From Lachnospiraceae bacterium (lineage in GTDB: Bacteria; Bacillota; Clostridia; Lachnospirales; Lachnospiraceae), in contig JAKSRT010000013.1 in the NCBI GenBank assembly GCA_024403485.1, positions 1-37,558 on the forward strand: a stretch of DNA of 37,558 bases, read 5' to 3'. A program made the position numbers and the translations under genes. Position 1 is the first letter of the stretch; the number at the start of each line of letters is the position of its first letter. Below are positions 1 to 37,558 of this stretch, one piece after another. Below the pieces are notes generated by a model. That model was not told the origin of the DNA and did not search any database. It saw only the letters and a program-made list of their open reading frames with translations.

Positions 1-1
1 T

Positions 2-892
2 TTTCATTATATTTTTGGAGTAAGAACGGATATTGCAATGCTTGTGTCTATGGATGTAGGCCTATTTGTAATTGCGTTCCTTGAATTTTCGCTCTTTAGA
101 AGATATTTCAAAGGCAATTCGGGTAATTACTTTGGAGTTATTAAGTATTTTGGAAAGTACTGGCAGTTAATATTCGCAAACTTTTTCTATATTTTCGGGC
201 TATACATCCACAACTTTGTATTCTGGACAACCGATCAGCACTTGATAGTTGCCAAGAGTTTTGTATGCCATCAACCCTACGATATGGCATCCTGTCTTGC
301 AATGTTTACCAACATTACAGCCAGTGTTATCTTTTTGACCCGTGTTGAAATGTTCTTTCATGAAAGATATAAAGCATATTCCGAAGCGGTTATCGGTGGA
401 CGTGGAATGGATATCGAACGTGCAAAACAGCGAATGTTTCGCCAGATGATGGAAGAAATAATGACACTTATCCGAGTTCAGTTTATTGTTACCACACCAA
501 TCTTTTTGCTGGCAATGATATTCCTCCCTCGTTTTGGATTTGGGGGAAATACAATGAGAATTTATCCTTGTTTGGCTGCGGGATATTTCATTATGTTTAT
601 TATGTATTCAATTATTATTTTCCTGTACTATTTTAATGACTTAAACGGTGCAGTGTTTACGTCTGTTACTTTTTTTGTTGTTACTTTCCTTGGAAGTGCG
701 ATGGCTACAAAGCTTCCTACGATTTGGTACGGAATCGGACTTGTTATCGGAGCAACAGTGGGATTCACAGTGGCATATTTCAGAATCCGAAGAATGGAAA
801 GAACATTGGACGTTCATATTTTCTGCAATGGCAGTATTTTGAAAAAGGGCAAAGGTAAGATGCCTTCAAACCTCGTATATGAAAGGAAATAG
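2..892 (+). CDS. pelG: PelG-like exopolysaccharide transporter, C-terminal part
   Basis: The reading frame is open to the left edge, so this is the C-terminal ~296 residues of a larger membrane protein; the ATG at 38 is internal. It has about seven hydrophobic segments. The stretch around VEMFFHERYKAYSEAV, followed by GG and a cytoplasmic helix with QMMEEI, resembles the conserved loop of PelG, a 12-helix flippase-like protein that works with the PelF glycosyltransferase to synthesise and export Pel polysaccharide across the membrane. The end (RRMERTLDVHIFCNG) also looks like Gram-positive PelG proteins. The stop is 2 nt before the next start, so it is cotranscribed with the DUF2304 and glycosyltransferase genes. 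The other pel genes would lie upstream, outside the window. Another polysaccharide flippase is possible but less likely. Confidence 0.8.
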   Translation, partial: FHYIFGVRTDIAMLVSMDVGLFVIAFLEFSLFRRYFKGNSGNYFGVIKYFGKYWQLIFANFFYIFGLYIHNFVFWTTDQHLIVAKSFVCHQPYDMASCLAMFTNITASVIFLTRVEMFFHERYKAYSEAVIGGRGMDIERAKQRMFRQMMEEIMTLIRVQFIVTTPIFLLAMIFLPRFGFGGNTMRIYPCLAAGYFIMFIMYSIIIFLYYFNDLNGAVFTSVTFFVVTFLGSAMATKLPTIWYGIGLVIGATVGFTVAYFRIRRMERTLDVHIFCNGSILKKGKGKMPSNLVYERK

Positions 893-894
893 GT

Positions 895-1281
895 ATGTTT
901 ACTGGGGGATTGGTAGTTAAATTGCTTATTATTATTACCGGTTTGATTATGTTGTTTATCACAATCGGAAGTTTGGCAAAAAGAAAGATGACAGAAACTT
1001 TTTGCCTGGCCTGGTTTGTAGTTTCCTTTGCGGTTACTGTCGCGGGCATCGTGGTACAGCCTGATTCATGGGATCAGTACATCAGCTTTGCCGGCATGAT
1101 GCTTTTATTTGTGATTTTTTATGGGGCTGTTTATGCCGCATATAATGTGAGCCTGAAAATTTCTGAATTAAGTCGAAAAAATCAGGAATTGGCAATACAG
1201 GTTTCTCTGCTGAATCAGGAGAACGAAAAACTTTTGAGACGTCTTTCGGAGCATTTGGATATAAACGTAGAGGATCTGTAG
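895..1281 (+). CDS. DUF2304 family membrane protein
   Basis: This is a 128-residue protein with three predicted membrane helices (about residues 6-26, 36-54 and 64-84), then a charged C-terminal helix (about 88-122) with leucine spacing typical of a short coiled coil. Size and layout match DUF2304, a family usually found beside GT2 glycosyltransferases of the dolichol-phosphate-mannose-synthase type, as here (2557-3366). The family has no settled biochemical role; a membrane partner for the neighbouring glycosyltransferase is an inference from context. It starts 2 nt after pelG, and its stop codon directly abuts the next ATG, so translational coupling is likely. Confidence 0.75.
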   Translation: MFTGGLVVKLLIIITGLIMLFITIGSLAKRKMTETFCLAWFVVSFAVTVAGIVVQPDSWDQYISFAGMMLLFVIFYGAVYAAYNVSLKISELSRKNQELAIQVSLLNQENEKLLRRLSEHLDINVEDL

Positions 1282-2493
1282 ATGAAAAAGATTCTGTTTG
1301 TTATTAATACTTTGGGTTTAGGAGGCGCTGAAAAAGCGCTTCTTGAATTATTAAACAGATTGAATAAGCAAGGCTATGATTTATCTTTGTTAGTTCTTTT
1401 AAATCAGGGTGAACTTGTTCGTGATATTCCCCAAGGCACTAAATTATTAAATAAAAAATTTGATTATACTGCGATTCATTCACCTAAAGGGCTAAAAAGG
1501 GTAAAACTGACAGCTATAAAAAAGCTTTTTTCCAATTTTTCAGGTATCAGATTGGCCGGATATATTATATCCAACTACATTGATATGAAAAAAAGGGGAA
1601 TAAGCAAAGCAGAAAATCTCTTGTGGAGAGCGGTGGCAATGGGGTCACCTAAATTGTCCGATGAATATGATTTGGCAGTGTCATTCATAGAAGGTGGATC
1701 AGCTTACTATGTAAGCGATTATGTCAAAGCTAAGAAGAAAGCATGTTTCATTCATATAGACTATGAAAGCGCCGGATACGGAAAGAAGCTTGACAAGGAC
1801 TGTTTTGAGAAGTTCGATAAAGTTTTTCCTATTTCCGAAGGCGTAAGACAGTCATTCCTCAATGTATACCCGGAATATAAAGAAAAGACATTCGTGTTTG
1901 AAAATCTTGTTGATTTGGAGGGGATTGAAGCCAAGTCAAGGCTGGCCGAGGGATTTGAAGATGATTTTGACGGAATGCGAATCTTAAGTATGGGCCGCCT
2001 TAATGCTCAAAAGTCGTATGACATGTCGGTAGATGCCATGAAGATACTCATAGATAAGGGGTACAAGGTACGTTGGTATATTCTTGGCGAAGGCGATCAA
2101 AGGGAGCTACTTGCCAATAAGATTGCAGAACTTAATCTTAAGGATGATTTTATTTTGCTCGGTAACAAAGAAAATCCTTATCCGTATTTGAAGCAGTGTG
2201 ACATTTATTCGCATGCTACGAAATATGAGGGTAAGAGCATAGCCGTACAAGAGGCTAAAATGCTTCGGTGCCCCATAATTCTTACGAATACTCCGGGAAA
2301 TTTGGAGCAGATTACGGATGGGTATGACGGCCTGCTGTGTGAGTTTAATCCTCAAAGCTTGGCCGAAAAGCTTGAAAGGTATATAAACAATCCTTCAATG
2401 GCTAAAGAAATGGGTGAAAAAGCGAGAGAAAGTTTTTTAGCCTCGCTTCATGATGAAGAAAATATTGCACAGTTTACGAGCATGCTGCTGTAG
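1282..2493 (+). CDS. Glycosyltransferase family 4 (GT-B fold)
   Basis: This 403-residue cytoplasmic GT4 enzyme would transfer a sugar from a nucleotide-sugar donor to a lipid-linked or polymer acceptor. The N-terminal acceptor domain begins with ILFVINTLGLGGAEKAL (residues 4-20). The donor domain has SMGRL (236-240), GEGDQR (269-274) and the E-x7-E signature EGKSIAVQE (316-324), which binds the nucleotide sugar. Length is normal for the family. The ATG follows the preceding stop codon with no gap. Donor and acceptor cannot be read from sequence; location in a Pel-associated operon suggests surface polysaccharide assembly. Confidence 0.85.
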   Translation: MKKILFVINTLGLGGAEKALLELLNRLNKQGYDLSLLVLLNQGELVRDIPQGTKLLNKKFDYTAIHSPKGLKRVKLTAIKKLFSNFSGIRLAGYIISNYIDMKKRGISKAENLLWRAVAMGSPKLSDEYDLAVSFIEGGSAYYVSDYVKAKKKACFIHIDYESAGYGKKLDKDCFEKFDKVFPISEGVRQSFLNVYPEYKEKTFVFENLVDLEGIEAKSRLAEGFEDDFDGMRILSMGRLNAQKSYDMSVDAMKILIDKGYKVRWYILGEGDQRELLANKIAELNLKDDFILLGNKENPYPYLKQCDIYSHATKYEGKSIAVQEAKMLRCPIILTNTPGNLEQITDGYDGLLCEFNPQSLAEKLERYINNPSMAKEMGEKARESFLASLHDEENIAQFTSMLL

Positions 2494-2556
2494 GCACTGC
2501 ATGCATATTCTTTTATAGCAAAAAATCGGTTAACGATGACCGCCGATGGGGGAAAA

Positions 2557-3366
2557 ATGCGAAAAGAAAAAAGAGAAGTATTAATTATTATTCCTGCATA
2601 TAATGAGGCAAAGACAATCGAGCCTGTATTGGAAGCTTTGGAACAGCCGGATATTGCGGCTGTTTGTGACGTTCTTGTAATGAACGATTCGTCGGTTGAC
2701 GGAACCCAGTATATTGTAAAAAAAAGAGGACACGCGTGTGTAACTCATGTATTTAATTTGGGTTACGGTTCCGGACTTCAGGTCGGATATAAATATGCAT
2801 ACAGACGCGGCTATAAGTATATAATTCAAATGGATGCAGACGGGCAGCATGATCCGTCCAATGTTCTTAAGATATACGAAGCACTTAAAACGCCCGATGA
2901 AAGCGGCAGATATCCCGATATTGTTATAGGTTCCCGCTTTGTCGAAGGAGCGATTTCTTTCCCTGTTCCGATTACTAAAAAGATTGCCTTTACTTTGTTT
3001 AGAAATCTTATTAAATGGGGTGGCGGACAGAAGATAATGGATCCGACATCGGGTTTACAGGGACTAAATAAAAGAACGTTTTGGTTCTATTCAAGATTTA
3101 ATCGTTTTGACGATAAGTATCCCGACGCGCAAATGCTTATGCAGATGCTTATGTTAGGATACAAAGTAGTGGAAATCCCTGCTGTAATGTACGCACGTAC
3201 CGAAGGAAAGAGCATGCATTCGGGGATTATTAAGCCTGTAATATATATGTTTAGAATGGTATTGTCCATTATTGCAGTTTGGGCCAGAGTAAAAATGTTT
3301 AAGATAGATAAGGAAGCGATTAATGTCCAAAAAACTATGGAAGAAATGTCCAAGGGCGTTTTATAA
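2557..3366 (+). CDS. Glycosyltransferase family 2, DPM/DPG-synthase-like
   Basis: This 269-residue GT-A enzyme is of the polyprenyl-phosphate-sugar synthase type. IIPAYNE lies at residues 11-17 and the metal-binding DADGQHDP at 93-100, followed by IGSRFVEG and DPTSGLQG. Such enzymes typically load a sugar onto undecaprenyl phosphate at the inner membrane face. There is no C-terminal membrane pair, so the adjacent DUF2304 protein may supply membrane contact (inference). I chose the ATG at 2557 over the in-frame ATG at 2536 because a GGGGGA Shine-Dalgarno precedes 2557 and the GT2 domain starts right after it. The 3' end overlaps the next gene by 44 nt. Confidence 0.85.
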   Translation: MRKEKREVLIIIPAYNEAKTIEPVLEALEQPDIAAVCDVLVMNDSSVDGTQYIVKKRGHACVTHVFNLGYGSGLQVGYKYAYRRGYKYIIQMDADGQHDPSNVLKIYEALKTPDESGRYPDIVIGSRFVEGAISFPVPITKKIAFTLFRNLIKWGGGQKIMDPTSGLQGLNKRTFWFYSRFNRFDDKYPDAQMLMQMLMLGYKVVEIPAVMYARTEGKSMHSGIIKPVIYMFRMVLSIIAVWARVKMFKIDKEAINVQKTMEEMSKGVL

Positions 3367-4657
3367 AGCGGCTAGATTTATTGAGACTAATGAGGATTTA
3401 CTAAACCCATGCAGAGGCTGGTATCAAATCCATACCTTTAAGCTCGGTGAAGAACTATCCTTGGTTGACAGAGAGTATACGCTGAACAACAGAGACTCAG
3501 TAGCCTTTGCACTGATTGATATAAGTAAATACAGAAGCCAAGATCTTGATGAGGAAGCTAAGAATGATCTTCGCTCCATATTCTCGTTTTTTAGAGACTA
3601 CAGATTGGAATTAATTGTAAGAGTTGTATATGATACCGAAGGCCGGTGTGCTTTGAAGGAACCCTCGGATGAAGATCAGGTTAAAAGGCATATCGAGCAG
3701 ATATTCGAGATTCTTAACGAGTTTAAGGATGTTATTTTTGTTTATCAGGGACTGCTTATCGGTAACTGGGGTGAAATGCATTCATCGAAATTTTTATCTC
3801 CGTCTCGTCTTAGAAATTTAGCGGATACTATTGTTAAGGATTTTCCTGATGTGGCTTTTCTGGCCGTAAGAAGACCTGCCTATGTAAGAATAATGTTTCC
3901 TGAAGGCGAAGATATAAGACAAAAAAAGGTAGGTATTTTTGATGATGCAATAATGGCCAGTCCTACCCACCTTGGAACCTTTGGAGAAAAACCTGCTAAA
4001 GAAGTGAGAAGAGAAATGTCATGGCTTCCCGAAGAAGAACTTAAATATGTTTCGGAACTATGTGACAGAGTCCCTTATGGCGGGGAAGCTCTTTGGAGCG
4101 ATGAAGAAGACTCTCTTGAACATATCAGAGGTAATCTGGAAGAGATAGACAAATATTTTGCGAGACTGCATGTTACATACTTAAACAGAATTCACGATGC
4201 AAGGTTTATAAATAACTTAAAAGAACTGACTTGGAATAAACGCGGACTGTTTAAGGGAATGGATGGCTACGAATATATAGGAAGACACCTTGGCTACAGA
4301 TTTGTATTAAGGAAAGTAAAATGCCATCGTGTAAAGGAAGATGCATCCATGCTCAGGTGGGATATAACCATCGCCAATGAGGGATTTGCAAGAGCTTTTT
4401 TTGAATGCGGATGTTATATAGAGGGCGACGACGAATTCGGCGAACGAACCGAGTATGATATTAAAGACTGGGTTGAACTAAATAAGATTCCGTCAAAAAC
4501 CGAGCATACTTTTGTATGCATGACTCCGGCGATTACCGGTTTGATATATTTACGATTTACAAAACTTTCTACCGGTGAAGCGGTATATTTTGCAAATAAA
4601 AAACCTACAGAAGATTTTGTGGGCTCCAAACTTTACCTTGGTAAGATTTCAAAATAA
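3323..4657 (+). CDS. DUF4874/DUF4832 TIM-barrel-like protein
   Basis: The 444 residues resemble DUF4874 followed by DUF4832. The first shows NPCRGW (28-33), the LIVRVVYD strand (97-104) and GNWGEMHSS (147-155), equivalent to the usual GAWGEWHS motif. The second starts with LTYLNRIHDARFINNL and ends in a beta-sandwich-like segment. The family looks like a glycoside-hydrolase-type barrel, and the E in GNWGE is a plausible catalytic residue, but no activity is established to my knowledge. There is no signal peptide, so it may act in the cytoplasm or be exported by another route. The start overlaps the GT2 gene by 44 nt in another frame, with a weak AAGGA-type ribosome binding site. Confidence 0.7.
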   Translation: MSKKLWKKCPRAFYKAARFIETNEDLLNPCRGWYQIHTFKLGEELSLVDREYTLNNRDSVAFALIDISKYRSQDLDEEAKNDLRSIFSFFRDYRLELIVRVVYDTEGRCALKEPSDEDQVKRHIEQIFEILNEFKDVIFVYQGLLIGNWGEMHSSKFLSPSRLRNLADTIVKDFPDVAFLAVRRPAYVRIMFPEGEDIRQKKVGIFDDAIMASPTHLGTFGEKPAKEVRREMSWLPEEELKYVSELCDRVPYGGEALWSDEEDSLEHIRGNLEEIDKYFARLHVTYLNRIHDARFINNLKELTWNKRGLFKGMDGYEYIGRHLGYRFVLRKVKCHRVKEDASMLRWDITIANEGFARAFFECGCYIEGDDEFGERTEYDIKDWVELNKIPSKTEHTFVCMTPAITGLIYLRFTKLSTGEAVYFANKKPTEDFVGSKLYLGKISK

Positions 4658-4675
4658 TAAGTTGAGAAGTAACTG

Positions 4676-5851
4676 ATGCAGAAAAGCTGGATTATATTTC
4701 TATCTGTTATTAAAAACTGTATAGGCAATGGGCCTGATAAAGTGGAAGAACAGTCTGCGACCGAAGAAAAGTCATTAACGTGCAAAGAAATACAATTATC
4801 GGCAGAAGAAAAAGCAACGATAGAAGCACTTGCTAAACAGCGGGGGTTATTTCCGAGCCTGCCCGGAAAAGCATATTTAAATGCGGACCGTTTCTATGCG
4901 CTGATGTATGGCGGGCTTAATGTTCTTAACATATTGGAAAATAACGGAATAGAAGCTGCGATAGTAAAAGGAGTTTCATTGGCGGCGCTATATCCCCTTC
5001 CGGAACAGCGCCTTTTTTCGGATGTTGATGTTTTATTAAGGTACGAGAGGGATTTAAAAAAGGCAGTTGAGGTATTAACGGAGAATGGTTGGACATGCTC
5101 GGATGAAAAACAGCCGCACCACTTAAGTTTTACTTGTAACGGAATAACTGCCGAACTACACTTTAAACCCGTGAGACCTTTTGAGAAAAGAAGTATAAAT
5201 AAAGCGATTGAGTATGCTTTTAACTCGGATGACACGATTTTTATTGAAGAGGAATTGTTTGGTGTAAAGTACAAGACATTGAAGCCCTCTATCTTCGGTT
5301 TTTACATTTTAATTCACAATCTTGAACATTTTCTTTTACGAGGCATGGGTGTAAAGCACCTGTGTGATATGGCTGTATTTTGGAATAAGCAATACAATGA
5401 GGAAGTTTACAAAGAATATAAGGCACTGGTTCGTATGGCAGGTTTGGACAAATTTTCGGACTGTATGACCTTATGTACACAGGAATATTTGGGACTTTCT
5501 AACGAAAATGCCGAAAAAATGCTTGTAGATTGCAGGGGTGTCTTGACACAAGCGCTTCTTGAGAATATTATGATAGATATCATAGATGCGGGAAATTTTG
5601 GTGAGCTTGAAAAAGATAGGCTGGTAAGTTTAAGGTCTGACGGAATTGGTGGAATGGTTTCTCAGATTCATTGCAGGATGAAAGAAAATTTTCCAAGGCT
5701 ATCAAAGTTTTTCTTGATTTGGCCGATATTATGGTTAGCAACAGTTATGATATTTATTAGAAATAATAAAAAAATTCGAGGAGAGAAATCTTCGAGTATT
5801 ATTAAGAAGGCTCAATCTCGAGGCAGATTGGTCAGAATGTTGGATATTTAA
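4676..5851 (+). CDS. Nucleotidyltransferase-fold protein (NTP_transf_5 family)
   Basis: The 391 residues carry the NTP_transf_5 core: KGVSLAALYP (98-107), SDVDVL with the metal-binding D116/D118 pair (115-120), a helix and strand with GW, and AELHF (159-163). A hydrophobic segment near 345-361 followed by a basic tail suggests membrane association. Members often sit in peptide-modification loci with HPr-kinase-like and ABC-exporter genes, including some lasso peptide clusters; the same companions are present here. What is nucleotidylated is unknown. The gene lies 18 nt after the DUF4832 gene and 36 nt before the leader-bearing small protein, so it probably shares their transcript. The Shine-Dalgarno is weak. 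Confidence 0.75.
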   Translation: MQKSWIIFLSVIKNCIGNGPDKVEEQSATEEKSLTCKEIQLSAEEKATIEALAKQRGLFPSLPGKAYLNADRFYALMYGGLNVLNILENNGIEAAIVKGVSLAALYPLPEQRLFSDVDVLLRYERDLKKAVEVLTENGWTCSDEKQPHHLSFTCNGITAELHFKPVRPFEKRSINKAIEYAFNSDDTIFIEEELFGVKYKTLKPSIFGFYILIHNLEHFLLRGMGVKHLCDMAVFWNKQYNEEVYKEYKALVRMAGLDKFSDCMTLCTQEYLGLSNENAEKMLVDCRGVLTQALLENIMIDIIDAGNFGELEKDRLVSLRSDGIGGMVSQIHCRMKENFPRLSKFFLIWPILWLATVMIFIRNNKKIRGEKSSSIIKKAQSRGRLVRMLDI

Positions 5852-5887
5852 ACGGGTTTCGAATTTTTCACTATGGAGGGAAAAACA

Positions 5888-6397
5888 ATGGCAAAGTATG
5901 AAAAACCGATTGTTATAGCAAATAATGAAGTTATGGAAGGCGTATACGCAGAAATGTCAGGTGAGGGCAGTAAATGGATAACACTTAACTGGTCAAACCA
6001 TAATGGCGGTTCACATTCAGTACTTGAATGTAAATTCGGATTTAGCGGATATCCTGCCGGCAACAAGAAAGCAACAATTGTTCTGAATTTTAACGGTAAT
6101 GGATCGTTCTCGGTTTATACATCAGATTCACAGCCTGAACATAATGGCGTGTCTGTTTCAGGCGGATGTCCTACACTTACCTTTGTGAAATCCGATAATA
6201 TGCAGAATGCAGACGGACAGATAGAATTCAAATTTTCACTTTTATTTGATAGCACATATGATGGCCAGCCTCATGATGGTTGTAACGGCTCCTATTATCC
6301 GGGACGTAATGAAGCAAACGACATTGAGGGATATACAGGTAATGCAATTGGTCAAGGCGATTGGTCGGTAGTTTCATTTGAGATTGAAATGGCTTAG
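5888..6397 (+). CDS. Small protein with YEKP...EGVYA leader, possible RiPP-like or exported substrate
   Basis: No family recognised with certainty. The 169 residues start MAKYEKPIVIANNE. YEKP (4-7) resembles the YxxP element of leaders read by PqqD-type recognition domains, and EGVYA (17-21) followed by SG (24-25) resembles a cleavage region. The rest is beta-rich, with Gly, Asn, Ser and aromatic residues and three cysteines (48, 94, 132), so it looks like a small secreted beta-sandwich rather than a short peptide. There is no Sec signal. I chose the ATG at 5888 rather than 5873 because GGAGGG (5875-5880) lies 7 nt upstream of it. A terminator follows directly, then an ABC exporter. Substrate of that exporter is my inference from context. 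Confidence 0.6.
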   Translation: MAKYEKPIVIANNEVMEGVYAEMSGEGSKWITLNWSNHNGGSHSVLECKFGFSGYPAGNKKATIVLNFNGNGSFSVYTSDSQPEHNGVSVSGGCPTLTFVKSDNMQNADGQIEFKFSLLFDSTYDGQPHDGCNGSYYPGRNEANDIEGYTGNAIGQGDWSVVSFEIEMA

Positions 6398-6407
6398 GCT
6401 TAATATT

Positions 6408-6443
6408 CGGAAAGCACAGTTTTTCTTGTGCTTTCCTTTTTTT
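6408..6443 (+). terminator. Intrinsic terminator after the leader-bearing protein
   Basis: A perfect 10-bp stem (GGAAAGCACA paired with TGTGCTTTCC) with an 8-nt loop is followed by a run of seven or more T. It ends the pelG-to-small-protein transcript and separates it from the ABC exporter, which has its own promoter just downstream. Confidence 0.9.
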
Positions 6444-6460
6444 ATTATATAATTATCATA
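6426..6460 (+). promoter_or_regulatory. Probable leaderless promoter of the ABC exporter gene
   Basis: A perfect -10 box TATAAT lies at 6448-6453, with a partial -35 match TTGTGC at 6426-6431 (16-bp spacer) inside the preceding terminator. Only 6 nt separate the -10 box from the ATG at 6460, which places the expected transcription start on or beside the A of the ATG. No Shine-Dalgarno precedes the start. The same spacing recurs at two other genes in this region. Confidence 0.65.
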
Positions 6461-8184
6461 TGGATATAAGACAATTATTTGACAAAGAACTTAGAGAGAA
6501 ACTTTGGAAAAGAGTTAAATGGATATATGGTTATTCCAGAAAGCATATTTTTGGCATAACAATATTTACTTTGACGGGGTTGGTTTCAACTGTCGTTTCT
6601 GCTTTATCTGCTCTTATTACAAGAGATTTAGTCGACATCATCACCGGACACAGAACAGGGGAATTAATTAAATACTTTGTTCTTATGATGGTAGTGCGTG
6701 TGTTGATTCTTGTAATAAATAATATATCTTCTACTATCTCAATTGTTATCAGCACAAGGGTCGAAAATGAAATAAAAGCCGGAATATACGAAGAATTAAT
6801 GACTTTAGATTGGGAATCAATGTCTCAGTTTCATTCGGGAAATATAGGCTCCAGATGGAATGGGGACTGCGGCCAGATTTCTAACGGGATAATATCAATT
6901 ATTCCGGGTTTTATCATAATGCTGTGCAAATTCGGTGTGGCTTTATACCTTATTGTTTCTCAGGATATTTCCTTTATATTCTTTGCACTTGCAAATCTCC
7001 CCGTATCTCTTTTTGTATCTAAGAAAAATTTAAAGAGACTAAAAGCGGTAAATGAGAAAAACTTTGCCGTGAGCGCGAAAATGACATCTTTTTCACAGGA
7101 CTCATTTTCCAATATTCAGAATGTAAAGGCTTTGGATTTAATAAAAGTATATTCTGCAAAGCTGAAGGAATTACAAAAAGAAACCTGGAATATTCGAATA
7201 CTGTATCAGAAAATAAATTTAATTAATTCAATGATTATGACTCTTGCTTCTCAGGTAATGTCGAATGCGACATATTTTTGGGGTATTTATCGTGTGTGGT
7301 CGGGTGTTATCTCCTACGGATCACTTACAATGTTCCTTTCCTTATCAAATCAGCTTACGGGAAACATACAGTCTTTAATAAATTATTTTCCGTCTACGGT
7401 CAGCTTTTTGGTTGCTACCGGAAGGGTAATGGAAATTATAGACTTGCCTAAAGAAGATTATTCTCAAACAGAAGAGGTTAAGGCATTTGCCGATAGAAAC
7501 AGGGAATGCGGTGTCGGCATATCTTTAAAGGACGTGGATTTTACGTATGTGTCGGGAACAGAGGTTATGGATTCTGTTTCTATGGAAGCCTGGCCAAGAG
7601 AAATAATTGGTCTTGTTGGCCCATCCGGCGAAGGAAAAACAACAACACTTCGTTTGCTGCTGGCAATTATTAATGCGAAAGGCGGAGAGGCCAAGGTTGT
7701 TTCCGGAGACAGAAATGAGAGCATGGATATAACCGCGTCTACCAGACAACTTTTTGCTTATGTCCCCCAGGGTAATTCCATGTTTCCGCATTCGATAGCC
7801 GATAATATGCGACTTGTAAAAGAAGATGCCACCGACGAAGAAATAATTGCTGCTTTAAAGATGGCTTGCGCATGGGATTTTGTTTCAAAACTTCCCGACG
7901 GCATTGAAACCGAACTTAAGGAACACGGTGGAGGATTATCCGAAGGCCAGTCACAAAGGTTGTCAATTGCCAGGGCATTGGTACGAAAGGCTCCTATTCT
8001 TTTGCTCGACGAAGCTACATCTGCTTTAGATATGAAAACACAAAAGATGGTTATTGATAACATAATCTCGGCGGACTACCCAAGAACTGTCATTGTTACC
8101 ACCCACAGAAAAGAAGTTATGGACATCTGCGACAGAGTATATGAAATAGAAAATAAGAAGCTTAGCGAAAAAGCTACATATTAA
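6460..8184 (+). CDS. ABC exporter, fused membrane and ATPase domains
   Basis: This 574-residue half-transporter has a six-helix type-1 exporter domain (about residues 25-330) and an ATPase domain (about 345-570). Walker A is GPSGEGKT (387-394), the signature is LSEGQ (493-497, E in place of the usual second G), and Walker B is ILLLDEAT followed by the usual histidine switch (TTHRK). There is no N-terminal C39 peptidase domain, so any leader removal must come from a separate enzyme; the S26B-like protease at 12943 is a candidate. It follows the leader-bearing small protein, which suggests that protein as cargo (inference). A lipid or glycan flippase role for the polysaccharide genes is the main alternative. 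Confidence 0.85.
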   Translation: MDIRQLFDKELREKLWKRVKWIYGYSRKHIFGITIFTLTGLVSTVVSALSALITRDLVDIITGHRTGELIKYFVLMMVVRVLILVINNISSTISIVISTRVENEIKAGIYEELMTLDWESMSQFHSGNIGSRWNGDCGQISNGIISIIPGFIIMLCKFGVALYLIVSQDISFIFFALANLPVSLFVSKKNLKRLKAVNEKNFAVSAKMTSFSQDSFSNIQNVKALDLIKVYSAKLKELQKETWNIRILYQKINLINSMIMTLASQVMSNATYFWGIYRVWSGVISYGSLTMFLSLSNQLTGNIQSLINYFPSTVSFLVATGRVMEIIDLPKEDYSQTEEVKAFADRNRECGVGISLKDVDFTYVSGTEVMDSVSMEAWPREIIGLVGPSGEGKTTTLRLLLAIINAKGGEAKVVSGDRNESMDITASTRQLFAYVPQGNSMFPHSIADNMRLVKEDATDEEIIAALKMACAWDFVSKLPDGIETELKEHGGGLSEGQSQRLSIARALVRKAPILLLDEATSALDMKTQKMVIDNIISADYPRTVIVTTHRKEVMDICDRVYEIENKKLSEKATY

Positions 8185-8190
8185 TTTATT

Positions 8191-9237
8191 ATGGATTTTT
8201 CAAAAGAAGCATACAACACTATACAAAGAGATACTTCAGGCGCCGATCCTTTGATCAGCGTCTATATTCCGTGCCATAACGGGGAGAAGTATATTTCTGA
8301 CTGCCTTAACAGCATTATCTCACAAGATTATTCAAACCTTGAAATTCTTGTGGTTGACAATGCTTCCGACGACAGCACCGCTCAGATAATAAGTAAGTAT
8401 GTTGAGAAGGATATCAGAGTCAAATATATAAAATGCAACAAACTTGGCGTGGCTGAAGCCAGAAATTATGCAGTTGAAAAGTGCCTGGGAAGTTGGATTG
8501 CGGCTGTGGATTCCGATGACTGTGTGACACCGGATTATATTTCCAAAATGTATGATGCAGCAAAAACAGCAAAAGCAGATTTTGTTGTTGCTTCATATTG
8601 CAAGGCAGACACGAAGAGAAAAAGAATTACAAAGTATAAAGATAGCTGTATTGACGATAAAGAAGAGATGCATCGCTTCTTTTTAACGGATGCTCTTCAT
8701 AACAATAGTGCCTGGGGAAAACTGTATAAAGCAGATGTCATCAAAAAAATGCAATACCCGGTAGGTAAATTATACGAAGATATGGCTGTTATTCCTTATG
8801 TTTTGGAACAAACAGAACGCATGGCCGTTATTTCAGATGTGGTATATATCTATAATAATAATCCTCAGTCTTTAAGCCGCAGTATATTTTCAATTTCGGA
8901 TGGAGACAGTGCGGTAAAGGGACAATTTGACGGTCTGTATTTCCGAATGGCCAACAGCGACCTTTATAAAGAGAAATATCCGAAATTATATGCTGTTGCT
9001 CTGGATGCTGTTTTAGATTTTTCTTTTTTCTTATTAGGGAAGGTATATGTGCTTAAAAAAGATAAAAAGCATAAACAATACGCTCTTAAATTGGAAAAAG
9101 AAATATGCGATGCGATTGACAAGTCGATTTTGCAGGCATCAAAAGGTAGTTTTAAGTTAAAATCAGCTGTTTCTTTATATAAGATAAGCAAAACACTTGC
9201 TGAAATGCTTTTTTATTTTTATTCCCAAAAACATTGA
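8191..9237 (+). CDS. Glycosyltransferase family 2
   Basis: This 348-residue GT-A enzyme has the N-terminal motif ISVYIPCHNGEKYI (22-35), VVDNASDDST (54-63) and the metal-binding DSDD (107-110). It has the shape of EpsH/EpsJ-like enzymes that extend surface glycans; donor and acceptor are unknown. It starts 6 nt after the ABC exporter stop with no visible Shine-Dalgarno, so translation may depend on coupling to the exporter gene or on a leaderless transcript (a weak -10-like TATTAA lies at 8179-8184). The three glycosyltransferases at 8191-11577 are probably cotranscribed. Confidence 0.85.
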   Translation: MDFSKEAYNTIQRDTSGADPLISVYIPCHNGEKYISDCLNSIISQDYSNLEILVVDNASDDSTAQIISKYVEKDIRVKYIKCNKLGVAEARNYAVEKCLGSWIAAVDSDDCVTPDYISKMYDAAKTAKADFVVASYCKADTKRKRITKYKDSCIDDKEEMHRFFLTDALHNNSAWGKLYKADVIKKMQYPVGKLYEDMAVIPYVLEQTERMAVISDVVYIYNNNPQSLSRSIFSISDGDSAVKGQFDGLYFRMANSDLYKEKYPKLYAVALDAVLDFSFFLLGKVYVLKKDKKHKQYALKLEKEICDAIDKSILQASKGSFKLKSAVSLYKISKTLAEMLFYFYSQKH

Positions 9238-9256
9238 TCGAAGGGCCGAACAAATA

Positions 9257-10384
9257 ATGAAGATATTAATGATTATTCCATCGCTTTTTGGTGGTGGTGC
9301 AGAAAATATAGCATGTGAATTGCTTAAAGGTTTTCCAAAAGAATGGCAAATTGATGTTCTTGTAAGGAAAAGCAGTGACGATATAATATTTTCGGATAAT
9401 GTGCACATTTTAAGAGCGATTCCAAAAGCCGGTGCTTTTTTTGCATATCTGAAAAATGCCAAGCGAAATGGAAAATATGACTATTATATAAGTCATATGG
9501 CTTTTTCCAACTTTATGAATATGCTAAGCGGCAAAAGAAGCGGAAAAAGAATATTGACAATTCATAGTCTGACTTCTATACAGATGAAATCTGAGAAGGT
9601 TGGTTTTTTGTACAACCATGTCATTAGGTTCATATACAGAAAAGCTGATAGGATAGTTACCGTCGGTATTGCAGCTGCTAATGATATGATTAACTACTAT
9701 CGCATGCCGGCTAACAAAGTAGTGGTTATTGCAAATGGTATAGATGTTGAGCAGGCAATAAAAAACGCCAATTGCCCTTTAACCGAGGAAGAAGAGAAAT
9801 ACTGTACAGGGGAGCCGATTGTTTGTGCTGTAGGCAGATACAATATCGCCAAAAGATTTGATTATCTTATCAAAGCCATGAGCATAGTAAAAGAAAAATA
9901 TCAAAACTGTAAGCTTTTGTTGGTTGGCGAGGGTGAAGAGCGAGTGAACTATGAAAAGTTGATTGAGGACTTACAGCTTAAGGACAATGTCGTGTTGTGT
10001 GGCTGGAACAAGACGCCCCAGAGAATAATGCTGCATTCAAATTGCGTGGTATCATGCTCTGACTATGAGGGCTTTAATCTTTCTATGGCCGAGGCAATGG
10101 TTTGCGGTGTTCCGTGCATTTTTACCAATCATCCCGGCGGTACGGAAGAGTTGCTGCTTTCCAATAAAAAGAGTAAATCGAATCAAATGCTTGAAACAGG
10201 TATTCTTTGCCCTAATATTGTCGATGAAGCAGGAATTGAAATGCTTTCGGAAGCGATTGTTTATATATATGAGCATCCGAATTATGCATTTGAAAGCGCA
10301 GAATATAATAGGGAACGAAAAGATGAATTGTCCATCAGACGGATGATTGAAAAGTGGGTTTCTCTTCTGACGGATATGGAGTAA
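9257..10384 (+). CDS. Glycosyltransferase family 4, first of a tandem pair
   Basis: This 375-residue GT-B enzyme has IIPSLFGGGAENIA (6-19), SHMAFSNFMN (79-88), IANGID (158-163), AVGRYNIAKRFDYLI (191-205), VGEGEER (223-229) and the E-x7-E donor signature EGFNLSMAE (271-279). The internal ATG at 9257 is preferred to an upstream in-frame ATG at 9197, because the domain starts there and the longer form would overlap the GT2 gene; AAGGG about 11 nt upstream is a weak ribosome site. It is clearly paralogous along its whole length to the next gene. Confidence 0.85.
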   Translation: MKILMIIPSLFGGGAENIACELLKGFPKEWQIDVLVRKSSDDIIFSDNVHILRAIPKAGAFFAYLKNAKRNGKYDYYISHMAFSNFMNMLSGKRSGKRILTIHSLTSIQMKSEKVGFLYNHVIRFIYRKADRIVTVGIAAANDMINYYRMPANKVVVIANGIDVEQAIKNANCPLTEEEEKYCTGEPIVCAVGRYNIAKRFDYLIKAMSIVKEKYQNCKLLLVGEGEERVNYEKLIEDLQLKDNVVLCGWNKTPQRIMLHSNCVVSCSDYEGFNLSMAEAMVCGVPCIFTNHPGGTEELLLSNKKSKSNQMLETGILCPNIVDEAGIEMLSEAIVYIYEHPNYAFESAEYNRERKDELSIRRMIEKWVSLLTDME

Positions 10385-10449
10385 AAATTGTCTTCGATAT
10401 TGAATTTTTTTAAATACATTTATTATTGTTTGGATAAAGGAGAATCAAA

Positions 10450-11577
10450 GTGAGATTATTGGTGATGATTCCGAAATTATCCGGCGGTGGCGCCGAAAAA
10501 ATTGTATGCAATTTATTGAAGAGCTTTCCATCGCACTGGGATATCGACGTCCTGCTTCGGGATAGATCGCAGTGCTGTGAGTTTCCGGAAAATGTTCATG
10601 TTTTAGACATAAAAAGCGAATCTGCTTTATCATATTTTCATTACTTAAAAAGAAGCAAAAAGAAATCTGTTTACGATGTTTACCTAAGCCACATGGCTTT
10701 TACGAATTTTATGAATTTGATTTCCGGTAGGAAGAGCGGGAAAAGAGTTCTTACAATTCATAATGTGACTTCTATTCAGATGAAGACCTATAAAATCGGA
10801 TTTTTATATAATTTGGTAATAAAGTTATTATATAACAGAGCAGATTATATTGTGACCGTAGGCGAGGATTCCAGAAATGATATGATTACATATTATGGGA
10901 TTGCGCCGGAAAAAGTAGTGGCAATTCCGAATGGCGTTGATGTTGACAGTATTCAGGTTTGCCGAATGGAAATGCCGAAGGATGGTATTATATTTGGGGC
11001 ACCGGTTGTATGCTCAATCGGCAGGTATACATTTCAAAAAAGATTTGATTATTTAATCAGATCAATCAAATCGGTAAAAGACAAATATGATAGTGTTAAG
11101 CTGATATTAATAGGCGAAGGAGAATTAAGAGAACAGTACGAGCAGCTGATAAAAGAACTTGGTCTTGAGAACAATGTTGTTTTGGCAGGATGGCATGAAA
11201 ATCCATATTCTATTCTTGGACATGCTGATATGTTTGCATTTTGTCCGGATTTTGAAGGTTTCGGACTAGCATTATGCGAAGCTTTTGTTTGCGGAATACC
11301 GTGCATAACGACCAACCATCCCGGGGGAATTCAGGAATTGATGCAGTTTAGCGGCAACTCTTCGGAAAATGTAATTCTCGATACCGGAATCTTAACACCG
11401 CCAATCAGTGGGGAAAACGGCATAGAACAATTTGCCGAAGCGATAATATATATGCATGAACATCCTGAGTATGCTAAAAAATGTGTTGAATACAATCTTA
11501 GAAGATGCGACGAATTTTCGTTAAAAACTATGTCGGAAAAGTGGATTGAGATTTTGAATAAAGTAACTACTTTGTAA
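10450..11577 (+). CDS. Glycosyltransferase family 4, second of a tandem pair
   Basis: This 375-residue GT4 enzyme has the same length and motif order as its upstream neighbour: IPKLSGGGAEKIV, LSHMAFTNFMN, IPNGVDVD, SIGRYTFQKRFDYLI, GEGELREQ and EGFGLALCEA. The start codon is GTG at 10450, set by AAAGGAG (10437-10443) about 7 nt upstream. The near-identical SHMAF and TIHNVTSIQMK blocks shared with 9257-10384 point to tandem duplication, with divergence giving a second acceptor or donor specificity (inference). It ends 30 nt before the convergent PqqD-kinase gene, with no clear terminator between them. Confidence 0.85.
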   Translation: MRLLVMIPKLSGGGAEKIVCNLLKSFPSHWDIDVLLRDRSQCCEFPENVHVLDIKSESALSYFHYLKRSKKKSVYDVYLSHMAFTNFMNLISGRKSGKRVLTIHNVTSIQMKTYKIGFLYNLVIKLLYNRADYIVTVGEDSRNDMITYYGIAPEKVVAIPNGVDVDSIQVCRMEMPKDGIIFGAPVVCSIGRYTFQKRFDYLIRSIKSVKDKYDSVKLILIGEGELREQYEQLIKELGLENNVVLAGWHENPYSILGHADMFAFCPDFEGFGLALCEAFVCGIPCITTNHPGGIQELMQFSGNSSENVILDTGILTPPISGENGIEQFAEAIIYMHEHPEYAKKCVEYNLRRCDEFSLKTMSEKWIEILNKVTTL

Positions 11578-11607
11578 ACATATCGTTTCTGTATATTTGA
11601 AATATTA

Positions 11608-12852
11608 TTATGATAATAAGTTCAGGTAATTTTTGCAGACTATGGCTGCTTCGTCATCTTTAGTACACCTTAAAATCGCGCAGGGAACTGTTTTGGTAAC
11701 TGTTTCGGCATTTTTTATTAGAGAATCCAACCTGTTGCTGTTCCATAAAGGATTAAAAAGCCTCGAAATGAGCTGCCGGGATTTATCGTGATCTGACAAT
11801 CCGTCGATTGCATTAATGCTATCGCGTTTTAGAAATATTATTGCACCTACAGGAAAAGTTTCTTTTGAGTATATCCCGGAGGTTCCGCACCAGGGTGTTC
11901 CGCAAGCTACTATTTCTCCGTTTATTTCTTTTAGAACATTAATATCTCCGTTTATTTGATTGATATCGAAAAGCTTTTTCCAGAGGTTTGCATGGGTGGA
12001 TTTTCCTGTTCCGGAAGGGGCTGAAAACAGTATGGCCTTATTCTTGTATAAAATAGAAACGGAGTGAAGCATTAACAGATTTTGCTTTGCGGCAACCAAA
12101 GAAAAAACGGTTCTGATAACCGTATCTGTTTCCGCTCTTAATGTTTTGCTTTCAGAGTCCGGATTTGTTGATGCATTATTTAACGATGTTTCATAGTAGG
12201 CATAAGTCTCATAGGTATCTTTATTGATAAACAGACGGCTTATGAAATTCATAGTAGTATATTTTTTGTACGAAAGGACAAAGTGATTTTTTGTCTCGCA
12301 AATGTTGACAGAAAGGGTTTCTATTATCGGATCGGGCAGATCGAATTCGGGTGCTTCTTTCTCGATAAAATGTATTGATATTTTACTGTCCTGTTTCAAA
12401 TTTTGAGACGGAGACTCTTTTTGAATAAAATCGAAAAAATGTTTTGGAAGAATATTCTCGGGGGCATATATGTTTATGTGAATATCCGCAATACTGACGC
12501 TGGTTGCTTCTATATCGGTAGGTGCATCAAGGATAATGGAAGCCTGATTTTGGGGATTCATTGAACATATTTTATCTGAATCCAGAAGCAGTCCCATCTT
12601 GGATAGACTATTTATGAAAGAAGATATATCGCATATAAGATCGTTTTTTTCTTTGGCATTTGGGCCATAATAGTTTATAACTTTATCTATCACCTCGGTA
12701 TTTGACAGATTTTCGCTGAAACACTCCCAAATATAAGCTCCCGTCGTGTTAATGGAAATAATGGACTTACGCATAGCTTTTGCCTGACCGACAGGAATGA
12801 GGCAAGGAATATTATTTATTTCTTTTAAAATGTAATCATTATTTCTTATCAT
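11608..12852 (-). CDS. PqqD-like domain fused to an HPr-kinase-like domain
   Basis: This 414-residue protein has two parts. Residues ~5-95 look like PqqD (NDYILKEINNIPCLIP, then INTTGAYIWECF), the small domain that binds RiPP leaders. Residues ~255-410 resemble the HPr kinase C-terminal fold: LHSVSI, the P-loop APSGTGKST (278-286), NGD (301-303) and GTPWCGT (318-324). A ~150-residue linker has no recognised fold. Such HprK homologues phosphorylate peptides in some lasso clusters; true HPr kinase is unlikely because the CBS-like N-terminus is missing. The ATG at 12852 is chosen over an upstream in-frame ATG at 12975, which would run into the divergent gene; a TATAAT box sits exactly 6 nt upstream of 12852. 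Target is inferred to be the YEKP protein. Confidence 0.75.
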   Translation of the reverse strand: MIRNNDYILKEINNIPCLIPVGQAKAMRKSIISINTTGAYIWECFSENLSNTEVIDKVINYYGPNAKEKNDLICDISSFINSLSKMGLLLDSDKICSMNPQNQASIILDAPTDIEATSVSIADIHINIYAPENILPKHFFDFIQKESPSQNLKQDSKISIHFIEKEAPEFDLPDPIIETLSVNICETKNHFVLSYKKYTTMNFISRLFINKDTYETYAYYETSLNNASTNPDSESKTLRAETDTVIRTVFSLVAAKQNLLMLHSVSILYKNKAILFSAPSGTGKSTHANLWKKLFDINQINGDINVLKEINGEIVACGTPWCGTSGIYSKETFPVGAIIFLKRDSINAIDGLSDHDKSRQLISRLFNPLWNSNRLDSLIKNAETVTKTVPCAILRCTKDDEAAIVCKNYLNLLS

Positions 12853-12864
12853 ATGGGTATTATA
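12850..12864 (-). promoter_or_regulatory. Probable leaderless promoter of the PqqD-kinase gene
   Basis: Read on the minus strand, TATAAT (12864-12859) is followed by ACCCAT and then the ATG at 12852. The expected transcription start therefore falls on the start codon, and there is no Shine-Dalgarno. The -35 region is poor. Confidence 0.6.
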
Positions 12865-12930
12865 ACATGTATCAAAGAAATTATAGCAGTTACATATTTT
12901 TTTATATGAAAAATATATCGGAAGGCGTAA

Positions 12931-12943
12931 TAAAATTATTATA
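12931..12943 (+). promoter_or_regulatory. Probable leaderless promoter of the S26B-like peptidase gene
   Basis: TAAAAT (12931-12936) followed by TATTAT lies directly before the ATG at 12943, again 6 nt from -10 box to start codon. An in-frame TAA at 12928 rules out a longer protein. GGAAGG at 12920-12925 is 17 nt from the ATG, too far to serve as a normal ribosome site. The -35 region is poor. Confidence 0.55.
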
Positions 12944-13416
12944 TGGACAATATTACCAATGAAAAAGAAAAACAATTAAATATAGAAAAACTGTTGAATG
13001 AAGGTAAAACTCTGGTTATTAATCCCATAGGTTACAGTATGGTTCCGTTGTTTATTCCGCCTAACGACCAGGCGGTGGTTACACCGGATTTTGACAAAAT
13101 AAAAAGGCTGGATGTAATGGTATACAGAAGACCGGGAGGACCGCTGGTAATTCACAGGGTGTATAAGGTCACCAAAGAAGGTATTTACATGGTAGGTGAC
13201 CGACAGGTGGAAATCGAAGGCCCGCTACCATATGAATGTATGCTTGGCAAGATGGTTTCTTTTGTAAGAAAAGGGCATACATATTCAACAAAGAATGTTT
13301 TCTATAAAGCATATTCGGTTATTTGGATGTGGCTCAGACCGATGAGAAATCTGTTCGCAAAAGCGGCAAAAGGTGTGCTGAAATTTACGAAAACGTTTAG
13401 TAAAACGTTTAAGTAA
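12943..13416 (+). CDS. S26B-type (Ser/His) signal-peptidase-like protein
   Basis: The 157 residues match the catalytic core of S24/S26 peptidases: GYSMVPLF with nucleophile S32, then PLVIHRVYKV with H71 in the position where bacterial SipS has lysine, then MVGD (D86) and LGKMV. A Ser-His pair is typical of the SEC11-like S26B branch rather than of ordinary bacterial leader peptidase. There is no N-terminal membrane anchor; a C-terminal hydrophobic-basic helix (about 112-150) could bind the membrane. Possible maturation protease for the YEKP-leader protein (inference). The last codons (KTFSKTFK) are encoded by 12-bp repeats that continue into the intergenic region. It is divergent from the PqqD-kinase gene. 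Confidence 0.75.
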   Translation: MDNITNEKEKQLNIEKLLNEGKTLVINPIGYSMVPLFIPPNDQAVVTPDFDKIKRLDVMVYRRPGGPLVIHRVYKVTKEGIYMVGDRQVEIEGPLPYECMLGKMVSFVRKGHTYSTKNVFYKAYSVIWMWLRPMRNLFAKAAKGVLKFTKTFSKTFK

Positions 13417-13426
13417 ACGATTAAGT
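13391..13426 (+). repeat. Three 12-bp AAACG repeats at the end of the peptidase gene
   Basis: AAACGTTTAGTA, AAACGTTTAAGT and AAACGATTAAGT follow each other at exactly 12-bp intervals. The first two contain the LacI-family-like palindrome AAACGTTT. A fourth copy of the third unit recurs downstream of the importer promoter. Possible regulator binding sites. Confidence 0.6.
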
Positions 13427-13454
13427 TGGTTCTATGGCCGGAGTTACAATGTGC

Positions 13455-13477
13455 ACATATTAATATGGGTAATATGT
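13455..13477 (+). other. Intergenic hairpin without T-tract
   Basis: ACATATTA and TAATATGT form a perfect 8-bp AT-rich stem around a 7-nt loop. No T run follows on the plus strand, so it is not a standard terminator. Function is unknown; it lies between the peptidase gene and the importer promoter. Confidence 0.4.
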
Positions 13478-13552
13478 AACAAAAATATCAAACTGTTTAT
13501 ATTAATTTTGCCCAAACATGTACTCATTGCACATCAAAAAGTAAAAAAAGTG

Positions 13553-13579
13553 TTGCATAAATGTAAAAAATGTTATATT
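13553..13579 (+). promoter_or_regulatory. Extended -10 promoter of the carbohydrate importer operon
   Basis: An extended -10 element (TG at 13571-13572, TATATT at 13574-13579) is preceded by a -35-like TTGCAT at 13553-13558 with a short 15-bp spacer. The expected start is near 13586, about 40 nt before the ATG at 13627. Confidence 0.6.
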
Positions 13580-13591
13580 CTTATCGTGCGA

Positions 13592-13615
13592 AAACGATTA
13601 AGTAAATCGCTTAGG
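13592..13615 (+). promoter_or_regulatory. Operator-like repeat/dyad downstream of the importer promoter
   Basis: AAACGATTAAGT (13592-13603) is identical to the third upstream repeat and is followed by a related 12-bp unit AAATCGCTTAGG. Together they contain the dyad CGATT-AAGTA-AATCG (13595-13609). Its position just downstream of the predicted transcription start suits a repressor operator of the LacI type; the regulator gene is not in the window. Confidence 0.55.
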
Positions 13616-13626
13616 GGAGGTTAACT

Positions 13627-14541
13627 ATGAAGGATTTTCTTAGTAATACCTGGAAACACAGAGCACATATTGTTTTAGCGCTTCCTGTTTTCCTTGTTTT
13701 GTTCTTTATTATGTATGTTCCTATGGCCGGTCTTGTACTTGCATTTAAGAACTACGATTTTACATTGGGTATTTTTAAGAGTCCCTGGGCAGGAAACCAC
13801 GGATTTGCCAACTTCCAGTTCCTGATGGCTTCTAAGGACTTGTTTGTACGTATGACAAGAAATACTGTGCTTTACTACATCATGTTCACTGCAGTAGGCA
13901 CATTTTTAAATGTAACACTTGCAATTGCCATCGATCAGTTTGTATTCAAGAAGATGGCGAAGACAATGCAGACCCTTATGATTATTCCGGTTTTCATTTC
14001 ATATGCAGCCGTAACATTTATCGTATTTGCATTTATCAGTTCCGATACAGGTATTATTAACCACACCCTCGGTACGAATATCAAGTTTTATTCAAAAGCG
14101 GCATATTGGCCTTGGATATTACTTGTAACAAAGATTTGGAAAGACACCGGTTATGGTTCGGTTCTTTATATGTCAGTTCTTGCAGGTATTGATTCGGAAC
14201 TTTATGAAGCAGCTGAAATCGACGGAGCCAGCAAGTGGAAGAGAATCTGGCATATAACACTTCCTTCGCTTATTCCCATGATCACAGTAATGTTACTTCT
14301 TTCCGTAGGTAATGTTATGAGATCTGATACAGGTCTTTTCTATCAGGTAACAAGAAACAACGGTACACTTTACAACACAACTCAGGTTATCGACTCATAT
14401 ATCCTGAATTCAATTATGAAGAGTTCGAACTTCGGATTTACCGGAGCGGCTTCATTGTTCCAGTCGGTTATAGGTCTGTTACTGATGTTATTTGCAAACT
14501 GGCTCGTTAAGAAGATTGAGCCTGAAAACGCATTGTTCTAG
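13627..14541 (+). CDS. Carbohydrate ABC transporter permease (LplB-like)
   Basis: This 304-residue inner-membrane permease has six hydrophobic segments. The N-terminal MYVPMAGLVLAFKNYD pattern is typical of the LplB/YteP branch of sugar permeases, and the coupling-helix motif EAAEIDGASKWKRIWHITLP lies at about 198-217. A GGGGAGG ribosome site precedes the ATG. It is the first gene of a three-gene importer; the family imports oligosaccharides such as glycan or uronide fragments. The substrate cannot be read from sequence. No ATPase gene is present. Confidence 0.9.
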   Translation: MKDFLSNTWKHRAHIVLALPVFLVLFFIMYVPMAGLVLAFKNYDFTLGIFKSPWAGNHGFANFQFLMASKDLFVRMTRNTVLYYIMFTAVGTFLNVTLAIAIDQFVFKKMAKTMQTLMIIPVFISYAAVTFIVFAFISSDTGIINHTLGTNIKFYSKAAYWPWILLVTKIWKDTGYGSVLYMSVLAGIDSELYEAAEIDGASKWKRIWHITLPSLIPMITVMLLLSVGNVMRSDTGLFYQVTRNNGTLYNTTQVIDSYILNSIMKSSNFGFTGAASLFQSVIGLLLMLFANWLVKKIEPENALF

Positions 14542-14551
14542 GAGGTGTATT

Positions 14552-15481
14552 ATGGCAAAGAAAAATAAGAATTTAGACATAGCACCTTCAAGAAGAGAAC
14601 GCGGTGGTTTAGGCCAGGCGATACTCGGATTTTTCCTTCTTCTTTACACATTGTTTTGCGCATTACCTGTAATACTTGTGTTTGTTGCAGCATGTACCGA
14701 TGAGAAGACAATTAATAAAAACGGTTTCTCCCTTTTCCCTGAAAAGTGGTCATTGAATGGTTTCAATGCAGTATTAAAATATGGTAAACAGCTTGTATAT
14801 TCATACGGAATTACAATTTTCGTAGCAGTAGCGGGAACCTTCCTTGGTCTGCTTATCATGAGTATGTTTGCTTACGCAATCAGCCGTAAGGACTTCAGAT
14901 TATCCAAGTTCTTATCAATCTACCTGTTGATCCCCATGCTGTTCAACGGTGGTGCATTATCAGGCTACATCATTTTCACAAGCTATTACGGATTGAAGGA
15001 TAACATCCTCATCCTGATTTTACCCTTGTGTGTATCAACAATGAATGTAATCATTCTCCGTACATATATTGCAAACAGTATTCCCAATGAACTTATGGAA
15101 GCTGCTATGATTGACGGTGCCGGTGAATACAGAACTTTCTTCCAGATTACATTACCTTTGCTTAAGCCTTCACTTGCAGCTGTAGGTTTCATGATGGCAA
15201 CAGCATATTGGAATGACTGGCAGAATGCGTTGATGTACATTACAACAGATAAGAAGAAACCTCTTCAGTTGCTTCTTGTAAACATTCAGAAGAGTATTGA
15301 ATTCCTTCTTAACAACAACAACGTACCTTCTGCAGCAAGAGCTGCTATGGGTGGTACAATTCCTCAGTACTCAGCTACAATGGCAACGGTTATCATCGTT
15401 ATCGGACCTATTATGGTTGTATATCCACTCTTACAGAAGTACTACATTAAGCGTCTTACCGTTGGTTCTGTTAAGGGTTAA
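14552..15481 (+). CDS. Carbohydrate ABC transporter permease (YtcP/LplC-like)
   Basis: This 309-residue second permease has about six membrane helices and the coupling motif MEAAMIDGAGEYRTFFQITLP (around residues 183-203). The start at 14552 follows GGAGG and sits 10 nt after the first permease stop; an in-frame upstream ATG at 14492 lies inside the preceding gene and is rejected. It pairs with 13627-14541 to form the membrane channel of a sugar importer. Confidence 0.9.
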   Translation: MAKKNKNLDIAPSRRERGGLGQAILGFFLLLYTLFCALPVILVFVAACTDEKTINKNGFSLFPEKWSLNGFNAVLKYGKQLVYSYGITIFVAVAGTFLGLLIMSMFAYAISRKDFRLSKFLSIYLLIPMLFNGGALSGYIIFTSYYGLKDNILILILPLCVSTMNVIILRTYIANSIPNELMEAAMIDGAGEYRTFFQITLPLLKPSLAAVGFMMATAYWNDWQNALMYITTDKKKPLQLLLVNIQKSIEFLLNNNNVPSAARAAMGGTIPQYSATMATVIIVIGPIMVVYPLLQKYYIKRLTVGSVKG

Positions 15482-15496
15482 TTAAGAATTACTTAA

Positions 15497-15527
15497 TTGA
15501 CTTATTAAAAAAATATTTTATTATAAC
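15497..15527 (+). promoter_or_regulatory. Possible internal promoter before the binding-protein gene
   Basis: TTGACT at 15497-15502 resembles a -35 box, and TTATAA/TATAAC at 15521-15527 could be the -10 box with an 18- or 19-bp spacer. It would give the binding protein its own transcript, starting at the hairpin just downstream. Confidence 0.4.
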
Positions 15528-15531
15528 CTTG

Positions 15532-15568
15532 ATATTCGAGATGTCCATAACGAACATCTATAGAATAT
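15532..15568 (+). other. Leader hairpin before the sugar-binding lipoprotein gene
   Basis: ATATTC/GAATAT and AGATGT/ACATCT form two stacked 6-bp stems with a small internal bulge and a 9-nt loop. No T-tract follows, so it looks like a processing or mRNA-stabilising hairpin rather than a terminator, which would favour binding-protein expression over the permeases. Confidence 0.5.
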
Positions 15569-15594
15569 ATATATCTCAATAGGGAGGATTTATC

Positions 15595-17139
15595 ATGAGA
15601 AAACTTAACAAAGTTGTTGCTCTTGCTCTTGCAGCTGTAATGGGTCTTTCACTCGTTGCATGTGGTGAAACAGCTCCTGCTGCATCAACAGACAACACAC
15701 CCGTAGCTTCTACCGAAGCTCCCGCAGCAAGCACCGATAACGGTGGTGATGTTGCAGCTTCTGGCGACGTTGTAACAATCAACGTTTACAGAAACACATT
15801 TAACTTAGGCGCAGTTGATTCTGCTAGAACAGCTGAAATTCAGGACGCTATCAACGCTTATATCGCTGATAAGATTAACGTTCAGATCGCTCTTACAGAC
15901 GTTGTTTCAGGTGAATATACCGACAAGGCTAACCTTGCTCTTAACAACAACGAAATCAACCTTCTTTGGACCGCTTCTTGGGAAAGCACAATCGGAACAA
16001 AGGATCTCTATGCAGCAAATGCAGCATACGATATCACCGATCTTCTTCCCGGCACAGCTCTTTATGATTCAATGGATGCTGGACAGTGGGAAGCTTCAAA
16101 GTACGGCGGAAGAAACTACTTCATCCCTGTATACAAGGATAACGTAGAAGGTTATGACTTCATGTTCCGTGAAGATCTTGTTAACCAGCACGGTTGGGAT
16201 ATCACAACTGTTAAGACTTTAGCTGATCTTAAGCCTATGCTTGAAGATGCTAAGAACGATGGTCTTAAGTATCCCCTTCTTCTTCAGAAGACCGCTATGT
16301 TCTACAGATGGTACATTGATTCATATGACTTCTTTACAGGTGATGCTACTTCTAACTGGGTTGCAGTTGACCGTAAGACAAATGAAGTTGTAGATTCTAT
16401 TCTTACTCCTGAATATCTTGAATTCTGTACATTAATGGCTGAATATGCTGAAGCTGGTTATATTTCAGAAGATGAAGTTAACAAGGTAACAACAGATACC
16501 ACAACACAGTCTCAGGATTGGGCTATTTCTTGGTGGACAGATCTTCCTAACAACGGTGAAGCTAACGGTCGTTACGGCCAGAACGTTGTTATGCAGCCCG
16601 CTGGTAACAGATACCTTCACACAGACTCTATGCTTGGTTCTTGCTACTGCGTAACAGCTAACTCTACTGAAGAACAGGCTAAGGCAGCTATCGACTTCAT
16701 GGGTCTTCTTTACACAGATTCAAAGCTTGCTGATATGTACACATACGGTATCGAAGGTAAGGACTTCAACTATGATGCTGATGGTTACGTAGAAAAGGTT
16801 ACTGATGCTTCTTACAACCACTCCATGTGGGAATCTGCATCTGCTACTGTTGTAACTTGCGAAAGCTCATCAGTTTACACACCTCAGATGTACATCGACT
16901 TCAACTCAAGCGCACTTATTTCTTGCGCTAACGGCTTCCACTTCGACAAGACTCCTGTAGAAGCAGCTTATACTGCATGTCAGGCAATCTTCGATGAATA
17001 TGGATTCCCTCTTGAAACCGGTGGTGTTGCAGCTTCTGATGTTGCAGCTACAATCGAAGCTTACCAGGCAGCACTTGATGCAGCTGGTTACCAGGACGTT
17101 CTTGCTGAGTTCCAGAGCCAGTACGACGCTTGGAAGTAA
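15595..17139 (+). CDS. Extracellular sugar-binding lipoprotein of the ABC importer
   Basis: The 514 residues begin with a lipoprotein signal (basic start, hydrophobic core, lipobox LVAC with C23), then a Ser/Thr/Ala-rich linker. The mature part resembles family-1 extracellular solute-binding proteins of the LplA/YtcQ type. It would capture an oligosaccharide outside the membrane and pass it to the two permeases upstream. GGGAGG precedes the ATG. Codon use is strongly biased (AAG, AAC, CTT), in line with high expression. A terminator follows, ending the operon. Confidence 0.88.
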   Translation: MRKLNKVVALALAAVMGLSLVACGETAPAASTDNTPVASTEAPAASTDNGGDVAASGDVVTINVYRNTFNLGAVDSARTAEIQDAINAYIADKINVQIALTDVVSGEYTDKANLALNNNEINLLWTASWESTIGTKDLYAANAAYDITDLLPGTALYDSMDAGQWEASKYGGRNYFIPVYKDNVEGYDFMFREDLVNQHGWDITTVKTLADLKPMLEDAKNDGLKYPLLLQKTAMFYRWYIDSYDFFTGDATSNWVAVDRKTNEVVDSILTPEYLEFCTLMAEYAEAGYISEDEVNKVTTDTTTQSQDWAISWWTDLPNNGEANGRYGQNVVMQPAGNRYLHTDSMLGSCYCVTANSTEEQAKAAIDFMGLLYTDSKLADMYTYGIEGKDFNYDADGYVEKVTDASYNHSMWESASATVVTCESSSVYTPQMYIDFNSSALISCANGFHFDKTPVEAAYTACQAIFDEYGFPLETGGVAASDVAATIEAYQAALDAAGYQDVLAEFQSQYDAWK

Positions 17140-17173
17140 GATTAATCCTTTAGGATTATAATTACGAAATCAA

Positions 17174-17206
17174 AGGCGATTACCTTAGGGTAGTCGCCTT
17201 TTTTTT
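17174..17206 (+). terminator. Intrinsic terminator of the sugar importer operon
   Basis: An 11-bp stem (AGGCGATTACC with GGTAGTCGCCT, one T-G pair) closes a TTAG tetraloop and is followed by eight T. Confidence 0.92.
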
Positions 17207-17210
17207 GATA

Positions 17211-17219
17211 TGGTAGAAT
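17211..17219 (+). promoter_or_regulatory. Extended -10 element before the 189-residue membrane protein
   Basis: TGGTAGAAT is an extended -10 sequence (TGnTAGAAT) placed just after the importer terminator. The predicted start near 17226 leaves a ~23-nt leader with GAGG before the ATG at 17249. No clear -35 box. Confidence 0.5.
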
Positions 17220-17248
17220 AAGAACAAATAAATTATGAGGTATTTGAA

Positions 17249-17818
17249 ATGATTTCTACCAAATATAATAAATATTACCGGATGGATGTTCAGATTAATT
17301 CAGATGGATCAAAAACAGATAAGTGGGAATATATCGGTCCTTATTATGAATTCGAGGAGTCAGCGGAAGAACATAAAAAGAGAGCTTCCATTTATAAGCT
17401 TTTTCTTGTGGGATTAATATTGAGTATGTTTATAAATTTATGGATATACAGTAACCTTTCAAAGGTGATATACATCATTCTCCCGTTTTGCCTGAATTTA
17501 TTTGCTGTATATTTATTCATTACTGCAGTGACATTTTACAAAAAGCCGGGAAAACTCCTTAAAATAAACGAAAAAGAGAAAAGCGCCGACAAGTTTAAAC
17601 AGTCATCACTTTTTGGAATACTGTTTACTTTTTTGTCACTTGTTGGGGTAATTATTTACCTATTAAGAATATCCACATATTTATTCATAAATGATTATAT
17701 ATTTATTCTTTTTCAGGCAATTATGTTAACCATATTTATTGCAAATGCCCTATTTTCAAGGAGTTTAACAACGAAAGAAGTCGAAAATTTTCTTGCGAAA
17801 AAGTATGAAAAGTTGTAA
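17249..17818 (+). CDS. Hypothetical four-helix membrane protein
   Basis: Family not recognised. The 189 residues have a polar N-terminal ~50-residue segment (KWEYIGPYYEFEESAEEH), then two pairs of membrane helices (about 52-70 and 76-97, then 118-138 and 147-165), separated by a charged loop of ~25 residues. GAGG lies about 8 nt before the ATG. It stands alone between two importer operons, with its own promoter-like element; nothing links it functionally to either. Confidence 0.65.
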   Translation: MISTKYNKYYRMDVQINSDGSKTDKWEYIGPYYEFEESAEEHKKRASIYKLFLVGLILSMFINLWIYSNLSKVIYIILPFCLNLFAVYLFITAVTFYKKPGKLLKINEKEKSADKFKQSSLFGILFTFLSLVGVIIYLLRISTYLFINDYIFILFQAIMLTIFIANALFSRSLTTKEVENFLAKKYEKL

Positions 17819-17899
17819 AATGCTTTAGTAATATTGCTAGATTTCTAGTTAATATATGTAAAGGGGAAATACCCATACATTTTAATAGGAGGAAAAATT

Positions 17900-20230
17900 A
17901 TGAAAAAGGTTATGAAAAAGAGCCTTGCACTTATCCTTGGTTTAGCCATGGTAGTAGGTTCTTTAACCGCATGTGGTGAAAAAGAACCCACATCAGTAGA
18001 TACTCCCGCAGTATCTGAAACCTCTTCCGAAGCACCTGCTGAAGTAGTTACCGAAACAACAGAAACTTCTGAAGACAAAATTCTTGTTGTTGGATATGAT
18101 TATTTTTCCAGCAAGTTTAGTCCTTTCTTTGCTACAACAGCTTATGACCAGGATGTAGCAAGCATGGTATCAGTCGGACTTCTCGGTAATGACCGTGAAG
18201 GTAATATTATTACAAAGGGTATTGAAGGTGAAGTTATTCCTTATAACGGAACCGAATACACCTATAAGGGTATTGCCGATCTCGACATTACTCAGAACGA
18301 TGACGGAACAGTAGTATATGACTTCACTTTAAGAGATGATCTTGTATTTTCAGACGGTGAAAAGCTTACTGCTGATGACGTTATTTTCTCAATGTATGTA
18401 TTATCCGATCCTATGTATGACGGTGCGTCTACATTCTACTCATTACCTATCGTTGGTATGGAAGACTACAGAAGCAACATGGATTCTCTTGCTAACCTCA
18501 TTGTTGCAGCAGGCAAGGATAATTCAGATTTTACATACTGGGACGAAGCTACTCAGACAGCATTCTGGGCAAGCGTTGACAAGGCCGGCGAAAGCTTTGT
18601 ACAGGAAATCATTGATTACTGTGTTGCTGCAGGTTACAACGCAGACACAGATGCTCCCGGTGTGACAATGGGCACATGGGGCTTCCCTGCTGATGAAGAT
18701 GCAACCTTAGCTGACATTTGGGCTATTATGGTTGACGCTTACGGCGGAGACGTCGTTTCATTAAGTGATACAGAAACAGCAGGTTCTTCTGTTTGGGAAC
18801 TTATGGATGATTATGACAATTATACTGCTCCTGTTTCTACAGGTGATTCTGCAGCTAACATTGCAGGTATCGAAAAGACCGGTGATTACTCCGTAAGAGT
18901 AACAACAGAATCTTTTGATGCTGTAGCTATTTACCAGCTTGGTGTTTCGGTAGCTCCTCTTCACTATTACGGTGATGTTGCAGCATATGATTATGATGCA
19001 AATAAGTTCGGCTTCACAAAGGGTGATTTAAGCGGAGTAAAGGCAAAGACAACAACTCCTTTAGGTGCTGGTCCTTATAAGTTCGTAAGCTATGAGAACG
19101 GTGTTGTTTCATTTGAAGCTAACGAAAACTACTATAACGGTGCTCCCAAGACAAAATATATCAACTTTAAGGAAACACCTTCAACCGATAAGCTTACAGG
19201 TGTAGCTTCCGGTACATTTGATATTTCAGATCCTTCAATGAGCCTTGAAACATTAAAGAATATTAAGAGCTACAACTCTAACGGAGAAGTATCCGGTGAT
19301 GTTCTTTACACTTCACTTGTTGACAACTTAGGTTATGGTTACATCGGTATTTCAGCTTCCAACATGAACGTTGGCGGCGTTAAGGATAGCGAAGAATCCA
19401 AATCCTTAAGAAAAGCATTTGCTACATTATTCGCATGCTACAGAGATACAGTTATTAACTCTTACTACGGTGAAATGGCTGCTGTTATTCAGTACCCTAT
19501 GTCCAATACTTCTTGGGCTGCTCCCAAGCCTGCAGATAACGGTTACAGACTTGCATACTCTGTTGATGCAGAAGGCAATGACATTTATACAGCTGATATG
19601 ACCGATGAACAGAAGGCTGAAGCAGCATTAGCTGCAGCTGTATCCTTCTTAAAGGCAGCAGGTTATACATATGATGATGCAGAAGGTAAGTTCACCGCAG
19701 CTCCCGAAGGCGCTGAAATGACTTACGAAGTAATCATTCCTGCAGACGGTGTTGGTGATCACCCTGCATACGGTATCTTAACCGCAACCAAGGAAGCTCT
19801 TGCATCCGTTGGTATTACTCTTGAAATTAATGACCCTTCAGATTCCAATATTCTTTGGGATGCTCTTGATGCAGATACAGCTGATATGTGGGCTGCTGCG
19901 TGGGGTGCTACAATTGATCCTGATATGTATCAGATTTATCACTCATCAAACTACATGGCAGGAACAACTTCAAATCATTACTCAATCACATCAGACGAAC
20001 TTGACGAATTAATCGTTGCAGCTCGTGAAAGTGCTGATCAGTCTTATCGTAAGGCTACATACAAGGAATGTCTTGAAATCATTCTTGACTGGGCAGTAGA
20101 AGTTCCTACATACCAGAGACAGAATGCAATCATCTTCAGCCCTGAACGTGTTAATATGGACACTGTTACTCCCGATATCACAACATTCTGGGGTTGGATG
20201 AGCGAAATTGAATTACTTGAAATGAACTAA
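17900..20230 (+). CDS. oppA: Oligopeptide-binding lipoprotein OppA/DppA
   Basis: The 776 residues begin with a lipoprotein signal (lipobox LTAC, C25) and a Ser/Thr/Glu linker, followed by an SBP_bac_5 fold: YDFTLRDDLVFSDGEKLTADDV is the hallmark helix-strand segment (around 135-156), and a C-terminal lobe contains ADMWAAAWGATIDPDMYQ. At 776 residues it is longer than typical OppA (about 540-600); the extra length includes an Asp/Ala-rich stretch around 200-310. It would bind oligopeptides outside the cell for the permease encoded downstream. AGGAGG precedes the ATG. An intrinsic terminator separates it from oppB, so it is probably made in excess. Confidence 0.9.
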   Translation: MKKVMKKSLALILGLAMVVGSLTACGEKEPTSVDTPAVSETSSEAPAEVVTETTETSEDKILVVGYDYFSSKFSPFFATTAYDQDVASMVSVGLLGNDREGNIITKGIEGEVIPYNGTEYTYKGIADLDITQNDDGTVVYDFTLRDDLVFSDGEKLTADDVIFSMYVLSDPMYDGASTFYSLPIVGMEDYRSNMDSLANLIVAAGKDNSDFTYWDEATQTAFWASVDKAGESFVQEIIDYCVAAGYNADTDAPGVTMGTWGFPADEDATLADIWAIMVDAYGGDVVSLSDTETAGSSVWELMDDYDNYTAPVSTGDSAANIAGIEKTGDYSVRVTTESFDAVAIYQLGVSVAPLHYYGDVAAYDYDANKFGFTKGDLSGVKAKTTTPLGAGPYKFVSYENGVVSFEANENYYNGAPKTKYINFKETPSTDKLTGVASGTFDISDPSMSLETLKNIKSYNSNGEVSGDVLYTSLVDNLGYGYIGISASNMNVGGVKDSEESKSLRKAFATLFACYRDTVINSYYGEMAAVIQYPMSNTSWAAPKPADNGYRLAYSVDAEGNDIYTADMTDEQKAEAALAAAVSFLKAAGYTYDDAEGKFTAAPEGAEMTYEVIIPADGVGDHPAYGILTATKEALASVGITLEINDPSDSNILWDALDADTADMWAAAWGATIDPDMYQIYHSSNYMAGTTSNHYSITSDELDELIVAARESADQSYRKATYKECLEIILDWAVEVPTYQRQNAIIFSPERVNMDTVTPDITTFWGWMSEIELLEMN

Positions 20231-20266
20231 TTTCTGAGTAAAGATTGTTGGTTTTTTGATTTACCA

Positions 20267-20302
20267 AAGGGCCTGTATAAATACTTACAGGCCCTTATTT
20301 TT
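20267..20302 (+). terminator. Intrinsic terminator between oppA and oppB
   Basis: A perfect 11-bp stem (AAGGGCCTGTA with TACAGGCCCTT) and an 8-nt loop are followed by ATTTTT. The short T-tract may allow partial read-through into oppBCDF. Confidence 0.85.
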
Positions 20303-20331
20303 AATAAAGTGTTAGAGGGTGCGTTATTCTT

Positions 20332-21321
20332 ATGGCAAAATTCATAGCAAAGAGACTGGGGCTATGTGTTCTCATTTTCTTTTTTGTAACATTCATTATT
20401 TATATTCTTGAATATTCCCTTCCCACAAGCTACGTGGAGAAAACTGCAATGGAGCTGGCAACCAGACCCGGTAATACCAAAAGTGCCCAGCAGTGGATTG
20501 ATGAATTAAATGCCCAATATGGTATGGATCAGGGAATCATTAAAGGATATGGTATCTGGTTTATTAATTCGGCAAAAGGCAACTTTGGCGACAGCTGGTC
20601 TCAGACAATGCCTGTTACGGATCTTTTTAAGAAATGTATCTGGTATAGTTTTGTAATGGGTGCCATCGGTTTTGTGCTGGAAATCTTTATCGCTATTCCG
20701 CTTGGTGTTGTTGCGGCAAGAAAACAATACAGTATTACGGACTATACGGTTACTGTCGTATCGCTTATAGGTATTTCGATGCCTACATTCTTTGTGGCGA
20801 CAGTATTTAAATTAATTTTTTCTGTTAAACTCGGCTGGTTTGAACTGGTAGGCATGCAGGGAAGAAACTATGCTAACCTTGATGCCATGGGACAGTTTTT
20901 AGACCTGGCCAACCATCTTGTTTTACCTATTTTGACATTGACAGTTGTGGGTATCGGTGGACTTATGCGTTATACACGTACCAATATGCTGGAAGTTCTT
21001 AATGCGGACTATGTGCGTACAGCCCGTGCAAAGGGTCTTCCCGAAAAGAAGGTTGTAAGTCACCATGCCTTTAGAAATACATTGATCCCCCTTGTTACCA
21101 TTTTAGGCGGTTCACTTCCCGGGCTTTTTTCCGGAGCACTTATTACGGAAACCTTGTTCGGTATTCGCGGTATCGGCTTTTATTCGTACCATGCAATGAC
21201 GGTCGGTGATATTCCCTTCACCATGTTCTATCTTGCATTTATTTCTATTTTGACCCTACTCGGAAACCTTATTTCAGATATTCTTTATGCCGTGGTTGAC
21301 CCCAGGGTTCGTGTAAATTAA
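20332..21321 (+). CDS. oppB: Oligopeptide ABC transporter permease OppB
   Basis: This 329-residue permease has six membrane helices: one N-terminal, then five after the large first extracytoplasmic loop. The coupling motif DYVRTARAKGLPEKKVVSHHAFRNTLIPLV (about 224-253) and the closing DPRVRVN are diagnostic of OppB/DppB. GAGGGTG lies upstream of the ATG. It pairs with OppC to form the channel. The gene is 12 nt ahead of oppC. Confidence 0.93.
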   Translation: MAKFIAKRLGLCVLIFFFVTFIIYILEYSLPTSYVEKTAMELATRPGNTKSAQQWIDELNAQYGMDQGIIKGYGIWFINSAKGNFGDSWSQTMPVTDLFKKCIWYSFVMGAIGFVLEIFIAIPLGVVAARKQYSITDYTVTVVSLIGISMPTFFVATVFKLIFSVKLGWFELVGMQGRNYANLDAMGQFLDLANHLVLPILTLTVVGIGGLMRYTRTNMLEVLNADYVRTARAKGLPEKKVVSHHAFRNTLIPLVTILGGSLPGLFSGALITETLFGIRGIGFYSYHAMTVGDIPFTMFYLAFISILTLLGNLISDILYAVVDPRVRVN

Positions 21322-21333
21322 GGGGGTGTTATT

Positions 21334-23385
21334 GTGGCTAAAAATTTCAACGAAGTATTAAAAGAACGAGAGATAAAAGAAAAAGAACTTAACAAAGCAG
21401 AAGAAAAGGAAATGTCTCTTGACAGTACCGAACGAGTAAAGGTTCTTAGTCCCGGCCAGCTTGTTTTTAAGCGATTCGTTACAAACAAGCTTTCCATCGT
21501 GGGAACTGTTATTTTGGTATTCATGTTTTTGTTTTCTTTTGTAATGCCTCTTTTTTATCCTTACAGTCAGACACAGATTTTCTATAAATATGATAACTCT
21601 GTAATAGACTATGCTCAGGTTAAGGAAAGAACCGACTATACGCTGTTTATGCTTGATGAAAACGCGGATGTTCACTATACGGTAAAAAATAAGCTTACAG
21701 CTTCGATTAACACAATGAAGAGTACCGGTGAAAAGACAATGACTCTTCGTGATAATGACGGTGTTTCATACAGACTCGAAGAAGATGAAGATTTTATCTA
21801 TTCACTTTACAAAGAAGAGAGTGAATTGTTTGCTTCGGCATCGGGAGAAGTAAAGTATGCAACATACAGCATTGTAGGCGACAAACTTGAAATTTCAGCC
21901 GGAATGGAAGAAGTCAGCGGATTTTCAGAAGCACTGAAGAAGGCCATTGCGGATAAAGCAAAGGACTTTACCGTATCAGGAGTCGAATTCAAGGTTGAAC
22001 AGGTTAAGAAAACATACAATGTTTATAAAGAGAGCGAAGGCTTCCAGTATTTTTCAAAGAAGATGGATGCAGCATTCGAGGAGTCTGTTTTAGCACTTGA
22101 TAAGGGCGGAAGACTTGAAATCGGAAACGATATTTACAGTGTTTCGGTTAACGGAGATGCTGTTGAAGTATACAAGGTTTCGGGATCTTCGAAGATTGCC
22201 ATTCTTTCTACTTATGTATTTGACACCTTCGATGCTTCTTTCAAAATTACAAAAGACTTTGAAAAGGCAGCCCTTCAAGGAATTGCGGAAGGCAAGGAAT
22301 TTGCAGTCGGTGATGTTAAATATACCATTAAGGTTGATGGTGAAACAGGCGAAAAGCTTGTGCTTGATATAAATAATGCAGATGCTCCATGTGCGGCTAT
22401 TTCAACTTCTGTTATAAGAAGATACAACGGTGAAGATACTCTTGAAATTGCATTCAAAGAGGAAACCCGAAAAGTTATTGCCGAAATGGCTGAAAGCGGT
22501 AAAAAGACCGCAACCTTTACCTGGCCTATTGCGCAGGTAGACAGTAACGGTGAATATTCCTACGATGAAAGCGGCAACTTAATTAAAGAAGACAGAGAAA
22601 TAACAATAACAGATAAAAACGGTTCATATGTACTTAATGCACAGCAGGTTGTTTATCTTATTGATACTTTTGCCGCACCCAGCAGTGAACACTGGATTGG
22701 TACCGACAGTGACGGTATGGATGTATTATCACGAATGATGTACGGCGGACGTGTTTCTCTTATGGTTGCTTTTGTAGTAGTTATTTTGGAAACAATTCTT
22801 GGTATTATTATGGGTGGTGTTGCAGGCTTCTTTGGAGGCTGGGTAGATAACATCATTATGAGAATGGTGGATATATTCTACTGTATTCCGTCCATGCCCA
22901 TTCTTATTATTATGGGTGCCATGTTTGATGCCTTAAAGATGAAGCCTTATATCCGACTGACATGGATGATGGCTATTCTGGGTATTCTTGGATGGGCCGG
23001 TGTTGCCCGTCTTGTCAGAGGACAGATTCTTTCATTAAGAGAGCAGGAATTTATGGTAGCTGCGGAAGCTATCGGATTAAAGAGCAAGAGAAGAATATTC
23101 AAGCATCTTATTCCTAATGTAATGCCTCAGCTTATTGTAACTGCTACTTCAGGCCTGGGCTCGGTTATTATTACCGAATCAACCCTTTCTTTCCTGGGTC
23201 TTGGTGTTAAACACCCTCTGGCTTCCTGGGGTACCATGATTAACTCAGTATCGACTGCGGAAGCAATGAAAGCATATACATATATTTGGGTTCCCGTAGG
23301 ACTTTTAATATGTCTTACAGTTATCGCATTTAACTTTGTGGGTGACGGCCTTAGAGATGCCTTCGATCCCAAGATGAAACGATAG
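21334..23385 (+). CDS. oppC: Oligopeptide ABC transporter permease OppC with a large extracytoplasmic insertion
   Basis: The protein is 683 residues, about twice the usual ~300. A cytoplasmic basic/acidic start and first helix (about 55-78) are followed by an inserted ~365-residue extracytoplasmic region, then the standard OppC core from HWIGTDSDGMDVLSR (452 on) with five helices and the coupling motif EFMVAAEAIGLKSKRRIFKHLIPN. The insertion contains degenerate repeats, each a helix starting F-x-E/K then an Ala/Leu-rich stretch and a Gly-containing strand (near 197, 248, 309 and 374). The start is GTG, with GGGGGTG upstream. The insert may bind substrate or contact OppA (inference). Confidence 0.9.
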   Translation: MAKNFNEVLKEREIKEKELNKAEEKEMSLDSTERVKVLSPGQLVFKRFVTNKLSIVGTVILVFMFLFSFVMPLFYPYSQTQIFYKYDNSVIDYAQVKERTDYTLFMLDENADVHYTVKNKLTASINTMKSTGEKTMTLRDNDGVSYRLEEDEDFIYSLYKEESELFASASGEVKYATYSIVGDKLEISAGMEEVSGFSEALKKAIADKAKDFTVSGVEFKVEQVKKTYNVYKESEGFQYFSKKMDAAFEESVLALDKGGRLEIGNDIYSVSVNGDAVEVYKVSGSSKIAILSTYVFDTFDASFKITKDFEKAALQGIAEGKEFAVGDVKYTIKVDGETGEKLVLDINNADAPCAAISTSVIRRYNGEDTLEIAFKEETRKVIAEMAESGKKTATFTWPIAQVDSNGEYSYDESGNLIKEDREITITDKNGSYVLNAQQVVYLIDTFAAPSSEHWIGTDSDGMDVLSRMMYGGRVSLMVAFVVVILETILGIIMGGVAGFFGGWVDNIIMRMVDIFYCIPSMPILIIMGAMFDALKMKPYIRLTWMMAILGILGWAGVARLVRGQILSLREQEFMVAAEAIGLKSKRRIFKHLIPNVMPQLIVTATSGLGSVIITESTLSFLGLGVKHPLASWGTMINSVSTAEAMKAYTYIWVPVGLLICLTVIAFNFVGDGLRDAFDPKMKR

Positions 23386-23398
23386 GGGGACAAAGAAA

Positions 23399-24598
23399 AT
23401 GGCTAAAAAGAACAAATCTTATATTTCAAATAAAGAAACTGCCAAGATTACCCGTCGTAATCGACAGATTACAAGAAAGCTTGAAAAGCAGAGAAACAGA
23501 AAGAATATTCCCGAAAGCGAATATAAGACAACTATGAAGAATCCCGATAATATCGTGGAATTTGACAATGTTTGCTCATATTTCTTTACAGATATCGGAG
23601 TTGTTAAAGCTGTTGACGGTATTTCTTTTGAAGTTCCCAAATGTTCGACGGTAGGTATTGTAGGCGAGTCCGGCTGCGGAAAGAGCGTTACAAGTCTTTC
23701 TTTGATGCAGCTTCTTCAAAAGCCTGCCGGTCAGACTGTCGGCGGTGAAATCAGACTAAATCTTGGTGATGGCAATGAAGCAATTAACATTGTTAAAACC
23801 CCTACTTCCGAAATGCAGCATCTGCGCGGAAATAAGATGTCAATGATTTTCCAGGAACCTATGACAAGCTTAAATCCGGTGTTCAGAATCGGTGATCAGG
23901 TTAATGAAGTTATTTCTCTTCACAATCCTGAGATGACTAAGGAAGCAGTTAAAGCCAGAACACTTGAGATGCTTGAAATGGTAGGTATTGCCAACAAAGA
24001 GGGCGTATATTCAATGTATCCTCACGAGCTTTCCGGCGGTATGAGACAGCGTATTATGATTGCAATCGCACTTGCATGTAATCCCTCACTTATAATTGCC
24101 GACGAACCTACAACAGCGCTTGATGTTACCATTCAGGCTCAGATACTTGACCTTTTAAAAGACTTAAAAGACAAGATTAACAGCTCTATTATGCTTATTA
24201 CCCATGACCTTGGAGTTGTGGCAAATATGGCTGATTATGTTGTCGTTATGTATGCGGGCCGTGTTATTGAAAAAGGTACTGCCAAAGAAATATTTGCAAA
24301 TCCCTGCCATCCCTACACTATAGGACTTATGAAGTCTAAGCCTGTTGTGGGGAAAAAGGTTGATGAGCTTTATAATATTCCCGGCTCTGTGCCTAACCCT
24401 ATTAATATGCCTGATTACTGCTACTTCAGAGACAGATGCGAATACACCTGTGATAAGTGCAGAAATAAAGAAGCAGGTTTTGGAAATTATCCCCCTGAAA
24501 TTAAAATCAGCGATACACACATCGTATCCTGTTATCGCTACTACGATGAGGGTGAAGTTCTCGGATATCCCAATCCTGTTAATGTGGAGGAACTGTAA
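23399..24598 (+). CDS. oppD: Oligopeptide ABC transporter ATPase OppD
   Basis: The 399-residue ATPase has Walker A GESGCGKS, Q-loop FQEPMTSLNPV, signature LSGGMRQR, Walker B LIIADEPTTALD and the C-terminal oligopeptide-transporter domain with a cysteine-rich segment (CYFRDRCEYTCDKC) that in relatives can carry an Fe-S cluster. It has an extra ~48-residue, strongly basic N-terminus (KITRRNRQITRKLEKQRNRK) before the ATPase domain. AGGGGGAC precedes the ATG. Its stop codon overlaps the oppF start by one base. Confidence 0.93.
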   Translation: MAKKNKSYISNKETAKITRRNRQITRKLEKQRNRKNIPESEYKTTMKNPDNIVEFDNVCSYFFTDIGVVKAVDGISFEVPKCSTVGIVGESGCGKSVTSLSLMQLLQKPAGQTVGGEIRLNLGDGNEAINIVKTPTSEMQHLRGNKMSMIFQEPMTSLNPVFRIGDQVNEVISLHNPEMTKEAVKARTLEMLEMVGIANKEGVYSMYPHELSGGMRQRIMIAIALACNPSLIIADEPTTALDVTIQAQILDLLKDLKDKINSSIMLITHDLGVVANMADYVVVMYAGRVIEKGTAKEIFANPCHPYTIGLMKSKPVVGKKVDELYNIPGSVPNPINMPDYCYFRDRCEYTCDKCRNKEAGFGNYPPEIKISDTHIVSCYRYYDEGEVLGYPNPVNVEEL

Positions 24599-25671
24599 TG
24601 AGTGAAGAAAAGTTAAATATTCAAAACGAAACAGCTCAGGAAGTTGCATCCGCAGAAGACGACGCACTTTTGGTTGTTAAAGACTTAAAGAAATATTTCC
24701 CTACGGGAAAGACATTTTTCGGAAAGCCTACCGGTTACGTTAAAGCGGTAGACGGTGTTTCTTTCTCAATAAAAAAAGGAACAACAATGGGACTTGTAGG
24801 TGAGTCCGGATGCGGTAAATCGACAACAGGTCGTACCATTTTAAGATTACAGGACAAGACCTCCGGTGAAGTACTTGTGAACGGAGTTGATATTTTCTCA
24901 CTTACCAAGGAAGAACTTCGCCAGGCAAGACCCAAGATTCAGATTATTTTCCAGGATCCTTTTTCAAGCCTTTCACCCAGACTTCCCATAGGTGAAATAA
25001 TAGGTGAAGCGGTAAGAGAACACGGAATCGTTCCTGCTGAAGAATTTGACGATTATATTACAAGAATAATGAAAGCCTGCGGCCTTCAGGAATATCATAA
25101 GGACAGATATCCTCACGAATTCTCCGGCGGACAGAGACAGCGTATCTGTATTGCCAGAGCTCTTGCGCTTAATCCTGAATTTATAGTGTGCGATGAACCG
25201 GTATCGGCGCTTGACGTTTCCATTCAGGCACAGATTATTAACCTGCTCAAGGATCTTCAGAAGGAATTCGAACTGACATATCTGTTTATTTCCCACGACC
25301 TTTCGGTTGTAGAACATATTTCGGATACGGTCGGCGTTATGTACCTTGGTAATATGGTAGAGTATTCCGATACCGAAAAACTGTTTGATAAGCCGCTTCA
25401 TCCCTATACCAAGGCTCTGTTTTCCGCAATTCCGATTCCGGATCCCGAAGTGAAGATGGAAAGAATTATTCTTGAAGGAAGTATCCCTTCACCGGCCAAT
25501 CCGCCCAGCGGATGTAAGTTCCACACAAGATGTAAAGACTGTATGGGACTTTGCAGCAAGGTTGCTCCCGAATACCGTGAAGTGGAACCCGGTCATTTTG
25601 TGGCATGCCACCTTTACAATACTCCTGAAATGAATGCTGCTTTTGAAAAGCAGGCAGATAATAACGACTAG
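24598..25671 (+). CDS. oppF: Oligopeptide ABC transporter ATPase OppF
   Basis: The 357-residue ATPase partner of OppD has Walker A GESGCGKSTTG, Q-loop FQDPFSSLSPR, signature FSGGQRQR, Walker B FIVCDEPVSALD and a C-terminal domain with CKFHTRCKDCMGLC. Its ATG overlaps the oppD stop (TAATG), so the two are translationally coupled in equal amounts. It is the last gene of the opp operon; a terminator follows within 16 nt. Confidence 0.94.
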   Translation: MSEEKLNIQNETAQEVASAEDDALLVVKDLKKYFPTGKTFFGKPTGYVKAVDGVSFSIKKGTTMGLVGESGCGKSTTGRTILRLQDKTSGEVLVNGVDIFSLTKEELRQARPKIQIIFQDPFSSLSPRLPIGEIIGEAVREHGIVPAEEFDDYITRIMKACGLQEYHKDRYPHEFSGGQRQRICIARALALNPEFIVCDEPVSALDVSIQAQIINLLKDLQKEFELTYLFISHDLSVVEHISDTVGVMYLGNMVEYSDTEKLFDKPLHPYTKALFSAIPIPDPEVKMERIILEGSIPSPANPPSGCKFHTRCKDCMGLCSKVAPEYREVEPGHFVACHLYNTPEMNAAFEKQADNND

Positions 25672-25684
25672 GAAAAGTTAATTT

Positions 25685-25716
25685 ATGGCAGAGACAGTAT
25701 TGTCCCTGCCATTTTT
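25685..25716 (+). terminator. Intrinsic terminator of the opp operon
   Basis: A 12-bp stem (ATGGCAGAGACA with TGTCCCTGCCAT, one mismatch) on a GTAT loop is followed by five T. The hairpin overlaps an in-frame ATG at 25685, which argues against that ATG being the start of the next gene. Confidence 0.8.
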
Positions 25717-25732
25717 GAAAGAGCAAATTCGT

Positions 25733-26029
25733 ATGAGCGAGAATAAAAAGAAAAAAGTGAAATATATTGATGATGGAAGAACCATTGCCAATATGAATGT
25801 AGAGGGGATGCCCTGGTATAATCCGGCTAAAGCTTCCAATATAGCTGAGGACGCCAATTTAAGTGAAAATTCGGCTAAATCCCGTGAATTAGTTAATCCT
25901 GAACCTTTGGGATTTAAGGAAACCGTTGCCATGACAAAGGGAGTTTTGGCTGCGGCTTTGTTAATTGGCGGAATATTTGTTATAATATTTTTGCTTTTTA
26001 TTTTATTTTGCGTTTATGTATGGTTTTAA
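25733..26029 (+). CDS. Small single-helix membrane protein, unknown
   Basis: Family not recognised. The 98 residues have a lysine-rich start (ENKKKKVKYIDDGRTIANMNVEGMPWYNP), then a polar region, and one C-terminal membrane helix (about 70-95). The motif YIDDGRTIANMNVEGMPWY looks conserved-like and may face the cytoplasm. I chose the ATG at 25733 over 25685 because the latter lies within the opp terminator; AAAGAG about 10 nt upstream is a weak ribosome site. It is 15 nt from the next small membrane protein gene, which suggests a two-gene operon. Confidence 0.6.
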   Translation: MSENKKKKVKYIDDGRTIANMNVEGMPWYNPAKASNIAEDANLSENSAKSRELVNPEPLGFKETVAMTKGVLAAALLIGGIFVIIFLLFILFCVYVWF

Positions 26030-26044
26030 TCGAGGAATAATATT

Positions 26045-26491
26045 ATGACAATGGATGAATGGAACGAACAGAACGGCACTGCCAAAGAAGCCGAGACTGC
26101 TCAGTGGCTTGACGCTGATGACGTAGTTGTGGAAGAACCTCCGAAGATTAAAAATGCGGTAGTAACCGAGAATAATGACAAGCCGGTTGAAGTTGCCAAT
26201 ACTTCATCCAAGTTCGGAACGATATCACTGGTTTTGGGTGTTTTCTCCATATTGATGGGTGTTTTCTTCGCCGGAGCACCGATGATAGGTATTTTGCTTG
26301 GCGCGGGTGCAATTACCCTTGGCGCATTGGAGAGAAAGAACGGAAACCCTCAGACAAAAGGTCCTGCAACCGGAGGACTTGTCTGCGGTATTGTAGGTGT
26401 GTCTTTAAGCATCATATTCGGTATTATATGCAGCCTGATAAGCACCGCTATAGGAATTGTATTTAGGGTATTCAGCTGGCTGTTTATGTAG
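26045..26491 (+). CDS. DUF4190-like small membrane protein
   Basis: The 148 residues have a ~55-residue acidic cytoplasmic start (EWNEQNGTAKEAETAQW), then two glycine-rich helical hairpins: ISLVLGVFSILMGVFFAG...LLGAGAITLGALERKNGN and GGLVCGIVGVSLSIIFGI. That Gly-rich repeat with the -ALG-like loop resembles DUF4190 proteins of unknown function. GAGGAA precedes the ATG. A terminator follows the stop. Confidence 0.6.
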   Translation: MTMDEWNEQNGTAKEAETAQWLDADDVVVEEPPKIKNAVVTENNDKPVEVANTSSKFGTISLVLGVFSILMGVFFAGAPMIGILLGAGAITLGALERKNGNPQTKGPATGGLVCGIVGVSLSIIFGIICSLISTAIGIVFRVFSWLFM

Positions 26492-26499
26492 TATTTATT

Positions 26500-26526
26500 A
26501 CCTCCGTCTTTGGGCGGAGGTTTTTT
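26500..26526 (+). terminator. Intrinsic terminator after the DUF4190-like gene
   Basis: CCTCCG pairs with CGGAGG around an 8-nt loop, followed by six T. Confidence 0.9.
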
Positions 26527-26595
26527 GCGCTATGGGGATGTTAACACGTCTCTTGATAATCTGAAAAACTTCTTCAAAATCTTTTTGATTTCCTA

Positions 26596-26622
26596 TAAAG
26601 TTATTATAAAAATGGCCGATAA
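26596..26622 (+). promoter_or_regulatory. Sigma-28 (SigD/FliA) promoter of the flgM operon
   Basis: TAAA at 26596-26599 and GCCGATAA at 26615-26622 are separated by exactly 15 bp, a perfect match to the flagellar sigma-28 consensus. Transcription would start near 26630. Since flgM encodes the anti-sigma factor of this same sigma, the operon is autoregulated. Confidence 0.9.
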
Positions 26623-26637
26623 AATATGTAGATGAAA

Positions 26638-26662
26638 GGGTCATGGATGACCCGGAAGGAGG
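26638..26662 (+). promoter_or_regulatory. Predicted CsrA-binding leader of flgM
   Basis: A 6-bp hairpin (GGGTCA/TGACCC) presents GGA in the tetraloop TGGA (26644-26647) and is followed at once by GGAAGGAGG (26654-26662), the Shine-Dalgarno of flgM. A looped GGA plus a GGA at the ribosome site is the standard layout for CsrA repression. Confidence 0.6.
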
Positions 26663-26669
26663 AACATTT

Positions 26670-26945
26670 ATGCGTATAGAAGCTTATACACAGGTTCAGC
26701 AGGCTTACAATTCCTCAAAGGTTAGAAGGGAGCAGAACGTAGTTCGTAAGGGACCTACAGATCAGGTACAGATCAGCTCCATGGGTATGGATATGCAGGT
26801 TGCCAAGGCATCTGTTAAGGCAGCAAGCGACATTCGATACGATGTAGTAGAACCCTTAAAGAAGGCCATTAACGAGGGAACTTATGATGTCAGCGGCGAA
26901 AGCTTTGCAGACAAGTTATTAAAGAAATATGAAGCAATGAGGTAG
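26670..26945 (+). CDS. flgM: Anti-sigma-28 factor FlgM
   Basis: This 91-residue protein has the C-terminal FlgM pattern: DQVQISSMG followed by a helix, VVEPLKKAINEGTYDVSGESFADKLLKKY. It holds sigma-28 inactive until the hook is complete and FlgM is secreted. The start at 26670 follows GGAGG; an in-frame ATG at 26643 falls within the leader hairpin and is rejected. First gene of the late flagellar operon, 4 nt ahead of flgN. Confidence 0.9.
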   Translation: MRIEAYTQVQQAYNSSKVRREQNVVRKGPTDQVQISSMGMDMQVAKASVKAASDIRYDVVEPLKKAINEGTYDVSGESFADKLLKKYEAMR

Positions 26946-26949
26946 TTCG

Positions 26950-27468
26950 ATGGCCAGTCTGGTAGAAAATCTAATTGATGTTTTAAATCAGGAGGATTCG
27001 GAATATCAGAAGCTCATCGAGCTGTCCTCAGGAAAAACCCAGGCCATTGTGGAAGGCGATCTTGTTAAACTGGAGCAAATCACGGATGATGAGCAGACAG
27101 TTGTCGACGCCATAAACGGTCTCGAAAAGAATCGCGAAGCCACAATGCTAAAAATTGCTAAAATCCTCAACACGGACGTTTCGGGACTTAAGCTCAAAGT
27201 TCTTATTTCGCTTTTGGACAAGTCTCCAAAAGAGCAGCAGGCATTGGCAAAGGTACATGATAAACTTCATAATACTTTGCACCAGATGAAACTGTTAAAT
27301 GAGAGAAATGAAGAACTTTTAAACAGTGCCAAGGAAATGGTGGATTTTAATCTTAATTTGATCCAGGCCATGAGAAAGGCACCTGAAACCGCAAACTATG
27401 ATAGGGGCGCGTACAATACGGGAAGCCTTATCGGCGGAGTAAGCGGTGGTTTTGATGCCAAACAGTAA
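26950..27468 (+). CDS. flgN: Flagellar export chaperone FlgN
   Basis: This 172-residue, mostly helical cytoplasmic protein has a FlgN-type N-terminus (LVENLIDVLNQEDSEYQKLIELSSGKTQAI) and long amphipathic helices to about 140, then a flexible Gly-rich tail. FlgN escorts the hook-filament junction proteins FlgK and FlgL to the export gate, which fits its place directly upstream of two flgK genes. Confidence 0.85.
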   Translation: MASLVENLIDVLNQEDSEYQKLIELSSGKTQAIVEGDLVKLEQITDDEQTVVDAINGLEKNREATMLKIAKILNTDVSGLKLKVLISLLDKSPKEQQALAKVHDKLHNTLHQMKLLNERNEELLNSAKEMVDFNLNLIQAMRKAPETANYDRGAYNTGSLIGGVSGGFDAKQ

Positions 27469-27512
27469 GGAGAAACTCCGTGAATATTTAGTCGTTATGT
27501 GAGGAATTAGTT

Positions 27513-29309
27513 ATGTCGTTGACAAGTGGTTTATATGTTGGAACTTCAGGATTGCAGACAAGCCAGAACGCCCTTAATACCACTGCGCATAACTTGTCAA
27601 ACATGGAGACTGAAGGGTATGTGCGTCAGCAGGTACTCTCATCTGATAAAGTCTATAATACAATCAAAAAGGCATCTGTGTCCGTGTCCGCCCAGCAGGT
27701 TGGTATCGGTGTTACTTATGCCAAGGTTCGTCAGGTCAGAGATTATTTCCTTGACCTTTCTTACCGTCGTGAAGCCGGCCGAAGCGCTTTCTACGACGAA
27801 TCCTATAACGCCATGACAGAGGTTGAAGACCTCTTAGATGAAATGAATGATGATGCAAGCTTCAATAAGTCACTAAGCAATTTCTGGTCAACAATAGAAG
27901 AGCTTGCAAAAACCCCCGATGATACTACGGTTCAGAGAATGCTGGTTCAGAATGCTCAGTCTTTCCTGACAAACGCTTCTCAGGTATATCAGGGGTTAAT
28001 TGACTATCAGAATGAACTTAATGCTCATATTAAAGATCAGGTTAATCATATAAATGAGCTTGGAAATAGAATTTACAGTCTAAACGACAAAATCAGATCA
28101 ATTGAAGTTGGTGGTGTTGAAGAGGCCAATGACCTTAGAGACGAAAGAAACCACTGCCTCGATGAGCTGGCAAGCCTTGTAAATATTAAGTATTCGGAAG
28201 ACCTTTTCGGTTCCGTAAGAGTAGCGGTTGAAGGTGTGGATTTCGTTGCAAGTGATACCGTTTATGAAATGAATGTTGTACAGGATACGGTTACAGGCTT
28301 TTACATCCCCTATTGGGAATTTGCAGCAACTCCCGTATCTGACAGCAGCAAGGCAGGAGAAAATGTATACACTGCCAATGACGGTTCTTTGCTTGATATA
28401 TCAGCAGCAAGAGTCTTCAATATGAATGCATTGATTTCTTCGGAGAAGAATACCGATGTCGGAAAACTCAGAGCAATGCTTTATATCCGTGGCGATAAGG
28501 TTGCCAATTATGCTGACATTCCGGTAAAGCCGGAACCTCCTGAGGAAGCCGATTATGCGGGTGATCCGGTTGGACTTGAAGCAGCAAAGGCTAAATATCT
28601 TGCAGATTTGGACAGATACGAAGCAGATACCGATTATTATAATCATACGGTTGCCCAGTCGGTATGCATGAACATTCAGGCTGAATTTGATCAGCTTATA
28701 CATAATGTTGTTACAACGGTAAACAAGATATTTGAGGATGTTTCCGATCCGACTACAGGTTATATGTGTGATGATGACGGATCACCTCTTCAGTTATTCC
28801 AGAAAATCGCTTCAGACGGTTACAGATTTGAAGGCGGTGAATGGAAATTTAACGAAGAAAATACTGTGGACAAAACCCGTACGGAAACCCTTTACAGTAT
28901 TCCGAACCTTCAGGTTAACCCCACACTTATCCGTGAAGCCGGTAAAATGGGATTTGTATTCCCTGACGGAACCGTAGATTATGAAACTGCAGCGAAGCTT
29001 ATTGCAGGATTCGATGCTGATATTTACGTATTAAATCCTAATGTAACAACAAAGTGCAGTATTAACTCATATTATTCAAGCCTTGTTTCACAGGTTGCCA
29101 ATTCAGGATCTGTTTACAAAAATATTTCGGATTCACAACAGGCAACGGTTAACTCGATATACAACTCAAGGGAACAGGTTCAGGGTGTTTCTTCCGATGA
29201 AGAATTAACCTCTATGATTAAATTTCAAAATGCTTACAATGCATCCTCAAGATACATTACGGTTATCGATGAGATGTTAGAGCATATAATTCAGACTCTT
29301 GCCGTATAA
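27513..29309 (+). CDS. flgK: Flagellar hook-associated protein FlgK, copy 1
   Basis: The 598 residues have the N-terminal rod/hook motif (GLYVGTSGLQTSQNALNTTAHNLSNMETEGYVRQ) and the C-terminal SSDEELTSMIKFQNAYNASSRYITVIDEML helix of FlgK, which together form the hook-filament junction coiled-coil. The central domain is variable, with a proline/acidic stretch (PVKPEPPEEADYAGDP, ~332-347). GAGGAA precedes the ATG. The next gene encodes a second, distinct FlgK. Confidence 0.9.
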   Translation: MSLTSGLYVGTSGLQTSQNALNTTAHNLSNMETEGYVRQQVLSSDKVYNTIKKASVSVSAQQVGIGVTYAKVRQVRDYFLDLSYRREAGRSAFYDESYNAMTEVEDLLDEMNDDASFNKSLSNFWSTIEELAKTPDDTTVQRMLVQNAQSFLTNASQVYQGLIDYQNELNAHIKDQVNHINELGNRIYSLNDKIRSIEVGGVEEANDLRDERNHCLDELASLVNIKYSEDLFGSVRVAVEGVDFVASDTVYEMNVVQDTVTGFYIPYWEFAATPVSDSSKAGENVYTANDGSLLDISAARVFNMNALISSEKNTDVGKLRAMLYIRGDKVANYADIPVKPEPPEEADYAGDPVGLEAAKAKYLADLDRYEADTDYYNHTVAQSVCMNIQAEFDQLIHNVVTTVNKIFEDVSDPTTGYMCDDDGSPLQLFQKIASDGYRFEGGEWKFNEENTVDKTRTETLYSIPNLQVNPTLIREAGKMGFVFPDGTVDYETAAKLIAGFDADIYVLNPNVTTKCSINSYYSSLVSQVANSGSVYKNISDSQQATVNSIYNSREQVQGVSSDEELTSMIKFQNAYNASSRYITVIDEMLEHIIQTLAV

Positions 29310-29357
29310 GGCAAAAGAAAGTAACTGATTGATTAAGGTATTTAGCGAGGAAAAGAG

Positions 29358-31265
29358 ATGCCTTCACAATTTTTTGGATTAAATATTTCATATACAGGTC
29401 TTACGGCAGCCAACGCAGGTCTTAATACCGTTTCAAACAACATTTCCAATGCGGAAACGGAAGGCTACTCAAGACAGAGCGCAACTCAGGAAGCGAATCT
29501 TGCGCTCAGAACATTCACTACCTACGGATGTGCCGGTGCCGGTGTAGATACGATTGCCATTGAACGTCTTCATGATGATTTTTACGATACAAAGTATTGG
29601 GATAATCATGAGAAACTTGGCGAGAATACAATTAAGTCATACTACATGGAAAGCCTTGAAAACTATTTTGTGGATGATGAAAGAACAGCAGGCTTTAACA
29701 CTACTCTGGATCTTATGTACAACGCGCTTGAAGAATTGTCCAAGGATGCAGGCAGTTCCTCCACAAAATCCCAGTTTGTTCATTATGCACAGAGCTTGTG
29801 CGACTACTTCAACACAATATCCAATCAGCTGAGTGAACTTCAGAAGGATATTAATATGGAAATTAAGGATACAGTATCCCAGATTAATTCCATTGCAGAA
29901 CAGGTTGCCACACTTAATAAGCAGATAAACGTAATTGAACTTACCGGATCACATGCCAATGAGCTTCGCGATAAGAGAGCTCTTTTGATTGATCAGCTTT
30001 CCGAGTATGTTTCGGTTGATGTAAAGGAAACTCCTATCGTTGACACCGTTAACAACTATGATACGGGAGCAAACCGATACATGGTTACAATTGCGGGCGG
30101 CCAGATTCTTGTAGATACCAATGAATACAACAATATCGAGTGTGTTCAGAGAGAAGTATATGAAACCGTTAATCAGTCCGATGCCGTAGGTCTTTATGAA
30201 TTAAAGTGGGACAACGGAGCCAACTTTAATTTATACAGTACAATGACCGGCGGAAAGCTTCAGGGTCTTATAGAACTTCGTGACGGAAACAATACAGAAC
30301 ACTTTACCGGTAAGGTATCAAAGGTTGATCTTGAGAATAACCGGGTGGAAATAAAGGTTTCCTATGATTATCTTAAGGATCTTGATAAGTGTACTTTATC
30401 AAGCACCGGCGGAAAAATCGCACTGGGTAATGAAATGTTTTATTATTCCGACTGGGAATACAAAATGGATGCTGACGGAAACTGCACTTATACCTTCCAG
30501 CTGGATGAAACATACGGAGTTAATCATCTTTCGAACTCGAGACTTGATAAGGTAGCTCAGGTCGGAAGATCTGTTGACTACCAGGGAATTCCTTATTATC
30601 AGGAACAGTTAAACGAGTTTGTAAGACTGTTTGCAAAAAACTTCAACAAGATTCTTCTTCAGGATGGTGCCGTAGATTCCTACGGAAATGCCGGACAGAT
30701 TCTTTTTGCGGGAAATACCGCACTTGGCGGTCAGTTTGACTTTGATGATTATTATAAGGACGGTTCCAAGGTTTGTTACTCAAAGGACCGTGACGATACT
30801 GACGATCAGCCCTTCTACGATACCTATTATCTTTTGACCGCGGCTAATTTCGCAATTAATAAAGAAGTATCGGATGACCCTCAGAAACTGGCTACCAGAA
30901 CAGGTCTTACCGACGGTGAATCGAAAGCTGATATTGTATTTGAACTTCTTGAACTTAAGCACGATTCCACAAAGCTTGTGTCCGATACCGGAACGATGGG
31001 ATTCAGAGGCGGTTCCACCAGTGAATTTTTACAGAGTCTGCTTTCCGATGTGGCACTTAATTCATCGAGAGCCAAATCGGGAAAGACATATTATAACACC
31101 ATGGGAAATACAATAAATAACCAGAGAATTTCCATTTCCGGTGTTGATTCCGATGAAGAGGCAATAAGCCTTGTAAGATATCAAAATAATTACAACCTTG
31201 CCTCTAAAATGATTCAGACTTTTACCGAAATATATGATAGATTAATTCTTCAAACCGGAGTATAA
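29358..31265 (+). CDS. flgK2: Flagellar hook-associated protein FlgK, copy 2
   Basis: The 635 residues again show the FlgK ends: GLNISYTGLTAANAGLNTVSNNISNAETEGYSRQ at the N-terminus and SDEEAISLVRYQNNYNLASKMIQTFTEIYDRLI at the C-terminus. The middle differs strongly from copy 1, so this is an old duplication rather than a recent copy. It may form a second junction ring or be an alternative junction protein. AGCGAGGAAAAG lies just upstream of the ATG. Confidence 0.9.
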   Translation: MPSQFFGLNISYTGLTAANAGLNTVSNNISNAETEGYSRQSATQEANLALRTFTTYGCAGAGVDTIAIERLHDDFYDTKYWDNHEKLGENTIKSYYMESLENYFVDDERTAGFNTTLDLMYNALEELSKDAGSSSTKSQFVHYAQSLCDYFNTISNQLSELQKDINMEIKDTVSQINSIAEQVATLNKQINVIELTGSHANELRDKRALLIDQLSEYVSVDVKETPIVDTVNNYDTGANRYMVTIAGGQILVDTNEYNNIECVQREVYETVNQSDAVGLYELKWDNGANFNLYSTMTGGKLQGLIELRDGNNTEHFTGKVSKVDLENNRVEIKVSYDYLKDLDKCTLSSTGGKIALGNEMFYYSDWEYKMDADGNCTYTFQLDETYGVNHLSNSRLDKVAQVGRSVDYQGIPYYQEQLNEFVRLFAKNFNKILLQDGAVDSYGNAGQILFAGNTALGGQFDFDDYYKDGSKVCYSKDRDDTDDQPFYDTYYLLTAANFAINKEVSDDPQKLATRTGLTDGESKADIVFELLELKHDSTKLVSDTGTMGFRGGSTSEFLQSLLSDVALNSSRAKSGKTYYNTMGNTINNQRISISGVDSDEEAISLVRYQNNYNLASKMIQTFTEIYDRLILQTGV

Positions 31266-31301
31266 CGGTTAAATTAAAACTATCAGAGAAGAGGATTAAA
31301 A

Positions 31302-32807
31302 ATGAGAATAACCAATAAGATTATTCAGAACAATTCCCTTACAAATATTAATAACAATAAAATTCTTCAGGATACGCTTTCAACACAGATTGCTACCGAA
31401 AAAAAGATAAGCAGACCTTCCGATGATCCGATTATTGCACTTCGTTCGTTAAGACTTCGTACAAATGTAAGTCAGACAGAACAGTACAAAGAAAAGAATG
31501 CGGAAGATGCTGAATCTTGGCTTGAAGTAACCGAAGATGCTATCAATACACTTTCGGAGATTATTACCGATATACGTAAACAATACGTTAAGGGGGCAAG
31601 TGATACACTTACTGCAGCGGACAGAAAGATTATTTTGGAAAACCTGGAAGCTTTGGCTGCAGAAATATATAACACAGGAAATGCCGACTTTGCGGGAAGA
31701 AGCATTTTTACCGGCTTCAGAACCGATACTTCACTTACTTTTGAAAAGAACGAAGAGGTTGATTTTAAAATTTGGGAAGAAGGCAATGCAGACAGCCTTG
31801 ACTCAGTAAATTATACCCACAAGGATGATAATGTCGAACAGAATGTTGACAGGGAAGAAATAGCAAGATTTCGTTTGGCATACAGCGGCTTAAAAGAAGG
31901 CAGTAATGCTGTCATAAGATTTACCAATAAGGCAGGAACAGCGCCGACGGTGACAGGAGCAACTCCTGATGATACAGACGGTGACGGAACCAACGATGCA
32001 GCCATGATTACAGCAACATCGGTATCCGTTTCCGACAATCCCAATCCATAAAATACAGAGAAGAACGATGATAACGCGGTAGTATTCGTAAAAGAAACCG
32101 GCGAGCTTCTTTTTGGTAAAAATATCGCCGATGCCATTAAAAATGATGAATTGTCCTTCAATGTTGAGTATGAAAGGGATAAGTGGACAAAGGGTGATTT
32201 AAGACCTCAGCACTATTTCAAATGTCTTGATCAGGGCAGCAGTATTGAATATAACTTTGACGCTTCTCCGGAAGCAGAAATCAATTATAACATCGGAGTT
32301 AATCAGTCACTCAGAATAAATACCAATGCCAGTGAGTGCTTTACTCACAATATTAAGAGAGATATCGACGATATAATAAGAGCGATAAACAGTGTTGATG
32401 AAACAGAAGCAACGCTAATTAAACTAAAGGCCGACAGAGATGCACTTCCAGAAAGCGATCCGGGAAGAGAAGCAATCCAAAAGCAGATTGACGCTGTTGA
32501 AAAGACTTTCACTTACGTAAAGGATACTATGTCAAACCTTTTCGGTGCCGGCATTACAAAGGCTGAAGGCTATTTAACAAGAAATAATCTGGCTCTTACC
32601 AACATCGGTACACGAAGCAAGAGACTTGAACTTATTCAGAACAGACTTGGAACCCAGCTTTCCACATTGAAAGAACTGAAGTCTGAAAATGAAGATGTTG
32701 ATATGGCAGAAACAGCCGTTAAGTTATCAAGCGCATCTTATGCATATGATGCGGCACTTATGGCTACAAGTAAAACATTAACAGAATCACTTCTTAACTA
32801 TTTATAA
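31302..32807 (+). pseudogene. flgL: FlgL hook-filament junction protein, interrupted by an in-frame TAA
   Basis: The frame from 31302 reads a FlgL N-terminus (MRITNKIIQNNSLTNINNNK, SRPSDDPIIALRSLRLRTNV) for 249 residues to TAA at 32049-32051. The same frame then continues without another stop to 32807, with the FlgL C-terminus (NLALTNIGTRSKRLELIQNRLGTQ, AETAVKLSSASYAYDAALMATSKTL). The full frame is 501 codons. The stop lies in the variable surface domain, next to a DTDGDGTND stretch. No frame change is involved, so one substitution (from CAA, GAA or AAA) explains it. No in-frame start with a good ribosome site follows soon after (a TTG at 32151 is weak). Sequencing error, a true null allele, read-through, or a working split protein are the options. 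Confidence 0.75.
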
Positions 32808-32822
32808 AACGGAGGGTTAAAA

Positions 32823-33284
32823 ATGACTATTGAAACTCGTATTTTCGGCGAAGTAACAATCGACGATAACAAAATTATTCATTTTGAAAACGGCATTGTC
32901 GGATTTCCCGATCTTACCGATTTTGCATTAATTTATGATGCCGAAGACGGAAATGATGTAGGTATCAGATGGATGCAGTCACTTCAGGAAACAAATTTTG
33001 CAATGCCTGTTATGGATCCGCTTCTTGTTAAAGAAGATTACAATCCGATAGTTGATGACGAGATGTTAAAATCTCTTGGTTCACTGGATGTTGACCAGCT
33101 TCTTGTTCTTGTAACAATAACAGTTCCCAAGGACATTAAGGAAATGAGTGCAAACTTAATGGGACCTTTGGTCATTAATGCAGAAACCAAAAAAGCAGTT
33201 CAGATTATTGTTGACGGCGATTACCCTGTTAAGTTCCCTATCTATGACATTTTAGATGCCAGAAAGAAGGTGGGCACATGTTAG
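32823..33284 (+). CDS. fliW: Flagellar assembly factor FliW
   Basis: This 153-residue protein shows the FliW pattern: TRIFGEVTIDDNKIIHFENGIVGFPDLTDFALI at the N-terminus and LLVLVTITVPKDIKEMSANLMGPLVINAETKKAVQII. FliW binds CsrA and flagellin alternately, releasing flagellin mRNA from CsrA when flagellin protein has been exported. AGGAGG-like GGAGGG precedes the ATG. The stop overlaps the csrA start by 7 nt, so the partners are coupled in amount. Confidence 0.95.
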   Translation: MTIETRIFGEVTIDDNKIIHFENGIVGFPDLTDFALIYDAEDGNDVGIRWMQSLQETNFAMPVMDPLLVKEDYNPIVDDEMLKSLGSLDVDQLLVLVTITVPKDIKEMSANLMGPLVINAETKKAVQIIVDGDYPVKFPIYDILDARKKVGTC

Positions 33285-33496
33285 CATTATCAAGAAAGAA
33301 AAATGAAGCATTAGTTATTAATAACAATATTGAAATAACTGTTCTTGAGATAAAAGGAGAGCAGGTTAAGATCGGTATTTCCGCACCCAAAGAAGTTCCG
33401 ATTTATCGTAAAGAAGTATATGTGCAGATTCAGGATGCAAATAAGGAAGCTATGAATGCAGATTCACTTGCAAGCCTTAAGAATCTGTTCGGCTAA
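33278..33496 (+). CDS. csrA: Carbon storage regulator CsrA
   Basis: This 72-residue RNA-binding protein has the canonical N-terminus MLALSRKKNEALVI, the core VLEIKGEQVKIGISAPKEVPIYRKEVY and a short C-terminal extension. It binds GGA motifs in loops and at ribosome sites and blocks translation. All three flagellar leaders in this window carry such sites, including that of its own operon. FliW, made from the overlapping gene, is its antagonist. Confidence 0.97.
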   Translation: MLALSRKKNEALVINNNIEITVLEIKGEQVKIGISAPKEVPIYRKEVYVQIQDANKEAMNADSLASLKNLFG

Positions 33497-33547
33497 AAAT
33501 ATATATTGTTTCGTTAACTTTTATGCTATAAAATACATACATAACTA

Positions 33548-33575
33548 TAAACTTTTCTTTCTACCTGTCCGATAA
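33548..33575 (+). promoter_or_regulatory. Sigma-28 promoter of the flaG operon, within the csrA terminator
   Basis: TAAA at 33548-33551 and TCCGATAA at 33568-33575 have a 16-bp spacer (15 is ideal). The -10 element falls almost entirely in the loop of the terminator that ends the csrA transcript. The expected start is near 33582. Confidence 0.6.
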
Positions 33576-33600
33576 TACAGGTAGGAAGAAATCTTTTTTT
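33554..33600 (+). terminator. Intrinsic terminator of the flgM-csrA operon
   Basis: A 15-bp stem (TTTCTTTCTACCTGT with ACAGGTAGGAAGAAA, one T-G pair) encloses the 8-nt loop CCGATAAT and is followed by TCTTTTTTT. The loop contains the -10 element of the next promoter. Confidence 0.9.
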
Positions 33601-33601
33601 A

Positions 33602-33626
33602 GTGGAACGGATTCCACAGACAGGAG
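33602..33626 (+). promoter_or_regulatory. Predicted CsrA-binding leader of flaG
   Basis: A 6-bp hairpin (GTGGAA/TTCCAC) presents GGA in the tetraloop CGGA (33608-33611), followed by CAGGAG (33621-33626), the Shine-Dalgarno of flaG. Same layout as the flgM and flagellin leaders. Confidence 0.6.
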
Positions 33627-33633
33627 ATAAGAT

Positions 33634-34050
33634 ATGGCTATCGAACCAATAAACAGCATTATGACGATGCAGGCACAGTCGATTCAGCCCGCAAACAATA
33701 CCACAAAATCTGCCATGGAGTACACGGATGTTTCTATCGCAGAAAACGCGCCCAAAGTAGATGAGACTACAAAGGTTGTTGAAAACGTTGATGAGAAGGA
33801 CAGTAATTTCAACAGAGAAAATCAGCAGCCCAGCAACGAACAGCTTCACAAGGCCGTTGAAGATTTAAACAAGAAAATGAGCAACTCCGAAGCAGTCTTT
33901 GGTATTCATGAAGGAACCAACAGAGTAACCATTAAGATTGTTGATAAGAAGTCCAAGGAAGTAATTAAGGAACTTCCTCCCGAGAAGACTCTTGATATGA
34001 TTGCAAGAGTGTGGGAAATGGCAGGATTACTTGTCGACGAGCGCAGATAA
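33634..34050 (+). CDS. flaG: Flagellar protein FlaG
   Basis: The 138 residues have a disordered acidic N-terminal half and a FlaG C-terminal domain: EQLHKAVEDLNKKMSNSEAVFGIHEGTNRVTIKIVDKKSKEVIKELPPEKTLDMIARVWEMAGLLVDERR pattern, with the hallmark I-K-E-L-P-P-E-K. FlaG affects filament length and is usually found upstream of fliD, as here (30 nt before it). Confidence 0.9.
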   Translation: MAIEPINSIMTMQAQSIQPANNTTKSAMEYTDVSIAENAPKVDETTKVVENVDEKDSNFNRENQQPSNEQLHKAVEDLNKKMSNSEAVFGIHEGTNRVTIKIVDKKSKEVIKELPPEKTLDMIARVWEMAGLLVDERR

Positions 34051-34080
34051 CTGCGTGATTATTGCTAAGGAGGATACTAT

Positions 34081-35862
34081 ATGCCTACACGTATTACAGG
34101 TATGAGTTCCGGACTTGATACCGAAAGCATCATTCAGGAACTTGTAAAAGCTAAAAGTACAAAAGTTACAACATTAAAGAAAAATAATACCCGTCTTGAA
34201 TGGAAACAGGATGCATGGAAAGATCTTAACAAAGAACTTAAGTCTCTTCAGTCAAAGTTCGGTAGTCTTCGTTTTACATCCGATTTAAAGAAAAAAACTT
34301 CAAGCGTAAGTAATCCCAATGCCGTAAAAGTTATTACAGGCAGCGGCGCTATGAATTCCGTTCAGTCTCTTTCAATTAAGCAGCTTGCAAAGTCCGGATA
34401 TTTAACCGGTCAGAAGGTTGCTTCTGAAGATGGGGCATCTGTTACCAAGGAAACCACATTAAGCAGTCTGACATTAAAGGATGCTGACGGTAATCCCGTA
34501 AGCGGACTTACGGATACAAACGGTGGTTCATTTACCGTAACTACCGGCGGAAAGTCTACAACAATTTCCATCGGAGAAGATACAAAGATATCCGATATTG
34601 TGAGTCAGCTTAACAAGGCAGGAGTTTCCGCAAACTTCGATGAGAAAAACCAGCGTTTTTATATCGGTGCATCGGGCAGCGGAAAAGCCAATGATTTTGC
34701 TATAACTGCTGATAATGCAGCCGGTTTTTCGGCATTAAGCGTTCTTGGAATAAATGTTGATCCGGCTAATGCTCAGAACAAAGCTACTGCTGACGAATAT
34801 AAGAAATATACAGACTACTATTCAGCTTTAAAAGATCAGGATAAGGATGCGGCAATCAGTGCCATTACAGAGGATGTAGACTCTGAGATTTATAAGATGC
34901 TTAAGGCTGAAGCTTCAGATAAGGAAAATCCTGATTTCAGCGAAGCTTATGACAAACTTATGGCAAAGATGGAAGCTGCGGAAATGGCAACAAATGCTTC
35001 AGGCAGCAGCCTCTATTCTAAAGGAGCTGTCAAGCTTGCCGGTGAAGATGCTTTAATCGAGCTTAACGGAGCTGAATATACATCCGCTACCAACAGTGTG
35101 GAAGTAAACGGGCTTACGTTTGAATGCTTTGCGGTAGCTGATGATATTACCGTAACAACCAAAGATGACACCGACGGTATTTATGACCAGGTTAAGGGTC
35201 TTCTTAAGCAGTACAATGAAGTAATAAACAAAATCGATAAACTTTACAATGCCGGAACCGCTAAGGGTTATGATCCCCTTACCGATGAAGAGAAGGATGC
35301 GTTAACGGATTCGGAAGTTGAGAAGATTGAAAATAAGGTAAAAGAATCTCTTCTTAGAAAAGATACTACCCTTCAGAATATTTTCTCTTCACTTAAAGAG
35401 ACAATGGCATCCGGTTATGAGGTTGGCGGAAAGACAATGTATCTTTCTGATTTCGGTATCGGAACCTTAAGCTATTTTGAGGCTGCGGACTTTGAACATT
35501 CCGCATATCATATTGACGGCGATAAAGATGATGAAAAGACATCCGGAAACGCGGATAAGCTTAAGTCAATGATCGCTACAGATCCGGACGCGGTTGTCGG
35601 TTTCTTTTCAAAACTGTTTGACTCAGTTTATTCAAAAATGAATGATTTATCAAAGAGTACCACAAACTCTTCGTTTGGCAGTTTCTATGATGATAAATCA
35701 ATGAAAAAGGAATTAACCGACTTTACCAGTCAGATTTCAAAAGCAGAAGCTAAGCTTAATGAATATGAAGATAAATATTATGCTAAATTTGCCAAGATGG
35801 AATCTGCGCTGTCAGCAATGGAATCTAAGAACAGTTATCTTTCCGGATTGTTCGGACAATAA
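34081..35862 (+). CDS. fliD: Flagellar filament cap protein FliD
   Basis: The 593 residues contain the FliD N-terminal domain (ITGMSSGLDTESIIQELVKAKSTKV, residues 4-28) and the C-terminal domain (KGLLKQYNEVINKIDKLYN, about 376-394, through to the end helices). A helical, charged insertion (about 235-315, DEYKKYTDYYSALKDQDKDAA) interrupts the middle and is a variable surface part. FliD forms the cap that folds flagellin at the filament tip; the FliS-like and FliT-like chaperones follow. GGAGG lies 8 nt before the ATG. Confidence 0.93.
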   Translation: MPTRITGMSSGLDTESIIQELVKAKSTKVTTLKKNNTRLEWKQDAWKDLNKELKSLQSKFGSLRFTSDLKKKTSSVSNPNAVKVITGSGAMNSVQSLSIKQLAKSGYLTGQKVASEDGASVTKETTLSSLTLKDADGNPVSGLTDTNGGSFTVTTGGKSTTISIGEDTKISDIVSQLNKAGVSANFDEKNQRFYIGASGSGKANDFAITADNAAGFSALSVLGINVDPANAQNKATADEYKKYTDYYSALKDQDKDAAISAITEDVDSEIYKMLKAEASDKENPDFSEAYDKLMAKMEAAEMATNASGSSLYSKGAVKLAGEDALIELNGAEYTSATNSVEVNGLTFECFAVADDITVTTKDDTDGIYDQVKGLLKQYNEVINKIDKLYNAGTAKGYDPLTDEEKDALTDSEVEKIENKVKESLLRKDTTLQNIFSSLKETMASGYEVGGKTMYLSDFGIGTLSYFEAADFEHSAYHIDGDKDDEKTSGNADKLKSMIATDPDAVVGFFSKLFDSVYSKMNDLSKSTTNSSFGSFYDDKSMKKELTDFTSQISKAEAKLNEYEDKYYAKFAKMESALSAMESKNSYLSGLFGQ

Positions 35863-35881
35863 CTTACAGGAGGACTGATAA

Positions 35882-36259
35882 ATGGCATTACCAAATGCAT
35901 ACAGTCAGTACAATAACAGTAAAATATTAACAGCTTCGCCTGCTGAGTTAACACTTCTTTTATATGAAGGAGCGATTAAATTCGGAAATATTGCGATTGT
36001 TAAAATGGAACATAAAGATGTTCAGGGAGCACACAATAATATCATAAGAGTCGGAAAGATTATTGATTATTTAAGAGAGACTCTTGATATGAAATATCCG
36101 GTGGCTCAGGATTTTGAAAACATATATGTATATTTGTCATCGCGCATTAATGATACGATGGTATCCAAAGATCCTAAGGACATGGAAGAGGTTGTCGAAC
36201 ATTTAAGATCCGTTCGAGACAATTGGAAAGAAGTAATGAAAAAGGCAGGAGTAAGATGA
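35882..36259 (+). CDS. fliS: Flagellar export chaperone FliS
   Basis: This 125-residue helical cytoplasmic chaperone has the characteristic N-terminus NAYSQYNNSKILTASPAELTLLLYEGAIKF. It binds the C-terminus of newly made flagellin, prevents early polymerisation and guides it to export. ATG follows AGGAGG by 7 nt. The stop overlaps the next start (ATGA). Confidence 0.95.
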   Translation: MALPNAYSQYNNSKILTASPAELTLLLYEGAIKFGNIAIVKMEHKDVQGAHNNIIRVGKIIDYLRETLDMKYPVAQDFENIYVYLSSRINDTMVSKDPKDMEEVVEHLRSVRDNWKEVMKKAGVR

Positions 36260-36744
36260 GCAATACTTATATTACTGCATTAACGGAGAGCCTTGAGAAA
36301 AAAATAGAGGTTCTCAATAAAATTCATGAAAAAGATGAAGAGCAGCTTAGTATCGCCAAGACAGAGCCGTTTTCCTTTGAAGCATTCGATAAGAATGTCG
36401 AAGAAAAGGATGTTCTTATATATAAGCTGGTTAAGCTTGACGAAGGCTTTGAAATTGTATATGAAAATGTCAAAGCTGAGTTAAATGCCAATAAGGACTT
36501 ATATAAAGAAGAAATAAAAAAGATGCAGAAGCTGATTACGGATATTACTGCATTGAGTACCAAAATTCAGGCCGAGGAAGCCAGAAATAAAGCGGCTATG
36601 GAAGCAGCCTTCAGAAACGAAAAACAGCGCCTTAAAAGCAGCAGATCCAGCGTAAAGGCCGTAAACAGTTATGCTAAAGCCATGAGAAGCGGTACAGGCA
36701 GTAACTTCTCCGGTATTTCCGGAATCGGAAATGATTGGAATTAA
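36256..36744 (+). CDS. FliT-like/FlgN-like small helical flagellar protein
   Basis: The 162 residues are almost fully helical, with coiled-coil heptads from about 10 to 125 and a Ser/Gly-rich tail. Position directly after fliS is that of fliT, the FliD chaperone, but sequence identity to FliT is not evident by eye. The ATG at 36256 follows AGGAG and overlaps the fliS stop codon as ATGA; an in-frame ATG at 36223 within fliS is rejected. A type III export chaperone for FliD is the most likely role (inference). Confidence 0.65.
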   Translation: MSNTYITALTESLEKKIEVLNKIHEKDEEQLSIAKTEPFSFEAFDKNVEEKDVLIYKLVKLDEGFEIVYENVKAELNANKDLYKEEIKKMQKLITDITALSTKIQAEEARNKAAMEAAFRNEKQRLKSSRSSVKAVNSYAKAMRSGTGSNFSGISGIGNDWN

Positions 36745-36779
36745 TCAATAATTAATCAAAAAAAAGTTATTTTAGGTGT

Positions 36780-36805
36780 TAATATTTCGGAAATTACTCC
36801 GATAT
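36780..36805 (+). promoter_or_regulatory. Sigma-28 promoter of the flagellin gene
   Basis: TCCGATAT at 36798-36805 is a good sigma-28 -10 element; a weaker -35 element TAAT lies at 36780-36783 (14-bp spacer). Transcription would begin near 36812 and leave a ~128-nt leader before the ATG at 36940. Confidence 0.7.
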
Positions 36806-36815
36806 ATTATATAAC

Positions 36816-36934
36816 AAAGGAAAACAACATTCCTTTAACCGAAATCTTTAACCAACGGAGCGTACGGCCGACGGAGCGGATTTCATAACAATCACATATT
36901 TGTAGCAAGGATGCTACATCTTATTTCAAGGAGG
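36816..36934 (+). promoter_or_regulatory. Structured flagellin leader with predicted CsrA sites
   Basis: The leader holds, in order: a hairpin AAAGGAA/TTCCTTT (36816-36836), two direct copies of ACGGAGCG 16 bp apart (36855-36862, 36871-36878), a hairpin TGTAGC/GCTACA with loop AAGGAT (36901-36918), and the Shine-Dalgarno CAAGGAGG (36927-36934). The loop core CAAGGATG equals the core of the CsrA consensus, and the second GGA overlaps the ribosome site, as in the known CsrA control of hag in Bacillus subtilis. Confidence 0.7.
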
Positions 36935-36939
36935 AAATT

Positions 36940-37558
36940 ATGGTAGTACAACACAACTTAACAGCGATGAACTCTAACAGAATGCTCGGCATTACTGCTG
37001 GAACACAGGCAAAGTCAACAGAAAAGTTATCTTCAGGTTACAAGATTAACCGTGCAGCTGATGATGCAGCAGGTCTTGCAATCAGCGAAAAGATGAGACG
37101 TCAGGTTCGTGGTTTAACACAGGCATCTGCTAACGCTCAGGATGGTATTTCTGCAGTTCAGACAGCAGAAGGCGCACTTGCAGAAGTTCATGATATGCTC
37201 CAGAGAATTAATGAACTTGCAGTAAAGGCAGCTAACGATACAAACCAGTCAACAGACCGTGATTACATCCAGTCTGAAATCGATGCATTAGTAGAAGAAA
37301 TCGATCGTGTACAGAGCACAACAACCTTCAATGAACAGAGTCTTCTTGACGGAAGCTTTAGCGGAAAGAAACTCCAGGTTGGTTCAGAAAAGGATCAGGT
37401 TATCGCTATTTCTATCGGTAGCATGGATGCTTCTACTCTTGGCGTAGATTCTCTTGATGTTTCTAGCCATGACGGTGCAAAGAATGCTATTGATAGTGTT
37501 AAGACAGCACTTGAAACTGTTTCCGCACAGAGATCAGATCTTGGTGCAGTTCAGAACA
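36940..37558 (+). CDS. hag: Flagellin, N-terminal part (cut by the right edge)
   Basis: The frame is open from the ATG at 36940 to the window end (206 codons). It starts MVVQHNLTAMNSNRMLGITA and continues with the conserved STEKLSSGYKINRAADDAAGLAISEKMR and GISAVQTAEGALAEVHDMLQRINELAVKAANDT blocks of the flagellin N-terminal D0/D1 helices. CAAGGAGG lies 5 nt upstream. The last visible segment (KTALETVSAQRSDLGAVQN) already resembles the C-terminal helix, so the variable middle domain is short or absent and the full protein is probably about 270 residues. Codon bias indicates high expression. Confidence 0.95.
   Translation, partial: MVVQHNLTAMNSNRMLGITAGTQAKSTEKLSSGYKINRAADDAAGLAISEKMRRQVRGLTQASANAQDGISAVQTAEGALAEVHDMLQRINELAVKAANDTNQSTDRDYIQSEIDALVEEIDRVQSTTTFNEQSLLDGSFSGKKLQVGSEKDQVIAISIGSMDASTLGVDSLDVSSHDGAKNAIDSVKTALETVSAQRSDLGAVQN

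Follow-up and report, generated by a model that had tools for sequence, protein, structure and literature searches.

Motile Lachnospiraceae produce a flagellin that is a major antigen in the gut. The Bacillus subtilis hag–CsrA–FliW work is reportedly that of Yakhnin (2007) and Mukherjee (2011). As described in the part of PMC7652899 available to us, the hag leader of B. subtilis holds two CsrA sites, one of them over the Shine-Dalgarno (SD) sequence, and FliW antagonises CsrA; the published CsrA target is an ANGGAN hexaloop with a second GGA in the SD, the bridging range between sites is 10–63 nt with an optimum above 18 nt, and most SELEX-derived sites have stems of at most four pairs. Control of flagellin by CsrA is already known from Bacillus and Clostridioides difficile, and binding of CsrA to flaG and flgM leaders from Campylobacter, as far as the available portions of those accounts go.

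Here we describe a flagellar locus from Lachnospiraceae bacterium (assembly GCA_024403485.1, contig JAKSRT010000013.1; the window, that is, the whole stretch of 37,558 nucleotides that was analysed), in which the flagellin leader carries a site of the same kind as that of hag, and similar hairpins precede flgM and flaG. From comparison of leader sequences we consider it likely that CsrA binds all three hairpins, each on a flagellar mRNA of the sigma-28 type, with joint shutdown gated by FliW.

Three leader hairpins and their surroundings

Pfam searches bore out the identities of flgM, flgN, two flgK genes, flgL, fliW, csrA, flaG, fliD, fliS and flagellin, all on the + strand; for the gene 3' of fliS, a FlgN match was obtained only below the Pfam cut-off. 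The first cluster follows a sigma-28-type promoter (TAAA-N16-CCGATA, 26,596–26,621) and a leader hairpin with a 6-bp stem, GGGTCA-TGGA-TGACCC (26,638–26,653; CsrA hexaloop ATGGAT), which abuts an SD region, GGAAGGAGGA (26,654–26,663), with three GGAs (26,654, 26,658 and 26,661). Then come flgM, encoding the anti-sigma-28 factor (PF04316; 26,670–26,945, ATG at 26,670), flgN, two copies of flgK and flgL (together 26,950–32,807; the flgL reading frame is broken by one in-frame stop, at 32,049), and fliW (PF02623; 32,823–33,284), whose 3' end overlaps the start of csrA (PF02599; 72 aa; 33,278–33,496). A second promoter of the same type (TAAA-N17-CCGATA, 33,548–33,574) precedes the flaG leader, with its hairpin GTGGAA-CGGA-TTCCAC (6 bp; 33,602–33,617; hexaloop ACGGAT) and SD AGGAG (33,622–33,626; GGA at 33,623); flaG itself (PF03646; 33,634–34,050, ATG at 33,634) is followed by fliD and fliS. 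The flagellin leader has the hairpin TGTAGCA-AGGA-TGCTACA (7 bp; 36,901–36,918; hexaloop AAGGAT) and an SD within a weak hairpin, ATTTC[AAGGAG]GAAAT (36,923–36,938; GGAs at 36,930 and 36,933), ahead of hag/fliC (PF00669; 36,940–37,558, ATG at 36,940), which extends past the window end. Promoters were located by pattern search (two matches in the window against 0.59 expected) and leader hairpins by scanning, folding and a hairpin model.

The three looped-GGA hairpins ahead of GGA-bearing SDs are all where the first-pass annotation had placed them; the flagellin stem can be read as it was there, with 6 bp and loop AAGGAT, or equally with 7 bp and loop AGGA. Each leader thus has an ANGGAN hexaloop on a stem plus a second GGA in or beside the SD, the starts of the two GGAs lying 13 nt (flgM), 14 nt (flaG) and 21 nt (hag) apart: all three spacings fall inside the bridging range, and that of flagellin alone exceeds the 18-nt optimum. 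Both partners that the Hag–FliW–CsrA switch requires – FliW, and a CsrA with a C-terminal extension – are encoded side by side in the window: CsrA has L4 and R44, its residues 2–70, including the C-terminal part, align to the Geobacillus CsrA chain 5dmb_D, and FliW aligns to 5dmb_A. A further 24-nt candidate hairpin upstream of flaG (33,561–33,584) overlaps the sigma-28-type -10 box and was therefore not counted as part of the flaG leader. An Rfam search of 26,000–37,558 (E up to 5) gave three matches, all far under their gathering scores, and hence no known RNA family.

Chance must be weighed first, the motifs being short. On the + strand the window holds four perfect NGGA tetraloop hairpins with stems of at least 5 bp, three of which precede the SDs of flgM, flaG and flagellin; the fourth lies within fliD (34,496), and the minus strand has a single GGA tetraloop hairpin, with a 5-bp stem. 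In dinucleotide-preserving shuffles of 70-nt leaders, an ANGGAN hexaloop closed by 5 bp or more was expected in 0.12 of 65 flgM, 0.14 of 45 flaG and 0.08 of 65 hag leaders, and the product of the per-leader rates puts the chance of all three window hairpins at about 1e-8. The flgM and flaG hairpins are present in the minimum-energy fold (z of -2.4 for flgM; -5.0 and -2.4 over two spans for flaG); that of flagellin is in the centroid and absent from the minimum-energy fold (z of -1.1 and -0.7 over two spans).

Genome-wide ranking points the same way. Hairpin model R1, for which these hairpins supplied part of the training set, has its three top matches in the 2.19-Mb genome at the flgM, flaG and flagellin leaders; flagellin is the best match (E 0.005) and flgM the third (E 0.07). 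Beneath the three leaders lie six matches with E of 0.7–7.4, one in a leader (L143) and five in open frames (L139, L140, L141, L142 and L144), among which we take L139 to be adk and L142 the flagellin gene. Model R2, built without sequences from this genome or from flgM, gives the flagellin hairpin 25.9 bits and the flgM hairpin 17.1 bits, the latter being outscored by a stretch within the flagellin gene. Among 18 genomes of the genus (E up to 0.5), 22 of 28 model matches are flagellin (13) or flaG (9) leaders and the other six are coding or unclear, an assignment made partly by coordinates and with a model trained on part of these sequences. Given the shuffle expectation and this ranking, chance structures are exceedingly improbable, and for flagellin and flaG that explanation is already refuted by the leader counts.

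Flagellin and flaG leaders across genomes

ANGGAN hairpins with stems of at least 4 bp occur in 55 of 65 hag, 34 of 45 flaG and 11 of 65 flgM leaders, compared to 0.4–0.5 expected from shuffles; a replicate set of leaders gave 38/45 for hag and 47/59 for flaG. These counts omit leaders for which no start could be located, flagellin matches that did not extend to the start, and replicate leaders whose last 60 nt (45 nt for the flgM loop count below) matched earlier ones; from the other genomes with FliW, the loci of 79 of 121 were taken. Restricted to the upstream position, the hairpin is found in 52/65 and, in the replicate, 36/45 flagellin leaders. The stems of relatives vary widely at flagellin, in rows chosen for pairing.

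Could the hairpins act independently of CsrA, by tuning translation or mRNA stability, or serve as binding sites of some other protein? Several observations are compatible with this. In six members of the genus the flgM leader has an SD-adjacent hairpin that lacks GGA (see below). The SD hairpin of flagellin, TTC[AAGGAG]GAA, persists in the same form in genomes without detected CsrA and is therefore not diagnostic; we do not use it as evidence for CsrA. Moreover, the scans required ANGGAN, so that constancy of the loop cannot be shown from them by itself; in alignments A1–A3, likewise, ANGGAN was the criterion for including a row, so that constant loop letters carry no weight, and covariation scores are inflated since paired rows were chosen (as is the value of 0.81 vs. 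0.19 for 51 hairpins chosen for ANGGAN and pairing). Against it stands the distribution of the motif, which is some hundredfold in excess over shuffles in hag and flaG leaders and shows no such excess in those of csrA, fliW, flgN and flgK; the loop, moreover, is the CsrA/RsmE form in the available part of PMC7652899.

The distribution of CsrA itself may also speak against it. In five genomes without a CsrA or FliW match (completeness 89–100%) the upstream flagellin hairpin is absent from all eight leaders read (of 12 matches), in a comparison that does not control for relatedness, the CsrA-less genomes being mostly from other families; one of these genomes has a congener that does bear CsrA and yet includes a flagellin paralogue with a hairpin-free leader, and seven of 16 CsrA-bearing genomes at the level of the order show no 4-bp upstream hairpin in the leaders read. 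G009 (81%) and G129 (77%), which are less complete and likewise gave no CsrA match, do have looped GGA hairpins, that of G129 being imperfect. For flaG, none of three leaders from genomes without a CsrA or FliW match has the hairpin by eye. Taken together, we regard action independent of CsrA as unlikely.

A further prediction, made in the first-pass annotation, concerns compensatory change in the stems of relatives. For flaG the pairs do change in step. Within the genus there are 11 distinct hairpins with all cells paired and four of five pairs changed on both sides; outside it, in a test anchored on the SD with rows not selected for pairing, 85% of cells are paired across 65 distinct sequences compared to 78% in shuffles, a value reached by none of 1,000 shuffles. 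No single flaG layout is kept across the family: the genus of the window has an upstream hairpin and a free SD, whereas other Lachnospiraceae mostly hold the SD within the loop. Elsewhere in the phylum the hairpin was found in none of 26 readable flaG leaders (from the best 29 of 157 genomes with a match, three having unreadable frames; starts were guessed by script), a hint, no more, that Lachnospiraceae alone have the flaG site.

The flgM leader and the remaining late genes

The flgM hairpin is lineage-specific, and the claim that flgM shares the design of the other leaders is not supported beyond this clade. Four of 12 genus members with a readable flgM leader have the GGA hairpin; six of the other eight have a hairpin without GGA at the same place (GCAT[GTAA]ATGC, GCGT[GTAA]ACGC or GCAT[ATCT]ATGC), and none of 48 replicate leaders has a hairpin at the upstream position. 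Covariation is weak: among four sequences two pairs changed on both sides, and the covariation seen is attained by 29 of 500 shuffles. One relative, G013, has the hairpins of flaG, flagellin and the uncharacterised gene together with a flgM leader that lacks a GGA loop. The targets of CsrA might then be flagellin, FlaG and possibly also the uncharacterised gene described below, the flgM hairpin being a stem near the ribosome binding site that gained a GGA loop by accident – an explanation that we regard as possible, if somewhat doubtful. It sits poorly with the frequency of CANGGANG, which occurs in 35 of 113 flgM leaders compared to 2.0 in shuffles (30 vs. 1.1 when a Watson-Crick stem of at least 3 bp is required), and with genome G017, whose flgM keeps the loop form on a different stem; in addition, CsrA of Campylobacter jejuni shifts flgM RNA in vitro, according to the part of PMC4894983 available to us.

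The first-pass annotation had gone further, suggesting that the late set as a whole is under CsrA and that, through the flgM leader, this includes synthesis of CsrA itself. flgM does head the cluster that ends in fliW–csrA. Direct autocontrol is nevertheless not supported, since the leaders of csrA and of fliW are near chance: ANGGAN hairpins occur in 1 of 81 leaders of each and in 0 of 65 in the replicate, with none in the window. If csrA is under such control at all, it could be so only indirectly, through polarity originating at flgM, 6.6 kb upstream. Counts for flgN, flgK1, flgK2 and fliT are also near background. Leaders of flgL (4/78, a set that includes at least one flagellin leader, L081, caught by the flgL query, and 5/56) and fliS (7/56 and 3/57) are above background and mostly without the hairpin; the leader totals for fliD are low (28 and 20) because its N-terminus aligns poorly.

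The idea of a late set gains from a gene elsewhere in the genome. This gene, for an uncharacterised protein of 196 aa, has a sigma-28-like box and an ANGGAN leader hairpin, which (with stems of at least 3 bp) is present in 14 of 14 leaders from the genus (0.21 expected) and in nine of 16 others (0.31 expected). It is probably one of the late flagellar genes, and as a further sigma-28-type gene with a site it favours the first-pass idea. With csrA, fliW, flgN, flgK1, flgK2 and fliT near background and the flgM site not conserved, the version in full, autorepression included, is very unlikely.

A proposed FliW-gated brake and its known relatives

From the form, position and distribution of the hairpins we infer CsrA binding, repression, release by FliW and a functional flgM site. 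One CsrA dimer would dock on the looped ANGGAN and reach the GGA of the SD; in flaG of other genera it would dock on the SD held in the loop. Docking would block ribosome entry on the mRNAs for flagellin, FlaG and the 196-aa protein, and within this clade on that for FlgM too; free FliW would lift the block by binding CsrA. Unexported flagellin, as it built up, would take FliW, and these mRNAs would shut down together. In this bacterium, then, the known brake on flagellin probably extends to more of flagellum assembly than previous reports describe. More tentatively, it may be that CsrA of Lachnospiraceae is a narrow, FliW-gated brake that acts on several sigma-28 products together (flagellin, FlaG, the uncharacterised late protein and clade FlgM), with the flaG site of one genus rebuilt from an SD in the loop to a free SD behind an upstream hairpin.

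Were CsrA to adjust flagellin jointly with FlaG, FlgM and the new protein, the homeostasis switch of the Bacillus type would also govern filament length and sigma-28 feedback in this family, and both of these, along with a further late flagellar function, would be tied to flagellin export. Because the flaG site has turned over among members of a single family, it offers natural pairs for comparing direct occlusion in an SD loop with bridging from an upstream hairpin.

Of the described systems, Campylobacter jejuni comes close in its targets. In the available part of PMC4894983 its CsrA binds the flaA, flaG, flaB, flgI and flgM leaders, flaA having two ANGGA loops with one over the ribosome site, and the level of FlaG depends on FliW and CsrA; binding to flaG, flaB and flgI is weaker (Kd >350 nM), and deletion of csrA alone does not substantially change the levels of the three proteins. 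C. jejuni belongs to another phylum, whereas in the present case members throughout one family have flaG sites repeatedly. For Clostridioides difficile the accessible portion of PMC11898703 reports two predicted hairpins in the fliC 5' UTR (CBS1 and CBS2, the second over the SD) and antagonism of CsrA by FliW; it deals with fliC alone and makes no mention of flgM. The layout is shared with E. coli glgC, where a hairpin site just 5' of the SD and a site in the SD are bridged by one dimer, in a system of which FliW is no part as far as the available text of PMC7652899 goes. Motility loci of Eubacterium and Roseburia share the flgM–csrA and flaG–fliC clusters and the sigma-28 boxes (TAAA, MCGATAa), and CsrA is named there as a possible regulator; leader sites are not described in the part of PMC3720852 at hand. 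A search of the open-licence PMC literature returned no paper that describes CsrA sites for the flaG or flgM genes of Lachnospiraceae. Unlike hag of B. subtilis, as far as its account is available, the same class of hairpin is found here on flaG, on the uncharacterised gene and on flgM of this clade as well; the hairpin of the 196-aa protein gene appears to be new, and its conservation singles out a gene that had carried no annotation.

Candidate CsrA sites in the window

The source assembly of the window (contig C31) is 2.19 Mb in size and 73% complete; its closest relatives with a name belong to the Lachnospiraceae. Pfam matches give the gene order flgM, flgN, flgK, flgK, flgL, fliW, csrA, then flaG, fliD and fliS, and also confirm the flagellin gene (hag); the gene labelled fliT has a match to FlgN only, below the Pfam cut-off. 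The two flgK genes (27513-31265) are consecutive and non-identical; adjacent flgK pairs are likewise described for Eubacterium and Roseburia (PMC3720852). A single in-frame TAA interrupts flgL (32049-32051), which points to faulty assembly or to a mutation of recent origin; flgL of five relatives (L032, L033, L034, L040, L045) is one open frame of 488-506 aa.

The first-pass annotation placed CsrA-type hairpins in the flgM, flaG and flagellin leaders and proposed that CsrA controls the whole late set, itself included. The hairpins are borne out: three of the four perfect GGA tetraloop hairpins (stem at least 5 bp) on the + strand of the entire window are the ones claimed. A CsrA/RsmE site is a hairpin with an ANGGAN hexaloop, and the SELEX consensus is RUACARGGAUGU, in which AC pairs with GU (review PMC7652899). 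All three hexaloops match this form – C[ATGGAT]G (flgM), A[ACGGAT]T (flaG) and C[AAGGAT]G (flagellin) – and the start of the loop GGA lies 13, 14 and 21 nt, respectively, from the GGA of the Shine-Dalgarno (SD) site. Bridging by CsrA is described for pairs of sites separated by 10-63 nt, the optimum being more than 18 nt (PMC7652899). Sigma-28-type promoters (TAAA-N16/17-CCGATA) precede flgM and flaG, being the two found by pattern search of the window (0.59 expected); such boxes are those given as sigma-28 boxes for Butyrivibrio (PMC3720852). Upstream of flagellin, CCGATATA was identified by eye at about 36799.

Leader hairpins among related genomes

FliW is matched in 122 of 194 genomes, the window's own included. 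From 79 of the 121 others, 80 flagellar stretches were taken as a first set, in which 12 genes were located by script; ANGGAN hairpins (stem at least 4 bp) were counted in the last 70 nt of each leader and compared to dinucleotide shuffles, for which 0.2-0.6 hairpins are expected per gene. Hairpins were found in 55/65 hag leaders (52/65 counting only those upstream of the SD), 34/45 flaG and 11/65 flgM leaders; numbers for the remaining genes were small (fliS 7/56, flgL 4/78, flgK1 2/69, flgK2 1/73, fliW and csrA each 1/81) or zero (flgN 0/66, fliD 0/28, fliT 0/53). A second set of 80 named loci, from which leaders identical to those of the first were dropped, gave 38/45 for hag (36 upstream of the SD) and 47/59 for flaG, followed by flgL (5/56), flgM (4/48), fliS (3/57), fliD (2/20) and flgN (1/50), with none in flgK1 (0/50), flgK2 (0/51), fliW (0/65), csrA (0/65) or fliT (0/56).

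For flgM, over both sets, CANGGANG is present in 35 of 113 leaders (2.0 expected), and 30 of the 113 carry a Watson-Crick stem of at least 3 bp (1.1 expected), often as TCC[ANGGAA]GGA merging into the SD. Within the genus, G002 and G014 share the window's hairpin on a near-identical stem, and G017 has GTATC[ACGGAG]GATAC, but the leaders of eight other members lack a GGA loop. The flgM hairpin is thus enriched yet poorly conserved. Six of these eight members (G001, G003, G013, G011, G004, G012) have a GGA-less hairpin directly before the flgM SD; the variants at this place are GCAT[GTAA]ATGC, GCGT[GTAA]ACGC and GCAT[ATCT]ATGC.

The flaG leader has two architectures: an upstream hairpin in the genus, and mostly an SD within the loop elsewhere. 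Of 15 readable genus leaders, 13 form the upstream hairpin with no more than a single G-U pair, L040 forms it with two and L035 lacks it; outside the genus this type is nearly absent (1/30, the 4-bp hairpin of L083, and 0/59), and the SD lies inside the loop in 20/30 and 47/59, for example TCAC[ACGGAG]GTGA. Compensatory changes, which the first-pass annotation had named as a check, were found in both. The genus hairpin occupies one place in 14/15 leaders (11 distinct), and both sides have changed in four of five pairs (covariation score 0.67 vs 0.31 shuffled). Outside the genus all 91 leaders (65 distinct) were anchored on the SD with no selection for pairing: 85% of cells are paired, compared to a shuffled mean of 78% and 82% for the best of 1000 shuffles. 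Here the inner CAC/GTG is almost invariant and uninformative; the next pair is mostly U-A, A-U, C-G or G-U. Scores for alignments of 51 upstream hairpins (0.81 vs 0.19 shuffled) and 20 flaG SD loops (0.31 vs 0.12) are inflated, with loop constancy built in, because rows were picked for ANGGAN and pairing.

In other genera fliS leaders contain CANGGANG in 36/113 cases (3.4 expected) and a stem of at least 3 bp in 16 (1.0 expected); both exceed expectation, which makes fliS a possible additional target of CsrA in some species. A separate leader precedes flgL in genus members L036 and L037; it contains a long GGA hairpin (TATTTAGGC[AAGGAA]GCCTGAATA and CGCAGAC[AAGGAC]GTCTGCG, respectively) and, farther along, an AAGGAT loop recognised by eye. 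In L036 a CCGATATA box stands immediately before this leader.

Genome-wide search and a fourth leader

A model built from 51 hairpins, the window's three among them, gave its best scores across the entire genome to precisely those three (E 0.005, 0.048 and 0.070); the next match (E 0.70) lies inside a frame read as adk. A second model, built without any own-genome or flgM sequence, scored flagellin at 25.9 bits, flaG at 20.6 and flgM at 17.1. At 17.7 bits, a site within the flagellin gene (37416) scored higher than flgM, which is therefore not independently significant. Across 18 genus genomes this model found 28 places at E ≤0.5, of which 22 are flagellin or flaG leaders and six are coding or ambiguous; in the window's own genome the flagellin leader alone passes.

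A weak own-genome match to the 51-hairpin model (G000:C42:16057-16076, E 5.7) lies 10 nt 5' of the start of an uncharacterised gene outside the flagellar cluster (loci L143 and L315; G000:C42:16057-16674 with its leader hairpin). The leader reads TCGC[ATGGAT]GCGA, then AGAAAGGAAACCT, then ATG. The 196-aa product is matched by nothing in Pfam (at 0.01), NCBIfam (above cut-off) or the PDB (at E 1), and is found in 54 of 115 related genomes. Among the best 30 of its loci, ANGGAN hairpins of at least 3 bp precede the gene in 14/14 genus members (at least 4 bp in 12/14; shuffles 0.21 and 0.08) and 9/16 others (4/16; shuffles 0.31 and 0.08). Stems differ within the genus (TCGC/GCGA, GGC/GCC, GCAC/GTGC, AGCAC/GTGCT, CCC/GGG), and distance to the start varies from about 13-14 nt in one group to 33-46 in another. 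By raw count, a CCGATA-like box lies at most 155 nt upstream in 26/30 loci.

Natural losses and relation to known systems

Among the related genomes, 72 lack a FliW match, and 10 of these have flagellin; Pfam found no CsrA in nine of the ten and no FliW in any of them. Five are 89-100% complete, and of their 12 flagellin matches eight have a readable leader, none with an upstream ANGGAN hairpin (0/8). By eye, flaG leaders of G124, G193 and G129 also lack one. There are, however, counter-cases with no CsrA match: G009 (81% complete) has a flagellin hairpin and G129 (77%) an imperfect one, which we read as missing assembly. CsrA is present in all 16 order-level control genomes. In nine of them, one or more of the leaders read carry an upstream hairpin, some of these hairpins being weak or distant from the start; by eye, a further three genomes have versions with a 3-bp stem. 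The flagellin leader of G130, which lacks CsrA, resembles that of a hairpin-free paralogue in its CsrA-bearing congener G148. The contrast points in the expected direction, with relatedness uncontrolled across the compared genomes.

The window's CsrA (72 aa) retains L4 and R44; residues 2-70 align to 5dmb_D, a chain of Geobacillus CsrA in complex with FliW, and FliW aligns to that partner chain. Most likely, the Bacillus switch has been widened to flaG, the uncharacterised gene and, within this clade, also flgM: CsrA would bind and repress at the predicted sites, and FliW would release it. Our literature search found no earlier account of CsrA-type sites at flgM, flaG and flagellin in Lachnospiraceae, nor of the flaG architecture switch. 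CsrA control of flagellin is already known in Bacillus (PMC7652899) and C. difficile (PMC11898703), and in C. jejuni CsrA is known to bind the leaders of flaG and flgM (PMC4894983).
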